A program made the position numbers and the translations under genes. This document shows, in pieces, positions 1-57,307 of a stretch of DNA of 57,307 nt (position 1 is its first letter; each line of letters starts with the position of its first letter). The notes beneath the pieces were generated by a model. That model saw only the letters and a program-made list of their open reading frames with translations, made no database searches and was not told where the DNA came from. The DNA is from Gammaproteobacteria bacterium (lineage in GTDB: Bacteria; Pseudomonadota; Gammaproteobacteria; Eutrophobiales; Eutrophobiaceae): positions 1 to 57,307 of the forward strand of contig JANQJZ010000031.1 in NCBI GenBank assembly GCA_028281365.1. Reading direction: 5' to 3'.

Positions 1-494
1 ACTTCTTTGACACCAACTTTATACTTTTTCCAATGTTTGCATTGTATAAATATCCTTCGACCATCTTTAACAATAATTATATCTACACCACCGTCTGGAC
101 CTTCTGGTGTTTCGATAACTTTATAGCCTTTTCTTCTGTAGGTTTCACTGATTAATAATTCAAAGGCTTGCCAACTGAGTTTACGAATTGAATTAATGCT
201 GGTTTGCTTATTGTATATTCGACTACGTTTCCATTGCTTAACAGCAGAAATTAAAGAACCAAAAATAAATGCCATAGGAACTACATATTGAAGAATCATA
301 GAAAATGAAATAGCAAACTGCTTCCAAATATGTCCCCCCATTTCTTTCATATCCTTCATCGGGGTAATATCTATAGCCGCGATGTAATGAAAAATGAGAT
401 AGCTAACCACAGCAAGCATTAATCCTACCCACCATGGTAGATAGGATGCGGCTTCTATTAGATCTTCAAATAGGCTTTGCTTTTTTCGGGACAT
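1..494 (-). CDS. Membrane-anchored Mrr-type restriction endonuclease-like protein (3' end cut by window)
   Basis: The reading frame starts with ATG at 492-494 (MSRKKQSLFEDLIEAA) and runs off the window edge, so about 165 residues are visible. Two hydrophobic segments lie near residues 19-40 and 60-85. A domain starting around residue 115 follows, with SWQAFELLI, then GPDGGVDI and IQCKHWK. The G-x-DGGVD and QCKHW motifs are the D...QxK catalytic signature of the Mrr_cat/DUF2034 nuclease family, which cleaves DNA, often when it is foreign or modified. Membrane-anchored versions with two N-terminal helices are known; their substrate is mostly uncertain. The C-terminus is not seen. Fold assignment is confident, biological role is not. 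Confidence 0.8.
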   Translation of the reverse strand, partial: MSRKKQSLFEDLIEAASYLPWWVGLMLAVVSYLIFHYIAAIDITPMKDMKEMGGHIWKQFAISFSMILQYVVPMAFIFGSLISAVKQWKRSRIYNKQTSINSIRKLSWQAFELLISETYRRKGYKVIETPEGPDGGVDIIIVKDGRRIFIQCKHWKKYKVGVKE

Positions 495-586
495 TTGTTT
501 TATTCGTTTAGTTGTCCCCTTTCACTTCATGCAGTCTAAATTTTAGCGCTAATAAGATATTCACGCACTTTATATATATCTCTCTT

Positions 587-1159
587 TTAATTCTGTTTTT
601 GAATTATCGTAAACGCTCCCCTTATATCTCCAGCTTTAAAACCGGTGGCCAGATCGTTTGGGTACAGTTTTGATATTGCTCTCTTGAGGGATTTATCGAT
701 ATTTTCACCATGACAGGTCAGGCATAAGCCTTTGGTGGGAATGGCTTTCATGTAACGGAAACCGTCCTTTGTGTCCTCCGAATATTCTAATTGCTTAATG
801 TCTTCGCCATTATTTTTACGTTCTTCAAAATTTATCAAAACGGCCAGCTCCCAATCATCCGGGTCGTTATTGCGGTTCCTTGTTTTCAATGAGGTGCGTC
901 CAACTTTCCATTGGTATTTTTCTGACAGGGTGGTTGATATTCCCGGTGCTTCAATGTTACAGACTTTAATTGCATTTTCAGGTCCGCCCTCTTCCATGGC
1001 CTGGACAAGTTCTTTCTGTAACTTTTCAGCGAATTCTTTAATGACTTTTCGGGATTCGATTATTCGAGGGTCTATATCTTCTTCTGCTATTGCAATAAAG
1101 GGTATTACGGTAAGTAATAATGTTATTAGCAAACTTTTATTTAACTGTTTTCTGTTCAT
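587..1159 (-). CDS. DUF3365 (Tll0287-like) periplasmic haem-binding protein
   Basis: This is a 190-residue protein with a signal peptide (about residues 1-25, ending FIAIAEE). The body matches the DUF3365/Tll0287-like family: a helical N-terminal part with AIKVCNIEAPGIS, and near residue 147 a single CLTCH motif expected to attach one c-type haem. The C-terminus (DLATGFKAGDIRGAFTI) is also typical. Family members are thought to be haem-based redox or gas sensors, often fused to signalling modules; here the domain stands alone. It lies 1 bp downstream of the hemerythrin gene on the same strand, so the two are probably co-transcribed and may share oxygen- or redox-related work (inference). Confidence 0.85.
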   Translation of the reverse strand: MNRKQLNKSLLITLLLTVIPFIAIAEEDIDPRIIESRKVIKEFAEKLQKELVQAMEEGGPENAIKVCNIEAPGISTTLSEKYQWKVGRTSLKTRNRNNDPDDWELAVLINFEERKNNGEDIKQLEYSEDTKDGFRYMKAIPTKGLCLTCHGENIDKSLKRAISKLYPNDLATGFKAGDIRGAFTIIQKQN

Positions 1160-1160
1160 A

Positions 1161-1670
1161 TTAGTTTTTCATCGCCTCTTTAACTGAGCCCATCACTTCG
1201 GTCCAGGTCAATTTGATATCTAATTTCAGTTCCTTAAGTTCCCGTTCTTCGAGTTGTTCGTCGAGCTCTTTCAGCATAGCATCTTCTTCTCGGTCTTCGT
1301 GATGTTCGTTCAAGCCCTTTAGTGTTTTTTCCTTATCGATAAGCGCAATGATATTGCGGTGCAGTTGCGATTCATCGAATTCTTGTTCGCTAAGCCAGTT
1401 CAGGTCTTCGGTAATATTTTCGCAAAGTTGATTTATCTTTGTATGTTCTTTTTCATAAAGGCTAACATCCCATTTGCTCTTTCGTTCTATCTTTGCAAAT
1501 TCCGGGAATAAATACCTTTCTTCGATCTGCATATGTGCTTTTTGACAGGCCTTGAAATGTTCCAGCCATTGTTTAGCTTCATCAAATTTACTTTGTAATA
1601 AATATTCCTGGTGGCGGGCGAAGAGTTCTTGCAACTCCTGGTGCTGTTGATGAATCAGTTCGACTAGCAT
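1161..1670 (-). CDS. Hemerythrin/HHE-domain protein
   Basis: This 169-residue, mostly helical soluble protein carries the HHE cation-binding pattern: His near the N-terminus (LIHQQHQEL), a second cluster HMQIEERYLFPEF around residues 46-58, and KEHTKI around 76. These residues are typical di-iron ligands of hemerythrin-like proteins that bind oxygen, NO or iron. The C-terminal third is strongly charged and helical (EEREL/KELKL repeats). Its ATG directly follows the stop codon of the upstream ORF6N remnant (TAAATG), so its ribosome binding site lies inside that remnant. The DUF3365 haem protein follows it after 1 bp. Confidence 0.8.
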   Translation of the reverse strand: MLVELIHQQHQELQELFARHQEYLLQSKFDEAKQWLEHFKACQKAHMQIEERYLFPEFAKIERKSKWDVSLYEKEHTKINQLCENITEDLNWLSEQEFDESQLHRNIIALIDKEKTLKGLNEHHEDREEDAMLKELDEQLEERELKELKLDIKLTWTEVMGSVKEAMKN

Positions 1671-1934
1671 TTAATTTATTCGCTTTGACACTTTTACTTT
1701 TTTATTTCTCAATATCCCAGATAAACCCAATCTGTTTTTTCTTTTTTGTTCCGGAGGTGTTATGAGTTGACGAATAGCATCAAATACAACTTTAATAAGC
1801 TTACGACTTGAGATGCCAATTTGGCTTTTCAAGAAATTAAACTCCTGTTTTGTAAGCTGAAACATAAAGTCTTGAAAAAATCTTTCAATATTTTGACGTA
1901 CTACACGGGTCAACGTCTCTACTGGATTTCCTTT
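1671..1934 (-). pseudogene. ORF6N-domain protein remnant
   Basis: The frame encodes the middle of an ORF6N DNA-binding domain (VETLTRVVRQNIERF, then FMFQLTKQEF) and then jumps to the family's usual C-terminal end (VVFDAIRQLITPPEQKRK). The roughly 80-90 residues that normally lie between these blocks, including the YLPxAFTEQGVAMLSSVL part, are missing. The N-terminal residues are also lost: a TGA at 1935-1937 precedes NPVET in frame. I read it as a phage- or mobile-element-derived gene worn down by two deletions. An ORF could still start at the TTG at 1913 and make an 80-residue product, but function is unlikely. Confidence 0.75.
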
Positions 1935-1958
1935 TCATAATTATCTCCCTGTTTTTAT

Positions 1959-1993
1959 TTAATTCTAAAAATAAATATTATTTTTAGAATTAA
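1959..1993. terminator. 16-bp perfect AT-rich inverted repeat
   Basis: The arms TTAATTCTAAAAATAA and TTATTTTTAGAATTAA are exact reverse complements separated by ATA. The hairpin begins 7 bp beyond the stop codon of the leftward Vps62-like gene and could end its transcript. The stem is nearly all A/T, so it is a weak terminator by energy and could instead be an operator or a remnant of the mobile element that left the ORF6N piece. Confidence 0.5.
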
Positions 1994-2000
1994 TTACACT

Positions 2001-3314
2001 TCATTCTTCTTTGCTTTTACTACCAAATGCCAGTTTGAAAACGATGATGATGAAGATTAACCCCCCAATCATTATGCCTAATATTTTAAGGAATGTAGTC
2101 ACCAGTTTATCAAGTCCTGAGGCTGCTTTTGTTTCTTTTATCGGTGATACAACTGGTGCTGCTTCTGTATCTGTAGTTTCTGTTTCAGTTGCTTCTGCGG
2201 CTGTCGTCTCTTCTGCAAAGGGATCGTCACTAAAGAACGGATCGCTGTCATCAATTAGATCGGGTAATTCAGTTTCAACTTCTGTGGTTGTTTGTTGTTT
2301 TTCTTCTTTTACCGGTTCTGGTTTTGTTGGTTCTGCTTTTTCCTCAACCTGTGCAAGCTGTGTTTCTTGTTGTTGTTCCAATTCCGCTAAACGTTGTTTC
2401 TCTGCTTCTTCCGCTTTTTGTTTACGTTCCGCTTCTTCTGCCTTGCGCTTCTTTTCTGCTGCTTCGGCCAATCGTTTCTTTTCGGTTTCTTCTTTTAATC
2501 GTTGTGCTTCGGCTTGTTTTTGTTTTTCTGCAAGCCTGGCTTTTTCCTCCGCTTCAATATCCGCTCTTATCTTTTCCATGCGTTGTGCCAATATGGCATC
2601 AACAGTCTTTGTATCAGGCACACCACTTAAATTTTTTCTCAGGTCTGCGGCTTCAAGCTGATTTGCTCGATTCGGTACAACAGTAAAGGCACCGGATACC
2701 AGTAATTGAAAAACACTGACCTGACTATTTGCACCGGAACCTTTATCCGACCAGACAAGGTTTTTTACCGTACTCTTTTCTACCAGGCTGTTATGCACAC
2801 AACGATAATTGGATAGATTTGGTTTTTGACCATGACCGATTTGTGGAATAGTGCCAATACAGGTGTAGTTATTATCCGGTGGTATCGCCTGCCAGAATGA
2901 ACCGTCTTTCGCTGCACCACTGCCTTTGTCGGTCCAGAGCCGTTGCCAGTCTTTTGGTGCAACCAGTAATGGCGGTGCGCCTTTCGGGTTATTGGCGGGT
3001 TCACTAACGGTCAAGACACAATGATGTTTTGAGCGTCTCTTTTGCGAGGCATGTCCGCCGATTATGTATTCGCCACTACTAACTTTCGGGATAAAAAAGA
3101 AGCCATCCAGGTCAGCACCGGAACCGGCATCATCCCAACTGGGTGTGGCGTTACAATTTTGTTTGGTGTCCAGACGATAGCTTAATTCCTTGATGATCTG
3201 CTCACGTTCCAGCGCTGCTATCGCCGACAGATCGATATCCAGTGCCTGTTCAGCAAAACTGTTTAATACAAATAAATAGGTCAGTAATATTATGGCGATT
3301 GTATTGCGGATCAT
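2001..3314 (-). CDS. Secreted/membrane protein with Vps62-like domain, coiled coil and C-terminal TM helix
   Basis: The 437-residue product has a signal peptide (residues 1-21, ending NSFAEQ). Residues about 55-225 contain three spaced repeats of the type W-x-D-x-GSGA (WDDAGSGADLDGFFF, WTDKGSGAAKDGSFW, WSDKGSGANSQVSVF) with YRCVHNSLV between them, the pattern of the Vps62/DUF946 family, which is better known from fungi and plants. Residues about 235-330 are a long K/E/A/R-rich coiled coil. An acidic, threonine-rich stretch follows, then one transmembrane helix (TFLKILGIMIGGLIFIIIVFKLAF) and a short KSKEE tail. The layout suggests a periplasmic domain on a stalk anchored at its C-terminus. Function is unknown. 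Confidence 0.75.
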   Translation of the reverse strand: MIRNTIAIILLTYLFVLNSFAEQALDIDLSAIAALEREQIIKELSYRLDTKQNCNATPSWDDAGSGADLDGFFFIPKVSSGEYIIGGHASQKRRSKHHCVLTVSEPANNPKGAPPLLVAPKDWQRLWTDKGSGAAKDGSFWQAIPPDNNYTCIGTIPQIGHGQKPNLSNYRCVHNSLVEKSTVKNLVWSDKGSGANSQVSVFQLLVSGAFTVVPNRANQLEAADLRKNLSGVPDTKTVDAILAQRMEKIRADIEAEEKARLAEKQKQAEAQRLKEETEKKRLAEAAEKKRKAEEAERKQKAEEAEKQRLAELEQQQETQLAQVEEKAEPTKPEPVKEEKQQTTTEVETELPDLIDDSDPFFSDDPFAEETTAAEATETETTDTEAAPVVSPIKETKAASGLDKLVTTFLKILGIMIGGLIFIIIVFKLAFGSKSKEE

Positions 3315-3346
3315 CCTGCTTTACCCGTGATTAATTGTTATCACCC

Positions 3347-3949
3347 CTATCTTAACATCACCATATGTTGTTCGTCTTTCTCATCATAGACTTTCATTGA
3401 GATTGACCGGCCAATGGGATTAACATCCGTCCATAATTTAAATATTTCACTCAGGGTATTTTGTTTCAGTTCCCGCCCGGCTTGTAACCATTCGTTCGTC
3501 GCAATGACATCGACATTGCCTTTGCCCTGCTCTCTTACTGCTGAAAAATAGATTATGCCGTTTTGCTGTTCGATGCTTTTATTCAATTCTTCAAAACGTT
3601 GTTTAAAGACCTGAAAGCGAGTTGTTTTGTTTGCTTGTTTCTTCTTAATCAATTCTTCGCTGACTTCATCCGCTTTGGCAACGAGTGATTGATGTACCCA
3701 GCCTGTGTTTATGTCCTGCCTGTTCGTTTCGACTTCGATCCATTCACCATTACGTTGAAGTTCGATTAACTTATGTCCCAAAGCTAACTTTGCCAGCGCT
3801 TCAGTTTCTATTGATGGACCGGAACGAAGATTGACGATATTTTCTGTGATGACCAGTTCATCGCCAGATTCGGCATGGCTCATTGAAACCAAAAATATAA
3901 ACGGGATAATCGTGAAAAAGTATAATCTGGTCGTTAACAGTTTTTGCAT
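3347..3949 (-). CDS. Bacterial SH3-domain (SH3b) exported protein
   Basis: This 200-residue protein has a signal peptide (residues 1-26, ending SMSHAES). An SH3b domain covers residues about 30-90: VNLRSGPSIETEALAKL, then W-IEVE, then GWVHQSLV. This is the usual cell-wall-directed or ligand-binding SH3b signature. The C-terminal half (about 110-200) is helical and ends in a small beta region without a family I recognise. It sits 32 bp upstream of the Vps62-like gene on the same strand, so the two probably form an envelope operon. Confidence 0.75.
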   Translation of the reverse strand: MQKLLTTRLYFFTIIPFIFLVSMSHAESGDELVITENIVNLRSGPSIETEALAKLALGHKLIELQRNGEWIEVETNRQDINTGWVHQSLVAKADEVSEELIKKKQANKTTRFQVFKQRFEELNKSIEQQNGIIYFSAVREQGKGNVDVIATNEWLQAGRELKQNTLSEIFKLWTDVNPIGRSISMKVYDEKDEQHMVMLR

Positions 3950-3987
3950 AGGTTTATTTTAACGCTGTGATGACTGATTTGTATTGT

Positions 3988-4001
3988 TTAATCTATATCA
4001 A
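3988..4001. promoter_or_regulatory. FNR/ANR-like site between divergent genes
   Basis: TTAATCTATATCAA matches the FNR consensus TTGAT-N4-ATCAA at 9 of 10 positions. It lies between the leftward SH3b gene (start 3949) and the rightward TlpA-like gene (start 4094). In this AT-rich 144-bp region a chance match is possible. Confidence 0.3.
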
Positions 4002-4093
4002 CAATAATTGTTTATGAACTTTCTTACGTGTAGCGTATCTCTTTTTACAATAGTAAATATATTAAATCTGTATATTTAACCTATGGGGAAATC

Positions 4094-4591
4094 ATGTTAC
4101 GGATATTACTTTTTCTATTTTTAAGTTTAACTACATTTACTCATGCAACGGCACTGGAGCCAGGTGATACTGCACTCAACTGGAATCTTGAGGCACGTGA
4201 CGGTTCTTCGATCGACTATTACCAGGATAGTGCGGGACAGGTTTCGGTGGTGGTGTTCTGGGCAACCTGGTGTCCGTATTGTGCGAAGTTAATGCCACAC
4301 ATTGAAGAAGTCTATAAACAATTTAAAGATCGCGATGTGAAGTTTTATGCGATCGATATCTTCGAAGATGGCAAGGTTGATCCGGTAACGTACTTTGATA
4401 ACAAAGGTTATACCTACACGATTCTGTTACTTGGTGATCTGGTAGCGGAAGATTATGGTGCTAAAGGAACACCGAGTTTATTTGTTGTCGATAAGAACAA
4501 AAAAGTGATCTACAAACGCGCAAGCGGAACCAACGAATTACAGGTAAAACAGGATATAACAGATAAGATAGAACAGGCCCTGGCAAAGTAG
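4094..4591 (+). CDS. TlpA/ResA-like periplasmic thioredoxin-fold protein
   Basis: The 165-residue product has a signal peptide (ending about THATALE, residue 21) and a thioredoxin fold with the active site FWATWCPYCAKLMPHI near residues 54-69, a cis-proline region GTPSLFVVDKNK, and no membrane anchor beyond the signal. WCPYC is a redox-active pair typical of TlpA/ResA-like proteins that reduce periplasmic disulfides, for example for cytochrome c maturation. No cytochrome maturation genes lie next to it, so the client is unknown. A GGGGAAATC sequence ahead of ATG gives a weak ribosome site. Confidence 0.85.
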   Translation: MLRILLFLFLSLTTFTHATALEPGDTALNWNLEARDGSSIDYYQDSAGQVSVVVFWATWCPYCAKLMPHIEEVYKQFKDRDVKFYAIDIFEDGKVDPVTYFDNKGYTYTILLLGDLVAEDYGAKGTPSLFVVDKNKKVIYKRASGTNELQVKQDITDKIEQALAK

Positions 4592-4603
4592 GGCCCATCC
4601 TAT

Positions 4604-4623
4604 GCAGGTCGTCCCTGACCTGC
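4604..4623. terminator. Hairpin between convergent genes
   Basis: GCAGGTC and GACCTGC pair around a 6-nt loop, 13 bp after the TlpA-like stop codon. No clean T-run follows, so termination is only a guess. Confidence 0.35.
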
Positions 4624-4675
4624 GTAACCGCCTGACTACTCCAGTCTCTTCCGGGGGGTTGAGTTTTTATGTTAA

Positions 4676-4966
4676 TTATAGATTCGATTTTTGTCGTTTG
4701 TATGACAGTTCCATGTCCCTGAATGGAACAACTTCGGTATAGCCTTCCAACAGGGCCTTGACGCTGAGCGCCTGGGCGATGGTCTGATCCTTCCAGTCTT
4801 CTATCAGGTCGGAGCCACCGAACCATTTCATCTTATGTTCACGGCAGATGAACCAGTGTTCCTTGCCGAGATTTACAAAGCCGTCACTTTTGCCGCATGC
4901 AGGGCAGCAACCGCTACGCATACCATACTGAATTTCCGGGAGTGGAATAACATTGGTATGGACCAT
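4676..4966 (-). CDS. Small zinc-ribbon-like protein of unknown function
   Basis: This protein of about 96 residues contains CCPACGKSDGF near residue 20 and WFICREHKMKWFGGSDLIEDW near 38-58, giving a CxxC...CxxH pattern that could bind zinc. Similar uncharacterised proteins with FICREHK...WFGGS occur in other proteobacteria as far as I recall. I start it at the ATG at 4964-4966: AGGAGG stands 6 nt upstream. A GTG one codon earlier is possible. The ribosome site lies inside a small hairpin (ACACCT...AGGTGT). No operon partner is visible. Confidence 0.65.
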   Translation of the reverse strand: MVHTNVIPLPEIQYGMRSGCCPACGKSDGFVNLGKEHWFICREHKMKWFGGSDLIEDWKDQTIAQALSVKALLEGYTEVVPFRDMELSYKRQKSNL

Positions 4967-5157
4967 CACACACCTCCTAAGGTGTATTACTTTGCCTGTT
5001 TAGAGATGCAATCATTGCACCAGTTCATTACAGGTTAATGACTATTATGTTGCTATTTTAGATAGAAAATTTTTATCAATAGGATAGCGTGTTTACTTAA
5101 AGTAGATTGTCCTAATCCGCGTAATTTTTAGATCTGTAAACTGTCGCTAATGCATCA

Positions 5158-5733
5158 TCATCGGTCACAGTGCAACCAACGATGAAACAATTTTGACATC
5201 AGTGGCATCACCACATAGGTCATCAGGCTGACCATCACGATCGAGGTAATCGCGATCTGTAGCACGATATGCAGGTTGTTAATAAACGGTGTCAGACAAT
5301 AATAGATCAATAACGATAACGGGAAGATCGATAACCAGATGACCACCAGCATCTTGTGTTTCGGCGGCGGTACCAGAGCTTCGCCACCCGGTAAGGTAAA
5401 CCAGGTTTCCAGACCGCTGAGGATCTCCAGTTCCTGTTCACCAAGGGTGACTTCATCGTAACGTCTTAACCAGTCCTGTCGAACATCAGAACTTTCCCAG
5501 GCAAGGTAGTTACGCATCGAATCGAACTTGAATACGATTCGATAACAGTCGCCGGGTTTGGTTGGCCGCAAAATATTCGCACCAAGATGCCCGGTAAACG
5601 TCATGGCATCCTTGGTTGTGCCAGACATAACTTCTTCAAACTCTTCGATGCGATCCGGTTTTGGCCGGCGTTTAACAATAATCGTTACCGGCGTATCGCA
5701 ATCGATACCTTCGTGTTTTTCAGTCTGCGTCAT
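5158..5733 (-). CDS. Antibiotic biosynthesis monooxygenase (ABM) domain membrane protein
   Basis: The 191-residue protein has an N-terminal ABM-type ferredoxin-like domain (residues about 15-110: VTIIVKRRPKPDRIEEFEEVM, FTGHLGANILRP, YRIVFKFDSMRNYLAWESS). After PPPKHKM come two transmembrane helices (about 130-150 and 157-180). This arrangement is a known membrane-attached subgroup of the ABM superfamily, whose true substrate is usually unknown. It overlaps the end of the upstream coiled-coil gene by 14 bp, implying translational coupling. Confidence 0.8.
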   Translation of the reverse strand: MTQTEKHEGIDCDTPVTIIVKRRPKPDRIEEFEEVMSGTTKDAMTFTGHLGANILRPTKPGDCYRIVFKFDSMRNYLAWESSDVRQDWLRRYDEVTLGEQELEILSGLETWFTLPGGEALVPPPKHKMLVVIWLSIFPLSLLIYYCLTPFINNLHIVLQIAITSIVMVSLMTYVVMPLMSKLFHRWLHCDR

Positions 5734-5926
5734 TGAGTTGCTGTTTAACGCGGGCCAGTTCTTCCTCGGTTACGCGGGCAATCTCCAGTAACACATCCCG
5801 GTTTTCCAGTTCCGTTGCACGTTCTGCCGAGTCGGCACTGAGTTCGTGGCCGAGGTCCAGTTTAATCTTTTCCAGCCGTTCTTCGAGTTCCTGTTTTTTT
5901 TGTTTTAATTCTTCGGTATCGGTCAT
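5720..5926 (-). CDS. Small coiled-coil protein (TraR/DksA-like N-terminal helices, no zinc finger)
   Basis: This 68-residue protein is almost entirely charged helix (EELKQKKQELEERLEKIKLDL, ADSAERATELENRDVLLEIA, EELARVKQQL). The DSAERATELENRDVL segment resembles the coiled-coil part of DksA/TraR-type RNA polymerase regulators, but the four-cysteine zinc finger is absent. It starts with ATG after a GGAGAACAAT ribosome site and its end overlaps the ABM gene. The DksA comparison is by eye and uncertain. Confidence 0.6.
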   Translation of the reverse strand: MTDTEELKQKKQELEERLEKIKLDLGHELSADSAERATELENRDVLLEIARVTEEELARVKQQLNDAD

Positions 5927-6007
5927 TATTGTTCTCCTGTTGATGACAGTTTTATTTTATTATTGTTATTACTTATTTCGTTGAGTTTAGATCAAGCATA
6001 CACGTTT

Positions 6008-7069
6008 TTATAATTCATTGATGCGTCCAACAGTGCGTGTAAAGACTGGATGTGGCACACCGAATGCTTCTTTTAGTTCGATATCGAAATCAAACTTATT
6101 GCCAATTTTATTAATATCCCATGCATTACCAATTCCAATACGGTTAATGTGATACCAGGCAGATACCAGTGGAAAGTATTGTAACGGCCAATCGGTACCG
6201 TAGATCAATCTGTCTGTTAATCCAGGTTGTTTTAATGCCCTGGCTAAATATCCCAGCTTATTAACCTGAGTCAGGCTTGAGATATCCGCATACAGATTCG
6301 GGTATTCATCGAACATCGGCAGGATACGTTCAAAATTGTCCTGTCCCTGTGACTCACCTGTTGTAGCAATATGTGCGGCAATCACCTTTACCCCCAGACT
6401 TAACGGTAATTCCAGGCGTCGAGGATCAGCGAGTTCATCATTGGCATCCGGGAATGATTTTTCCATACCGGTGTGTGTCAGCAACGGCAAGTTTAATTCC
6501 TTCATCTTTTTATAAAACGGGATCAGTTTTTTATCCGCCGGGTCGAAATGCATGATCGACGGAATCCATTTGATCAACATCGCACCCTGCTCATAAACCT
6601 GTTCCAGTAATTCAACACTGTTTTCACGGGTTGGATTGATACTGGCACCAAACAACATCTTTGGATATTTTTTTACTTCTTTTGCGACAAAATCATTATC
6701 AACATAAAACTGGGTCTTTTGTTTATCGAGTCTTTTTGTTTTTTGATCAATCACGCCATCCAGTGCCAGGATAATAGCCTTATCTATATATCTGGATTGT
6801 TCGAGCTTCTGGTTAAGCCGCTCGACTACGATTTGATCGCCATGTAGCTCCAATTCTTCCAACGTGACGTTCATCCATTTAACAAAATACTTGAAACGAT
6901 AATTATTGCGCATTTGATCATTAATAAAATTGCCGGAATCACCATAACCGAGCCCGGCAACATGCACATGCCAGTCGGTAATGGTTAGTGCCTCAAGGTC
7001 TGTTTTAATCTCGGCAACTGATACAGGGCTGAGTACGATTAACAGGAAATAGGTAAAAAGTCGTTTCAT
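6008..7069 (-). CDS. Exported amidohydrolase-family (amidohydrolase 2) protein
   Basis: I start this 353-residue protein at the ATG at 7067-7069 because it gives a clean signal peptide (MKRLFTYFLLIVLSPVSVAE); an upstream in-frame start would place 75 unrelated residues before it. The metal-binding motifs of the amidohydrolase_2 TIM barrel are present: DWHVH early, LIKWIPSI, LPLLTHTGME, VIAAHIATTG and LIYGTDWPLQ, the last giving the catalytic Asp. Family members are metal-dependent hydrolases or decarboxylases; a periplasmic location is unusual but not unique. Substrate unknown. Confidence 0.8.
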   Translation of the reverse strand: MKRLFTYFLLIVLSPVSVAEIKTDLEALTITDWHVHVAGLGYGDSGNFINDQMRNNYRFKYFVKWMNVTLEELELHGDQIVVERLNQKLEQSRYIDKAIILALDGVIDQKTKRLDKQKTQFYVDNDFVAKEVKKYPKMLFGASINPTRENSVELLEQVYEQGAMLIKWIPSIMHFDPADKKLIPFYKKMKELNLPLLTHTGMEKSFPDANDELADPRRLELPLSLGVKVIAAHIATTGESQGQDNFERILPMFDEYPNLYADISSLTQVNKLGYLARALKQPGLTDRLIYGTDWPLQYFPLVSAWYHINRIGIGNAWDINKIGNKFDFDIELKEAFGVPHPVFTRTVGRINEL

Positions 7070-7222
7070 TAGGCCTGGTGCTTGTTCGTTTTGGGCAATT
7101 TTCCCATTGCACCGTTTTTGATCAATCTTTTTTGCGCATTTTGCCGTCGATGTATCGATAAAACTGTCCGGATGCGGTAAGTTACAGGCCATTGCAGAAG
7201 TACGCAGTTGATAATAATTACA

Positions 7223-8188
7223 ATGAACAGTGTTCAAGCGGTAAACAAATCTCCAAATATCAATGTTGAACTGGATGGTGACATGCCCAGTCATTACGCC
7301 TTGTCTGCCATACTGCTACAGAACCTCAACATGCTGGAACGCTGTGAGCCCGGCATTATTGAAGACAATGATATCGAATTCCTGCATACATTTCGGGTTG
7401 TTGGTCGTCGCAGCCGTTGCTTAATTAACCAGTTAAAAAAGATCTATTCTGTCAGTCGAATCACGCGTTTCAAAAAGGCCTTTGCCTGGCTCAGCGATTT
7501 TACCAGTTTGCATCGTGACCTGGATGTCTTCCTGGCTGATTTTTCCGGGTATGAAAACAGGATTGCGCATAACGGGATCAATGATCTGGAACCCTTACGA
7601 TTTTACCTGGAATCACAACGCTTACAGGAACACCATTTTTTACTAAACGCATTATCATCGAAACGTTATGCATCGTTTAAACAAAGCTGGCGTGAATATT
7701 TATTGCAAACAGAGATCCAGGCACCGCGTACACTCAACTCGCAAGTGCCCATTAACCAGGTTGTGAACAAGGCAATCTGGCGTAACTATCGAAAGATAAT
7801 CAAACAAGGCAAACAAATGGTTTCCGGTTATGAATATGATGCAATCCACACGCTACGTAAGGATGCAAAAAAATTACGCTATCTGCTGGAAAGTTTTAAA
7901 TCGATCTATGCCATTGATGAGATCAACCGGACTATTAAGGTATTAAAACGTTTGCAAAATAACCTGGGAGAAATTGTCGATATGCATACACAAAAGTTTA
8001 TGCTGGAACAATGGAAACAGGATTTACTGGAGGAAAATAGCTCTACCGCTGAAACACAACTGGCTATCAATCAACTTGTGTTGTTGTGTAACGAAGGTGA
8101 ACGTGTTGCTAACAGGAAATTTATTAAATGCTTTAAACAGTTTTCCGTTAAATCAAACCAGAAGTTATTTCAGCACGTTTTTCATTAA
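7223..8188 (+). CDS. CHAD-domain protein
   Basis: The 321-residue protein is a helical CHAD domain, rich in conserved His and basic residues: IEFLHTFRVVGRRSRCLINQL near residue 50 and IHTLRKDAKKLRYLLESF near 210, then LKRLQNNLGEIVDMH. CHAD domains bind inorganic polyphosphate and often accompany polyphosphate kinases or CYTH phosphatases, neither of which is adjacent here. I prefer the ATG at 7223; a TTG five codons earlier is possible. It converges with the GIY-YIG gene, overlapping by 4 bp. Confidence 0.85.
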   Translation: MNSVQAVNKSPNINVELDGDMPSHYALSAILLQNLNMLERCEPGIIEDNDIEFLHTFRVVGRRSRCLINQLKKIYSVSRITRFKKAFAWLSDFTSLHRDLDVFLADFSGYENRIAHNGINDLEPLRFYLESQRLQEHHFLLNALSSKRYASFKQSWREYLLQTEIQAPRTLNSQVPINQVVNKAIWRNYRKIIKQGKQMVSGYEYDAIHTLRKDAKKLRYLLESFKSIYAIDEINRTIKVLKRLQNNLGEIVDMHTQKFMLEQWKQDLLEENSSTAETQLAINQLVLLCNEGERVANRKFIKCFKQFSVKSNQKLFQHVFH

Positions 8189-8433
8189 TTGTTTTCTATC
8201 AACTGTTCCTTTTCCTGGCGACTCAGTTTTTTTATCTCGGCTTCGCGTTTTGTCGCAGTTGCACGATCTGTGTAAGTTTCGTGATAGATCAATGTAACGG
8301 GTCTTCGTGAACGCGTGTAGGCTGCTGCCAATTTATTATCATGATTATGTTCCTGTAACCTGCGTTCAAGGTCACTTGTGATACCTGTATATAATGTCTG
8401 GTCGGAACAACGCAGGATATAGACAACCCACAT
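8185..8433 (-). CDS. GIY-YIG nuclease-superfamily protein (YhbQ/UPF0213-like)
   Basis: This 82-residue protein is a minimal GIY-YIG domain: VVYILRCSDQTLYTGIT at the N-terminus holds the YIL and YTG pair, followed by ERRLQEHN, then AAYTRSRRPVTLIYHE and a catalytic-position Glu in ATKREAEIKKLSRQEK. Its size matches the UPF0213 family, thought to act in nucleic acid processing, though the physiological role is unclear. It is a single gene between two convergent or parallel neighbours. Confidence 0.9.
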   Translation of the reverse strand: MWVVYILRCSDQTLYTGITSDLERRLQEHNHDNKLAAAYTRSRRPVTLIYHETYTDRATATKREAEIKKLSRQEKEQLIENN

Positions 8434-8453
8434 ATTTTAGGAACTGGTAATAT

Positions 8454-10799
8454 TTATGGTGCTTCCATCATCTCTTCGGCATCTGACACAGCAACATAAT
8501 ACCAGCCGATAGAATTTAACTTGTAATAAGCAATAACTTTTTCGCGTCCTTTATCGAAATAAAAATAATGACCCGATTGTCCCTTGCCAATTTTATTAAC
8601 GATATAATCATTTGGAAAGACTTCAAGCTCTTCAATCGAATTGATTAAGGTGCCCAAACCGTAAGACTGGGTTTTATCTGACCGGGTAACGATTATCTCT
8701 GCCTTTTCGTTTAATAAATAAACATCGTCTAAACCGGAAACATTATACATAGGCATTAATTTCTTTCGGATATACTCCAGTGTCAATTCAACACCAGCGA
8801 CACCGATAAAGTTACCTTTATTATCAAATAACGGATTGGTTGCCGGTAACAGAACACCACGTCCACCAACATCAATATAAGGTTGTAACCAACTGATGCC
8901 TTTTTTATTAACGGTATTACGATACCAGGGACGCAATCTTGGATCATAGGCATCGGGATAACCGGTCTTTCCGGGATAATCTGCAATAATACCCTCTTCC
9001 AATCCAACATAAGACCAGACTAATGGTAAGCCTTCTTCCATTATTGCTGCACGCGCTGCTTCATCATCATCCGGTGCAATCTTGGTCTTATGACTCTTTA
9101 ACATCAGCGACTTGAACGAATGACGTAATGGGTTCAGACGCTGCAAGATCGGCCTGACTTTTCTTTCACTTACACCTGGTGCCAATTTATAAACATGGTA
9201 ATCAACACTGATCGGGAAACCATAGACTTCCGAAAATTCGTAATCGTCCGGCCCTCTACCCGGCTTAGCAATTGTCTTGTTAGTATAATAAGGTGTCTTG
9301 TCTAAACTACCCTGATTAAACAAATTTGTTGCACCGATCGACAACCCTTCAAGAATTGCTTCGTATTGCAAAAACTCGGAGTCTATTCTTTGCGACTTCT
9401 TGGCAACCTGTGTAATAAAGTAATTCGTTTTCAGATCTTCGGTTTGAGTCTCACGCATCGTCTGCATCTGCATGAACAGCAATACAACGACCAGGGTAAA
9501 TGATGCAAGGACCGAGTACACCATGATATTTACTGCAGCCTTTCGATGATGTGCCACCCAACGCATCACCTTTTGTTTGGTCGATTCCGGGCGCGCCTTG
9601 ATTGCTTCACCTTGCATGAAGCGACGGATATCATCAGCAAAGTCGGCTACTGTCGGATAGCGATCTTCCGGCATATACTGGGTCGCCTTCTTGACAATCG
9701 CCAACAACTGTTCCTGTTCATCTGCCTGTTTGCCATAAGATGGTGGTGGATCGATGTGACCGCGACGGGCTTTCATCATGACTTCGTCACTGTTCTTACC
9801 ATTAATAGCACGATGGAAGGTAACCAATTCAAATAGGATTAAACCAAGTGAATAAAGATCACTGCGATGATCCAGGATATCCAGTTCACCTTCGGCCTGC
9901 TCCGGTGACATATAGGCCGGTGTCCCCATAACCTGCCCCATCTTGGTCTTGTCTTCTTCATCGACTTCATCGTGACCTACGAGTACCGTTTTATCACCAA
10001 AGGTTTCCTTGTCCACTTCGACAGTTTTCGCAATCCCCCAATCCATGACATAGACTTCGTTATAAGGTCCAATCATGATGTTTAATGGTTTCAGGTCACG
10101 ATGGATAACACCTTTACGGTGTGCGTAATGCATCGCATCACAAACTTTCAAAAAGTGTTCCAGTCGTGCATGCAAGTTATGATGTTCATCCGGGTATCCC
10201 TGTGTAACATACTGCTCCTGTGTTTCGCGGATATGTTCTTTTAAGGTAATACCATCGATTAATTTCATTGCATAACCGACCGATTCTCCACTGACCATTA
10301 TGGTATAAACAGGCACGATATTCGGGTGTTGTAATTGTGCTGTTACCTGTGCCTCCATGTAGAAACGTCCAAGGTAACTTGGAATCTCGGCGACATGCGG
10401 GTGAATCTTTTTATAGGCAACAGTCCTGTTGAGTTTGTTATCACGTGCTATCAGGATCTCACCCATTGCACCTTCATCGATGGATTCAAGCACGGTGTAA
10501 TCCTCGTCATCAATATAGGTCCCGGTAATTTGTGCTGCGGATGAAGATGCCTCGCCTGCGCCTGCCTTGTCTTTTATATCACCGATATCGCTAATATTGG
10601 CGATTGAGGTTAATTCGATCTTTTCATGTGTCTGAATATTCTTGTATTCGGTTGACGTGATCTTTTTCAGGTTATAGAGGTGAGCAACAAATTCTTCCTC
10701 GGTATGGTCACCGTTTTCAGCGAGGAATTCTTCACAAAGTGATTCCAACTCGGCAATACTGAGCGAGGTAATATTCTGTTTAATTGCTTCGGTTAGCAT
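8454..10799 (-). CDS. Transmembrane Ser/Thr protein kinase with extracytoplasmic Cache sensor
   Basis: The 781-residue protein has about 100 N-terminal cytoplasmic residues, then a Hanks-type kinase domain (about 101-390): glycine loop DEGAMGEI, lysine in VAYKKI, HRDLKPLNIM, a DWG in place of DFG, and GTPAYMSPEQAEG in the activation segment, so it looks active. One transmembrane helix lies near 425-448. The rest (about 450-775) is a periplasmic double-Cache-like region with YDPRLRPWYRNT, GGRGVLLPATNPLFD and GVAGVELTLEYI, as in ligand sensors. The layout implies that an external small molecule controls phosphorylation. No phosphatase gene is adjacent; FHA proteins at 30 and 34 kb are possible readers. 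Confidence 0.9.
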   Translation of the reverse strand: MLTEAIKQNITSLSIAELESLCEEFLAENGDHTEEEFVAHLYNLKKITSTEYKNIQTHEKIELTSIANISDIGDIKDKAGAGEASSSAAQITGTYIDDEDYTVLESIDEGAMGEILIARDNKLNRTVAYKKIHPHVAEIPSYLGRFYMEAQVTAQLQHPNIVPVYTIMVSGESVGYAMKLIDGITLKEHIRETQEQYVTQGYPDEHHNLHARLEHFLKVCDAMHYAHRKGVIHRDLKPLNIMIGPYNEVYVMDWGIAKTVEVDKETFGDKTVLVGHDEVDEEDKTKMGQVMGTPAYMSPEQAEGELDILDHRSDLYSLGLILFELVTFHRAINGKNSDEVMMKARRGHIDPPPSYGKQADEQEQLLAIVKKATQYMPEDRYPTVADFADDIRRFMQGEAIKARPESTKQKVMRWVAHHRKAAVNIMVYSVLASFTLVVVLLFMQMQTMRETQTEDLKTNYFITQVAKKSQRIDSEFLQYEAILEGLSIGATNLFNQGSLDKTPYYTNKTIAKPGRGPDDYEFSEVYGFPISVDYHVYKLAPGVSERKVRPILQRLNPLRHSFKSLMLKSHKTKIAPDDDEAARAAIMEEGLPLVWSYVGLEEGIIADYPGKTGYPDAYDPRLRPWYRNTVNKKGISWLQPYIDVGGRGVLLPATNPLFDNKGNFIGVAGVELTLEYIRKKLMPMYNVSGLDDVYLLNEKAEIIVTRSDKTQSYGLGTLINSIEELEVFPNDYIVNKIGKGQSGHYFYFDKGREKVIAYYKLNSIGWYYVAVSDAEEMMEAP

Positions 10800-10903
10800 A
10801 AATTCAGCTGTTTTGTTGTCTCACGCCGACAAAATAAAAAATACTATCTTTAATGGGCACATAATGCCAGTCTATAAGGTTCTGAATTTCCTGATATTCG
10901 GCA

Positions 10904-12073
10904 TTAGTCGACGAATATTTCCAGTAGCTCGTTCAGGTAGCGTAATCCCTTACTTGTCGCCTTCAGTCGATCCGGCTGCCAGTCCAGTAATTCACTCTCC
11001 TCGGCGATTGCCAGTTTATCTTTTATTTGAGTTATCGGTTGTCCGGTTCTTTCAAAAAACAGTGATGGCGTTGTCCCGTTATTAAGACGCATGGCGTTCA
11101 TCATGAATTCTAATGACAGATCATTACGCGTTAATGTCTTTTGTTCAGTTATGACTTCCTGTGTCCCGGCCAATTCAATATAGCGTGTCGGAATGCTATG
11201 ACGCTTAAATCGTTGTACTTGTACTTCAGGGACATTGGTAATCTTGCCGTGTGCGCCGGCACCCAGTCCAAGATAATCACCAAATTCCCAATAGTTCAGG
11301 TTATGTACACATTGATAACCATCCAACGCATATGCGGATATCTCATAGTGTTTAAAACCGTATTCCTGTAATAAGCTTTGTCCCTCACTTTGTATCTGCC
11401 AGATAGCATCATCTCCTGGTAAAACAGGCGGCCTTGCAGCAAAAATCGTATTGGGTTCTATCGTTAACTGATACCAGGATATGTGCCTGGGTTTATTTTC
11501 AATGGCTGTATGTAAATCATTTAAAGCGGATTTAATTGTTTGTTCCGGCAAACCAAACATTAGATCGATATTAAAATCTTCAAACCCTGCCTGATGACAA
11601 AGTTCGATAGCTGTTAATGCTTCTTTCGCATTATGTATTCGCCCCAATGATTTTAAATATTTATCATTGAAACTCTGTACACCGATTGATAAACGGTTGA
11701 TGCCGATTGCCCGGTAACCTTGAAACTTTTCGGCCTCTGCCGTTCCGGGGTTTGCTTCCAATGTGATTTCAATCTCCGGATAAAACGTCAATCGTGCTCG
11801 CAATTCGCTTAATAACTTATCGATTGCCGCAACAGAAAATAAACTTGGTGTTCCGCCACCAATGAAGATACTGATAATTCTTCTACCCCAAATCCCCGGT
11901 AACTCTAATTCAAGGTCACGTATCAGTGCATCAATATAGTGTTGTTCCTGGAATTCAGTATCTCTGAATTCATGAGAATTAAAATCGCAATAGGGACATT
12001 TCTTTACACACCAGGGTAAATGGATGTAAAGCGATAGGGGTGGATTTTCATTGAATGTTAATAGCGATGTCAT
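10904..12073 (-). CDS. hemW: Radical SAM haem chaperone HemW
   Basis: The 389-residue protein starts with LSLYIHLPWCVKKCPYCDFNSHE, the CxxxCxxC iron-sulfur motif with the HemW/HemN-like context, followed by FIGGGTPSLF and ITLEANPGT, SIGVQSFND and DLMFGLPEQT. It ends with the winged HemW C-terminal region (LSLEFMMNAMRL). HemW proteins resemble coproporphyrinogen oxidase but deliver haem. In many gammaproteobacteria hemW follows rdgB; here the two are separated by the TetR-SDR operon and the hairpin repeat, suggesting an insertion between them. Confidence 0.92.
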   Translation of the reverse strand: MTSLLTFNENPPLSLYIHLPWCVKKCPYCDFNSHEFRDTEFQEQHYIDALIRDLELELPGIWGRRIISIFIGGGTPSLFSVAAIDKLLSELRARLTFYPEIEITLEANPGTAEAEKFQGYRAIGINRLSIGVQSFNDKYLKSLGRIHNAKEALTAIELCHQAGFEDFNIDLMFGLPEQTIKSALNDLHTAIENKPRHISWYQLTIEPNTIFAARPPVLPGDDAIWQIQSEGQSLLQEYGFKHYEISAYALDGYQCVHNLNYWEFGDYLGLGAGAHGKITNVPEVQVQRFKRHSIPTRYIELAGTQEVITEQKTLTRNDLSLEFMMNAMRLNNGTTPSLFFERTGQPITQIKDKLAIAEESELLDWQPDRLKATSKGLRYLNELLEIFVD

Positions 12074-12213
12074 GTTCGACGCGCAGTATAACGATTCAAC
12101 AGGTCATGGAATATTGGAACGGATGCGGTCCTGGCTCTGTCTCGCTCCATAGATGAGGTTGGAGAGAAATTTCACTTTAAAAACATAATGTTAGAATTTT
12201 TACATATTATTAT

Positions 12214-12255
12214 TTGACTATTTATCAAAATACATACATACTGGTCGGTATGTAT
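12214..12255 (+). promoter_or_regulatory. Promoter with TetR-type operator
   Basis: A -35 box TTGACT (12214-12219) and a -10-like CATACT (12237-12242) are separated by 17 bp. An exact 8-bp inverted repeat, ATACATAC-TGGTCG-GTATGTAT at 12234-12255, covers the -10 region. This is the usual arrangement for autorepression by the TetR-type regulator starting at 12395. The operator also overlaps the start codon of the small ORF at 12250. Confidence 0.65.
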
Positions 12256-12393
12256 AACACTAAGGCACAATCCTATTCCGATATTGATCGTAACCAGATC
12301 CGTTATGAATTTTTACAGGCGGCCTATCGTGAATTGTTTGGCCATTGGCCCAAACCGCAGCAGATTTGCACGCTGACTCAGGGGACGAATTGA
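12250..12393 (+). CDS. Possible small leader protein (47 residues) before tetR
   Basis: An ATG frame inside the operator encodes 47 residues beginning MYNTKAQSYSDIDRN and ending LTQGTN. Its TGA is separated from the tetR ATG by a single base, which favours translational coupling. The composition (YEFLQAAYRELFGHWPKP) looks protein-like rather than random. No ribosome site precedes it, and the predicted transcription start is at about its ATG, so it would have to be leaderless. I do not recognise the family, and it could be a chance frame. Confidence 0.4.
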   Translation: MYNTKAQSYSDIDRNQIRYEFLQAAYRELFGHWPKPQQICTLTQGTN

Positions 12394-12394
12394 G

Positions 12395-12994
12395 ATGGTT
12401 ATCAGGAATCCCGATAAAACCAGAACGGCTTTAATCAATGCTGCCTTTGAAGAGATAAACCAGAATGGTTTTCAGGCAGCAAGTTTAAACAATATCCTGA
12501 ATGAAACTGATGTTACCAAAGGTGCCCTTTATCATCATTTTCCATCGAAACTCGATTTGGGTTATGCCGTTGTTGATGAGCTAATCAGTGAAGCGATGAA
12601 TGAGAGTTGGGTCGTACCTTTAGAAAATTCAAACAATATTATCGATTCATTGTTGTCATTAATTGATCGCAGTATTAAATGTCGCGACGATGAAAGTATT
12701 TGTCTTGGGTGTCCGTTAAATAATCTTGCTCAGGAGATGTCTCCTATTGATGAAGGTTTCCGTGAACGTATCAATGCGATCTTTGATCGATGGCGCTCCG
12801 CTATTGCAGATGGATTAAGCAAAGGACAAACCGACGGCATTGTAAAAGAAACAATTTCTGCGGATGCATCTGCCTATTTTATTGTGGCTGCGATCGAAGG
12901 TGCAACCAGTCTGGCAAAGAATGCAAAAAGTGTCGATGTCTTAAAAACATCGTTGCAAGGTTTAAAAGAACATATACAAACATTACGCAATTAA
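12395..12994 (+). CDS. TetR/AcrR-family transcriptional regulator
   Basis: The 199-residue protein has a TetR N-terminal helix-turn-helix (residues about 8-55: RTALINAAFEEINQNGFQAASLNNILNETDVTKGALYHHFPSKLDLGYAVVD) and a ligand-binding C-terminal half with ICLGCPLNNLAQEMSP, as in the YcdC/NemR-like subgroup with conserved cysteines. It lies 19 bp before the SDR gene and behind its own operator, so it probably represses itself and the SDR gene until an electrophile or other ligand binds (inference). Confidence 0.88.
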   Translation: MVIRNPDKTRTALINAAFEEINQNGFQAASLNNILNETDVTKGALYHHFPSKLDLGYAVVDELISEAMNESWVVPLENSNNIIDSLLSLIDRSIKCRDDESICLGCPLNNLAQEMSPIDEGFRERINAIFDRWRSAIADGLSKGQTDGIVKETISADASAYFIVAAIEGATSLAKNAKSVDVLKTSLQGLKEHIQTLRN

Positions 12995-13013
12995 ATTACT
13001 CAGGAGAAATCGT

Positions 13014-13751
13014 ATGTCTAACAAAGTTGCATTAGTCACGGGCGGTAGTACTGGAATCGGTGCTGCTATTGCTAAACATCTTGCTGAAGATGGTTTTAAG
13101 GTTTTAATAACCGGCAGAAATGAAAACACATTAAAAGAATCGGCAACACAACATGAAAACATTGGTTACATTGTGTCAGATGTTTCAAAACCTGAAGATG
13201 TTAAGAAAACTGTTGAACATATAAAAAGCACGTTTGGTCAACTGGATGTACTCGTGAATAACGCGGGTATCGCCCCACCTGTTCCATTTGAAGAAATATC
13301 CCTTGATCACTATGACCAGGTATATAACGTTAATGTTCGCGGCCTGGTCGACATGACATTGAACTCCTTACCTTTATTGAAAGAGAGTAAAGGCAATATT
13401 GTTAATATTTCCTCTGTCGTTGGTGACAGACCCATCCCCGGTTTCACAATCTATTCTTCAACCAAGGGTGCCGTAACCAACCTGACTATGGGTCTGGCAA
13501 AAGAACTGGCAGCTATGGAAATTCGTGTAAATGCAGTCAGTCCCGGACCTATTGAGACACCGTTATTTGATAAGACCGGGTTGACTGAAGATGAAATGCA
13601 ACATATGGGCGAACAAATTAATTCCATGGTACCACTTGGTCGATTTGGTACTGCCGATGAAGTCGCTACCACTGTGGCTTTTCTGGCTTCCGAAAAAGCA
13701 GCCTATATCACCGGTGCACAATATAAAGTCGATGGTGGTTTTGGCGCATAA
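13014..13751 (+). CDS. Short-chain dehydrogenase/reductase (SDR)
   Basis: The 245-residue protein is a classical SDR: TGGSTGIGAAIA near residue 9 for NAD(P) binding, NNAGIAPP near 87, catalytic Ser in VNISSVVGD, YSSTKGAV with Tyr and Lys spaced YxxxK, and RVNAVSPGPIETPLF. It ends with YITGAQYKVDGGFGA. The exact substrate cannot be told from sequence. A good ribosome site (CAGGAGAAA) precedes the ATG. It is co-transcribed with the TetR gene and followed by a strong terminator. Confidence 0.9.
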   Translation: MSNKVALVTGGSTGIGAAIAKHLAEDGFKVLITGRNENTLKESATQHENIGYIVSDVSKPEDVKKTVEHIKSTFGQLDVLVNNAGIAPPVPFEEISLDHYDQVYNVNVRGLVDMTLNSLPLLKESKGNIVNISSVVGDRPIPGFTIYSSTKGAVTNLTMGLAKELAAMEIRVNAVSPGPIETPLFDKTGLTEDEMQHMGEQINSMVPLGRFGTADEVATTVAFLASEKAAYITGAQYKVDGGFGA

Positions 13752-13788
13752 CAGTGATCTTCCTCCCCCCAAGTAGTCACTCCTTTAT

Positions 13789-13815
13789 AGCGGCCTGTTA
13801 ACGGCCGCTTTTTTT
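13789..13815 (+). terminator. Rho-independent terminator after SDR gene
   Basis: AGCGGCC and GGCCGCT pair around TGTTAAC, followed by a run of T residues on the + strand. It ends the tetR-SDR transcript. Confidence 0.9.
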
Positions 13816-13817
13816 AT

Positions 13818-13937
13818 GTTCATGGATGAACTGTATGTCGCGAGAAGGCAAGGATGCTTGGAGCGACGATTTACAAGGATGTAATGTATATCGCTTGTGC
13901 AGGATGCACACAAGCGATGTATGTTCATGGATGTGAC
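13818..13937 (+). repeat. String of five small hairpins with GGA(T) loops
   Basis: On the + strand five short stems follow one another. Their loops carry TGGAT, AAGGAT, AAGGA, CAGGAT and TGGA: GTTCATGGATGAAC, a GTCGC...GCGAC stem enclosing CAAGGATGCTTG, TTACAAGGATGTAA, an ATCGCTTG...CAAGCGAT stem enclosing GCAGGATGC, and GTTCATGGATGTGAC. The block fills the space between the SDR terminator and the end of rdgB. The spacing and loops recall CsrA/RsmA-binding RNAs, but I see no promoter for an independent transcript. From memory, similar GGATG-bearing palindromic repeats are common between genes in gammaproteobacteria, so a DNA repeat family is the simpler reading. Confidence 0.6.
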
Positions 13938-13940
13938 GAA

Positions 13941-14543
13941 TTACATTTCATTAATCTGTGTGATTAGTGATCTGAGTGCCTGCCCACGGTGACTAAGTTG
14001 GTTCTTGGTCTCCGGTGGTAATTCTGCTGACGTGCAATCATGTGTGGGAACATAAAATATCGGATCATAACCAAAACCATTCTCACCCCGTGGTTCGGTG
14101 ATTACAACTCCATCCCAGATTCCCTGGGCAATGATTGGCGTTGGATCATCAGCATGACGTAAGAAAACCATTAAACAAACGAATCGCGCCTGGCGATTTT
14201 TTTCATCCAGGGGCTTTATTTCTTCAATTAGTTTATACAGGTTTGCTTCATCGGTAGCACCCACACCTGCAAAGCGCGCTGAATAAATTCCCGGTTTACC
14301 GTTTAATGCCAATATTTCTATTCCTGAATCATCGGCTATTGTTGCATTACCGGTATGAGAGGCCGCATTACGCGCTTTAATCAGTGCATTTTCAACAAAG
14401 CTTAAACCTGTTTCTTCTACTTCGGGAACATTAAACTCGGATTGTGACCGGATATTGAGCGATATATCTTCTAGTAATGCATTTATCTCTCTAACCTTAC
14501 CCGGGTTATTACTGGCCAGGACAATCTTTTGTTTCTCCGTCAT
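13941..14543 (-). CDS. rdgB: XTP/dITP pyrophosphatase RdgB/HAM1
   Basis: The 200-residue protein hydrolyses non-canonical purine nucleoside triphosphates (ITP, XTP) to monophosphates. Family motifs are present: [14 protein letters not shown] at the N-terminus, [47 protein letters not shown] and the C-terminal LSHRGQAL. Its start overlaps the end of rph by 4 bp (ATGA), so the two are translationally coupled. Length is standard. Confidence 0.95.
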
Positions 14544-15259
14544 GTTGTTTCCAATGCCTTACATTGATATTCAAATAATTCTTTTATCCCTTTCTGTGCC
14601 AGACTTAACATGGCGTTCAGCTCATCTGCACTAAACGGATGGCCTTCTGCCGTTCCCTGCACTTCTATGAATTGTTCTGCATCGTTCATGACCACATTCA
14701 TATCTGTCTCTGCAGTTGAATCCTCCTGATAATCCAGGTCTAACACCGGTGTATTGTCACAAATACCTACCGAGATCGACGCAATCTTGCCTTTAATGGG
14801 ATCGGAATCTATTAAACCTTCCTGTTTAGCTTTATTGACTGCATCAACCAGCGCGATATAGCCCCCTGTTATTGATGCTGTGCGCGTACCACCATCTGCC
14901 TGGATTACATCACAATCAACGATTATTGTGTTTTCACCTAACGCTTCCATATCGATAACGGCTCTTAATGATCGACCTATTAATCGCTGGATCTCCATGG
15001 TACGTCCACCCTGTTTATTTTGTGTCGCTTCCCGTCGCATCCTTGAGCCGGTCGAACGCGGCAACATGCCATATTCACCTGTCACCCAACCCCGTTCCTG
15101 ACCACGCAAAAAGCCTGGAACCCCGGTCTCAAAACTTGCGTTACAGATTACCTTGGTATTACCGAATTCAATCAATACTGATCCCTCAGCATGACAGGTA
15201 TAATGTCTTGTTATACTAACAGGTCTTAGCTGATCAGCTGCACGTCCACTCGGGCGCAT
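14540..15259 (-). CDS. rph: Ribonuclease PH
   Basis: I start this 239-residue exoribonuclease at the ATG at 15257-15259 ([14 protein letters not shown]), the conserved RNase PH N-terminus; CAGGAG lies just upstream. A longer frame reaching 15349 adds 30 residues that do not belong to the family. Motifs include [47 protein letters not shown] and [17 protein letters not shown]. It trims tRNA 3' ends by phosphorolysis. It is divergent from yicC and coupled to rdgB. Confidence 0.96.
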
Positions 15260-15373
15260 AAAATTCTCCTGATTAAAAAGTGATGCATTATAACGATAAA
15301 ATGTAATCTCGTGTTTCCCATAGATTAACGACACGTTACTATTAGCCAACGAAAATATTACAGGGACAAATCA

Positions 15374-16240
15374 ATGATCCAAAGCATGACGGCTTATGGT
15401 CGTACTGAACATTCAGGTGACTGGGGTGAAGCCAGTTGTGAAATACGTAGTGTAAATCATCGTTATCTTGAGATGTCGATACGTTTGCCGGAAGAACTAC
15501 GTATGCTGGAACAAGCTATTCGTGACTGTATATCCAATAAAATTAAACGAGGCAAAATAGACTGCAATATCCGTTTTGAGCAACGTGCCTCAAATAACAA
15601 TGGACTTCCAATTAATGAAGAATTATTAAACAAGCTTATTGAAACAGCTGAAAATACCAACTCCAGATTAAAAGATGCAACCTCGCTAAACCCATTAGAG
15701 CTTTTACGCTGGCCTGGTGTTCTTGATAAAGATATCCCTGACCCGGAAAAAATCAGTCCGCCAATTTTAGAACTCGTCAATCAAACACTGGATAATGTAA
15801 TTGAAGCTCGTCAAAGAGAAGGTGAAAAGATCAGGACAATGATCATCGAACGTTGTGATCTGGTAAAAGACAACGTTATCAAGGTTCGTAAACAATTACC
15901 TTCCATACTGGAAAACCAGCGCGAGAAACTATTACAAAAAGTGCAGGAACTTTCTGCAGAGCTGGATAATGAAAGACTGGAGCAGGAATTGCTTTTTCTT
16001 TCTCAAAAAATGGATGTCGCCGAAGAACTGGATCGTCTGGATGCTCACATAGATGAAGTCAATCGAGTGCTGGAACAGTCCGGGCCTGTTGGCAGAAAAC
16101 TGGATTTTTTAATGCAGGAATTAAACCGTGAATCCAATACTCTTGGTTCAAAATCAATCCATCTTGATACCAGTAATGCTTCTGTTGATTTAAAGGTATT
16201 GGTTGAACAGATGAGGGAACAGATACAAAACGTAGAATAG
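15374..16240 (+). CDS. yicC: YicC/YloC-family endoribonuclease
   Basis: The 288-residue protein begins MIQSMTAYGRTE, the strongly conserved YicC N-terminus, continues with VNHRYLEMSIRLPEELR and ends with RKLDFLMQELNRESNTLGSKS, which marks the DUF1732 C-terminal domain. YicC proteins have been described as endoribonucleases affecting small RNA and mRNA turnover. It is divergent from rph and leads the operon into gmk and rpoZ, with 12 bp to gmk. Confidence 0.95.
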   Translation: MIQSMTAYGRTEHSGDWGEASCEIRSVNHRYLEMSIRLPEELRMLEQAIRDCISNKIKRGKIDCNIRFEQRASNNNGLPINEELLNKLIETAENTNSRLKDATSLNPLELLRWPGVLDKDIPDPEKISPPILELVNQTLDNVIEARQREGEKIRTMIIERCDLVKDNVIKVRKQLPSILENQREKLLQKVQELSAELDNERLEQELLFLSQKMDVAEELDRLDAHIDEVNRVLEQSGPVGRKLDFLMQELNRESNTLGSKSIHLDTSNASVDLKVLVEQMREQIQNVE

Positions 16241-16252
16241 AGTTATTATTAA

Positions 16253-16882
16253 ATGCAAAATAAGAAAAACGGAACATTATTTATTATCGCTGCACCATCA
16301 GGTGCTGGAAAAACATCACTGATTAAAGCACTGGTCGAACAGATAGAAAATCTGAGTGTATCTATTTCATATACAACACGCGAACCCAGACCGGATGAGA
16401 CAGACGGTGAATGTTATTACTTTATTGATGAAAACAGGTTTAAGGAATTAATTAATCAGAACTGTTTTCTGGAATATGCCAAGGTATTTGAACATTATTA
16501 TGGAACACCGCGTGATTGGGTTGAGCAGGAGCTCAAGGCGGGTAACAATATAATTCTTGAAATTGACTGGCAAGGTTCAGAACAGGTTAATTCCCAATTA
16601 CGTGGAAGTGTCAGTATTTTTGTGTTACCTCCTGATTACCAGACATTAAAAGACCGGCTCGTTAGTCGGCAAAATGATGATATGGAGACTATTGAATTCA
16701 GAATGGATGCAGCTCGTGAAGAAATATCTCACTATAAGGATTTTGACTATATTGTCATTAATGATGATTTTGACACAGCCGTATCGGAAATTGAGGCGAT
16801 TATCACCGCCAGTAATCTCGGCAAATGCCGGCAATCCGGTTTTTATGATGAATTTGTAGAGCAAATCATGGCGGAACAGTGA
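16253..16882 (+). CDS. gmk: Guanylate kinase
   Basis: The 209-residue enzyme phosphorylates GMP to GDP. The P-loop APSGAGKTSLI lies near residues 14-24, the GMP-binding SISYTTREPRPDETDGECYYFI follows, and then EYAKVFEHYYGTPRDWVE and ILEIDWQGSEQV. Length is typical. It follows yicC in the usual gammaproteobacterial order; after a gap of about 115 bp comes rpoZ. Confidence 0.96.
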   Translation: MQNKKNGTLFIIAAPSGAGKTSLIKALVEQIENLSVSISYTTREPRPDETDGECYYFIDENRFKELINQNCFLEYAKVFEHYYGTPRDWVEQELKAGNNIILEIDWQGSEQVNSQLRGSVSIFVLPPDYQTLKDRLVSRQNDDMETIEFRMDAAREEISHYKDFDYIVINDDFDTAVSEIEAIITASNLGKCRQSGFYDEFVEQIMAEQ

Positions 16883-16996
16883 TGAATTCAGTAGAATGCC
16901 GCCCGATACAGGTTGGTGGCTTACAAATCAGCAATAAATTGACGGATAAACCAACCGAATAACCAGTTAAGAGAATTTATAGGAACGAGGAAAAAA

Positions 16997-17257
16997 ATGG
17001 CCAGACTTACTGTCGAAGATTGCCTGGAATATGTTGTTAACCGTTATGACCTGGTTTTACTGGCAACTAAACGGGCGCGTCAGATTGCAATGGGGAGTGA
17101 TCCATTAGTACCTGAAAATAACGATAAACCTACTGTAGTTGCCTTACGTGAAATTGCCGAAAACCTGGTGACCAATGAAAATATCGACAAAATAAATCAA
17201 TTTGATACCGAAGATGAATTTTCAGATTCGGAATTCGATTTACCTCCAGCAGAATAA
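16997..17257 (+). CDS. rpoZ: RNA polymerase omega subunit
   Basis: The 86-residue protein matches Rpo[34 protein letters not shown], then [14 protein letters not shown]. It helps assemble RNA polymerase and is a binding site for ppGpp, which fits the position directly before spoT. AACGAGGAAAA provides the ribosome site. A strong terminator follows. Confidence 0.96.
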
Positions 17258-17280
17258 ATATACCGTCTTCAGACGACATA

Positions 17281-17308
17281 AAAGGGCACTTTAGGTGCCC
17301 TTTTTTTA
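17281..17308 (+). terminator. Rho-independent terminator after rpoZ
   Basis: AAGGGCAC and GTGCCCTT form a stem with loop TTTAG followed by a T-run. It separates rpoZ from spoT, which must therefore have its own start within 17309-17369 or rely on read-through. Confidence 0.9.
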
Positions 17309-17369
17309 TTCATGTATCATACAATTAAACAATTATTAATTATGGTAACTGTGTTTACATTGAACTGCC

Positions 17370-19514
17370 GTGTTAACAATAAATGAGTTAAGTAAAAACA
17401 TCGGTACATACCTTCAACCTGATCAGGTTGAAAAGGTGCAACGCGCCTATCAGTTTGGTGCCAAAGCCCACGAGGGGCAAAAAAGAATTAGTGGCGAACC
17501 TTATATTCATCATCCACTGGAAGTTGCACGCATACTCGGTGATATGCATATGGACCACCCGACTTTAATGGCGGCGATACTACATGATGTCATTGAAGAT
17601 ACACCTACAGCTAAAGCCGAGCTTAAACGTAAATTCGGCAAAGGTGTCGCAGAACTTGTAGATGGTGTTAGTAAACTCGACAAGATAGAATTTCAGACAA
17701 TCGCCGAGGCCCAGGCACATAACTTTCGTAAAATGTTAATGGCCATGAGTAATGACATTCGTGTCATCCTGGTAAAACTCGCTGACCGGTTGCACAACAT
17801 GCGGACCATCGAAGCTCTTAATCCGGAGAAACGGCGCCGGATAGCACGCGAGACACTGGAAGTCTATGCGCCGATTGCATTACGTCTTGGTGTAAATTCA
17901 ATCCGTTTGGAACTCGAAGAACTCGGGTTCAAAACCCTGTATCCAATGCGCTACCGGATTTTGACGGAACAGATCAACAAAGCCCGGGGACATCGTAAGG
18001 AGATCATTACAAAAATTCGTTCAGCACTGAAAAGACGCATGCGTCAGGAAAAAATACCCGGACAAATTATCGGCAGAGAAAAACATTTATATGGTATCTA
18101 TCAAAAGATGCGGGACCAGCATCTTTCTTTTACCGAGGTCTATGATGTGTATGCCTTCCGTATACTGGTTGACACAGTGGATACATGTTATCGATCAGTT
18201 GGCACCGTGCATAACTTGTACAAACCGGTACCGGGTAAATTCAAGGATTATATTGCGATTCCAAAAACCAACGGCTATCAATCATTACACACCGTTTTAT
18301 TCGGACCCTATGGTGTGCCAATTGAGATCCAGATACGTACCAAAGAAATGAATGATGTTGCTGAAGTAGGTATTGCGGCACACTGGCTTTATAAAGCTGA
18401 GGGAAAAGCTAAAAGTACTACTCGCGATGGCGACAGGAGTAGTGCCCATCGTCGTGCCAGGGAATGGCTGCGAAATATCGTTGAAATGAACAAAGCTGCG
18501 GGCAATCCGGAAGAGTTTTTTGAAAACGTTAAAGTGGATCTGTTTCCGGATGAAGTCTATGTTTTTACACCCAAAGGCAAGATCATGGAGTTACCACGTG
18601 GTTCGACAGCCGTTGATTTTGCCTATGCAATTCATACCGATATTGGCAACCAATGCGTTGGGGCACGTATTAATCGAAAATTGGTGCCGTTAGGTACGCA
18701 GCTGGCGAATGGTGAAACGATTGAAATCATTACCGCGTCCAGCGGCAGACCCAACCCTGCCTGGTTAAATTTTGTCGCAACAGCAAAGGCTCGGACACAA
18801 ATTCGTCATTTCCTGAAAAACCTGCAACACAATGAAGCGGTGGCTTTGGGGAAACGTTTACTTAATCGTGAACTGGAACCGTTTGCAATGAATTATCAGG
18901 ACATAAACGAAACTGATATGCAGCATTTACTTAAGGAAAATAATATTGATACGACCGATGCCTTGTTTGAAGAAATTGGACTGGGTAATCGAATGGCTCC
19001 CTTGATTGCGCGTAAATTGCTTGCGCTTGACAAACAAGCAACAAGTAAAAATAAAAAAGGTCATAACAAGGAAACCGTACCATTAACTATTAAAGGTACT
19101 GAAGGAATGGTTGTTAACTTTCCAAAATGCTGCTATCCCATTCCTGGTGATCCTATTCATGGTTTTGTTACTTCCGGCCGGGGAATCGTAATACATCGAC
19201 AAGGCTGTAAAAACATAGCTGAATATCAGAATCATCAGGAGAAATGGATCCATGTAGAATGGGAAAGCGATACAGAACGTGAATTTCAGGCCAAAATCAG
19301 GATGAACGTTAATAATCAGCGTGGTGTGCTTGCTACTGTTGCAGCCGCAATTGCTGATGCCGACGCAAATATTGAAAATGTAGAAATGAGAGAACGTGAT
19401 GATCGTTATACTTCACTTCGATTTATCATTGAAGTTCGTAACCGTGTACATCTGGCCCAGGTAATGAGAAGAATAAGATTACTCAAAAACGTTTCCCAGA
19501 TTGTACGACCGTGA
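17370..19514 (+). CDS. spoT: Bifunctional (p)ppGpp synthetase/hydrolase SpoT
   Basis: The 714-residue protein makes and degrades the stringent alarmone. It has the HD hydrolase domain with intact metal motifs (YIHHPLEVA near residue 45, LHDVIEDT near 72, ADRLHNMRT), the synthetase domain (YDVYAFRILVDT, IPKTNGYQSLHTVLFGPYG), a TGS domain (DEVYVFTPKGKIMELPRGSTAVDFAYAIHT) and a C-terminal ACT domain. The intact HD box supports hydrolase activity, hence SpoT rather than RelA. The start is a GTG; length is normal. Confidence 0.96.
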   Translation: MLTINELSKNIGTYLQPDQVEKVQRAYQFGAKAHEGQKRISGEPYIHHPLEVARILGDMHMDHPTLMAAILHDVIEDTPTAKAELKRKFGKGVAELVDGVSKLDKIEFQTIAEAQAHNFRKMLMAMSNDIRVILVKLADRLHNMRTIEALNPEKRRRIARETLEVYAPIALRLGVNSIRLELEELGFKTLYPMRYRILTEQINKARGHRKEIITKIRSALKRRMRQEKIPGQIIGREKHLYGIYQKMRDQHLSFTEVYDVYAFRILVDTVDTCYRSVGTVHNLYKPVPGKFKDYIAIPKTNGYQSLHTVLFGPYGVPIEIQIRTKEMNDVAEVGIAAHWLYKAEGKAKSTTRDGDRSSAHRRAREWLRNIVEMNKAAGNPEEFFENVKVDLFPDEVYVFTPKGKIMELPRGSTAVDFAYAIHTDIGNQCVGARINRKLVPLGTQLANGETIEIITASSGRPNPAWLNFVATAKARTQIRHFLKNLQHNEAVALGKRLLNRELEPFAMNYQDINETDMQHLLKENNIDTTDALFEEIGLGNRMAPLIARKLLALDKQATSKNKKGHNKETVPLTIKGTEGMVVNFPKCCYPIPGDPIHGFVTSGRGIVIHRQGCKNIAEYQNHQEKWIHVEWESDTEREFQAKIRMNVNNQRGVLATVAAAIADADANIENVEMRERDDRYTSLRFIIEVRNRVHLAQVMRRIRLLKNVSQIVRP

Positions 19515-19554
19515 TCAGGATTAAATATTTATTAACTCTATAAGGAGGATAGTG

Positions 19555-19935
19555 ATGCAACGAGAAATAATCTCGACAAAAGATGCACCACAAGCAATTG
19601 GTACCTATTCGCAGGCAGTTAAAGTTAATAATACTGTTTATCTATCCGGACAAATTCCACTTGTCCCTGAAACAATGGAACTGGTTGAAGGTGATATGCG
19701 TGATCAAATTACTCGTGTATTTGATAATCTGACTGCCGTAGCGACAGCAGCTGGAGGTTCTTTAAACGACATCAGCAAATTAAATATCTTCCTGACCGAC
19801 CTGACTCATTTCCCATTAGTAAATGAAATAATGGCTGAGTATTTTACTGAACCCTATCCTGCTCGTGCTGCTGTTGGTGTTGCCAGTTTACCGAAAGGGG
19901 CCAACGTCGAGATGGATGCAATAATGTCCCTATAG
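19555..19935 (+). CDS. ridA: RidA family reactive imine/enamine deaminase
   Basis: The 126-residue protein is a RidA/YjgF/UK114 member: [44 protein letters not shown], then [21 protein letters not shown] with the conserved Arg that holds the substrate carboxylate. RidA removes reactive imines released by PLP enzymes. I chose the ATG at 19555 with AAGGAGG 6 nt upstream over the GTG one codon earlier. The spoT-ridA-recG order is common. Confidence 0.94.
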
Positions 19936-19957
19936 ATATTGTATCTCGCCTTTAACT

Positions 19958-22054
19958 TTGAATAATAAAAAGCAGCTTACTCTTGCTGATCCTGTTACAT
20001 CTTTAAGTGGCATAGGGTCCAAATTACGGGATAAACTGGAACGTATTGGTATTGTTAATATACAGGATCTGCTGTTTCATCTCCCTTACCGTTATATTGA
20101 TCGAACACATTTAACACCGATCGGCGCATTGCGTCCTGGTTACGATGCCTATATCCAGGGTGATATCGAGCTTACCCAGATAAAATATGGTAAACGACGT
20201 TCGTTACTCTGTCGTATCAGTGATGGAACTGGCTCAGTTATTTTACGTTTTTTTTATTTTTCAAAATCCCAGGAAAAAGGATTACAAAGAGGTTTGACTT
20301 TACGTTGCTATGGGCAGGTTCGGCGTGGTCCCAATTCACTGGAGATAATACATCCTGAATATCGTCGGGTTGAAGACAATATAAACGAGGAATTAGATGA
20401 ACAATTAACCCCGGTTTACCCGAGTACAGAAGGTTTACAACAAACGCGTTTACGTAAACTGAGTGAACAGGCACTGGAAACATTGAGACATGATGAACAT
20501 GGCCTTATTGAATTGTTACCTGAATTAATATTGTCCTCACACAATTTACCAACATTAGCAAATGCGCTTGAATATGTTCATCGACCGCCACCTGATGCCG
20601 ATATAAAAAGTTTGCTCGAAGGCCAGCATCCGGCACAACAACGATTGTCTTTTGAGGAATTGCTTGCACACCAATTGAGCCTGCTGGAATTACGGGATGA
20701 ATTGAGAACAGAGCAATCTCCGGAGTTTGCCAAAAGTTCAAAACTTGTCCCTGCCTATTTGAATAACTTGCCATTTAAATTAACCCAAGCACAGGAAAAA
20801 GCTTATCGTACAATTGAAAAAGATTTATCTAAATCTATAGCCATGCTGAGACTCGTACAGGGCGATGTAGGTTCCGGGAAAACCGTTGTTGCTGCACTGG
20901 CCAGTTTACAGGCCATCGAGGCAGATTATCAGGTTGCCATAATGGCACCCACTGAATTACTTGCTGAGCAACATTTTAATACTTTTCAGGAATGGTTGAA
21001 TCCGCTCGCAGTTGATGTTGTATATTTAACAGGAAAGTTAAAAAAATCTGCACGTACTGAAGTTGAAAACAGGCTGCTCGAAAAAAAACCGGTTGTTGCA
21101 ATTGGTACGCATGCCTTATTTCAGGAATCAATATCTTTTTCCAGACTTGGACTTGTCATTATAGATGAACAACACAGGTTTGGTGTTCATCAACGTCTTG
21201 CGTTACTTGAAAAAGGGCGAAAACATCATGTATATCCGCATCAACTTATAATGACGGCAACGCCAATTCCAAGAACGTTAACCATGACAGCCTATGCGGA
21301 TCTGGACCATACTATTATCGATGAGTTACCACCTAATCGACAGGAAACTTCAACCAGTATTATTTCAAATGAGCGACGCGATACGATTATTGAAAGAATT
21401 AATATAGTTTGTAACGAAGGACGCCAGGTTTACTGGGTTTGTACACTAATTGAAGAATCAGAAAGCTTGCAATGTGAAACTGCAATTGATACCTGGGAAA
21501 CCCTGAAACAAAAACTACCCCGGCTGAATATTGGACTGATCCATGGCCGCATGAAATCGAATGAAAAAGAATTTGTCATGCAGGAATTTAAACAGGGAAG
21601 GATTAAATTGTTAGTATCAACCACTGTTATTGAAGTTGGCGTAGATGTTCCGAATGCAAGCCTGATGATTATAGAGAATGCGGAACGGCTTGGATTGTCA
21701 CAATTACATCAATTGCGTGGCCGGATCGGTAGAGGTGAAATTAAAAGTGACTGTGTTTTAATGTACCAGCAACCTTTGGGTGATCTGTCTAAAAAGCGAC
21801 TTGAAATTATGCGCACGAACACAAATGGTTTTGTTATCGCGGAAAAAGACCTCGAATTAAGAGGACCAGGTGAGGTATTAGGCACCAGGCAAGCAGGCAT
21901 ACCTGATATGCGTGTTGCAGATCTTATGCGTGATGCCCGCTTATTGCCGGATATTCAACAGGCAGCAAAAACACTGATTAAAGACCATCCGGAACAGGTA
22001 AAATTATTAATTCGTCGTTGGCTGGGCAATAGACTTGACTACAGTAATGTATAA
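19958..22054 (+). CDS. recG: ATP-dependent DNA helicase RecG
   Basis: The 698-residue protein is full-length RecG: an N-terminal wedge domain (LSGIGSKLRDKLERIGI and FHLPYRYIDRT), Walker A GDVGSGKTVVA near residue 305, APTELLAEQH, the DEQH box (VIIDEQHRFGVHQR), MTATPIPRTL, and motif VI HQLRGRIGRG. It remodels stalled replication forks and branched DNA. The start is TTG at 19958, the most upstream plausible start near the family's N-terminus. Confidence 0.96.
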   Translation: MNNKKQLTLADPVTSLSGIGSKLRDKLERIGIVNIQDLLFHLPYRYIDRTHLTPIGALRPGYDAYIQGDIELTQIKYGKRRSLLCRISDGTGSVILRFFYFSKSQEKGLQRGLTLRCYGQVRRGPNSLEIIHPEYRRVEDNINEELDEQLTPVYPSTEGLQQTRLRKLSEQALETLRHDEHGLIELLPELILSSHNLPTLANALEYVHRPPPDADIKSLLEGQHPAQQRLSFEELLAHQLSLLELRDELRTEQSPEFAKSSKLVPAYLNNLPFKLTQAQEKAYRTIEKDLSKSIAMLRLVQGDVGSGKTVVAALASLQAIEADYQVAIMAPTELLAEQHFNTFQEWLNPLAVDVVYLTGKLKKSARTEVENRLLEKKPVVAIGTHALFQESISFSRLGLVIIDEQHRFGVHQRLALLEKGRKHHVYPHQLIMTATPIPRTLTMTAYADLDHTIIDELPPNRQETSTSIISNERRDTIIERINIVCNEGRQVYWVCTLIEESESLQCETAIDTWETLKQKLPRLNIGLIHGRMKSNEKEFVMQEFKQGRIKLLVSTTVIEVGVDVPNASLMIIENAERLGLSQLHQLRGRIGRGEIKSDCVLMYQQPLGDLSKKRLEIMRTNTNGFVIAEKDLELRGPGEVLGTRQAGIPDMRVADLMRDARLLPDIQQAAKTLIKDHPEQVKLLIRRWLGNRLDYSNV

Positions 22055-22072
22055 GCTCACAGGAATTATCAA

Positions 22073-22615
22073 TTGAAGATTCGCTGGCAAAGTAAACAGT
22101 GTTTAAAGATACACGCTATTGATAAAAGACTCCGGTCATTTTTATTTCAGACAGGATCATTAACCCGCTACATACAACAAAGTAGTAAAGCTGCAATCCA
22201 GGTTGAACTCGAAACTGAAACCTGGGGTTTCCCTATGCGAGACGAAGCCAGTCTGTTGGGAATACGTACAGCTGAGTATGCGTTTATTCGTGAGTCCTGG
22301 TTGAAATCCAGTAATAAAAGAATTGTTTACGCTCGTACTATTATTCCTGGAAAAACCCTGAAGGGTAAAACCAGAAAACTGGCAAACATTGGCAATAAGC
22401 CGTTAGGTGAAATCCTGTTTGCTGACAAAACAACGCATCGTTCCAGTATTCGTTACGGGAAAGTAATGCCGAACTGTGACTTATATGAACTGATCAAGGA
22501 TAATGTTAATGAAAAAGAGGAGATTTGGGGGAGACAATCATTGTTCTATATACAATACAAACCCTTACTTATCAGTGAAGTCTTTCTCCCCGCCATTTTG
22601 ACATGCATCAAATAA
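22073..22615 (+). CDS. ubiC: Chorismate lyase (UbiC-like)
   Basis: The 180-residue protein resembles UbiC: LRSFLFQTGSLTRYIQQ, VELETETWGFPMRDEASLLG, YAFIRESWLKSS, ARTIIPGKTL and a C-terminal region LFYIQYKPLLISEVFLPAI. It would convert chorismate to 4-hydroxybenzoate, the first step of ubiquinone synthesis. It begins with TTG, 18 bp after recG, and overlaps ubiA by 13 bp, so the two ubiquinone genes are coupled. Confidence 0.92.
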   Translation: MKIRWQSKQCLKIHAIDKRLRSFLFQTGSLTRYIQQSSKAAIQVELETETWGFPMRDEASLLGIRTAEYAFIRESWLKSSNKRIVYARTIIPGKTLKGKTRKLANIGNKPLGEILFADKTTHRSSIRYGKVMPNCDLYELIKDNVNEKEEIWGRQSLFYIQYKPLLISEVFLPAILTCIK

Positions 22616-23658
22616 TTAAATCTTTTTTAAGCAGGGTTGTTTCTTTATCAAATTCTACTTACCAAATTGTAAAAAACCGGCTTATTGACCTGAAACGTTT
22701 TAAACCGGTATTAGAAAGACTTGCTTCTGTTCTACTACAACTACTCAACAGACTTAAACGCCTTTTATTGAATTTATTTGTAAAGGCCAGTATGTATTGG
22801 CCAATTATAAAAAACAGGCTACAACAATACGGTAATCTTATCAGGCTTGATCGGCCTATAGGTATTTTACTCCTGTTGTGGCCAACACTTTGGGGGTTAT
22901 GGATTGCCGCAGAAGGATTTCCCAGAGCTGATGTTTTGGTTGTATTTTGTTCAGGCGTATTTTTGATGCGTTCTGCCGGCTGTGTACTAAACGACATTGC
23001 TGATCGACAATTTGACCCGCTTGTGAAAAGAACACAATCACGTCCCCTTGTTACCGGGCAAGTGTCACCCATCGAGGCACTTATATTAGCATGCAGCCTG
23101 ATACTGCTTGCCTTTCTACTTGTCCTGACTATGAATAAACTAACTATTCAACTTGCTTTTGTTGCTGTATTAATTGCCGGGATTTACCCATTTATGAAGC
23201 GCTATACCTATTTACCTCAATTTTTTCTTGGCTTGGCATTTGGCTGGTCTATACCAATGGCATTTGCAGCCCAAACAAATTCCGTTCCACAGATTGCCTG
23301 GGTTTTACTAATTGCAAACGTTCTTTGGTCGGTTGTCTATGATACGATGTATGCAATGGTAGATCGCGAAGATGACCTGAAAATTGGTGTAAAATCGACA
23401 GCAATTTTGTTTGATGACGCAGACCGGGTTATCATCGCTATTATTCAATCATTGGTATTAATAACCTTAATAATAATAGGCATACAGTTAAAACTTGGGG
23501 GGTTGTATTTTTCATGCTTGGGGATTGCCAGCGTTTTCTTTTTATATCAACTTTTTTTAGTTTGGGACAGAAAACCTGCTGATTGCATGCGTGCGTTTCT
23601 AAATAATAACTGGTTTGGAATGACAGTCTTTACCGGCCTGTTTTTAAACTATTTATAA
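22603..23658 (+). CDS. ubiA: 4-hydroxybenzoate octaprenyltransferase UbiA with N-terminal extension
   Basis: This integral membrane enzyme attaches the polyprenyl tail to 4-hydroxybenzoate. The UbiA core starts near residue 72 (YGNLIRLDRPIGILLLLWPTLWGLW), with the Asp-rich motif NDIADRQFDPLVKRT and the second DTMYAMVDREDD. The 351-residue length exceeds the usual ~290 because about 65 basic helical residues (LIDLKRFKPVLERLASVLLQLLNRLKRLL) precede the core. An internal start near M64 (MYWPIIKNRL) is possible, but the ATG at 22603 overlaps ubiC and gives tight coupling. Confidence 0.93.
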   Translation: MHQIIKSFLSRVVSLSNSTYQIVKNRLIDLKRFKPVLERLASVLLQLLNRLKRLLLNLFVKASMYWPIIKNRLQQYGNLIRLDRPIGILLLLWPTLWGLWIAAEGFPRADVLVVFCSGVFLMRSAGCVLNDIADRQFDPLVKRTQSRPLVTGQVSPIEALILACSLILLAFLLVLTMNKLTIQLAFVAVLIAGIYPFMKRYTYLPQFFLGLAFGWSIPMAFAAQTNSVPQIAWVLLIANVLWSVVYDTMYAMVDREDDLKIGVKSTAILFDDADRVIIAIIQSLVLITLIIIGIQLKLGGLYFSCLGIASVFFLYQLFLVWDRKPADCMRAFLNNNWFGMTVFTGLFLNYL

Positions 23659-24554
23659 TGCAAATTATGATAAAAATAATAAAAGTCTTTATTCTGGTCT
23701 TGTTGTTCCTGAATACCCGGGTTCTTGCTGAGGATGATTGGTATCTGGTAGAACAGGAATGTGAACGCATCGGCAGTAAGTTGGGCAGTGTCAGTATTCA
23801 GGATTGTCTCGATATTAACCTGTCAGCAAGTGATGGACGCTCTGTCAAAGATGCCCCGATACTTATAAAAGAATACCCGCCGTTAGCACGGCGTTCACCA
23901 TTGGGGAAAGTTCTGTTAATTGGCGGGATACATGGCGATGAATATTCTTCCGTGAGTATTGTGTTTAAATGGATGCGCACACTGGATATTCATCACTCCG
24001 GTTTATTCCACTGGCATATTGTCCCGTTACTCAACCCTGATGGTTTGTTACGAAAAAAATCACAACGCATGAATGAAAATAATGTGGATTTAAATCGTAA
24101 CTTCCCGATCGAAGACTGGGAAAACACTGCCAAAAAACATTGGATAGAAACCACCGGAAGGAACCCGCGTCGTTACCCGGGAGAAAGTGCATTAAGTGAA
24201 CCTGAAACTGCCTGGTTAGTTGAACATATAAACAACTTTCAACCCGATGTAATTGTTGCCGTACATGCCCCGCATGGGATTGTCGATTACGATGGACCGC
24301 GTAACGGGCCTTATAAACTTGGGCGTCTCTATCTAAACCTGTTGGGCACTTATCCCGGATCTTTGGGCAATTATGCCGGGATTCAGAGAGAGATACCGGT
24401 AGTGACAATCGAATTACCCTATGCCGGCATCATGCCAACACACAAAGAGATTAATAGTATCTGGCGGGATATGGTCAGGTGGTTGAGTAAAAATATAACT
24501 GAAGAGGCTTATATGGAATCTCTGAAAGAATCTCAGGATACAACGCCCTCATAA
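23658..24554 (+). CDS. Exported M14-family zinc carboxypeptidase (MpaA-like)
   Basis: The 298-residue protein has a signal peptide (ending RVLAED, about residue 25) and an M14 fold. The zinc motif IGGIHGDEYSS lies near residue 92, VPLLNPDGLL and NNVDLNRNFP follow, HAPHG supplies the third ligand near 198, and ETAW/VTIELPYAG provides the general-base Glu. The closest characterised group is the murein tripeptide amidase MpaA, but the signal peptide suggests periplasmic peptidoglycan work. It begins at the last base of the ubiA stop codon and its end overlaps the convergent L,D-transpeptidase gene by 22 bp. Confidence 0.85.
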   Translation: MQIMIKIIKVFILVLLFLNTRVLAEDDWYLVEQECERIGSKLGSVSIQDCLDINLSASDGRSVKDAPILIKEYPPLARRSPLGKVLLIGGIHGDEYSSVSIVFKWMRTLDIHHSGLFHWHIVPLLNPDGLLRKKSQRMNENNVDLNRNFPIEDWENTAKKHWIETTGRNPRRYPGESALSEPETAWLVEHINNFQPDVIVAVHAPHGIVDYDGPRNGPYKLGRLYLNLLGTYPGSLGNYAGIQREIPVVTIELPYAGIMPTHKEINSIWRDMVRWLSKNITEEAYMESLKESQDTTPS

Positions 24555-25762
24555 ATAATTCGCCACTGTCCGTCTTTTTCCATGCGCCAGTATTGCCGTT
24601 TTGTAAAACGTCTTTTAAAGTTGTCGCTAACGTAATCCTGAATAAATGTAACAACCAATAACTGTTGCTTTTCTCCTGGATAAAGAAACATACTGGTATT
24701 GGATAAATTTACTTTAATAAATTTTTTTGACGGATTAACTCTGCGTTTGTATTTAACCCAGGATTTATAATCTTTACCTAATCCTGAATATTCCTTTGAA
24801 TAATGACTGAGATATAAATTTACATCTTTACTTTCCCAATCCTTGCGCCATTTTTCTACAAGTACCTTATAATCTGCCTGACGTTTTTTCCATTCCTTTT
24901 TTGAAATCCAGTTTATTGTGTCGGTAATAATCATTGGCGTATGTCCTTCATCAATAAATGCAGACAAGGCATTTAGATCATTATTGCTGACTATTACACA
25001 GCCATTACTGTCTTTTGGAGGTCGGCTATAAGTGCTGCTTGGCGTTCCATGCAACCAGATACCATACCCCGTTCGTCCATGACGTTGATCCCATACATTT
25101 GGATAATCAATTGGAAATGCACCATCACCATATAGATCAGGTAATTCATCCGGATTAATAAAACCCGTTACAAAATAAACACCAACCGGTGTTTTTTGGT
25201 CGCCCTCTATGTATTTACCTGTACCATTTTTTCCAATCGTGACATAAAAATCCTTGATCAATATCGGCACACTATCCTGATTTTTAAATAAGAATAGTCT
25301 TGAACGGGAAGAATCGACAACAAGAATATGTTCCTGTTTTGTATTAATCTGGATTAATGATGATGGTATCTTGTCCCGATCGGCAGGCGACTTGTAATAG
25401 TTCCAGCGTGCCTGAACTTCATCACGTAGTGCAGAGATATGCTCAAACGATGCATTTGATATATTTCCAAAATCGGTAATCTGTTGGGAACGGGCCAGGA
25501 TCATATCTGCATACATTATCTGCGCTGCTTTAAAATCCGGGTTGACCTTTATCAGGCTTTCCAAATCCTTAATTGCTTTTTCGGTATTATTATTTTTTAT
25601 ATTTTCTATTGCCTTGATTAATAATCCCTCGGAGTGTACAGATAAACCTCTATCAGAAGTTGCCTTTGATAACAGGTCTGCAGCAGAAACCGGTTGATAC
25701 TGTAAACCAATACAGAAAATCAGTAACAGAAATTTGAAACGATGTTTAATCGAAACGTTCAT
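24533..25762 (-). CDS. L,D-transpeptidase with C-terminal Cds6-like domain
   Basis: The 409-residue protein has a signal peptide (to about residue 27), a helical TPR-like part, and a YkuD L,D-transpeptidase domain (about 140-285): VTIGKNGTGKYIEGDQKTPVGVYFVTG, YGIWLHGTPSSTYSRPPKDSNGCVIVSN with the catalytic Cys and His. The C-terminus (about 305-405) is an NTF2-like region (KDVNLYLSHYSKEYSGL, ending in KDGQWRIIYE). Such enzymes cross-link peptidoglycan or attach proteins to it. The same C-terminal domain type is found in the adjacent TPR gene 10 bp upstream, so they probably act together. Confidence 0.88.
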   Translation of the reverse strand: MNVSIKHRFKFLLLIFCIGLQYQPVSAADLLSKATSDRGLSVHSEGLLIKAIENIKNNNTEKAIKDLESLIKVNPDFKAAQIMYADMILARSQQITDFGNISNASFEHISALRDEVQARWNYYKSPADRDKIPSSLIQINTKQEHILVVDSSRSRLFLFKNQDSVPILIKDFYVTIGKNGTGKYIEGDQKTPVGVYFVTGFINPDELPDLYGDGAFPIDYPNVWDQRHGRTGYGIWLHGTPSSTYSRPPKDSNGCVIVSNNDLNALSAFIDEGHTPMIITDTINWISKKEWKKRQADYKVLVEKWRKDWESKDVNLYLSHYSKEYSGLGKDYKSWVKYKRRVNPSKKFIKVNLSNTSMFLYPGEKQQLLVVTFIQDYVSDNFKRRFTKRQYWRMEKDGQWRIIYEGVVS

Positions 25763-25772
25763 GTTCTTTATA

Positions 25773-26810
25773 TTACCGGGTCCTCTCCTGGGTAATTAAC
25801 CATTTATTATCTACTTTTCTCATCAATATTTCTTTTCTTACTTTATCTCTATATGTGTCTGATTGGTAACTCTGGATAAACCTTACTTCTGCATAATCTT
25901 TACCATGTAAGTTTATCTTTACATCACTTATTTTGACCCTGATATAACCGGGGCGTCTTAACCTTTTACGACGTTCATTCTCCCAGTTTGCCCGGCTCAT
26001 CCTTTTTGGAGGAATGAACTCTTTACCATAACTCGCCAAATAGGCATCGACGTCTTGTGCCGACCAGGCATTTGCCCAATTAGTTACAGCCTCTTCTACA
26101 TCTTTTCTGTTTTTTACACTATCTTCAATAATAGTTTCCCTGACTTCCTGTGTCTCTTCGGGCTCAACTTTTACAGTTATTATTTCGGGTTCGGGTTCGG
26201 GCTTGACCTCAGGTTTTGGTGCGGGCTCTGGTACAGGTGCTTGCTTGGGTATTGTTGCAACTGCAACGTCTTTCTTTTCAGGGACATCCGGAACAGAAAT
26301 CAACTCATTAACCAATGACAATTTTTCCCTCGCTGTTTGATTTCCGGTATCCAGTTCCAATGCCTGGTTATAGGCGCGACTTGCCATTTTTGCATAGATA
26401 TCGCCCAGGTTTTCATGAGCAGTTGCATAGCTGGGATGTGTATTAATTGCATTTTGTAACGCCTCTTCTGCCTGCTCATACTTGCCCTGTGCAGCATAAA
26501 CAACTGCAAGGTTATTATAGGGTTCAGGTAGTTCAGGGTTTTCCTGAGTTAATTTAGTAAAGACATTTTCTGCCTCCTGAAAACGGTCAAGACGAGTCAA
26601 AACCAATCCTTTCAAAAAATGCAATTTAATATCCGATTGATCACGGGATAGCTGATCTTCAGTCAACTTTAATGCTTCGTTTAATTGGTTCTGTTTAATC
26701 AATAATTGTATGTCACCATAAGACGACTCGGCATTAACCAATGAAATACAAAAGAAAAAGCCAAAACATATTGAAATTATACGGCTGCTAAAAGTCATAC
26801 ACTGTTCCAT
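25773..26810 (-). CDS. Periplasmic TPR protein with Cds6-like C-terminal domain
   Basis: The 345-residue protein has a signal peptide; a start four codons in (ATG at 26796-26798) gives the cleaner one. Residues about 30-165 form TPR repeats (PELPEPYNNLAVVYAAQGKYEQAEEAL, SYATAHENLGDIYAKMA). A Pro/Glu-rich linker (about 185-215) follows, then an NTF2-like domain about 230-345 (WANAWSAQDVDAYLASYGKEF, KDYAEVRFIQSYQSDTYRDKVRKEI, KVDNKWLITQE) that resembles the end of the L,D-transpeptidase downstream. It probably scaffolds or recruits that enzyme (inference). Confidence 0.8.
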   Translation of the reverse strand: MEQCMTFSSRIISICFGFFFCISLVNAESSYGDIQLLIKQNQLNEALKLTEDQLSRDQSDIKLHFLKGLVLTRLDRFQEAENVFTKLTQENPELPEPYNNLAVVYAAQGKYEQAEEALQNAINTHPSYATAHENLGDIYAKMASRAYNQALELDTGNQTAREKLSLVNELISVPDVPEKKDVAVATIPKQAPVPEPAPKPEVKPEPEPEIITVKVEPEETQEVRETIIEDSVKNRKDVEEAVTNWANAWSAQDVDAYLASYGKEFIPPKRMSRANWENERRKRLRRPGYIRVKISDVKINLHGKDYAEVRFIQSYQSDTYRDKVRKEILMRKVDNKWLITQERTR

Positions 26811-26855
26811 ACAAAATGAATTTATTTATCAATTATCCTGTTTAATAAACCAAAT

Positions 26856-26929
26856 TGGAGCCCCGAGAGGGAATCGAACCCCCAATAGATGATTACAAAT
26901 CATCGGTTATACCATTTAACTATCGGGGC
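26856..26929 (-). tRNA. tRNA-Thr (anticodon UGU)
   Basis: Read on the minus strand the 74-nt sequence folds as a cloverleaf: acceptor GCCCCGA/TCGGGGC, a short D arm GTTA...TAAC with an AATGGTA loop, anticodon stem GATGA/TCATC with loop TTTGTAA (anticodon TGT), and T arm GGGGG-TTCGATT-CCCTC. The genomic sequence encodes the final CCA. The discriminator base is T. It stands alone; the tRNA-Tyr/Gly/tufB neighbours often found next to birA-coaX are absent. Confidence 0.95.
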
Positions 26930-26991
26930 AATAAACTTCATTGCCACGGATATATTCAGTTGGAATACAGCATCAATTTGGTCGGCATATT

Positions 26992-27855
26992 CTAAGGATT
27001 ATCTTCTAGCATAGCAATTTCATTACATTCCACGGGTAATGCATTAAATCTGGCAGGAAAGCCGGTAAAAAGATCATTTACGTAGCTTGAATTTTGCACA
27101 ATCTGTACATCAAACCAATGAATTTGTTTTTCGCCTGCATGAGGTACTACAACTGCCTTATAACCCTTTGTCGCAATTTCATTTAAACGTCGATTTACGG
27201 AAGCCTGGCTGGAAAATAGTCCTAATGAAATTGCATTTAACAAATCTCCCCCGCGTATTAAGCGTAGATCACGAACACCCTTCTTTTTTAAATCTCTCAT
27301 TGCTGCTTCGGCAAGTGCACGAGATTCCTGAGGCGCAAGATAAACCCAAAATAATTGTTTACCTTGCTTATTGGTTTTTCTTTGTACATGATTAATTGAA
27401 CGAGTGTTTAGCCAATCTGATAATAATGCTGCTTCTTTAAAATCCGGTATTGGCCCATACGTATAGCAAACTTTTTTTTCCGGCCCTGAACCCGGATTAA
27501 CAACACGCTTGTCAGGCCGGCCAATATCTTCTACTACAAGATTTTCATCCAGGGTAATATCAGAAGAAGCTGATGGTAATAATGTATCCATCATTTTTTC
27601 AGTATTCGGGTTTAATTCAATTGGAAGTACAGGTTCAGAACTAAATGAATCCACGGATATCCTTTCATCCAGTTTCATTAATTCTCTCTTTTCAGGCAGG
27701 TCTTTTAATTCAATTAATAATTCCAGTTTCGGTGTACCGACAGGGACAGGAACTGCCGCAATAATATTTGCCCTTTCTGTTTGGGAGTCCTGATCAATCT
27801 CCCAACCCAAATAAATGACATTACCCAATAATAATATTATGAACACCCATTTCAT
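26992..27855 (-). CDS. SPOR-domain membrane protein
   Basis: The 287-residue protein has one N-terminal membrane helix (MKWVFIILLLGNVIYLGW), a linker with acidic stretches, and near residues 125-210 a SPOR-type region (VCYTYGPIPDFKEAALLSDWLNTR... FWVYLAPQESRALAEAAMRDLKKKGVRDLRLI, then ISLGLFSSQASVNRRLNEIATKGYKAVVV). SPOR domains bind denuded glycan at division sites. It overlaps coaX by 4 bp and ends the birA-coaX-SPOR operon, a common gammaproteobacterial arrangement. Confidence 0.85.
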   Translation of the reverse strand: MKWVFIILLLGNVIYLGWEIDQDSQTERANIIAAVPVPVGTPKLELLIELKDLPEKRELMKLDERISVDSFSSEPVLPIELNPNTEKMMDTLLPSASSDITLDENLVVEDIGRPDKRVVNPGSGPEKKVCYTYGPIPDFKEAALLSDWLNTRSINHVQRKTNKQGKQLFWVYLAPQESRALAEAAMRDLKKKGVRDLRLIRGGDLLNAISLGLFSSQASVNRRLNEIATKGYKAVVVPHAGEKQIHWFDVQIVQNSSYVNDLFTGFPARFNALPVECNEIAMLEDNP

Positions 27856-28604
27856 TTATATGCCCTATGGGCTATAGATAACCCATTTAAAACCAGTAAC
27901 GGTTCATAGATAAAGGTAAATTCAGTCAGAGGATGGATTAGTTCTGCCATACCTCCCGTAATTATACATTTCGGTTCACAATCAAGTTGATCACTATACA
28001 TTTTAATTGCCTGATTAATTACAGCAACTAATACCAGACAAGCACCATTGTTAATAGCAGCCTGTGTATTATCAGCCTGTTTAATAGAGATATTATTTTC
28101 TACATTAACATTTATTCCCGTTGTATTTTCAATAAGTGATTTTTGCATCAATTTATAACCGGGAACTATGTAGCCGCCCAGGTGATTACCGGAATGGTCA
28201 ATAAAATCTATCGTCAGGGCGGTACCGCAATCTACCAGACAAATATTAGCCTTATACTTATCTCTCACAGCAACCATTGCCAACCAGCGATCGACACCCA
28301 TTTGTGAAACATCCTTGTAACTGTTCTTCAGATCACCAAACTCATGACTAACCCTGGCTTCCCAGAGTTTAAGTTGCCATAACTTATCCGCCCAACCCTG
28401 AACTAATTTTATAAGATCCATTCCAGCTACATTTGATATTAAAACGGCATCCGGTTTTGAAGTAATTTCCGGAGTAATAATATTTTTAAGTTGATCCGAA
28501 GTATCACAATCATAATGATTAAAACTACCTGTCTTAATAAATCCGTTATTTTCCTCAACTGCCCAATTGATTGATGTATTGCCGATATCAAACAATAGTT
28601 TCAT
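27852..28604 (-). CDS. coaX: Type III pantothenate kinase
   Basis: The 250-residue enzyme phosphorylates pantothenate, the first step of CoA synthesis. The ASKHA fold is seen in LLFDIGNTSINWA (phosphate 1), GVDRWLAMVAVRD, LVDCGTALTIDFID with the catalytic Asp and Thr, GGYIVPGYKLM, and IITGGMAELI. Type III enzymes replace CoaA in many proteobacteria. Start and end overlap birA and the SPOR gene by 4 bp each. Confidence 0.95.
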   Translation of the reverse strand: MKLLFDIGNTSINWAVEENNGFIKTGSFNHYDCDTSDQLKNIITPEITSKPDAVLISNVAGMDLIKLVQGWADKLWQLKLWEARVSHEFGDLKNSYKDVSQMGVDRWLAMVAVRDKYKANICLVDCGTALTIDFIDHSGNHLGGYIVPGYKLMQKSLIENTTGINVNVENNISIKQADNTQAAINNGACLVLVAVINQAIKMYSDQLDCEPKCIITGGMAELIHPLTEFTFIYEPLLVLNGLSIAHRAYK

Positions 28605-29581
28605 GTCTTTAACCTCAGGGATAATTCACCGGATGTGAAGCGTTGCAATGTCCCGTTTATATTCATTATTAAAGAGCCAAGATCATCGACGCCTTCAACG
28701 ATACCTTCCACGACACTATCCTGAAAATACAGTTTAGCCGGTTTCCCTTTAAGACAATCATATTCACACCATTCCTGCATTAAACCTTCTGTATCTTCAT
28801 TACTGACGTGATCTAATATTTCAAGAATATTCGATAATAAAATAGCGGCCACATCATTTCTTGAAACCCTTTTTTCAATATTACTGCAGATATCAGTGAT
28901 ATCCTGTTCTATTTCATCCGCAATAGATTCAGGATAATCATAATTAACTCCAACCCCGATAATTGTCGTCACTGGACCATTAGCTTCACCCCTCATATCC
29001 AAAAGCACACCACCAATTTTTTTATGATTGATTACAATATCGTTTGGCCATTTTAATTCAACATTACCCAGTCCTATTGTTTTTAATGCTCTTACGATAG
29101 CTATTCCAATGTATAACGAAAGTAAACTTGTGCTTTCTGTAAACAGGTCAAATTGCCACCCGATAGAAATATAAAATCCGCTTCCCAATGGTGAGAACCA
29201 TTTATTCCCCCTTCTCCCTTTACCTTTTGATTGATATTCAGCCAGGACAATATGCCCGTGTACGGGCTCTGTGTTTAATTGATCATTCAAATATGAATTC
29301 GTTGACTCAGTATTAAATAATATCTCTAATTTTTTACATAAACGACGGCTCCTGGCACTCATTTTAGTATTAATTTTATCCCTGGATAGTAATTCTATTT
29401 GTCGTGAAAGACGGTAGCCTTTTCCACGTACAGCTTCAATTGGAACATCTAATGACCGAAGTTGCTTTACTGATTTCCAAATAGCGGTTCTTGAAATATT
29501 GAGTTGTCTGGCAAGTTCCTCTCCGGAATGAAATATGCCATCTGAAATTATTGATAGTAGTAATAAATGTCCCTGTTTCAT
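28601..29581 (-). CDS. birA: Biotin ligase/biotin operon repressor BirA
   Basis: The 326-residue protein attaches biotin to acetyl-CoA carboxylase. It has an N-terminal winged HTH (residues about 5-60: DGIFHSGEELARQLNISRTAIWKSVKQL), so it may also repress transcription, and the catalytic domain (YQSKGKGRRGNKWFSPLGSGFYIS, LKWPNDIVINHKKIGGVLLD) with a C-terminal SH3-like part. Catalytic GRGRRG is altered to GKGRRG, which is common. It heads the operon with coaX. Confidence 0.95.
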   Translation of the reverse strand: MKQGHLLLLSIISDGIFHSGEELARQLNISRTAIWKSVKQLRSLDVPIEAVRGKGYRLSRQIELLSRDKINTKMSARSRRLCKKLEILFNTESTNSYLNDQLNTEPVHGHIVLAEYQSKGKGRRGNKWFSPLGSGFYISIGWQFDLFTESTSLLSLYIGIAIVRALKTIGLGNVELKWPNDIVINHKKIGGVLLDMRGEANGPVTTIIGVGVNYDYPESIADEIEQDITDICSNIEKRVSRNDVAAILLSNILEILDHVSNEDTEGLMQEWCEYDCLKGKPAKLYFQDSVVEGIVEGVDDLGSLIMNINGTLQRFTSGELSLRLKT

Positions 29582-29680
29582 AAATAGGGTATTAGAGAAT
29601 ATAGATGATACAAAATTATACCATGTACATTTGGTATTGCTTTAACTCGAATTACGGAAAGGATTCAAAAAATATTCAGG

Positions 29681-29714
29681 CAAACATATAAGATATTAGT
29701 CGTTTATATGTTTG
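29681..29714. terminator. Inverted repeat between VWA-FHA gene and birA
   Basis: CAAACATATAA and TTATATGTTTG pair across a 12-nt loop, 115 bp beyond the stop of the leftward VWA-FHA gene and 100 bp before birA. It may end the VWA-FHA transcript; no strong T-run is visible. The rest of 29582-29829 holds no gene I can see. Confidence 0.4.
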
Positions 29715-29829
29715 TTACTGGATGATGTTACAGAAACAGTTTTGCATCGACGTTCTTCCTTTATTTAGTAAAAAACGACTGAGAAAAAAACGATTTGATA
29801 GTGACCAATATAATCTTTTGAATTACCGG

Positions 29830-31599
29830 CTAGATATCGTCTTTACGAATAGTTGCATCTTCGTCCGGATCTGAACCATCACCATCATCCAGCATAATTG
29901 TTTCATCTTCGGAATCAGAGTCATCGCTTTCATCCAGGTTAAACTCAGGCTCTTCGGTAGGTGTATTGTTATCTGGAAGATCTCGAAGAACCGTATCCTC
30001 CTCGTCATCCGGTTCGTAAAGATCAGATAGTTCATCCGGAGAATCCGTACCGGTAATATCAAAATCCATATCCGCTGAATCTTTTACCGATTCATATTCA
30101 CCGGTGGTTAAATCTCCATCTGTAGTATCATGGTCACGTAATTGAGTTGCTTCTTCCGAATCATCGACGGTGGGCTGATTTGCAAAAACAGTATTTGATA
30201 TTTGTGTCATGCCGCTATCTTCCATTTCCGGCATAATGAATTCGAAATCACATTTATGTAACCTGATACGATCTCCATGCTTTAGGCGTACTTCACTATT
30301 GACCGGTTCACCATTAACAAAAGTACCGTTGATACTTCCTTGATCAATAATCCAGAATGAATAATCCTTGTATTCAATCAATGCATGCCGGCGGCCTATA
30401 GTTGACTCACTGACAACAATATAATCCAGATGGTCAGTATCTTTACCGGCAACCCGCCCAAACATTGTCGGCTTATTACCCAGTTTGTGGGTTTGTTTGT
30501 CTGTCTTACCTTGCAGATCATTAATATAGGCTTCCTGAACATATGCACTTTCAGCAGCTTTAAGTTCACGATTGCGGCGCAGGAGTAATAGTAAAATACC
30601 CAGTAATGTAATCGTTAATATAATAGCTGCCGCAATAATAATAATTGAACGAACCCTTTCTTCCTGGCCCATGGTTTGCGCTGGCACCTCTATAATTACC
30701 GGAGGAGGTGGCGGTGCGGGTTCAACAACTACCGGCGCAGGATCAACAACTACTGGTGCAGGTTCCGGGGTTTCTATGATTGGTTCGGGTTCGGGCGGTT
30801 TGTTTATTATGTCGTTTATTTGCTCAAAGACACCCTGTAGATCTTCAGCTTTGGTCGCCCGATAATATTCACCATCTGTCTTTTGGGCAATTGATTGTAT
30901 TAATTGAAAATCAGCTTCGTCAGTAAACGCAATACCAAATATTTTAATATCGTTATCTGCCGCATCCGGCGCCAAATCTTCCCGTAACCATTTTGACTTT
31001 TGTAAATCCTTTTCAGGAACGCCGGTATCAACAATACCATCGGTCATAAAGATGATCGATTTCTGTGCTTCACTACGTCCATTATTTTTTAACTCGTAAA
31101 TAGCCCGTTCTATGCCGGCAGGTGAATCTGTAAAGAGCCCCTTATAATTAATATCTTCTATACTGTTTAATATCTTTTCACGGTTTTCCAGTGATGCATC
31201 TGTTAACGCAACCGGCAACCGCACGGATTGGTCAAAAATTACTATACCAACTCGCGTATTCTCATCTTGTTGACTGATAAATTCCCTGACAGCTTTACTT
31301 ACTAAAAATTCAGGATCATTCTTCTTCATACTTCCGGAATTATCCAAAACCAGTATGACGTCTTTGATTAGCTCAAATGTTTCCTGATCGTAATCAAACG
31401 TATCTTCAGTAGTAATCTCGGGAATAATTTCTTCTTCGAATAAAGCCGGATCTTCGGTCAGTGTTTCTTCCTCTGCATCAAGCAGTTCAGCTTCAGCTGA
31501 CTCGAGAGCATTATCTACAACATCATCAGGAAGTTCCTGCTCTGCAAAAACACTTGTAATAAACAGAATTAGAGAGAGTTTTATTATAAATTTATACAT
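29830..31599 (-). CDS. Exported VWA-domain, transmembrane, cytoplasmic FHA-domain protein
   Basis: The 589-residue protein has a signal peptide (residues 1-19), an acidic stretch, a von Willebrand A domain (about 78-265) with an intact MIDAS (VILVLDNSGSMKKN, MTDGIVDTGV), a proline-rich linker (PEPEPIIETPEPAPVV), one transmembrane helix (IIIIAAAIILTITLLGILLLLL, about 315-337), and a cytoplasmic FHA domain (about 383-455: STIGRRHALIEY, DQGSINGTFVNGEPV). The last 130 residues are very acidic with many Thr, possible phospho-sites. FHA domains bind phosphothreonine, so this could relay outside binding to a kinase such as the one at 8.4-10.8 kb (inference). Confidence 0.88.
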   Translation of the reverse strand: MYKFIIKLSLILFITSVFAEQELPDDVVDNALESAEAELLDAEEETLTEDPALFEEEIIPEITTEDTFDYDQETFELIKDVILVLDNSGSMKKNDPEFLVSKAVREFISQQDENTRVGIVIFDQSVRLPVALTDASLENREKILNSIEDINYKGLFTDSPAGIERAIYELKNNGRSEAQKSIIFMTDGIVDTGVPEKDLQKSKWLREDLAPDAADNDIKIFGIAFTDEADFQLIQSIAQKTDGEYYRATKAEDLQGVFEQINDIINKPPEPEPIIETPEPAPVVVDPAPVVVEPAPPPPPVIIEVPAQTMGQEERVRSIIIIAAAIILTITLLGILLLLLRRNRELKAAESAYVQEAYINDLQGKTDKQTHKLGNKPTMFGRVAGKDTDHLDYIVVSESTIGRRHALIEYKDYSFWIIDQGSINGTFVNGEPVNSEVRLKHGDRIRLHKCDFEFIMPEMEDSGMTQISNTVFANQPTVDDSEEATQLRDHDTTDGDLTTGEYESVKDSADMDFDITGTDSPDELSDLYEPDDEEDTVLRDLPDNNTPTEEPEFNLDESDDSDSEDETIMLDDGDGSDPDEDATIRKDDI

Positions 31600-31687
31600 T
31601 CAATATCCAATATCAGGGAATTTTGCCGATGCCGCCTAATATTATATGTTTAATCGTAACATACCGGAATGATTAGTTATGCTGATA

Positions 31688-32536
31688 TTATTCCGTATTT
31701 GTTGCAACCGGCTTGCCAGGTGTATTACTCCATTCGCTCCATGAACCGGCATAAAGCTTTGGCAATGCCAGGCCGGCATGAACGGCTGTTAGCAAATTAT
31801 GGCAGGCTGTAACGCCTGAACCACAGTAAAACACGGTCTCTTCGGCAGGTACTTCCATTAGCAATTGCTCAAAATCCCGCTTTAGCTCTTGTTTGTCTTT
31901 GAAGAAACCCTGTTCAGATAAATTATCCTTCCAAAACCGGTTAATTGCGCCGGGGATATGTCCGGCAACTGGATCAATCGGCTCAAATTCCCCTCTATAT
32001 CGACCAGGCTCTCGTGAATCAACAATTTTTTCATGGCCTTGCACATCATCAATATGAACAACATTACTAGTATCAGGTTGCTGATTAAAAGCACTTGGCA
32101 AAATATCTTTAATCGAATTATCAACCGGATTGTTGTTTGCTATCCAGGCCTGCCAGCCGCCATCCAATACAGCTGCGGCCGGGTGTTGCATGTACTGTAA
32201 CATCCACCACAAACGCGCAGCAAATGAACCGAATGAATCATCATAGATTATGACCTGGGTATTCTTTGTTATTCCTGTTCTGGAAAACAACTCATTCATT
32301 GCATCTGTTGTTGGCAATGGATGTCTTCCACGATTTGTAACCGGAGGACCACTAAGGTCATCGTGGACATCCAGATAAATTGCACCAGGAATATGTCCTT
32401 CAAGATATGCATTCCTGCCTGCTTCCTTATTCATTAAATCATAACGCGTATCTATAATTAACCAGGCTGGATTTTTTAGTTCGTTAAGTAAAGAATTACT
32501 ATTGATCAAGGTTGTAAACATAATTACACCATTCAT
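31688..32536 (-). CDS. sseA: 3-mercaptopyruvate/thiosulfate sulfurtransferase (tandem rhodanese)
   Basis: The 282-residue protein has two rhodanese domains. The N-terminal one is inactive-type (WLIIDTRYDLMN, EGHIPGAIYLDVHDDLSG), and the second carries the catalytic loop CGSGVTACHNLL. The CGSGVT loop favours 3-mercaptopyruvate as sulfur donor (SseA type) over thiosulfate. A start at the sixth codon (32521) is also possible. It is a single gene; a link with the sulfur genes at 35-38 kb is suggestive only. Confidence 0.88.
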   Translation of the reverse strand: MNGVIMFTTLINSNSLLNELKNPAWLIIDTRYDLMNKEAGRNAYLEGHIPGAIYLDVHDDLSGPPVTNRGRHPLPTTDAMNELFSRTGITKNTQVIIYDDSFGSFAARLWWMLQYMQHPAAAVLDGGWQAWIANNNPVDNSIKDILPSAFNQQPDTSNVVHIDDVQGHEKIVDSREPGRYRGEFEPIDPVAGHIPGAINRFWKDNLSEQGFFKDKQELKRDFEQLLMEVPAEETVFYCGSGVTACHNLLTAVHAGLALPKLYAGSWSEWSNTPGKPVATNTE

Positions 32537-32613
32537 ATATCAATGTTCATTAGTATTGAATTCCGGTTAATATTAACCTGCACATTAAATAAACTGAAAT
32601 AGTAATAAGTGGC

Positions 32614-33690
32614 GTGTTTAAATTTAAATCTAAATATTATAAATATGTACTGGTCACTATAATCTCTGTATTGAATATAAGTTGTACCTCTTTAAGCTAT
32701 TATTCGCAATCTATCTCCGGACAGCTTGAAGTTATACAAAAAAGTACAGATATAAATAAATTGATTAATGACAAGAACACGCCGATTAACATCCGTAATA
32801 GATTAAAAACCATCATCGAAATCCGGAATTTTTCAATAGATCAGCTCGGGTTACCTGATAATGACAGTTACTTCTCCTATGCTGATCTTGAGCGTGAGTA
32901 CGTCGTCTGGAATATTTTTGCAGCGAAAGAGTTTTCATTACAACCTCAACAATGGTGTTTCTTGTTTGTTGGTTGTTTGCAATATCGAGGGTATTTTTCC
33001 GAGGATTCAGCCAGAGACTTCGCCAAAACACTAAAAGACAAAGGGATGGAAACCTATATAGGGGGTGTTAGTGCATATTCAACATTAGGATGGTTTGATG
33101 ACCCGGTGTTGAACACAATGTTGAAATGGTCAGATGCACGCCTGGCAGCAGTTATATTCCACGAATTAACCCACCAGTTATTTTATATCAAGGGAGACAC
33201 TGAATTTAACGAATCTCTGGCTGATGCCGTCGCTATTATTGGTGTAAAGCGTTGGCTAGGCTCATCAGGAAGAAAGAGACTTTTGAAAGAATATAATAAT
33301 TTTCTTTCAAGAGAAGAAAAGTTTGTCAGTCTTATTCTTAAATACAAGGAAAAACTTGAAGCACTCTATTCCACAAATCTTTCTGATGAAATTAAACGCG
33401 ACAGAAAAAAAGAATTACTCAATGGCATTAGGGAAGAATATAAGATTATTAAACTAGACTGGCAAAAAGATTACTATGGGAACTGGATAAAGACCAGACT
33501 TAATAATGCCAGTATTGCTTCCGTTGTTAGCTATAGAAAATACCTGCCAGCTTTTTTAAATATGTTTGAAACATCACAGGAAAATATTGATATATTTTTC
33601 AATAAAATCAGAACCCTGACCCAATGCAGTCTTACAGAACGGCAAATGATACTTAATAAAAAACTTGTAGAATTTGCATGCCCGAAATAA
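32614..33690 (+). CDS. Aminopeptidase-family (PF10023-like) zinc metallopeptidase lipoprotein
   Basis: The 358-residue product begins with a GTG codon. A lipoprotein signal with a lipobox (SVLNISC, Cys about 24) implies a membrane-attached protein. The sequence fits the 'putative aminopeptidase' DUF2265/PF10023 family: YYSQSISGQLEVI, then the zinc motif FHELTHQLFY with Glu in FNESLADAVA. It also contains WCFLFVGCLQYRGYF, conserved in the family. Substrate not known; its promoter lies in the 78-bp gap shared divergently with the sulfurtransferase. Confidence 0.85.
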   Translation: MFKFKSKYYKYVLVTIISVLNISCTSLSYYSQSISGQLEVIQKSTDINKLINDKNTPINIRNRLKTIIEIRNFSIDQLGLPDNDSYFSYADLEREYVVWNIFAAKEFSLQPQQWCFLFVGCLQYRGYFSEDSARDFAKTLKDKGMETYIGGVSAYSTLGWFDDPVLNTMLKWSDARLAAVIFHELTHQLFYIKGDTEFNESLADAVAIIGVKRWLGSSGRKRLLKEYNNFLSREEKFVSLILKYKEKLEALYSTNLSDEIKRDRKKELLNGIREEYKIIKLDWQKDYYGNWIKTRLNNASIASVVSYRKYLPAFLNMFETSQENIDIFFNKIRTLTQCSLTERQMILNKKLVEFACPK

Positions 33691-34041
33691 ATGTTCATCC
33701 CTCTGTTCAACTAAGTATGAACAATTAATTAGCTTATTAAAAAACAGGCATACTATTTGATCCAAAAGCGATACAATTTAATATGCTAATATTGATTTAA
33801 TACTGGCAGGCCCTGACTTAAAAGGAAAACTTTGATATAACGGACATAACTCTATGATTTTTCACTCTATATGTAATTATTTTTTATTTTTAATCATTGC
33901 AGTATAGTTTGAGTTATATCAAATGTTCTATGCCTTATTTCTGTTAAAAATGTCTCACTTTAACTAAGTTATTTCATTTAAAATTACATTTTGAGTTAAA
34001 GTAATCGATTAAATTTTCTAAATTAGATTAAGTTTAAAGAA
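33691..34041. promoter_or_regulatory. 351-bp AT-rich gap with FNR-like site and inverted repeat
   Basis: No gene is visible. An FNR-like site, TTGAG-TTAT-ATCAA (33909-33922), matches the TTGAT-N4-ATCAA consensus at 9 of 10 positions, about 120 bp before the FHA gene. Further on, ACTTTAACT and AGTTAAAGT form a 9-bp inverted repeat with a long spacer, closer to the FHA gene. The whole gap is very AT-rich, so such matches are weak evidence. Confidence 0.4.
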
Positions 34042-34923
34042 ATGCTGAATAAATTTTTTGCCAAGCCCATCGAGATCACGATCAACGAACAAACATTAAA
34101 GTTTTGCTCACTTGCTGATTATGAATTTAGCCTTGCAGGACGTACCTCTGTACCGTCAAAAAAGATAACTGGCATGGTTAAATTTTCACTTGATGAACTC
34201 AAAAAAGAAGCCAAAACAATCAAGGAAATTGAGAAGCGATTTGTATCAATTCTCTCCAAATCAATTGAAGATCCGGATAGTATCAATCGTGCTTTGCGGG
34301 AAATGGATCCACAGATTTTTTCTCAGGATCACGGTTGGAGAACAATTATTAGTTCCCTGCATGAAGGCGATGAAGAATTAAATGAATTTAGACGTGTTGC
34401 CCTGGTTAAATACATGCAGTATCTCTCGTCACGTCAGGAGATTATCAAATATCTTTATTCAGAAAAGAAAAAACATGTTAAATCAAGTACTAGCGATAAG
34501 ACTGAAGCAGGGTCAGAACTCAAGGACACTCTTATTCTTGAAAATACTGTGTTTGAGCCCTTATCCGGCAGTGGTAGTAGTGAAAATATGGAAAAAATGC
34601 CTAAAGGCGAAAACGTTACAATACGAATGAAGGATGGAAAAAACATTGACGTACTATTGTCCAAACACCAGTGTAAGCTGGTGGGTACAGAATCAGATAC
34701 AAAATTTATTGATGATGCAGGAAGAAGTTACCAGTTAAAAATAGGTAAAAATACAATCGGCCGGGACAGCAAGAGCGATATTATGATGGATCCTGAATTA
34801 AGAGATATATCGCGTATACATCTTGTTATTGAAATGGATGATACAAACACCCTTTATATGACAGATTTGTCATCGCATGGGACTTACTTGCCGGCAAAAT
34901 ATCTGGAAAGTCAGACTTTCTAG
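34042..34923 (+). CDS. FHA-domain protein, cytoplasmic
   Basis: The 293-residue soluble protein has a helical N-terminal part (about 1-150) that I do not recognise, including WRTIISSLHEGDEELNEFRR, and a C-terminal FHA domain (about 230-285: KIGKNTIGRDSKSDIMMDPELRDISRIHLVIE, DLSSHGTYL) with the R, S, H residues that read phosphothreonine. It lies next to a convergent gene for a small basic protein, with no gap between stops. A role in the same phosphorylation network as the transmembrane kinase is inference. Confidence 0.8.
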   Translation: MLNKFFAKPIEITINEQTLKFCSLADYEFSLAGRTSVPSKKITGMVKFSLDELKKEAKTIKEIEKRFVSILSKSIEDPDSINRALREMDPQIFSQDHGWRTIISSLHEGDEELNEFRRVALVKYMQYLSSRQEIIKYLYSEKKKHVKSSTSDKTEAGSELKDTLILENTVFEPLSGSGSSENMEKMPKGENVTIRMKDGKNIDVLLSKHQCKLVGTESDTKFIDDAGRSYQLKIGKNTIGRDSKSDIMMDPELRDISRIHLVIEMDDTNTLYMTDLSSHGTYLPAKYLESQTF

Positions 34924-35283
34924 TTACTTACTACCAAATATACCTTTAATTTTACCGAACAGGCCCTGCTCGGATTTTTTCTTGGCTGCATTAGCTCTCG
35001 CTTGATCTGCCTTACTCATTGGTTTGCCATCACTACCAACTGCACTACTTGTTGTTTTACCAGAGAGTAAAGCTACTATTCTTGTCGCTGCAGTTGGCCC
35101 TACTTTTTTCTTAACTTTATTTGTAATGTATTCATCATCGTATTCTTTCGCCCTTAGATCTGCGATGATTTCCTGTACGATTTTGTCTTCTTTATCTTTC
35201 CTCAACGCAACATAGAGGCTTTCCAGGAGACTCTCTGACCACATCGTTTTGATTTCAGTCCCTTCAGGGCCTTGATCACTCAT
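34924..35283 (-). CDS. Hypothetical protein (119 residues)
   Basis: I do not recognise the family. The first 75 residues are charged helices (SLLESLYVALRKDKEDKIVQEIIADLRAKEYDDEYITNKVKKKVG), and the last 45 are a basic, low-complexity tail (SKADQARANAAKKKSEQGLFGKIKGIFGSK) whose amphipathic end could touch membrane. It converges exactly with the FHA gene. Confidence 0.65.
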   Translation of the reverse strand: MSDQGPEGTEIKTMWSESLLESLYVALRKDKEDKIVQEIIADLRAKEYDDEYITNKVKKKVGPTAATRIVALLSGKTTSSAVGSDGKPMSKADQARANAAKKKSEQGLFGKIKGIFGSK

Positions 35284-35532
35284 CTAGCTTGACTCCAAAT
35301 ATAATGACAGTTAACAACATTATCAGCCGAGAATTATAAAATATCAATTTATTCAATCACATATTCGTGCTTGATTATTTAATTTAATGCCCATATTTAA
35401 TTTGGGCAAATTATAGATAAAAATGAACTATCAATATAAAGACTTATTATTTGTTGGTACAACTCTTTCTGATAGAATCGCCGCCCCTGATGTTATTAAA
35501 TTAGAAATCAATAACATAGAAACTACACAAAT

Positions 35533-36261
35533 ATGAGTAAAACAGAATTTAATCCCCGGCAGGCAGCGCTTGAGTTTGATTCTGAAACACCGGAATCTAT
35601 TATAAAACTGGCGCTTGAGAATTTTGACAACATCGCTATTTCTTTTAGTGGTGCCGAAGATGTTGTGCTCATCGATATGGCCACACGGATAAACCCGGAT
35701 GTTGATGTATTTTCCCTGGATACCGGACGATTACATGCTGAAACATACCAATTTATTGAAAATGTACGTGAACACTACAATCTAGATATTGATATTTTAT
35801 TTCCTGACAGTGAGTCGGTTCAGGAGCTGGTTAGAAATAAAGGCCTGTACAGTTTTTATAAAGATGGTCATCAGGAATGCTGTAGTATCCGCAAAGTTAT
35901 TCCCTTGAGGCGTAAATTACTATCATTAGATGCATGGATTACCGGTCAAAGAAAAGACCAAAGTCCGGGCACGCGTAATACCGTCCCTGTTGTTGAAAAC
36001 GATAGTGCATTTTCAACAGCTGACAAAAAATTAATCAAATTTAATCCATTGTCTAACTGGAGTTCTGCCCGGGTTTGGGAATATATAAGAAATAATAATG
36101 TCCCTTATAACCCATTACATGAAAAAGGTTATATCAGTATCGGTTGTGAACCTTGTACGCGACCGGTTTTGCCCAACCAGCATGAACGGGAAGGTCGTTG
36201 GTGGTGGGAAGAGGCAACAAAAAAAGAATGTGGTTTGCATGCAGGAAACCTGGATAAATAG
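35533..36261 (+). CDS. cysH: Assimilatory APS reductase (CysH family, 4Fe-4S type)
   Basis: The 242-residue enzyme reduces adenylyl sulfate to sulfite using thioredoxin. The core is shown by [31 protein letters not shown], the double-cysteine [28 protein letters not shown] and [13 protein letters not shown]. The two cysteine pairs CC and CxxC bind a 4Fe-4S cluster and mark the APS rather than PAPS type. The C-terminal ECGLHAG contains the catalytic cysteine. A thioredoxin-like gene follows after 2 bp, and cysB is next. Confidence 0.93.
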
Positions 36262-36263
36262 TT

Positions 36264-36599
36264 ATGAAGATTACATTTGTAAAAAAGATAAAGTCTGATG
36301 GTAAACCCTGTCAGAAATGCGCTGAAGTACAGACCCGGCTCGAACAGGAGGGTTTTATAAACAAAATCAGCCGCACTGTTATTGCTGACGAACGGGACCC
36401 GGACAGTGAAGGAATGCAACTAGCCAGGCAATATACAGTCGACCGTGCCCCGTTTTTTATTGTAGAAGAAGAGGGTTCTGAAGCTAAAATTTATACCGTT
36501 TATTTCAAGTTCGTTAAAGAGGTTCTTAATAAGGAAGCCAGTGAAAAGGATACCGCCAAGGATTTGATGGATAATAATCCGGATCTGGATTTTCTATAA
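36264..36599 (+). CDS. Small thioredoxin/glutaredoxin-like protein
   Basis: The 111-residue protein has a CxxC pair at the start of the fold (KPCQKCAEVQTRLEQEG), then a cis-proline-type region (DRAPFFIVEEEG). It resembles a glutaredoxin-like fold and stands 2 bp behind cysH in the same operon. APS reductases need a thiol donor, so it may be the electron partner (inference from context). The C-terminal tail (SEKDTAKDLMDNNPDLDFL) is acidic. Confidence 0.75.
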   Translation: MKITFVKKIKSDGKPCQKCAEVQTRLEQEGFINKISRTVIADERDPDSEGMQLARQYTVDRAPFFIVEEEGSEAKIYTVYFKFVKEVLNKEASEKDTAKDLMDNNPDLDFL

Positions 36600-36601
36600 A
36601 T

Positions 36602-37579
<978 letters not shown>

Positions 37580-37707
37580 CTAATAAACTTATAATAAAAA
37601 ATTATAAAAATATACATAACAATTCCTTTTCAGAATAGAAATCAGCCGCTAAATTAGACCGCTTTTTAGTAAAAAACCGGGCAAATTACTCTCTAGAACA
37701 AAACCTT

Positions 37708-38490
37708 ATGGATATTTATCTCACAATAGCAGGTTTCATCGTCGGCTTTATTGTTGGCATGACAGGTGTTGGGGGTGGTTCGTTAATGACACCCATTTTG
37801 GTGCTCGGGTTTGGTATTAAACCTGCCATTGCCGTAGGTACGGATTTACTTTATGCGGCCATTACCAAATCCGGGGGTGTATTTGTACACCAGAAAAACA
37901 AGAACATCCTCTGGAAGGTTGTCCTGTTGCTATCGATGGGAAGTATACCGGCATCTTTAGCGTCGATATTGTTAATAAAACAACTTGATGCTGCCGGTAT
38001 TAATTATGACAACATCATAATGACCACGCTTAGTATTGCCTTAATTCTGACAGCACTTTTTTTAATTACGCGCGATCAATTACGCAAATTTAGTTCACGA
38101 GAAAAATTTAATGCAATTAAGCTTATGCATCGAAAATATCGTAAACCGATTACGATATTTGCCGGTGTATTGATTGGTGTACTTGTCACGTTATCCTCAG
38201 TAGGTGCAGGTGTTATCGGGGCTGCTTTTTTATTTTTTCTTTACCCAAAGTTTAAGACGATACAGATTGTCGGTACTGATTTGGCACACGCTATACCAAT
38301 TACTGCAATAGCCGGTTTAGGTCATGCACACATAGGTACAGTAGATTACACATTATTAGTTAGCCTGTTAATTGGCTCTCTACCCGGAATATATCTTGGA
38401 AGTCACTTTGGTACATTTCTACCGGATAAAGTTATGCGACCGGTATTGGCAAGTATGCTATTGGTCATAGGTGTCCGACTGGTCTTTTGA
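37708..38490 (+). CDS. TauE/SafE-family sulfite/anion exporter-like transporter
   Basis: The 260-residue protein has about eight transmembrane segments and the TauE/SafE pattern: AGFIVGFIVGMTGVGGGSLMTPILVLGFGIKPAIAVGTDLLYAAITKSGG at the start, and a second repeat GVLVTLSSVGAGVIGAAFLF followed by IVGTDLAHAIPITAIAGLGH. Position beside cysB and cysH suggests movement of sulfite, sulfate or another sulfur compound. Direction and substrate cannot be read from sequence. Confidence 0.85.
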   Translation: MDIYLTIAGFIVGFIVGMTGVGGGSLMTPILVLGFGIKPAIAVGTDLLYAAITKSGGVFVHQKNKNILWKVVLLLSMGSIPASLASILLIKQLDAAGINYDNIIMTTLSIALILTALFLITRDQLRKFSSREKFNAIKLMHRKYRKPITIFAGVLIGVLVTLSSVGAGVIGAAFLFFLYPKFKTIQIVGTDLAHAIPITAIAGLGHAHIGTVDYTLLVSLLIGSLPGIYLGSHFGTFLPDKVMRPVLASMLLVIGVRLVF

Positions 38491-38511
38491 TTTTTCGTAT
38501 CATATAAAAAT

Positions 38512-38547
38512 AAAAGCCCTTCATAAAAAGAAGGGCTTTTATTTTTT
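38512..38547. terminator. Bidirectional terminator between TauE-like gene and DUF465 gene
   Basis: AAAAGCCCTTC and GAAGGGCTTTT pair around a 7-nt loop, followed by a T-run on the + side and preceded by A residues on the other. It serves both convergent genes. Confidence 0.88.
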
Positions 38548-38565
38548 TAGTTTGTTTAAACTTAA

Positions 38566-38790
38566 TTAAGCGTGACTATGTTTATAATCTTCTATCATCA
38601 CCGCCATTCGATCTTTCAATTGTAATTTTTCTTTTTTCATTCCCTCTAGTGAAAATTGATCAACATCAATATGTCTTTCATTAGCTTCCTTAACTGTGTG
38701 TTTTAAAGTGCTGTGCTTTTCATATAGTCTTTTAAAATCTTCATTTTCATTTAATAATGAATTAACTATTTCCTGATCATGTTCAAACAT
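38566..38790 (-). CDS. DUF465 (YdcH-like) small protein
   Basis: This 74-residue helical protein matches YdcH/DUF465: FEHDQEIVNSLL, EDFKRLYEKHSTLKHTVKEANE, then SLEGMKKEKLQLKDRMAVMIEDY, the family's conserved KKEKLxLKDxM core. The function of the family is unknown. Single gene with AAAAGGGGG before the ATG. Confidence 0.9.
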   Translation of the reverse strand: MFEHDQEIVNSLLNENEDFKRLYEKHSTLKHTVKEANERHIDVDQFSLEGMKKEKLQLKDRMAVMIEDYKHSHA

Positions 38791-39053
38791 AAAACCCCCT
38801 TTTCAAGTTAGCTGAAAATAAAGGAACTGAAGGTTGGTAAATAGAATTATTACTACGCGACATACTGCCTGCTGTATTTCTACAGGCACGATAAAAATTA
38901 AGAAACGATGTTTTCTCTGAAGTGTCTTTCATACTCCCCACATTATTAACACTAGCCCAGAAAAAGGGCTTCTACAAGTCAGAAATATTTTAATAAAAGA
39001 TAATCAAAGGCTTATAAGCGAGGTTTATTTTATGTTTTTAACCTAAAAAATAA
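38791..39053. other. Intergenic gap without gene
   Basis: Part of the 312-bp gap before the second tetR gene. I see two small stems (TGCCTG...CAGGCA near 38870 and AGCCC...GGGCT near 38960) but no coding frame of conviction. The promoter of tetR is listed separately. Confidence 0.5.
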
Positions 39054-39097
39054 TTGACAATAAATAAGTTTGCGTTATTCTACCTATTAATAGGTAG
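39054..39097 (+). promoter_or_regulatory. Promoter and operator of tetR-MBL operon
   Basis: A -35 TTGACA (39054-39059) and a -10-like TATTCT (39076-39081) have 16 bp spacing. The exact 18-bp palindrome CTACCTATTAATAGGTAG (39080-39097) follows at once and ends 5 bp before the tetR ATG, a standard self-repression operator. Confidence 0.75.
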
Positions 39098-39102
39098 ATA
39101 GA

Positions 39103-39666
39103 ATGAATACTGCGGAACACATCATCAATACAGCAACGCTGCTGCTGCAAAAAAACGGATTTAATGCGTTTAGTTATCACGATATTTCCAGGCAGATCGG
39201 GATTAAGACATCCAGCATTCACTATCATTTCCCTGGTAAACATGACCTCGGGAAATCAATAATGAAAAACTACCGCGCATTACATAATTCTGAACTGAAA
39301 AGAATTGATTCTGAATCAAGTAATCCTGTTAAAAAATTACAGGCCTTTGGTGAACTCTTTATTTGTACGCTTGGTGATGAGTTCAGGATGTGTCCTTGTG
39401 GAATGTTAACAACCGATATAAACACCTTACCCGAACCCATTAAGGAAGAGGTGCAGGGATTTTTTACGGATAGTGAAGCCTGGCTTGCTTCCGTGTTAAA
39501 GACAGGAATTGAACAGGGGTTATTTTCTATTGAATCAAATCACAATGAATTTGCCAAAACATTATTTGCCTCATTCGAAGGCGCGATGTTGTCTGCCAGA
39601 GCTTTTAAGGATAAAGCCCGTCTTAGTAAAACAATTAAACAACTAATCAAACTGATACAAACATAA
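39103..39666 (+). CDS. TetR/AcrR-family regulator
   Basis: The 187-residue protein has an N-terminal TetR HTH (ATLLLQKNGFNAFSYHDISRQIGIKTSSIHYHFPGKHDLGKSIMK) and a C-terminal domain of the AcrR/YcdC subgroup with MCPCGMLTTDINTLPEPI. It lies behind a palindromic operator and 5 bp before the MBL-fold gene, so it likely represses both. Confidence 0.88.
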   Translation: MNTAEHIINTATLLLQKNGFNAFSYHDISRQIGIKTSSIHYHFPGKHDLGKSIMKNYRALHNSELKRIDSESSNPVKKLQAFGELFICTLGDEFRMCPCGMLTTDINTLPEPIKEEVQGFFTDSEAWLASVLKTGIEQGLFSIESNHNEFAKTLFASFEGAMLSARAFKDKARLSKTIKQLIKLIQT

Positions 39667-39671
39667 ATATT

Positions 39672-40604
39672 ATGAAAGCGATAAATAAATATTTTCTAAT
39701 TACATTGTTATTAGCTTTATCCTGCAAAACTGCCGCCTCGGATGCTACAGATGGTTTTAATTTGATAAATGTTGATGAAGGGATCTATGCGCATATAGGC
39801 AGGCATTTATCTATCGAAGATGAACAACGCGATGATATTGCAAATATAGGTTTTATCATTGGTGATAACTGTGTTGCAGTGATTGATACGGGTGGCTCAA
39901 TAGCTGTAGGTAAAAAGTTATTAAAAGCAATGCGTTCTATTACCGAAAAACCTGTTTGTTATGTCATAAATACACATATTCATTATGATCACTTATTAGG
40001 GAATAAGGCTTTTGTTTCGAAAAACACCACTTTTGTTGGTCATAAAGGACTGGCTGAAGCAGTTGAACACAATCGGGGATTCTTTTTAGATCAGTTTAAA
40101 TCTGAGCTAGGGGATAATCCTGATCCCTCAGCAATAATTGCCCCGACAAAATTGATAACTGATAAAGAGGAACTGGATTTAGGTGATCGAACCTTAACCT
40201 TAATCAGTTACCCGACTTCACATAGCCATAATGACTTAGTCATTCTTGATAACAAGACCAAAACACTTTGGTCTGGAGATTTAATCTTTCGCGAACGCGT
40301 GCCGTCCCTGACAGGAAGCCTTAAAGGCTGGGTCAAAGTCATGGAAGAGTTACAGAAACTGGAAGTTAATAAAGTCATTCCGGGTCATGGAAGTATTGCA
40401 GATTCAATGCCCGAAGCAATAAAACAACAACAGGCTTATTTAAAATTGCTATTGGATGAAACACGCAAGGCAGTAGCAGAGGGTTTATTCGTCAACGATG
40501 CTATGCAAACTATCGATAAAGACAACCGTTTAAACTGGCTATTACATGAATATCAGCATCCAACAAATGTCTCAAGGGCGTTTTCAGAGCTGGAATGGGA
40601 ATAA
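39672..40604 (+). CDS. Exported metallo-beta-lactamase-fold hydrolase
   Basis: The 310-residue protein has a signal peptide (ending KTAASDA, about 24) and an MBL domain: NTHIHYDHLLGN near residue 104 (HxHxDH), later TSHSHNDLVI, the Asp in SGDLIFRERVPSL and PGHGSI. These supply a di-metal site. It resembles the periplasmic 'quinoprotein relay' and lactonase-like MBL proteins; substrate unknown. Controlled with tetR. Confidence 0.85.
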   Translation: MKAINKYFLITLLLALSCKTAASDATDGFNLINVDEGIYAHIGRHLSIEDEQRDDIANIGFIIGDNCVAVIDTGGSIAVGKKLLKAMRSITEKPVCYVINTHIHYDHLLGNKAFVSKNTTFVGHKGLAEAVEHNRGFFLDQFKSELGDNPDPSAIIAPTKLITDKEELDLGDRTLTLISYPTSHSHNDLVILDNKTKTLWSGDLIFRERVPSLTGSLKGWVKVMEELQKLEVNKVIPGHGSIADSMPEAIKQQQAYLKLLLDETRKAVAEGLFVNDAMQTIDKDNRLNWLLHEYQHPTNVSRAFSELEWE

Positions 40605-40655
40605 GATTGTCTTATAATCTGCTATAGGAATTATTAATTTCAGATATTACTAGCA

Positions 40656-40994
40656 ATGCCAAATTACGATTATTTCTGTGAAGCAAATGGTAAAACTATA
40701 GAGGTTTATCATGACGTCAACACAAAGTTAAAGACCTGGGGTGAAGTCTGTTTTGCGGCTCAAATACCACTCGGTGACACAGATGTAGAGTCTCCGGTTA
40801 CAATCAAGATACGCCCTGTAGGTATCAATATTCCTATAGGTAACACCAAGTTAAAAGAACATGGCTTTACTAAATTAGTCAAACGTGACGATGGTGTATA
40901 TGAAAACGTAACTGCGACAGGAGACGAAAAAAAATATATGAAAGCGGGTGATAAGTCATCCATGCCTCACCTTCATAAGAAGATTTCAAGTTAG
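40656..40994 (+). CDS. FmdB-like zinc-ribbon-family protein lacking most cysteines
   Basis: The 112-residue protein starts MPNYDYFCEANGKTIEVYHD, which recalls the FmdB/zinc-ribbon N-terminus (MPxYxYxCxxCG...), but the second cysteine of the first CxxC is an Asn position (CEANG), and only one of the later pair remains (GEVC). The C-terminal half (IPIGNTKLKEHGFTKLVKRDDGVYENVTATG) is well conserved in homologues as I recall. Likely soluble; role unknown. Confidence 0.75.
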   Translation: MPNYDYFCEANGKTIEVYHDVNTKLKTWGEVCFAAQIPLGDTDVESPVTIKIRPVGINIPIGNTKLKEHGFTKLVKRDDGVYENVTATGDEKKYMKAGDKSSMPHLHKKISS

Positions 40995-41019
40995 AATAAC
41001 GCTTATTTGTCTGGTGTGA

Positions 41020-41035
41020 TGTGATAATCATCACA
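41020..41035. promoter_or_regulatory. CRP-like site
   Basis: TGTGATAATCATCACA is an exact TGTGA-N6-TCACA palindrome, the CRP/Vfr consensus, 78 bp before the DUF1134 gene. Confidence 0.6.
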
Positions 41036-41113
41036 ACGTCAATCTCAATTATTTAATCGGTTTCAAATTACATTTATACTCGTAAATATATAAACGCAAC
41101 GAGACATACAATA

Positions 41114-41665
41114 ATGATAAAACATACTTTTTTAGTTTTTTTATGCGCCCTAGGTTTAATTATTAATCCTGTATTGGCAGATGATGGTTATGATCAAGAT
41201 ACTGTACTCGATGATGCCGCCGATTTTTTTGGCGAAGGAGCGGAGGGCCTAGGTGAAGTTGTCGAAAAAATATTTAAGAAGTATGGAAGACCTAATGCCG
41301 TGATAAAGGGAGAGGAAGCAAGTGGTGCACTGGGTGTTGGTGCCCGCTATGGGCATGGATTCCTGTCTATGAAAAAAGGTAGTAAAACCGAAGTTCACTG
41401 GACCGGGCCTTCAATAGGATTCGATGCCGGCGCAAATGCATCAAAAGTTTATGTACTCGTCTATCATCTGCCGAACACTGATGCATTGTTTCAACGCTTT
41501 CCTGCTGTAGATGGCAGTCTCTATGTTATCGGCGGAATCAGCGCCAATTACCACCAATCCGATAAAATAATATTAGCACCGATGCGCCTGGGTGCAGGTT
41601 TAAGAGCAGGTGTTAACGTGGGTTATATGAAATATACCCGGGAAAAAACCTGGAACCCTTTTTAA
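41114..41665 (+). CDS. DUF1134 (EipA-like) exported protein
   Basis: The 183-residue protein has a signal peptide (ending NPVLADD, about 22) and the DUF1134 core: VLDDAADFFGEGAEGLGEVVEKIFKKYGRPNAVIKGEEASGALGVGARYG, HWTGPSIGFDAGANASKV, MRLGAGLRAGVNVGYMKYT. The family is best known as periplasmic envelope-integrity proteins in alphaproteobacteria. A strong CRP-like site precedes it. Confidence 0.85.
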   Translation: MIKHTFLVFLCALGLIINPVLADDGYDQDTVLDDAADFFGEGAEGLGEVVEKIFKKYGRPNAVIKGEEASGALGVGARYGHGFLSMKKGSKTEVHWTGPSIGFDAGANASKVYVLVYHLPNTDALFQRFPAVDGSLYVIGGISANYHQSDKIILAPMRLGAGLRAGVNVGYMKYTREKTWNPF

Positions 41666-41724
41666 TTACTTATCTTTGATTTTCAAAAAATTCACTAGTA
41701 AAACTAAAGCTTTCATTTCTTAAT

Positions 41725-41743
41725 GAGAATAGTTATCATTTAC
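41725..41743. promoter_or_regulatory. Fur-box-like site
   Basis: GAGAATAGTTATCATTTAC agrees with the 19-bp Fur consensus at about 13 positions and lies 31 bp ahead of the next gene's start codon, where a promoter is expected. Confidence 0.45.
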
Positions 41744-41773
41744 AATTATTCTAATAAATCACGGTAAACGTAA

Positions 41774-42358
41774 ATGATTAAACTCATTGCAAATATTTCA
41801 TTCTTAAGCCTGCTGCTTGTAACTACCGCATCTTATGCAAGCGGCAAAATGAGTGAAGAAGATATTAAAGATGTTAACCGCGTCGAAGTAAAAAATGATG
41901 ATGAACGCAAAAAGATTTCAATCGCAGCAGGTTTATTATCTGATTATGAAATATCAGCAAAAAAGTTGGTAGCAAGTCTCGATAAAGAATCTGTCAACGC
42001 AGATCAAATAAATACTGAGGCAAAAAAATTATTAAACTTATCAGAGACTGTTATTGATAGTGCTCGATTTCGACTACCACAGTGTGATGAATACCTGGCA
42101 AAAACGATGGCATTAAAAGATGTTTTGGACACCATCTCTAATGAATCGATTGAAAAAGATTATCATCATGATGGTGCTTTACCTAAAGCACCGGGTGAAT
42201 GTTATCATGCAAAAGATCTTTTCGTGCATCCGGCAACAGTGGTTGTTTTAACACGTGATGATCCTGGATTAAGCCAAGAAACTAAATCCTCAATTAATGC
42301 TGAAATTACCGAAGTACTCGCACATACAGAATTTGTACGACAACTAATTATTTACTAA
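41774..42358 (+). CDS. Exported protein of unknown function, possibly Fur-controlled
   Basis: The 194-residue protein has a signal peptide (to about residue 22, SYASGK) and a mainly helical body. Features include EEDIKDVNRVEVKNDDERKKISIAAGLL, two cysteines (PQCDEYLAK and GECYHAKDL) that may pair, and VHPATVVVLTRDDPGLS. I do not recognise the family. The Fur-like site upstream suggests a role under iron limitation. Confidence 0.65.
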   Translation: MIKLIANISFLSLLLVTTASYASGKMSEEDIKDVNRVEVKNDDERKKISIAAGLLSDYEISAKKLVASLDKESVNADQINTEAKKLLNLSETVIDSARFRLPQCDEYLAKTMALKDVLDTISNESIEKDYHHDGALPKAPGECYHAKDLFVHPATVVVLTRDDPGLSQETKSSINAEITEVLAHTEFVRQLIIY

Positions 42359-42368
42359 GTTAAAAATC

Positions 42369-43061
42369 TTAAGCTGGCTGCAATCTTGGTCTACCCGCTT
42401 TCTTCTTTCTCACGCGAATAGTAAGTTTATTTTCAACCCATTCTATAAACTCATCAGAACCGTAAACGCGATTTGATTGTGCTGCTTCCCGAATCTTTTT
42501 TAGTTTGATTTTATCCAAGCTAATATTCATTAACCCACGATAAGCACAGCAACGTTCATTACGGCTTTTACCAAGTTTTATATATTCACTATGGGGAATA
42601 ATGTAACAAGAGGATTGATTCATCCCCGTACATTGATAGCTCGACCATTTATATGAACCAGGCTCGTAAACAATATTACTTCGTATAGGATTCATCTCTA
42701 TATATCGATAACAATCCAGGACATGAAAATCATTTTCAACAAGACAAGAATGATATCGACCTTCCCATAATGTACCACTTCGACCGTATTTAAAATTGAT
42801 ATATCTCACATACCGACGACCCAAATCTTGCAAAGTACGTGATATACCTTCAGAACAATCAGGAGTCATCAACAAGTGTACATGATTTGGCATTAAACAA
42901 TACGAATGCAGCATAACATTATATTTATCTACCGCATCACAGAGATATTCTAGATATTGTTCATAATCATCAGAACCAAAGAAACATGGCAAACGATTAT
43001 TGCCACGTTGGAGGATGTGTTGAGTAATCCCACATAAAGATAAACGACGTAATCTGGCCAT
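42369..43061 (-). CDS. RAYT-type REP-associated tyrosine transposase (Y1_Tnp)
   Basis: The product of about 230 residues has the HUH Y1 transposase signature: QHILQRGNNRLPCFF, SYCLMPNHVHLLMTPD with the HUH pair HVH, and RRYVRYINFKYGRSGTLWEGRYHSCLV with the catalytic Tyr, followed by EMNPIRSNIV. I use the ATG at 43059-43061, preceded by AGGAGG; an earlier frame start adds 8 residues. RAYTs move or multiply REP palindromes in trans. A matching half-REP lies just upstream of the gene (43155-43168). Confidence 0.9.
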   Translation of the reverse strand: MARLRRLSLCGITQHILQRGNNRLPCFFGSDDYEQYLEYLCDAVDKYNVMLHSYCLMPNHVHLLMTPDCSEGISRTLQDLGRRYVRYINFKYGRSGTLWEGRYHSCLVENDFHVLDCYRYIEMNPIRSNIVYEPGSYKWSSYQCTGMNQSSCYIIPHSEYIKLGKSRNERCCAYRGLMNISLDKIKLKKIREAAQSNRVYGSDEFIEWVENKLTIRVRKKKAGRPRLQPA

Positions 43062-43154
43062 ATGCACCCCTCCTTTAATGCACAAACCAGATCCCTTTGC
43101 TAAATTTTTGCTGTTCTTTATATGTAAACAAGTTTAGTACGTTTTAAAACTAAA

Positions 43155-43168
43155 TTCACTCTGACCCC
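43155..43168 (-). repeat. REP-like half-palindrome next to RAYT gene
   Basis: TTCACTCTGACCCC, read in reverse GGGGTCAGAGTGAA, lies about 95 bp upstream of the RAYT start. The same end sequence (GGGGTCAGAGTCAATT) opens the full palindromic element at 56926-57005, so both may be substrates of this RAYT. Confidence 0.6.
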
Positions 43169-43222
43169 AATTTTTTTCGGTAAATACTGTGTTAAATTTT
43201 ATATGAGGCTCAGGAAGAAGAT

Positions 43223-43573
43223 ATGTATAAAATTACACTACTCATTTCATTTATCTTTTTATCAGATTTTGCTTATTCGGGGAACGTTATACCAAGTGGC
43301 CCCGGCGCTTTTAATCCACCAACAACTCAACCGTCATGGCCAAATATACCTGATGATGTTCAGTATCCTGGGGGATATTCAACTCAAGGTGGTTCTTGGA
43401 GCCAAGGTAGAAGCACATCAAGTCAAAGTGGATATACAACAGGACAAAGTAATTACACAATCAATGAAAGGCTAGTTATTAATGCATTAAATGCAAGGAT
43501 CAAACAGCTTGAGGAAATAATAGAAGACCAGAATAAGTTAATTAAATATTACAAAAATCAACTTAACCAATAA
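43223..43573 (+). CDS. Secreted Gly/Ser/Gln-rich protein with C-terminal coiled coil
   Basis: This 116-residue protein has a signal peptide (MYKITLLISFIFLSDFAYSG), a low-complexity middle with repeated GGYSTQGGSWSQ-type residues, and a helical coiled-coil end (LNARIKQLEEIIEDQNKLIKYYKNQL). GGAAGAAG precedes the ATG. No family recognised. It opens an AT-rich accessory cassette. Confidence 0.6.
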   Translation: MYKITLLISFIFLSDFAYSGNVIPSGPGAFNPPTTQPSWPNIPDDVQYPGGYSTQGGSWSQGRSTSSQSGYTTGQSNYTINERLVINALNARIKQLEEIIEDQNKLIKYYKNQLNQ

Positions 43574-43605
43574 TAAATCATTTAACTCACTAGATTATAA
43601 AATTT

Positions 43606-44013
43606 ATGGAACAAGAAAACTTAACAGATATATTAACTGAACAAGATGCATTAGCACTCGAGAAATCAATTGAGAATAGAATTACGACAGAAAGCAATAT
43701 TTCTTCTTCTGCAATCGCTGAATCTACAGAAACTCAAGCATGGTGGACTGTTCAAAATGCAATGACAATAAGCGCTATCACATTAATTTTTGGCATTATT
43801 GTAATAATGATTGGTGCATATTTAGTTAGAAAAGGCTCTGAAATAGAGGGCGTACTTAGATTGCTAGCAACAATAGTAATACTCGTTGGTTCTTTATTCT
43901 TAGTTGTTGCTGGTTATACCGAAACACAGGTAGCTCCTGTTATTGGATTGCTCGGTACAATCGCAGGGTATCTATTAGGAAAAGCACGTACGGAACAATC
44001 ATCACAAACATAG
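43606..44013 (+). CDS. Small membrane protein, unknown function
   Basis: The 135-residue product has a soluble N-terminus (about 50 residues, acidic) and two to three transmembrane segments (AMTISAITLIFGIIVIMIGAYLV; LLATIVILVGSLFLVVAGY; APVIGLLGTIAGYLLG). I do not recognise a family. Same direction and spacing as its neighbours suggests one cassette. Confidence 0.6.
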   Translation: MEQENLTDILTEQDALALEKSIENRITTESNISSSAIAESTETQAWWTVQNAMTISAITLIFGIIVIMIGAYLVRKGSEIEGVLRLLATIVILVGSLFLVVAGYTETQVAPVIGLLGTIAGYLLGKARTEQSSQT

Positions 44014-44062
44014 ATTTTTATAGTGATGAATCTTAATACGGTCAATAAATTAAGGTAAAAAA

Positions 44063-44878
44063 ATGGAATCACTTATACCTTATGCAACTTCGCTCAACAA
44101 AAATAATGCATATTGGATGGCAAGGTTTTCAAAAGAAGTATACAAAAAAACATCAGAAAATAATCCTATACCTAACGAAAAAGAAATTTTAATAAGCTTA
44201 AAATCAGATGATAAAAATATTAAATCTGTAACCGGTGAATCTAAAAATAGTGCGCAAGCTGCTCTAATAGAGCATAAAGATTATCTTTGTATAACATTTA
44301 GAGGGACTGACGAAACACTCGACTGGCTCGATAATATTAATGCATTCCCAGTGCAAGAAATATTTGGGAAATTTCATAGGGGCTTTTGGCAATCAACTAA
44401 TGATGTTTGGGATACTCTATTTTCAAAATACAAAGAACTAAGCTCCATAAAAAAACGTCCATTATTTCTGACTGGTCACAGCCTTGGCGGGGCTATGGCA
44501 AGCATTGCAGCCTCAAAACTTATTCACGAAGATCTACCTTTTATCTCTGTTTATACTTTTGGGCAGCCACGTGCCCTTGAAAGAGAAACTTCTCGATTAT
44601 TCAACATAGAATGTAAAACACGGTATTTCAGATTCCAGAACAACAACGATATTGTCTCACGCGTCCCTGCACGATTAATGGGTTATAGCCATGTCGGCAC
44701 ATGTATATATATTTCTGAAAATAAAAAGCTACACAATGACCCTGGTTTCTGGTTTCAGTTTCTAGACGCAATTGAAGGAGCTCTCGAAGCTTTTAAAGAA
44801 AGAGGAATTGATGGAATTGAAGATCATAATATAGATAAATATTTACAGGCTATTTCCAATTGGGATGTGAGCTTTTAA
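44063..44878 (+). CDS. Class 3 lipase (alpha/beta hydrolase)
   Basis: The 271-residue protein is a Lipase_3-type hydrolase: LCITFRGTDETLDWLDN, then the nucleophile elbow FLTGHSLGGAMASIAAS (Ser near 143), the catalytic Asp probably in NNNDIVSRVP, and His in GYSHVGTCIYI. No signal peptide is visible, so it is cytosolic or exported by a dedicated route. Members act on triacylglycerols or lysophospholipids. It sits with the membrane and barrel-like genes. Confidence 0.85.
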   Translation: MESLIPYATSLNKNNAYWMARFSKEVYKKTSENNPIPNEKEILISLKSDDKNIKSVTGESKNSAQAALIEHKDYLCITFRGTDETLDWLDNINAFPVQEIFGKFHRGFWQSTNDVWDTLFSKYKELSSIKKRPLFLTGHSLGGAMASIAASKLIHEDLPFISVYTFGQPRALERETSRLFNIECKTRYFRFQNNNDIVSRVPARLMGYSHVGTCIYISENKKLHNDPGFWFQFLDAIEGALEAFKERGIDGIEDHNIDKYLQAISNWDVSF

Positions 44879-44993
44879 TTTTTAAAATACATATTTATCC
44901 TGACAAAATTAAAAACATATAGTAAGAATCAATGTAGAAAATAATTATAACTTTTAATTATCTTTATGCGCTTTTTAACTTAGAGAGAAATCA

Positions 44994-45368
44994 ATGGCTA
45001 ATCCAAAAATAACTAAAACATGTGTGCGCTTTGCATTTATTGAATGTGCTTCTGGAAAAAACCTCAATGAAGAGCAAGTAGAAGAACTCAACTACTTAAT
45101 TGGAAAGGATTGGGATTTTATACATAACAGAAATGAGGAAGAAATTGGTGTGTTTGATGATATAAAACTTAGCGAGGCCATCCCTGTTGCTGATACTTAT
45201 GGTGGCTCTAGTGTAAGAGATTTATTTTGGTTCATTTTAATGCGCCAACTGAAACGAAGAAATCAAACTCAAGATAATAATACTGTACCAGTTGAAGACG
45301 GTTTTAAAAAAACAGTAGCTGAATTAGCCACAATCATTTTTGAAATTATCCAAGGTCAACAAACATGA
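44994..45368 (+). CDS. Hypothetical soluble protein (124 residues)
   Basis: No family recognised. It is acidic to neutral, helical, without signal or TM segments (CVRFAFIECASGKNLNEEQVEELNYLIGKDWDFIH, FKKTVAELATIIFEIIQGQ). Its end overlaps the next gene by 4 bp (ATGA), showing an operon. Confidence 0.6.
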   Translation: MANPKITKTCVRFAFIECASGKNLNEEQVEELNYLIGKDWDFIHNRNEEEIGVFDDIKLSEAIPVADTYGGSSVRDLFWFILMRQLKRRNQTQDNNTVPVEDGFKKTVAELATIIFEIIQGQQT

Positions 45369-46240
45369 AATTTAAAATATTTTTTTTATTCGTACTTATC
45401 ACTAATTATGGGAATGTTTTTTCTCAAGAAAATTTCAACATTGAGAAACTTTCAGAATTATCTTTAGGATTAGTTCAAACCGAGTTAGAAAAATCAGCAA
45501 TAAATTTTGCTTTCGATCATATCCCTTGGTTTGGGAAAGACTCTTCTTTAACTATATTAGGCGACAATTGGATGTTCGCCCGACTAGGTTATGAACTATC
45601 GATTAAGCAGGGTGGTAACGATGCTTTTGATAGTATTGTCGGCTCTTCTAAATGGTTTACTATAATAGGTAAAAACCCTGATATAACTGGAGATAGTTTT
45701 TTTTTAGTCCCTTTCGGAGGCGGATTTGAAGCAGATAGAAATGCTGATAATGTAGCTATAATTGGAGAGATTGGTCTTGTGCCTGTATGGAGGTTAAAAC
45801 AACAAGCTGGTGTTGATAAACCTACACACTATGGATACGGTACAAACCGTGCAGGCATTTTCATTCAAACTGGATACAAAACTACAAGTGACAGCGACGA
45901 TATGCCTGCAATGTCAGTAGGTGGTGATGATAGTGACAATAAAGAAGATGAGGGTGAATTGTTACGTTTCAAATTAGATGTCCGTCATCAGTTTAATATA
46001 CTCGGTTATAGTAATGATACTATAATCTTTTTACCAAATGCTAAAGCTTGGTATGACGTTATAAACGATGAAATTTATTATCACGCGGAAGCTAAGATTA
46101 AAATTAAATTACCAGAATGGCCTATACTTAGCGAAATAACAGGGAAAAAAAGTTTAGATTTTTCTTATGAAAAAGGTTCAGGCGCGCCTAATTTTAATGA
46201 AGGAGATCAATTCTCTGCAAATTTATCAATACAATTTTAG
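45365..46240 (+). CDS. Exported beta-barrel-like protein of unknown function
   Basis: The 291-residue protein has a signal peptide (to about residue 20, GNVFSQEN) and alternating beta strands, with a loop rich in Asp/Glu (SVGGDDSDNKEDEGELL). The last residues FSANLSIQF end in Phe, the signature for outer-membrane assembly. It may form an outer-membrane beta barrel in the same accessory cassette as the lipase. No family recognised. Confidence 0.55.
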   Translation: MKFKIFFLFVLITNYGNVFSQENFNIEKLSELSLGLVQTELEKSAINFAFDHIPWFGKDSSLTILGDNWMFARLGYELSIKQGGNDAFDSIVGSSKWFTIIGKNPDITGDSFFLVPFGGGFEADRNADNVAIIGEIGLVPVWRLKQQAGVDKPTHYGYGTNRAGIFIQTGYKTTSDSDDMPAMSVGGDDSDNKEDEGELLRFKLDVRHQFNILGYSNDTIIFLPNAKAWYDVINDEIYYHAEAKIKIKLPEWPILSEITGKKSLDFSYEKGSGAPNFNEGDQFSANLSIQF

Positions 46241-46297
46241 TGGTATTTAAACTCAATTTGCGAAGAATCTTGACGAACTAAAATAATAAAACATAAA

Positions 46298-46323
46298 AAA
46301 TCCTCAACTCAAAGAGTTGGGGA
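46298..46323 (-). terminator. rRNA-type terminator after 5S pseudogene
   Basis: ATCCTCAACTC and GAGTTGGGGAT pair around AAA. On the minus strand a T-run follows. The terminator at 56607-56631 is homologous in sequence and position. Confidence 0.75.
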
Positions 46324-46337
46324 TTGTTTATTTAAAA

Positions 46338-46527
46338 GCCTGGCAGTGACCTACTCTCATTAAGCACACCCATGTACTTAACCCTACGGGCGGACTTCGT
46401 CCGTGCAAATCAGCTTTCCTGCTGATTTGTCACATGGGAACTCCCACACTGTCATCGGCGCTAAGCGGTTTCACTTTCGAGTTCCAAATGAGATCGGGTG
46501 GTTCACGCTCGCTATTGCCGCTAGGCA
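46338..46527 (-). pseudogene. 5S rRNA pseudogene interrupted by 70-bp hairpin insertion
   Basis: Without the insert the remaining 120 bases (117 after removing the duplicated TCA) match the intact 5S at 56801-56917 closely, with several changes. The 5' end reads GCCTAGC instead of GCCTGGC and breaks helix I pairing. The insert lies between GTGGGAGTTCCCATGTGA and AGAGTAGG, at the junction of helix IV and loop E, where protein L25 binds in E. coli. TCA occurs on both sides, possibly as a 3-bp target duplication. Substitutions and the insert make a functional 5S unlikely, though processing out of the insert cannot be excluded. Confidence 0.85.
46360..46429. mobile_element. 70-bp multi-hairpin element (copy A) in 5S sequence
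   Basis: In + orientation it holds four stems: TTAAGCACA...TGTACTTAA (9 bp, one G-T pair), CCC-TAC-GGG, CGGAC-TTC-GTCCG and CAAATCAGC...GCTGATTTG (9 bp). Copy B at 56653-56717, reverse-complemented, has the same order and core. There is no coding content; a REP/MITE-like element moved in trans is the likely class. Confidence 0.7.
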
Positions 46528-46544
46528 AACTGGTTGAGTATTAT

Positions 46545-46584
46545 ATGGTCAAGTCTCACGGGTACACGAATTGGTTAGCTTCAC
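46545..46584 (-). pseudogene. Remnant of the 23S rRNA 3' end
   Basis: TGGTCAAGTCTCACGGG and GGTTAGCTTCAC match the tail of the 23S gene at 57066 onward, in the same order beyond the 5S, with a diverged stretch between. After 46584 the match ends, so only about 40 bp of 23S remain. The spacer before it lacks the MITE present in the intact operon. Confidence 0.75.
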
Positions 46585-46736
46585 TTCGTTAATTCGTAAT
46601 ACGGTATTCATAATTTTGCTGTAAATATACAAATAGTAATTTCTGTTGTATGTTGATATAGAGTCGTTTCTTATGAATGTATCTCTTTCAAATACGTATA
46701 TTTCATCCAGTAAAATTTCATCGGGATTTGTATTAA

Positions 46737-47498
46737 ATGTTAAAACATAAAAAAGGTCTGATCATCGGTATCGCGAATGAGCATTCGCTTGCCTGGGGCT
46801 GTGCCAAGACATTCCATCATTATACGGCTGACCTTGCACTGACTTATTTAAATGAAAAAGCAAGGTCCTATGTTGAACCACTGGCGCAACAAGTGGCGGC
46901 CCCCATATTAATGCCACTGGATGTCCAGGATGATACACAGTGGGACGCGCTGTTTGAGACGATTGAAAAAGAGTGGGGTACGCTCGACTTTGCGATACAT
47001 TCCATTGCATTTGCACCAAAAAATGATTTACATGGACGGGTTGTTGATTGCAGTCTGGAAGGATTCAGCCAGGCCATGGATATTTCCTGCCATTCTTTTC
47101 TGCGCATGGCAAAACGTTGCGAATCTTTGATGAACACAGGCGGAAGTTTGCTAACCATGAGTTACTACGGCGCACAAAAGGTTATAGAAAACTATAACAT
47201 GATGGGACCGGTAAAAGCTGCTTTGGAAGCTTGCGTACGGGAAGTGGCCGTTGAACTCGGCAGCAAGCAGATCCGGGCAAATACCATTTCGGCAGGACCT
47301 GTTCAAACACGTGCAGCTTCAGGTTTATTGAAGTTTGAACAATTGATGGATAAGGCAGAGGCTCATACCCCTTTACATCAGTTGATCAATATAGACGATG
47401 TAGGTGAACTGGCCGCTTATCTTGTCTCTGATCGGGCAAAATGTATTACCGGGCAAACCCTGTTTGTCGATGCGGGCTATAACGTACTGGGATTCTAA
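46737..47498 (+). CDS. fabI: Enoyl-ACP reductase (FabI)
   Basis: The 253-residue SDR-type enzyme is the NADH-dependent last step of fatty-acid elongation. Seen motifs: GIANEHSLAWGCA in the cofactor site, HSIAFAPK, MSYYGAQKVIENYNMMGPVKAALEA with the Tyr-x6-Lys pair (Y in YNMMG, then K), and RANTISAGPVQTRAASG. It is followed after 3 bp by the MaoC-PTA fusion and then ackA, a set found in some proteobacteria in place of a plain fab operon. It may serve acyl-CoA or acyl-phosphate metabolism rather than membrane lipid synthesis. Confidence 0.92.
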   Translation: MLKHKKGLIIGIANEHSLAWGCAKTFHHYTADLALTYLNEKARSYVEPLAQQVAAPILMPLDVQDDTQWDALFETIEKEWGTLDFAIHSIAFAPKNDLHGRVVDCSLEGFSQAMDISCHSFLRMAKRCESLMNTGGSLLTMSYYGAQKVIENYNMMGPVKAALEACVREVAVELGSKQIRANTISAGPVQTRAASGLLKFEQLMDKAEAHTPLHQLINIDDVGELAAYLVSDRAKCITGQTLFVDAGYNVLGF

Positions 47499-47501
47499 AT
47501 T

Positions 47502-48959
47502 TTGGAAACTATCGAAAATCGAACTTATGATGAGATCAACGTGGGTGATAATGCATCTCTAACGCGCACATTGACCATGAAAGATATCCAGTTGTTTGCC
47601 ATCATGTCCGGTGATGTCAATCCGGCTCATCTGGATGAAGATTATGCAAGAAGCTCACAATTCCATGAAATCATCGCACATGGTATGTGGAGCGGCTCAT
47701 TAATCTCCACCGTTATCGGTACACAATTGCCTGGGCCAGGCACCATTTACATGAAGCAAGACATGACCTTCCTGAAACCGGTTGGGCTTGGTGACCTGAT
47801 CACCGTCTCGGTTACGGTCAAGGAAAAATTACCTAAATACAGGCTGAAACTGGACTGTGTATGTACTGACCAGGAAGGTGATACTGTGATCTCCGGTGAA
47901 GCCCTGGTGCTGGCACCTAAAAACAAGATCAAGCGCAACCGCACACGCTTGCCAGCCGTAGAATTAAAAGAAGTGGAAAGTGAACGTTATAAACAAATGG
48001 TAACTATGGCCGAAGGAATGGAACCGCTCAGAACCTGCGTGGTTCACCCGGTTGATCGCAATTCTCTGGCCGGTGCCTTGGAGGCGGCAGATGACAAAAT
48101 AATCACACCGATATTGATCGGTCCCAAGGCAAAAATACAGGCTGTTGCCAAAGATTCACATTTTGAAATTGATTACATTGAGATCATTGATGCTCCACAT
48201 AGTGATGCAGCCGCCGAAACCGCAGTTGAATACATTAAGCGGGGCCAGGCAGAGGCTTTGATGAAAGGTAAGTTATCCACCAGTGAGCTAATGCAAAAGG
48301 TGTTGTCTAAAGAAAAAGGCTTACGTACCGGTCGGCAGATGAGTCATGTGTTTGCCCTGGATGCTCCCAGCTACCACAAGCCATTGTTCCTGACGGACGC
48401 CGCTATCAATATCCGTCCAAACCTGGCGGCAAAAAAAGACATTATCCAAAACGCCATTGATCTCGTGTATACATTGACTGGCCGGTCACCCAAAGTTGCG
48501 ATCCTGTCCGCCGTAGAAACCGTCGAAGAGAAAATACCATCGACACTGGATGCAACTGCACTCTGCAAAATGGCCGAACGTGGACAAATTGTAGGTGGCA
48601 TCCTGGATGGACCGCTGGCCATGGACAACGCGATTTCCCGCGAGGCCGCGCAAAGCAAAGGCATTCTTTCCCAGGTAGCTGGTGACGCAGACATTCTGGT
48701 GGCACCGGATATTGAGTCGGGCAATATGTTATTCAAACAGATGCGGTTTCTTTCCGGTATTGAGGGTGCCGGTATTGTCATGGGTGCGCGCGTGCCAATT
48801 ATCCTCACCAGCCGGGCTGGCGGACCTAAAACACGCAAGGCATCCTGTGCTATGGCCCTGCTCTATCAACGCCGTAAAGATACCGTCGAGTTAAACCAAG
48901 TTAGTCATGAAAACAGCGAAACAATTTCTGGTTCTGAACACCGGTTCCTCGACCATTAA
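47502..48959 (+). CDS. MaoC-like enoyl-CoA hydratase / phosphate acyltransferase fusion
   Basis: The 485-residue protein starts with TTG. Residues about 10-140 are a hot-dog MaoC hydratase with SGDVNPAHLDEDYA and IAHGMWSG, the D...H catalytic motif. Residues about 165-465 are a PTA_PTB phosphate acyltransferase (VVHPVDRNSLAGALEAADD, LMKGKLSTSELMQKV, VGGILDGPLAMDNAIS, VAPDIESGNMLFKQM). It would make acetyl- or another acyl-phosphate from acyl-CoA. The end overlaps ackA by 53 bp. Such fusions are known but not common. Confidence 0.9.
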   Translation: METIENRTYDEINVGDNASLTRTLTMKDIQLFAIMSGDVNPAHLDEDYARSSQFHEIIAHGMWSGSLISTVIGTQLPGPGTIYMKQDMTFLKPVGLGDLITVSVTVKEKLPKYRLKLDCVCTDQEGDTVISGEALVLAPKNKIKRNRTRLPAVELKEVESERYKQMVTMAEGMEPLRTCVVHPVDRNSLAGALEAADDKIITPILIGPKAKIQAVAKDSHFEIDYIEIIDAPHSDAAAETAVEYIKRGQAEALMKGKLSTSELMQKVLSKEKGLRTGRQMSHVFALDAPSYHKPLFLTDAAINIRPNLAAKKDIIQNAIDLVYTLTGRSPKVAILSAVETVEEKIPSTLDATALCKMAERGQIVGGILDGPLAMDNAISREAAQSKGILSQVAGDADILVAPDIESGNMLFKQMRFLSGIEGAGIVMGARVPIILTSRAGGPKTRKASCAMALLYQRRKDTVELNQVSHENSETISGSEHRFLDH

Positions 48960-49989
48960 ATACGCGATCTTTGCCGGTGATGATCTCACTTGTCTGGAAC
49001 GCGGAAAACACGAAATCACAGCAGATACGTTTACCGATATATTGGAGGACGTCCTGCAACATGCTGGTAAAGTCAATGCGGTCGGGCATCGGGTTGTGCA
49101 TGGTGGTCAAAAATTCATCCAGCCGCTTATAATCAATGATCAAATACTGCAACAAATTGAAGGTTTGGTCCCCCTTGCACCCTTGCACCTGCCACACAAT
49201 CTGCACGCGATAAAAGAAATACGTGATAAGCACCCGGGATTAATACAAGTGGCCTGTTTTGATACCGCCTTTCACGCAACACAGAGCAAACTACACAGGC
49301 TTTACGCACTGCCAAAGGCCGTCACACAGGACAATGTTCTGCGTTATGGTTTTCATGGATTGTCCTATGAGTATATCGCCCAAGTCCTGCCACAATACAC
49401 CGACAAGGCAAATGGCAAAATCATTGTCCTGCATTTGGGTAGTGGGGCCAGTGCCTGTGCTATACATGAATTAAAAAGCGTCACCTCCACCATGGGTTTT
49501 ACTGCGGTGGAAGGTCTTATGATGAGTACCCGTTGCGGCAGTCTTGATCCTGGTCTGGTGCTGTACCTGTTACAGGAAAAAAAACTGTCATACGAACAGG
49601 TTGAAAACTTACTCTACAAACAATCAGGGCTATTGGGTGTTTCCGGTATCAGTGGTGATGTTAATGACCTGATTGATAGCAAAGATGTCTCTGCAAACGA
49701 GGCCCTGGATCTGTTTTGTCTTTACGCGGTGCGTGCCATCGGTTGTTTGAGTGCCGAACTTCAGGGACTGGACGCCCTGGTATTCACGGCCGGCGTTGGT
49801 GAAAACCTACCGTTAATCAGAAAAAAAATCTGTGAGCAATTCACATGGCTAGGCGTTTCTATTAATGATCAGGCCAATCAGAACAATGCACTACAAATAC
49901 ACGAGGTTGATAAAAGTAATATTGATGTTCTGGTAATACCGACAAACGAAGAGGAAATGATCGCAAGTCATATACAAAGATTATTATGA
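48907..49989 (+). CDS. ackA: Acetate kinase
   Basis: The 360-residue protein interconverts acetyl-phosphate and ADP with acetate and ATP. Motifs: VLNTGSSTIKYAIF at the N-terminus, VGHRVVHGGQKF, CFDTAFHATQ, YGFHGLSYEYIA, VLHLGSGASACAI, STMGFTAVEGLMMSTRCGSLDPG, and FTAGVGENLPLIRKKI. It is shorter than the usual ~400 residues but all motifs are present. Its ATG lies inside the preceding gene, so translation is coupled. It converges with the ATPase gene with only 12 bp between. Confidence 0.92.
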   Translation: MKTAKQFLVLNTGSSTIKYAIFAGDDLTCLERGKHEITADTFTDILEDVLQHAGKVNAVGHRVVHGGQKFIQPLIINDQILQQIEGLVPLAPLHLPHNLHAIKEIRDKHPGLIQVACFDTAFHATQSKLHRLYALPKAVTQDNVLRYGFHGLSYEYIAQVLPQYTDKANGKIIVLHLGSGASACAIHELKSVTSTMGFTAVEGLMMSTRCGSLDPGLVLYLLQEKKLSYEQVENLLYKQSGLLGVSGISGDVNDLIDSKDVSANEALDLFCLYAVRAIGCLSAELQGLDALVFTAGVGENLPLIRKKICEQFTWLGVSINDQANQNNALQIHEVDKSNIDVLVIPTNEEEMIASHIQRLL

Positions 49990-50001
49990 TTCAAGCAGGT
50001 C

Positions 50002-52608
50002 TTACTGTTTTTGTCGATGCCAAAACTTATGCAACTCTTCAACCACGACAAGACTACAGGCAACACCTAGCAGTATTCCCCATTGCGTCAAAGTGATGGG
50101 TTGAAGTGCCAACACATCACTCAGTCCTGGTGTATACATCGCACCGATGTGTATTAACTGGGCCAAAGGTACCGCCAGGATCAGAAAAGGATTGGCAAAA
50201 AACCGGATCTGAAATAACGAACGGGTCTCGGAGCGACTATTCAAGGCATGAAAATTACCGAACAATACCATCAACATTAAGGTCAGGTTTCTTGCTGCAT
50301 CAATTTCAGTATTCATTTGATGCAATGTCCAAAATACCAGAAACGCCAAGCCACCCATGACCGCACCAGTCAATAACACATGCTCAATAATACGCCTTTC
50401 AAAGATTGGCTCATTCGGCGCCCGTGGTTGTTTATCGAGTTCACCTCCTTCTTTGGGCTCAAAGGCCAGGGCAACATCCTGAAGACCATTGGCAACCAGG
50501 TTCAGCCACAACAATTGCACGGCCGACAAAGGCATGGGCAGGCCCGCAAGCACCGCCAGAAAAAATAACAGGATGGCGGAAAAACCGGTGGCTACCAACA
50601 ACGCAATCACTTTTCGAATGTTGTTGTAAACAATACGGCCCTCTTCAATACCATCGACGATCGAGGCAAAGTTATCATCGGTAATGATTAAGTCAGCCGA
50701 TTCGCGCGCCACATCAGTCCCTCTCTTACCCATCGCAATCCCGGCGTTGGCAGAACGCATGGCCGGTGCATCATTTACACCATCCCCAGTCACTGCGACA
50801 AAGTGCCCGGACTCCCGCAAAGTGGTGACGATGTGCTCTTTTTGCTGCGGCTCAATACGTGCAAATACCCGTGCAGACAGGATCAATTCACGTGCAGCCC
50901 CTGCTCCTTTCGCGGTCATTTCACTTAGCATGGGGCCGCTTACCACCGTGTCATTTTGATCACATAAGCCCAGATCGACCGATATCGCTTTTGCAGTTGC
51001 CGGATGATCGCCGGTAATCATCGCCACCTCAATACCACCACTGCGACAACGTTTGACGGCCTCATACGCCTCCGGGCGAAGCGGATCGATCATGGCGACG
51101 ATGCCGAGAAAAGTGACATCATGTAATACTTCTTCCGCCTGGCTATCATCTGCCACCGTACGCATACCCAGAGACAGCAAACGGTAACCTTGCGTAGCCA
51201 AAGACTCAAACTGGCTGGTTAACAAATCGATATCAATTGGGACTGGACCATTCTCCGTTAGCATCTGGCTACACATTTGCATCATCTTTTCCGGACTGCC
51301 CTTGATATACAGACGGGTTTTTCCTGCAGCATGATTCAAACTGCCAGAGAATGCGCGTTCGGACTCATAAGGTATCAAGGCTTTACAGGGGTTATCCTCT
51401 CTAAGTGCTGTAACCGAAATACCCAGTTTTTTTGCCAATACCAAAAAAGCAACATCGACAATATCACCCTCGGAAGACCATTCCTTACCGGCATAATCCA
51501 GATGTGCCTCATTCGCCAGTACACCGGCCGTGCAGAGTAACTTTGCCGGTTCAAGACTATGCTCACTACTTACCTCGCCACCGGGAGCAACACCTTCTCC
51601 ACTGATCTCATAGGTCTTGCCATCCGGTAGTACAATTCTGCGAATTGTCATTTCATTGACCGTCAGTGTGCCGGTTTTGTCCGAGCAAATAAATGTACAG
51701 GAACCCAGGGCTTCTACCGCAACCAGCTTTCTGATGATGACATTATGCCGCGCCATGCGCCGCATACCGATCGCCAAAGCCACGGTCAGTGCGGCCGGCA
51801 AACCTTCAGGAATGGTTGAGACTGCCAGACCAATGGCCATTAACAACATGGCTTCCAATGCATAAGTCCCATCCCAAAACATCAATAAGATGAGTGCCAC
51901 TATGGCAAGCATGATGCCGCCGGCAACTTGGTAGGTAAAACGGCGGATACGAATCATTAGAGGTGGTTCAGACTCGCGTTCCTTATTAACGTCCTTTGCT
52001 ATGCGGCCGATCTCGGTATTTAAGCCGATGGATTGCACAATACCCTGACCACGACCGGTGTTAACTATGGTACCGGCGAAGGCGGCATTAATTCGATCCG
52101 CCATAGGTGTATCTTCGGGGATTACTGCATCAGCATTCTTATTAACGGCGATTGATTCACCAGTGAGCATGGATTCATCGATGCTCAAATTCTGTGAATG
52201 GCTCAACATGAGATCAGCCGGCACTTTATCCCCGGATGCCAGCAAGACCAGATCCCCGGGCAGCAGAAATTCAATATCGATCATTTGTGCTGCCCCATCA
52301 CGGATCACTCGGGCCTTGCCCTTCACCATATTACGTAAGGCGGCGGCAGCTTTTTGTGCCGAGAACTCCTGTATCGTGCCTATAACTGCATTGAGCAGTA
52401 ATACTATGACTATAAACACACCACTGGCTGTCTGACCTAAAAGGAAAGATACGATTGCGGCCAGCAACAGGATATAAATAAATGGACTCAAGAATTGTCG
52501 GGCAAAAAGCAGTATGACGCCAGGAAGTGGTGGAGCAGGAATAACATTGAGTCCATATTCAACACGCAGTGCCGGTATATCTTCGCTTGAGAGTCCTTGC
52601 TTTAGCAT
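50002..52608 (-). CDS. P-type cation-transporting ATPase (Ca2+/PMA1-like)
   Basis: The 868-residue protein is a P2-type ATPase: actuator MLTGES near residue 153, phosphorylation site CSDKTGTLTVNEMTI near 308, the nucleotide domain (KGSPEKMMQMC), VTGDGVNDAPAMRSANAGIAMG, and about ten membrane helices with VSTIPEGLPAALTVALAIG. The PEGLP motif suits Ca2+ or a similar cation. It lies convergent to ackA in a block that looks foreign (high GC); a role in envelope or pH stress is plausible but unproven. Confidence 0.9.
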   Translation of the reverse strand: MLKQGLSSEDIPALRVEYGLNVIPAPPLPGVILLFARQFLSPFIYILLLAAIVSFLLGQTASGVFIVIVLLLNAVIGTIQEFSAQKAAAALRNMVKGKARVIRDGAAQMIDIEFLLPGDLVLLASGDKVPADLMLSHSQNLSIDESMLTGESIAVNKNADAVIPEDTPMADRINAAFAGTIVNTGRGQGIVQSIGLNTEIGRIAKDVNKERESEPPLMIRIRRFTYQVAGGIMLAIVALILLMFWDGTYALEAMLLMAIGLAVSTIPEGLPAALTVALAIGMRRMARHNVIIRKLVAVEALGSCTFICSDKTGTLTVNEMTIRRIVLPDGKTYEISGEGVAPGGEVSSEHSLEPAKLLCTAGVLANEAHLDYAGKEWSSEGDIVDVAFLVLAKKLGISVTALREDNPCKALIPYESERAFSGSLNHAAGKTRLYIKGSPEKMMQMCSQMLTENGPVPIDIDLLTSQFESLATQGYRLLSLGMRTVADDSQAEEVLHDVTFLGIVAMIDPLRPEAYEAVKRCRSGGIEVAMITGDHPATAKAISVDLGLCDQNDTVVSGPMLSEMTAKGAGAARELILSARVFARIEPQQKEHIVTTLRESGHFVAVTGDGVNDAPAMRSANAGIAMGKRGTDVARESADLIITDDNFASIVDGIEEGRIVYNNIRKVIALLVATGFSAILLFFLAVLAGLPMPLSAVQLLWLNLVANGLQDVALAFEPKEGGELDKQPRAPNEPIFERRIIEHVLLTGAVMGGLAFLVFWTLHQMNTEIDAARNLTLMLMVLFGNFHALNSRSETRSLFQIRFFANPFLILAVPLAQLIHIGAMYTPGLSDVLALQPITLTQWGILLGVACSLVVVEELHKFWHRQKQ

Positions 52609-52854
52609 GATGATAAAAGCTTTACTTGCATGGGTTTATGAATCAAAAGAAAAATCCAAAAACTATTTATTATACTGATATTGGAAAATTTCTTTTGCTT
52701 ATATATACATGGACTGTATTTAAATAATGTTACGATAACTACATAACTTGCTCGAATTTAGAGTTAAGAAAATAACGAGAGGGATTTCTTCAGCACACGC
52801 AGCTTACGTATCTTTGAGCTAGAACTCTCATCACCAATGCTCTCTTGAAATGAT

Positions 52855-53277
52855 TTATTGTTTATCCTGCGAAATTATCAACGGTGGTTTACCAGTTTTG
52901 GCACGTACCCAATTAATACCCCTGAGCACGGAGTCGTTGCTGACCATTTTTCTTTCCATTCGATACTTGCCGGGAAAGTCGAGAAAGATCAGGCCCACGA
53001 AGATGGTCAACAGGCCCTGGCCCGGCAATACCAGCATCAGCATGCCAGCGATAACCAGCAACATGCCGAAAAGGTTTTTGAGAAGCCAGAGTGGCAGAAG
53101 CAGGGCACGCTGCATGTGAGTCCGCTCGCGGCGCTGTCTGGCTGTGGAGGAATAATAGTCCACCGGCATGATGCTAAGTATCAATGGTACCAGTGCCAGG
53201 GTACCGAAGAATGTAACGATGGAAATCACCATCAGCCACCAGGTCAGAGATTCATTTTGGCTAAACCAATCGAACAT
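52855..53277 (-). CDS. PGPGW-family membrane protein
   Basis: This 140-residue protein has two hydrophobic regions (LTWWLMVISIVTFFGTLALVPLILSIM and LLKNLFGMLLVIAGMLMLVLPGQGLLTIFVGLIFLDFPGKYRMERK). The LPGQGLLTIFVGL core corresponds to the PGPGW motif of the PF09656 family, here varied to PGQGL. Function unknown. It follows the EEP gene by 11 bp on the same strand; the block's GC is well above that of the core. Confidence 0.82.
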   Translation of the reverse strand: MFDWFSQNESLTWWLMVISIVTFFGTLALVPLILSIMPVDYYSSTARQRRERTHMQRALLLPLWLLKNLFGMLLVIAGMLMLVLPGQGLLTIFVGLIFLDFPGKYRMERKMVSNDSVLRGINWVRAKTGKPPLIISQDKQ

Positions 53278-53288
53278 GGTCTACGGGT

Positions 53289-54017
53289 TTAGGCCTCGGG
53301 TAGTTCAAAGTCGGCGATAAGCGGCAGGTGGTCAGAGGCCTGCCGGACCAGATCACTATGACCGGCGTAACTATGCACACATTCAAGCTTACCGCGGTAG
53401 TAGATATGGTCAAGCTGTCGCACCGGCATGATCGCCGGGAAGGTATTAATCTTTTGGCCTACCGGTAAAAAGCCATGGGGCAGCATGGCCTGTTTGCCTA
53501 ATGTACCCCAAACATCGTTATAGTCCCCGGCAATGATCACCGGCGTGTCGTGATGAACGCGCTTGACTACGGGAGAGTCGTGGAGTTTCTGTAACTGTAT
53601 CAGCCGCTCGAAACCTGCCAATCCCAGGTGACAAGTAATGATGAGCATGCTGTGCCACTGTTTATCTTTCAATTGACAACGAGCAGCGAGGGCGCGACGG
53701 CGCTTTTTCAGAGGAATAGTCAGGTCGATGTTCTCAATGTGTGTGAGAGGGAAACGGCTGAGAATGGCATTACCGTAATGACCCCTCTTCAGCTTGATGT
53801 TTTGCTGGTAGGCGCGATGACGCAGACCGAGAGAATCGCCGATTTCATCGACCTGACGGTGGTGGCGGGACCTTGGTACATCATTGTCCACTTCCTGCAT
53901 GACGACGATATCACCCTGGTAGCGTTCCAGGGTGTTGATAATGCGTTCAGGCCGGTAGAGCCGATCGACACCACCGATACCCTTGTGAATGTTGTAAGTA
54001 ATGACACGAAATTGCAT
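53289..54017 (-). CDS. Endonuclease/exonuclease/phosphatase (EEP) family hydrolase
   Basis: The 242-residue protein is an EEP-fold metal hydrolase: VITYNIHKGIGG at the start, VVMQEVDND with the metal Glu, GHYGNAILSRFPL, ITCHLGLAGFERLIQL, VIIAGDYNDVWG and a final ASDHLPLIADFEL with the catalytic Asp-His. The substrate may be nucleic acid or a phosphodiester lipid head group. Its neighbours (PGPGW, patatin, Cls) point to lipids. Confidence 0.88.
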   Translation of the reverse strand: MQFRVITYNIHKGIGGVDRLYRPERIINTLERYQGDIVVMQEVDNDVPRSRHHRQVDEIGDSLGLRHRAYQQNIKLKRGHYGNAILSRFPLTHIENIDLTIPLKKRRRALAARCQLKDKQWHSMLIITCHLGLAGFERLIQLQKLHDSPVVKRVHHDTPVIIAGDYNDVWGTLGKQAMLPHGFLPVGQKINTFPAIMPVRQLDHIYYRGKLECVHSYAGHSDLVRQASDHLPLIADFELPEA

Positions 54018-54171
54018 ACCCTAGTTACAAAACATGATTATTATTAAGACGCTCATGGAATGACATTAATAGATCCAAAAGCTTGAAAAAAATTATGTTC
54101 AATATGATTTTATATTAAAAGAGTATTCGAAAAAGTTGAGACTTAATGTGTCAATATAGATCAGTACTTGG

Positions 54172-55083
54172 TCAACGCTTCTTATCGTGATTTTCTTTTA
54201 TAGCTTGAGAAAGCTGTTTGTTAGCACACTCGTATCCAAACATAATCATCTCAGATGCACGGTCAAACTCTAACGCCCCACATGCATTCCTGGCAATCTC
54301 AACGATGTAGTCTGGTGGGTACGCGGCCAACTTTTGTCTTGCTATGGACGATTGCATTGCGTCAAAAGCCTGACTGACGACATCATATGCTCCCCAATCT
54401 CGACTGGCTTTGTTTGTATCTGGAAAATTAAACCGATCAATAAAATTATTGATCTTCTCGCGTAAAAGCAGGGCATTGTCTTCAGGGATTTGTGACGTTT
54501 TTTTATGTACTTTCGCATTCTGTATCGGCCCATTAAGATTCACTACAATCGTATAATCATTTCGATCCCAGAAAGTTGGCGCAATAGGAACAGGGTTTAA
54601 AACTCCTCCATCAATGAGCTCGACGCCTTTGTATTTAAACGGGGTAAAAAAAAGCGGTAGTGACATAGAGGCCCGGATTGCATCAAAAAGTTTCCCGGAA
54701 TTAAGCCAGACTTCTTTTTCTTTCTTAATATCAACCGCGACTGCTGTGAATGTGACTGGAAGATCTTCGATTATTCGATCTCCGATCAGTTCTACTAATG
54801 TATTAATTATCTTATCCCCTTTTATAAGCCCATTCTTACTCCAGGAAATATCGAGCAGTGCGACTATATCAACTTTCCTTATCGCGCTTACCCACTGTTC
54901 AAATTCATTTAGTTTGCCAGAGGCATAAATACCGCCGACAAGTGCTCCCATCGATGAACCTGAAACAGATGTAATATGAAAACCATGCTCTTCTAGCCAC
55001 TTGATGACTCCAATATGTGCTAAGCCTCTTGCGCCACCGCTTCCGAGAACAAGTGATACAGTTTTTTTGTTCATTGGTACCAT
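54172..55083 (-). CDS. Patatin-like phospholipase
   Basis: The 303-residue protein has the patatin fold: oxyanion SLVLGSGGARGLAHIGVIKWL, the nucleophile SVSGSSMGALVGG (G-S-S-M-G, Ser near 44), and the Asp in LIDGGVLNPVP. RssA/YchK-like bacterial patatins of this size hydrolyse phospholipid acyl chains. It follows cls by 11 bp, so the two probably remodel membrane phospholipids together. Confidence 0.9.
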   Translation of the reverse strand: MVPMNKKTVSLVLGSGGARGLAHIGVIKWLEEHGFHITSVSGSSMGALVGGIYASGKLNEFEQWVSAIRKVDIVALLDISWSKNGLIKGDKIINTLVELIGDRIIEDLPVTFTAVAVDIKKEKEVWLNSGKLFDAIRASMSLPLFFTPFKYKGVELIDGGVLNPVPIAPTFWDRNDYTIVVNLNGPIQNAKVHKKTSQIPEDNALLLREKINNFIDRFNFPDTNKASRDWGAYDVVSQAFDAMQSSIARQKLAAYPPDYIVEIARNACGALEFDRASEMIMFGYECANKQLSQAIKENHDKKR

Positions 55084-55094
55084 GTTTCTTTTCC

Positions 55095-56531
55095 TTACAA
55101 ATAGGGAGTAAACAATCGAGCAAAACCATCACGGAGTTTAATGGGTAAAGGACGTTCATCCATTTCAGTAAGCGTTACAGGGTTTGATCCGTCCCTGGCA
55201 TCATCGACATATTGTGTAAGGACGGTAACAAACTCTTCGCCATATATTTCCAGATTAAACTCGAAATTAAGACGCAGGCTGCGGGCGTCGAAGTTGCCCG
55301 AACCGATGATTGCATATACACCGTCAACAATGAACAGTTTGGAATGATTAAACGGCGGTGGCTGGCGGTATACCTTTATGTCCCGTTCAAGCACCTGCCA
55401 GAGCATAGCATCGGTCGCCCAACTCACGAAGGGAAGATTGCTTTTCTCAGGCAGAATGAGCTCAACGTGCACGCCGCGCATTTGCGCTGCACTTAGGGTG
55501 GCGATGAGTTCGCGATCAGGAACGAAATAAGGTGTCATGATTCGCACGCTTTCGCGTGCAGCTGAGATCGCACCAATGTACATCCATTTCAACTTTTCGA
55601 AGTCTTCGTTTGGCCCGTCGATAATAACCCTGCAGAGCAGGTTACCCACCTCCGGTATATCCACGGGCTGCTCCCTCAGATAGTTTGCTCCCGTCGCAAA
55701 GGACCAGTCTTCCAGAAAAGCTTGTTCGATATCACCCACAACGGGCCCTTCCACCTTGAAGTGAAGATCAAGTGCTTTATTGGGATTGCTGTCTGAATCT
55801 GCAAGGTGCCTGGTACCGATATTCATGCCTCCGGTAAACGCGGTTTTGCCGTCTATCACGAGGATCTTTCGATGGTTTCGCAGATTTATATGACGGTTAA
55901 CCCAGCCAAGTTTCCAGGGCAAAAACCTTGCACTCGGCACACCTTTTTTTGCCAGGATACTGCTGATTCGTGGTAGTGAATATGATTCACCTACACTGTC
56001 GACCAGTACCTTGACGTCCACACCCCGCTCAACGGCCTGCGCCAACGCATTAACAAACTCAAGACCGACACGGTCACTCTCGAAAATATAAGTACACAAG
56101 CCAATGGATTCACGAGCATTGCCAATTGCCTCAAGCATCGCCGGGTAAGCCTGCTCGCCGTTGATAAGCAGTTCAACATAATTACCTGGTGCCAGTCGTC
56201 TTCTTGTTATCTTTCGGGACAAACGTGTAAAACCTATGTATTCCGAAGGCCAGTCTCCGGCAAATGAGGGATCTTCCAGATCGCTGTTGTCCGGTATTGG
56301 CCACTGTCTCCTGAGATATTGCGCCTTTGCCCTGATGCGATTCACGCCAAATAGCCAATAAAACAAAGCACCAAAGAGTGGCAACAGTAAACAAACGGCA
56401 ATCCAACCGAACGCAGAACGTGGATCACGCTTTCTGAGCAAGGCATGTCCCGCTGTGAAGATGGCGAACGTAATAATTAACGCCGAAAAACTCGCCCAAA
56501 CTAAACCGCTTTCGAAATCAAGCAAAAACAT
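55095..56531 (-). CDS. cls: Cardiolipin synthase
   Basis: The 478-residue protein has two N-terminal membrane helices and two HKD motifs: HRKILVIDGKTAFTGGMNIG near residue 217 and HSKLFIVDGVYAIIGSGNFDARSL near 397. These mark a bacterial ClsA-type phosphatidyl transferase joining two phosphatidylglycerol molecules. It leads the cls-patatin pair of the leftward block and is the last gene before the rRNA tail. Confidence 0.9.
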   Translation of the reverse strand: MFLLDFESGLVWASFSALIITFAIFTAGHALLRKRDPRSAFGWIAVCLLLPLFGALFYWLFGVNRIRAKAQYLRRQWPIPDNSDLEDPSFAGDWPSEYIGFTRLSRKITRRRLAPGNYVELLINGEQAYPAMLEAIGNARESIGLCTYIFESDRVGLEFVNALAQAVERGVDVKVLVDSVGESYSLPRISSILAKKGVPSARFLPWKLGWVNRHINLRNHRKILVIDGKTAFTGGMNIGTRHLADSDSNPNKALDLHFKVEGPVVGDIEQAFLEDWSFATGANYLREQPVDIPEVGNLLCRVIIDGPNEDFEKLKWMYIGAISAARESVRIMTPYFVPDRELIATLSAAQMRGVHVELILPEKSNLPFVSWATDAMLWQVLERDIKVYRQPPPFNHSKLFIVDGVYAIIGSGNFDARSLRLNFEFNLEIYGEEFVTVLTQYVDDARDGSNPVTLTEMDERPLPIKLRDGFARLFTPYL

Positions 56532-56606
56532 TCGTTGTATTATGTGTGCCGTAGAAAAGTCTAATCGTATTCTCTAATGACAAGTTTCAGATTCCAAACA
56601 AAAAAA

Positions 56607-56631
56607 ATCCTCAGTCCAAAGAGCTGAGGAT
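56607..56631 (-). terminator. rRNA-type terminator after 5S remnant
   Basis: ATCCTCAG and CTGAGGAT form the stem, followed on the minus strand by a T-run. It is homologous to the terminator at 46298-46323. Confidence 0.75.
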
Positions 56632-56644
56632 TGTTTATTTAAGA

Positions 56645-56752
56645 GCCTGGCACAAATTCATCTGGAATGAATTTGGACGCGAAGCGCCCGAAGGGTGGAA
56701 TACATGAATGTATTCCATCAATGACCTACTTTAATTCAATACACTGACAGGC
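56645..56752 (-). pseudogene. Fragment of a second tandem 5S rRNA with insertion
   Basis: GCCTGGCA, then after the insert TGACCTACTTT, matches the 3' end of the intact 5S, followed by a short diverged stretch and GACAGGC that recalls the 5' end of helix I. The 5S middle is gone. It sits directly beyond the intact 5S and its terminator, so the operon once ended in two 5S genes. Confidence 0.65.
56653..56717. mobile_element. 65-bp multi-hairpin element (copy B) in 5S fragment
   Basis: In + orientation: CAAATTCAT...ATGAATTTG (9 bp), CGC-GAA-GCG, CCC-GAA-GGG and TGGAATACAT-GA-ATGTATTCCA (10 bp). Reverse-complemented it gives the same order as copy A: a long stem, CCCTTCGGG, a CTTCG-loop stem, and a CAAAT...ATTTG stem. 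It is inserted in the opposite orientation to copy A and at a different 5S site. Confidence 0.7.
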
Positions 56753-56761
56753 GAATATGAA

Positions 56762-56792
56762 AAACCCCCTGATGATAAACATCAGGGGGTTT
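56762..56792 (-). terminator. Terminator of the intact 5S
   Basis: AAACCCCCTGATG and CATCAGGGGGTTT form a 13-bp stem with ATAAA loop, with a T-run on the minus strand, just after the intact 5S. Confidence 0.9.
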
Positions 56793-56800
56793 GAATAAGA

Positions 56801-56917
56801 GCCTGGCAGTGACCTACTTTCACATGGGAACTCCCACACTATCATCGGCGCTAAGCGGTTTCACTTCCGAGTTCGAAATGGGATCGGGTGGTTCACGCTC
56901 GCTAATGCCGCCAGGCA
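56801..56917 (-). rRNA. rrf: 5S rRNA
   Basis: Read on the minus strand from TGCCTGGCGGC to GTCACTGCCAGGC, this is a complete 5S of about 117 nt with paired helix I (GCCTGGC/GCCAGGC), CCACCCGATCCCATTTCGAA in loop C and the loop E sequence AAAGTAGGTC. It is in the usual place after 23S. Confidence 0.96.
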
Positions 56918-56925
56918 AACTGGTT

Positions 56926-57005
56926 GATTTTCAAAGGGGTCAGAGTCAATTGATCTTAAAAAACTTTCGTGCCAGATCAATTGACTCTGACCCCTCTTGA
57001 AAATC
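56926..57005. mobile_element. 80-bp palindromic MITE in the 23S-5S spacer
   Basis: The arms begin GATTTTCAA and end TTGAAAATC. Between them, GGGGTCAGAGTCAATTGATC and its exact complement face each other around a 17-nt centre. The end GGGGTCAGAGT is shared with the half repeat beside the RAYT gene. The decayed operon copy at 46.5 kb lacks it, so it is an insertion into the spacer. Confidence 0.85.
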
Positions 57006-57065
57006 GAATTCGGAAAACTGATTTAAGTATAACGCATATAACGTCACAAACTGCTTGAGTATTAT

Positions 57066-57307
57066 ATGGTCAAGCCTCACGGGCAATTAGTACTGGTTAG
57101 CTTCACACATTACTGCGCTTCCACACCCAGCCTATCAACCTCGTAGTCTACGAGGGCCCTTCAGAGAGCTTAAAGCTCTAGGGAGATCTCATCTTGAGGG
57201 GGGCTTCCCGCTTAGATGCTTGCAGCGGTTATCCCGTCCGTTCGTAGCTACCCGGCAATGCCACTGGCGTGACAACCGGAACACCAGAGGAACGTCCACT
57301 CCGGTCC
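57066..57307 (-). rRNA. rrl: 23S rRNA, 3' end (partial)
   Basis: The minus strand reads ...AAGATGAGATCTCC... and ends GTGAAGCTAACCAGTACTAATTG, CCCGTGAGGCTTGACCAT, the 3' tail of bacterial 23S (AACCGGTACTAAT...CCGTGAGGCTT in E. coli). The gene continues off the right edge. Confidence 0.97.

Follow-up and report, generated by a model that had tools for sequence, protein, structure and literature searches.

The window analysed here, a stretch of 57,307 nucleotides, is one contig of a 2.2-Mb draft genome in 76 contigs. An Rfam search of the window found two 5S rRNA genes, both on the minus strand. One is the intact operon 5S (56801..56915; RF00001, 94.3 bits), which follows the end of a 23S gene; the contig ends inside this 23S, and a search of the assembly for a 16S gene found none. 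The other, 10 kb away on the same contig, is a 115-nt 5S core interrupted by a hairpin-rich insert (46338..46525). The 23S-5S spacer of the intact operon (56928-57002) contains an inverted, REPIN-like pair of GGGGTCAGAGTCAATTGATCT, a repeat also found upstream of a RAYT-type Y1 transposase gene (42369-43085, minus strand; GGGGTCAGAGTGAATT upstream). The same spacer carries a duplicated CAANCAGTTTG.

The split 5S is recognised by the Rfam 5S model RF00001 on the minus strand (46525-46405) with 51.1 bits, against 94.3 bits for the intact copy (56915-56801). When its flanks were joined by script, they gave a core of 115 nt, equal in length to the operon 5S, with 7 substitutions, no indel and 94% identity. 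Because the joined flanks are gapless over 115 nt, the insert must comprise exactly 73 bp (46357-46429) between 5S nucleotides 96 and 97. A preliminary description of this DNA had reported a nearly complete 5S with a 70-bp insert, and had proposed fitting RF00001 with and without the insert region; the split 5S is confirmed here, and the length of the insert is corrected. Nucleotides 96/97 correspond to about A99/G100 in E. coli numbering, inside loop E, and not to the junction of helix IV and loop E where the insert had originally been placed.

Upstream of the split 5S lie about 60 nt of a 23S 3' end with a short 23S-5S spacer (46526..46583, minus strand), identified by alignment to the 23S 3' end at 57047-57140. 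Downstream is a terminator-like hairpin (46299..46325, minus strand), homologous to one at 56596-56652 (family D4). Flanked in this way by a 23S relic and a terminator, the split 5S is the 3' end of an rrn operon that has become displaced. Inspection of the region in front of it revealed no rrn-like promoter or operon. The intact copy has some non-canonical pairs of its own; beyond these, pairs 4:111 (helix I) and 29:49 (helix III) are broken in the split copy. A lone 3'-operon relic with additional broken pairs and no visible rrn promoter, in a genome with an intact 5S elsewhere, is, as judged from its sequence, a spare and decayed rrn pseudogene and no working expanded 5S. The suspicion of a pseudogene voiced earlier, partly from the helix I mismatch, is therefore upheld.

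Immediately 3' of the intact 5S, a first terminator is followed by a second 5S relic, AAAGTAGGTCA...TGCCAGGC. The 3' end of this relic (TGCCAGGC) and its terminator (56596..56652, minus strand) form a repeat homologous to 46289-46345, so that the two relics share the same terminator (57 nt, 88% identity). The second relic is likewise interrupted, by a 68-bp insert at 56653..56720.

Architecture and distribution of the hairpin element

The two 5S inserts are copies of one element of about 70 bp, with the layout TGA-hairpin-CCCTNCGGG-hairpin-hairpin-TTTG. Copy 1 (TCATTAAG...GATTTG, 46357..46429) lies on the plus strand, opposite to its 5S, has clean junctions and is matched by a covariance model of the element, R1, with 72.0 bits at 46356-46433. 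Copy 2 is on the minus strand (76.2 bits with R1; junctions GGTCAT|TGATGG...GAATTTG|TGCCAGG), and differs from copy 1 in its orientation relative to the 5S and in its 5S position. Both begin with TGA (TCA in copy 1), followed by a first hairpin with a TCC-type loop, CCCTNCGGG, a short hairpin, TCC and a third hairpin, again with a TCC-type loop, and end in TTTG. The string of hairpins that had been noticed in copy 1 far exceeds chance expectation, with a single-strand DNA fold z-score of -6.3 and none of 200 shuffles as stable. A first blastn impression that the insert was single-copy was overturned by the copy in the second 5S relic and by copies in tRNA genes.

An alignment of 36 copies reveals strong covariation: 90.5% of cells are paired, with 229 double changes, and the covariation score is 0.570 compared to 0.174 for shuffles and at most 0.078 for slid controls. 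G-U pairs make up about 0.6% of the element in larger sets (12/1828 and 14/2531 cells), whereas the tRNA acceptor and T stems of the same loci have 4.1% (27/660). Such extreme covariation with almost no G-U pairs favours palindromes that are selected or corrected at the DNA level. At the ends of the element, the 36-copy alignment exhibits only weak outer GA/TC pairing in place of terminal inverted repeats. The element was accordingly not classified as a MITE, given this weak end pairing and left and right trinucleotides that are equal in just 5 of 162 copies.

The DNA search, for which a tRNA-linked copy served as the query, found relatives in 18 of the 53 genomes of the order. Model R1, built afterwards, finds 16 copies in the source genome and extends the family to 37 of the 53 genomes of the order (up to 45 copies each), 125 of 274 genomes of the class and 74 of 299 genomes of the phylum, other classes included. 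Plasmid and phage collections queried with one element gave short, chance-level matches only. No Rfam family matches the element at gathering score, and no published description was found in the open literature that was searched, subscription papers being outside its scope. The family is thus widespread and apparently undescribed.

Some copies bear signs of mobility. More specifically, certain copies at unrelated loci in two genomes (G134 and G001; L098/L135, L124/L140, L123/L168) align over about 75-79 bp only. Other pairs in the same genomes share longer flanks, however, and some copies lie within larger repeats (G331, G383), both of which count against a mobile element, as does the fact that neither a transposition event nor an empty site at the population level was observed. 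The identical copies in G331 were considered as recent jumps and dismissed, since a longer repeat contains them. In another class of the phylum, the element is embedded in longer repeats that have GGGCTCCGCCC-like or CGGGGGCGATTATCGCCCCCG palindromes on their flanks (L220-L230 in G331, L231-L235 in G383).

Copies also occur in frame inside protein genes of genome G187, namely in a PglZ protein, an SNF2-type helicase and a DUF6079 protein. In the helicase, similarity to solved structures picks up again right behind the inserted residues, and the aligned CHD4 and DDM1 have about 21 residues fewer. In the DUF6079 protein, the best-matching stretch stops at residue 968, which is the insert position. 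The surrounding locus (L154) is a defence-type island with PglZ, SNF2 helicase, DNA methylase and DUF6079 genes and many in-frame copies. Another locus of this genome (L155) holds a tandem array of at least four units with an exact 72-nt period. The clustering of copies in G187 brought integron attC sites into consideration; these were rejected on account of the location of the copies inside defence-island genes, many in frame, and of ends that misfit GTTRRRY.

Insertion sites and junctions

Transfer RNA T-loops and 5S genes are the preferred sites in this lineage. Of the 15 copies that could be located in the source genome, 12 have a tRNA or 5S gene no more than 175 bp away; by our own arithmetic, about 0.6% of the genome is that close to such a gene. 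The comparison serves as a guide only, given the non-independence of the copies and a seed query that was itself tRNA-linked. In the distant genomes G134, G187 and G176, most copies are not near tRNAs.

A single rule, Y|T(C/G), describes the junctions, which show neither duplication nor loss of the target; both 5S sites comply. Across 93 junctions, TGA is preceded by T (.68) or C (.25), and TTTG is followed by T (1.00) and then C (.87) or G (.11). In tRNA genes, where the exact site could be read wherever an intact tRNA of the same kind adjoins the split one, entry occurs precisely at T54|T55 of the T-loop, again without loss or duplication. The element enters the T-loop sense or antisense, TTCGAA being a palindrome, and sense copies often have C where the intact tRNA has T54. 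The TCA duplication that had been suspected around copy 1 does not survive these comparisons. Its left TCA is the copy 1 version of the TGA end of the family and, with equal trinucleotides so rare among the 162 copies, the resemblance is best regarded as coincidental and not as a target-site duplication.

Behind the element, the 3' tail of the tRNA is almost perfect, with 21-22 of 22 nt identical to the neighbouring tRNA in seven examples, while an inverted T-arm commonly takes the place of the 5' part of split tRNAs. T-loop insertions frequently have such an inverted copy, made from the T-arm of the local tRNA, beside them (L048, L065, L067, L039, L106), as in TCGAACCT-TCC-AGGTTCTCATCCTGGCACCC at L106. 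These inverted copies suggest palindrome-forming template switching. Several copies lie inside a different palindromic repeat, with arms like CTTTTGGTTAC/AAAGTA (L147, L099, L101, L102, L112, L113), and on this ground the element may prefer hairpin-forming targets.

Origin of the split 5S gene

The explanation preferred here, with a probability of about 0.87, is that a redundant 5S, left behind as the 3' remnant of an rrn operon, was struck by a small non-autonomous hairpin element whose family, junction rule, covariation and distribution are directly observed. The element would move as folded single-stranded DNA, with a trans-acting nuclease or recombinase cutting and joining at both of its ends, and might survive in an RNA gene only if the genome keeps another, intact copy of that gene. 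The near-perfect tRNA tails count against this explanation, as plain decay of a redundant copy does not account for them. A more ambitious proposal is that the family constitutes a new class of gene-less mobile DNA in several classes of Pseudomonadota, which lands in the tRNA T-loop and in 5S genes, duplicates the 3' end of the RNA gene while an intact tRNA is kept, is moved as folded single-stranded DNA and has self-correcting palindromic arms; this is advanced tentatively and is, taken as a whole, unlikely.

The preliminary description had also entertained an expanded 5S rRNA in which the insert is either tolerated or cut out of the transcript. Cases of this kind are known from Halococcus and Thermoanaerobacterium, and an expanded 5S has been reported for P. 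piscicida DE2-B. Expansion segments in 5S are known (PMC7812874), and the core here has kept its length, its 94% identity, its 23S tail and its terminator. The insert is nevertheless a dispersed repeat that runs antisense to the 5S and breaks loop E, its stems look DNA-selected rather than rRNA-selected, and the host has two extra broken pairs and neither an operon nor an rrn-like promoter in front, with an intact 5S present; a functional expanded 5S is accordingly most improbable, and excision from the RNA is neither needed nor indicated. It is also highly unlikely that the element is a structured noncoding RNA acting in the transcript, for example as a tRNA-operon processing or terminator module. 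Its CCCUNCGGG loops resemble UNCG tetraloops and many copies lie just downstream of tRNAs, but the copies occur in both orientations relative to tRNA and 5S and in frame inside protein genes too, almost lack G-U pairs and belong to no Rfam family. An artefact of assembly or sequencing might be suspected in a draft genome with a contig break inside 23S and no 16S found. Its probability is negligible given the family membership of the insert, which recurs 16 times in this genome, and the identical junction logic in many independent genomes, and the assembly error once named as a possible refutation can be set aside.

The RAYT gene at 42369-43085, 3.3 kb from the split 5S, invites the idea of a REP/REPIN element moved by its product. 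TnpA-REP enzymes cleave single-stranded DNA at CT (PMC8266576), which is similar to the C|T left junction. REPs require GTAG and RAYTs (PMC8266576), however, and no GTAG-like guide tetranucleotide was found at the ends of the element. The repeat that accompanies the local RAYT is another one, GGGGTCAGAGTSAATT; among 30 Y1 loci scanned with R1, no convincing element was found, with two weak matches of 19 and 15 bits; and the genomes G007, G015 and G023 have 9, 44 and 13 copies and no Y1 genes in a search for them. The RAYT of the window was rejected as the mobiliser on these grounds, and a REP/REPIN origin is barely credible. The search for a mobiliser of the element found none.

With a hairpin element as the preferred explanation, what looked like an isolated 5S oddity can be placed in a widespread, apparently undescribed repeat family. 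Such a family provides a mechanism by which at least some insertion-bearing 5S remnants may have arisen, and explains the tRNA 3'-end fragments beside intact tRNA genes found here. Exact entry at T54|T55 and G-U-free covariation make the question of the moving enzyme directly testable. For annotation, tRNAs split at the T-loop in this way and oversized 5S genes of this kind should not be taken for introns or expansion segments.

Relation to known systems

Stand-alone displaced 5S genes are known (PMC7812874), and in Peptococcaceae and Pseudoalteromonas, 5S-like remnants with large insertions follow normal 5S genes, each remnant being preceded by a terminator, and have been called pseudogenes (Stepanov and Fox 2021, PMC7812874). 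In that study each insert was treated as a 5S expansion segment, whereas the insert described here recurs across the genome and is found in tRNA genes and proteins as well. Rickettsia palindromic elements (RPEs), known for in-frame insertion (PMC10969869), are by description similar small, hairpin-rich repeats that stand in frame inside unrelated protein genes. Unlike RPEs (~150 bp), the present element has about 70 bp and four hairpins, a preference for T-loops and 5S, and a spread over Pseudomonadota.

Hairpin ends, a single-strand logic and clean insertion without target duplication are shared with non-autonomous elements of the IS200/IS605 type and with REP/REPIN sequences. Clean insertion was found in both the tRNA and the 5S empty-site comparisons, the empty sites being paralogous RNA genes. 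A fixed left target of 4-5 nt, as in IS200/IS605, was not found, only a pyrimidine being clearly enriched at -1, and the element differs from both groups in having no GTAG and no link with Y1 transposase genes. Entry into the T-loop, with the tRNA 3' end duplicated behind the element, recalls the integrative elements that use tRNA 3' ends. In contrast to these, the element has no genes, is about 70 bp long and inserts in both orientations, and its 3' tail matches whichever local tRNA was struck.
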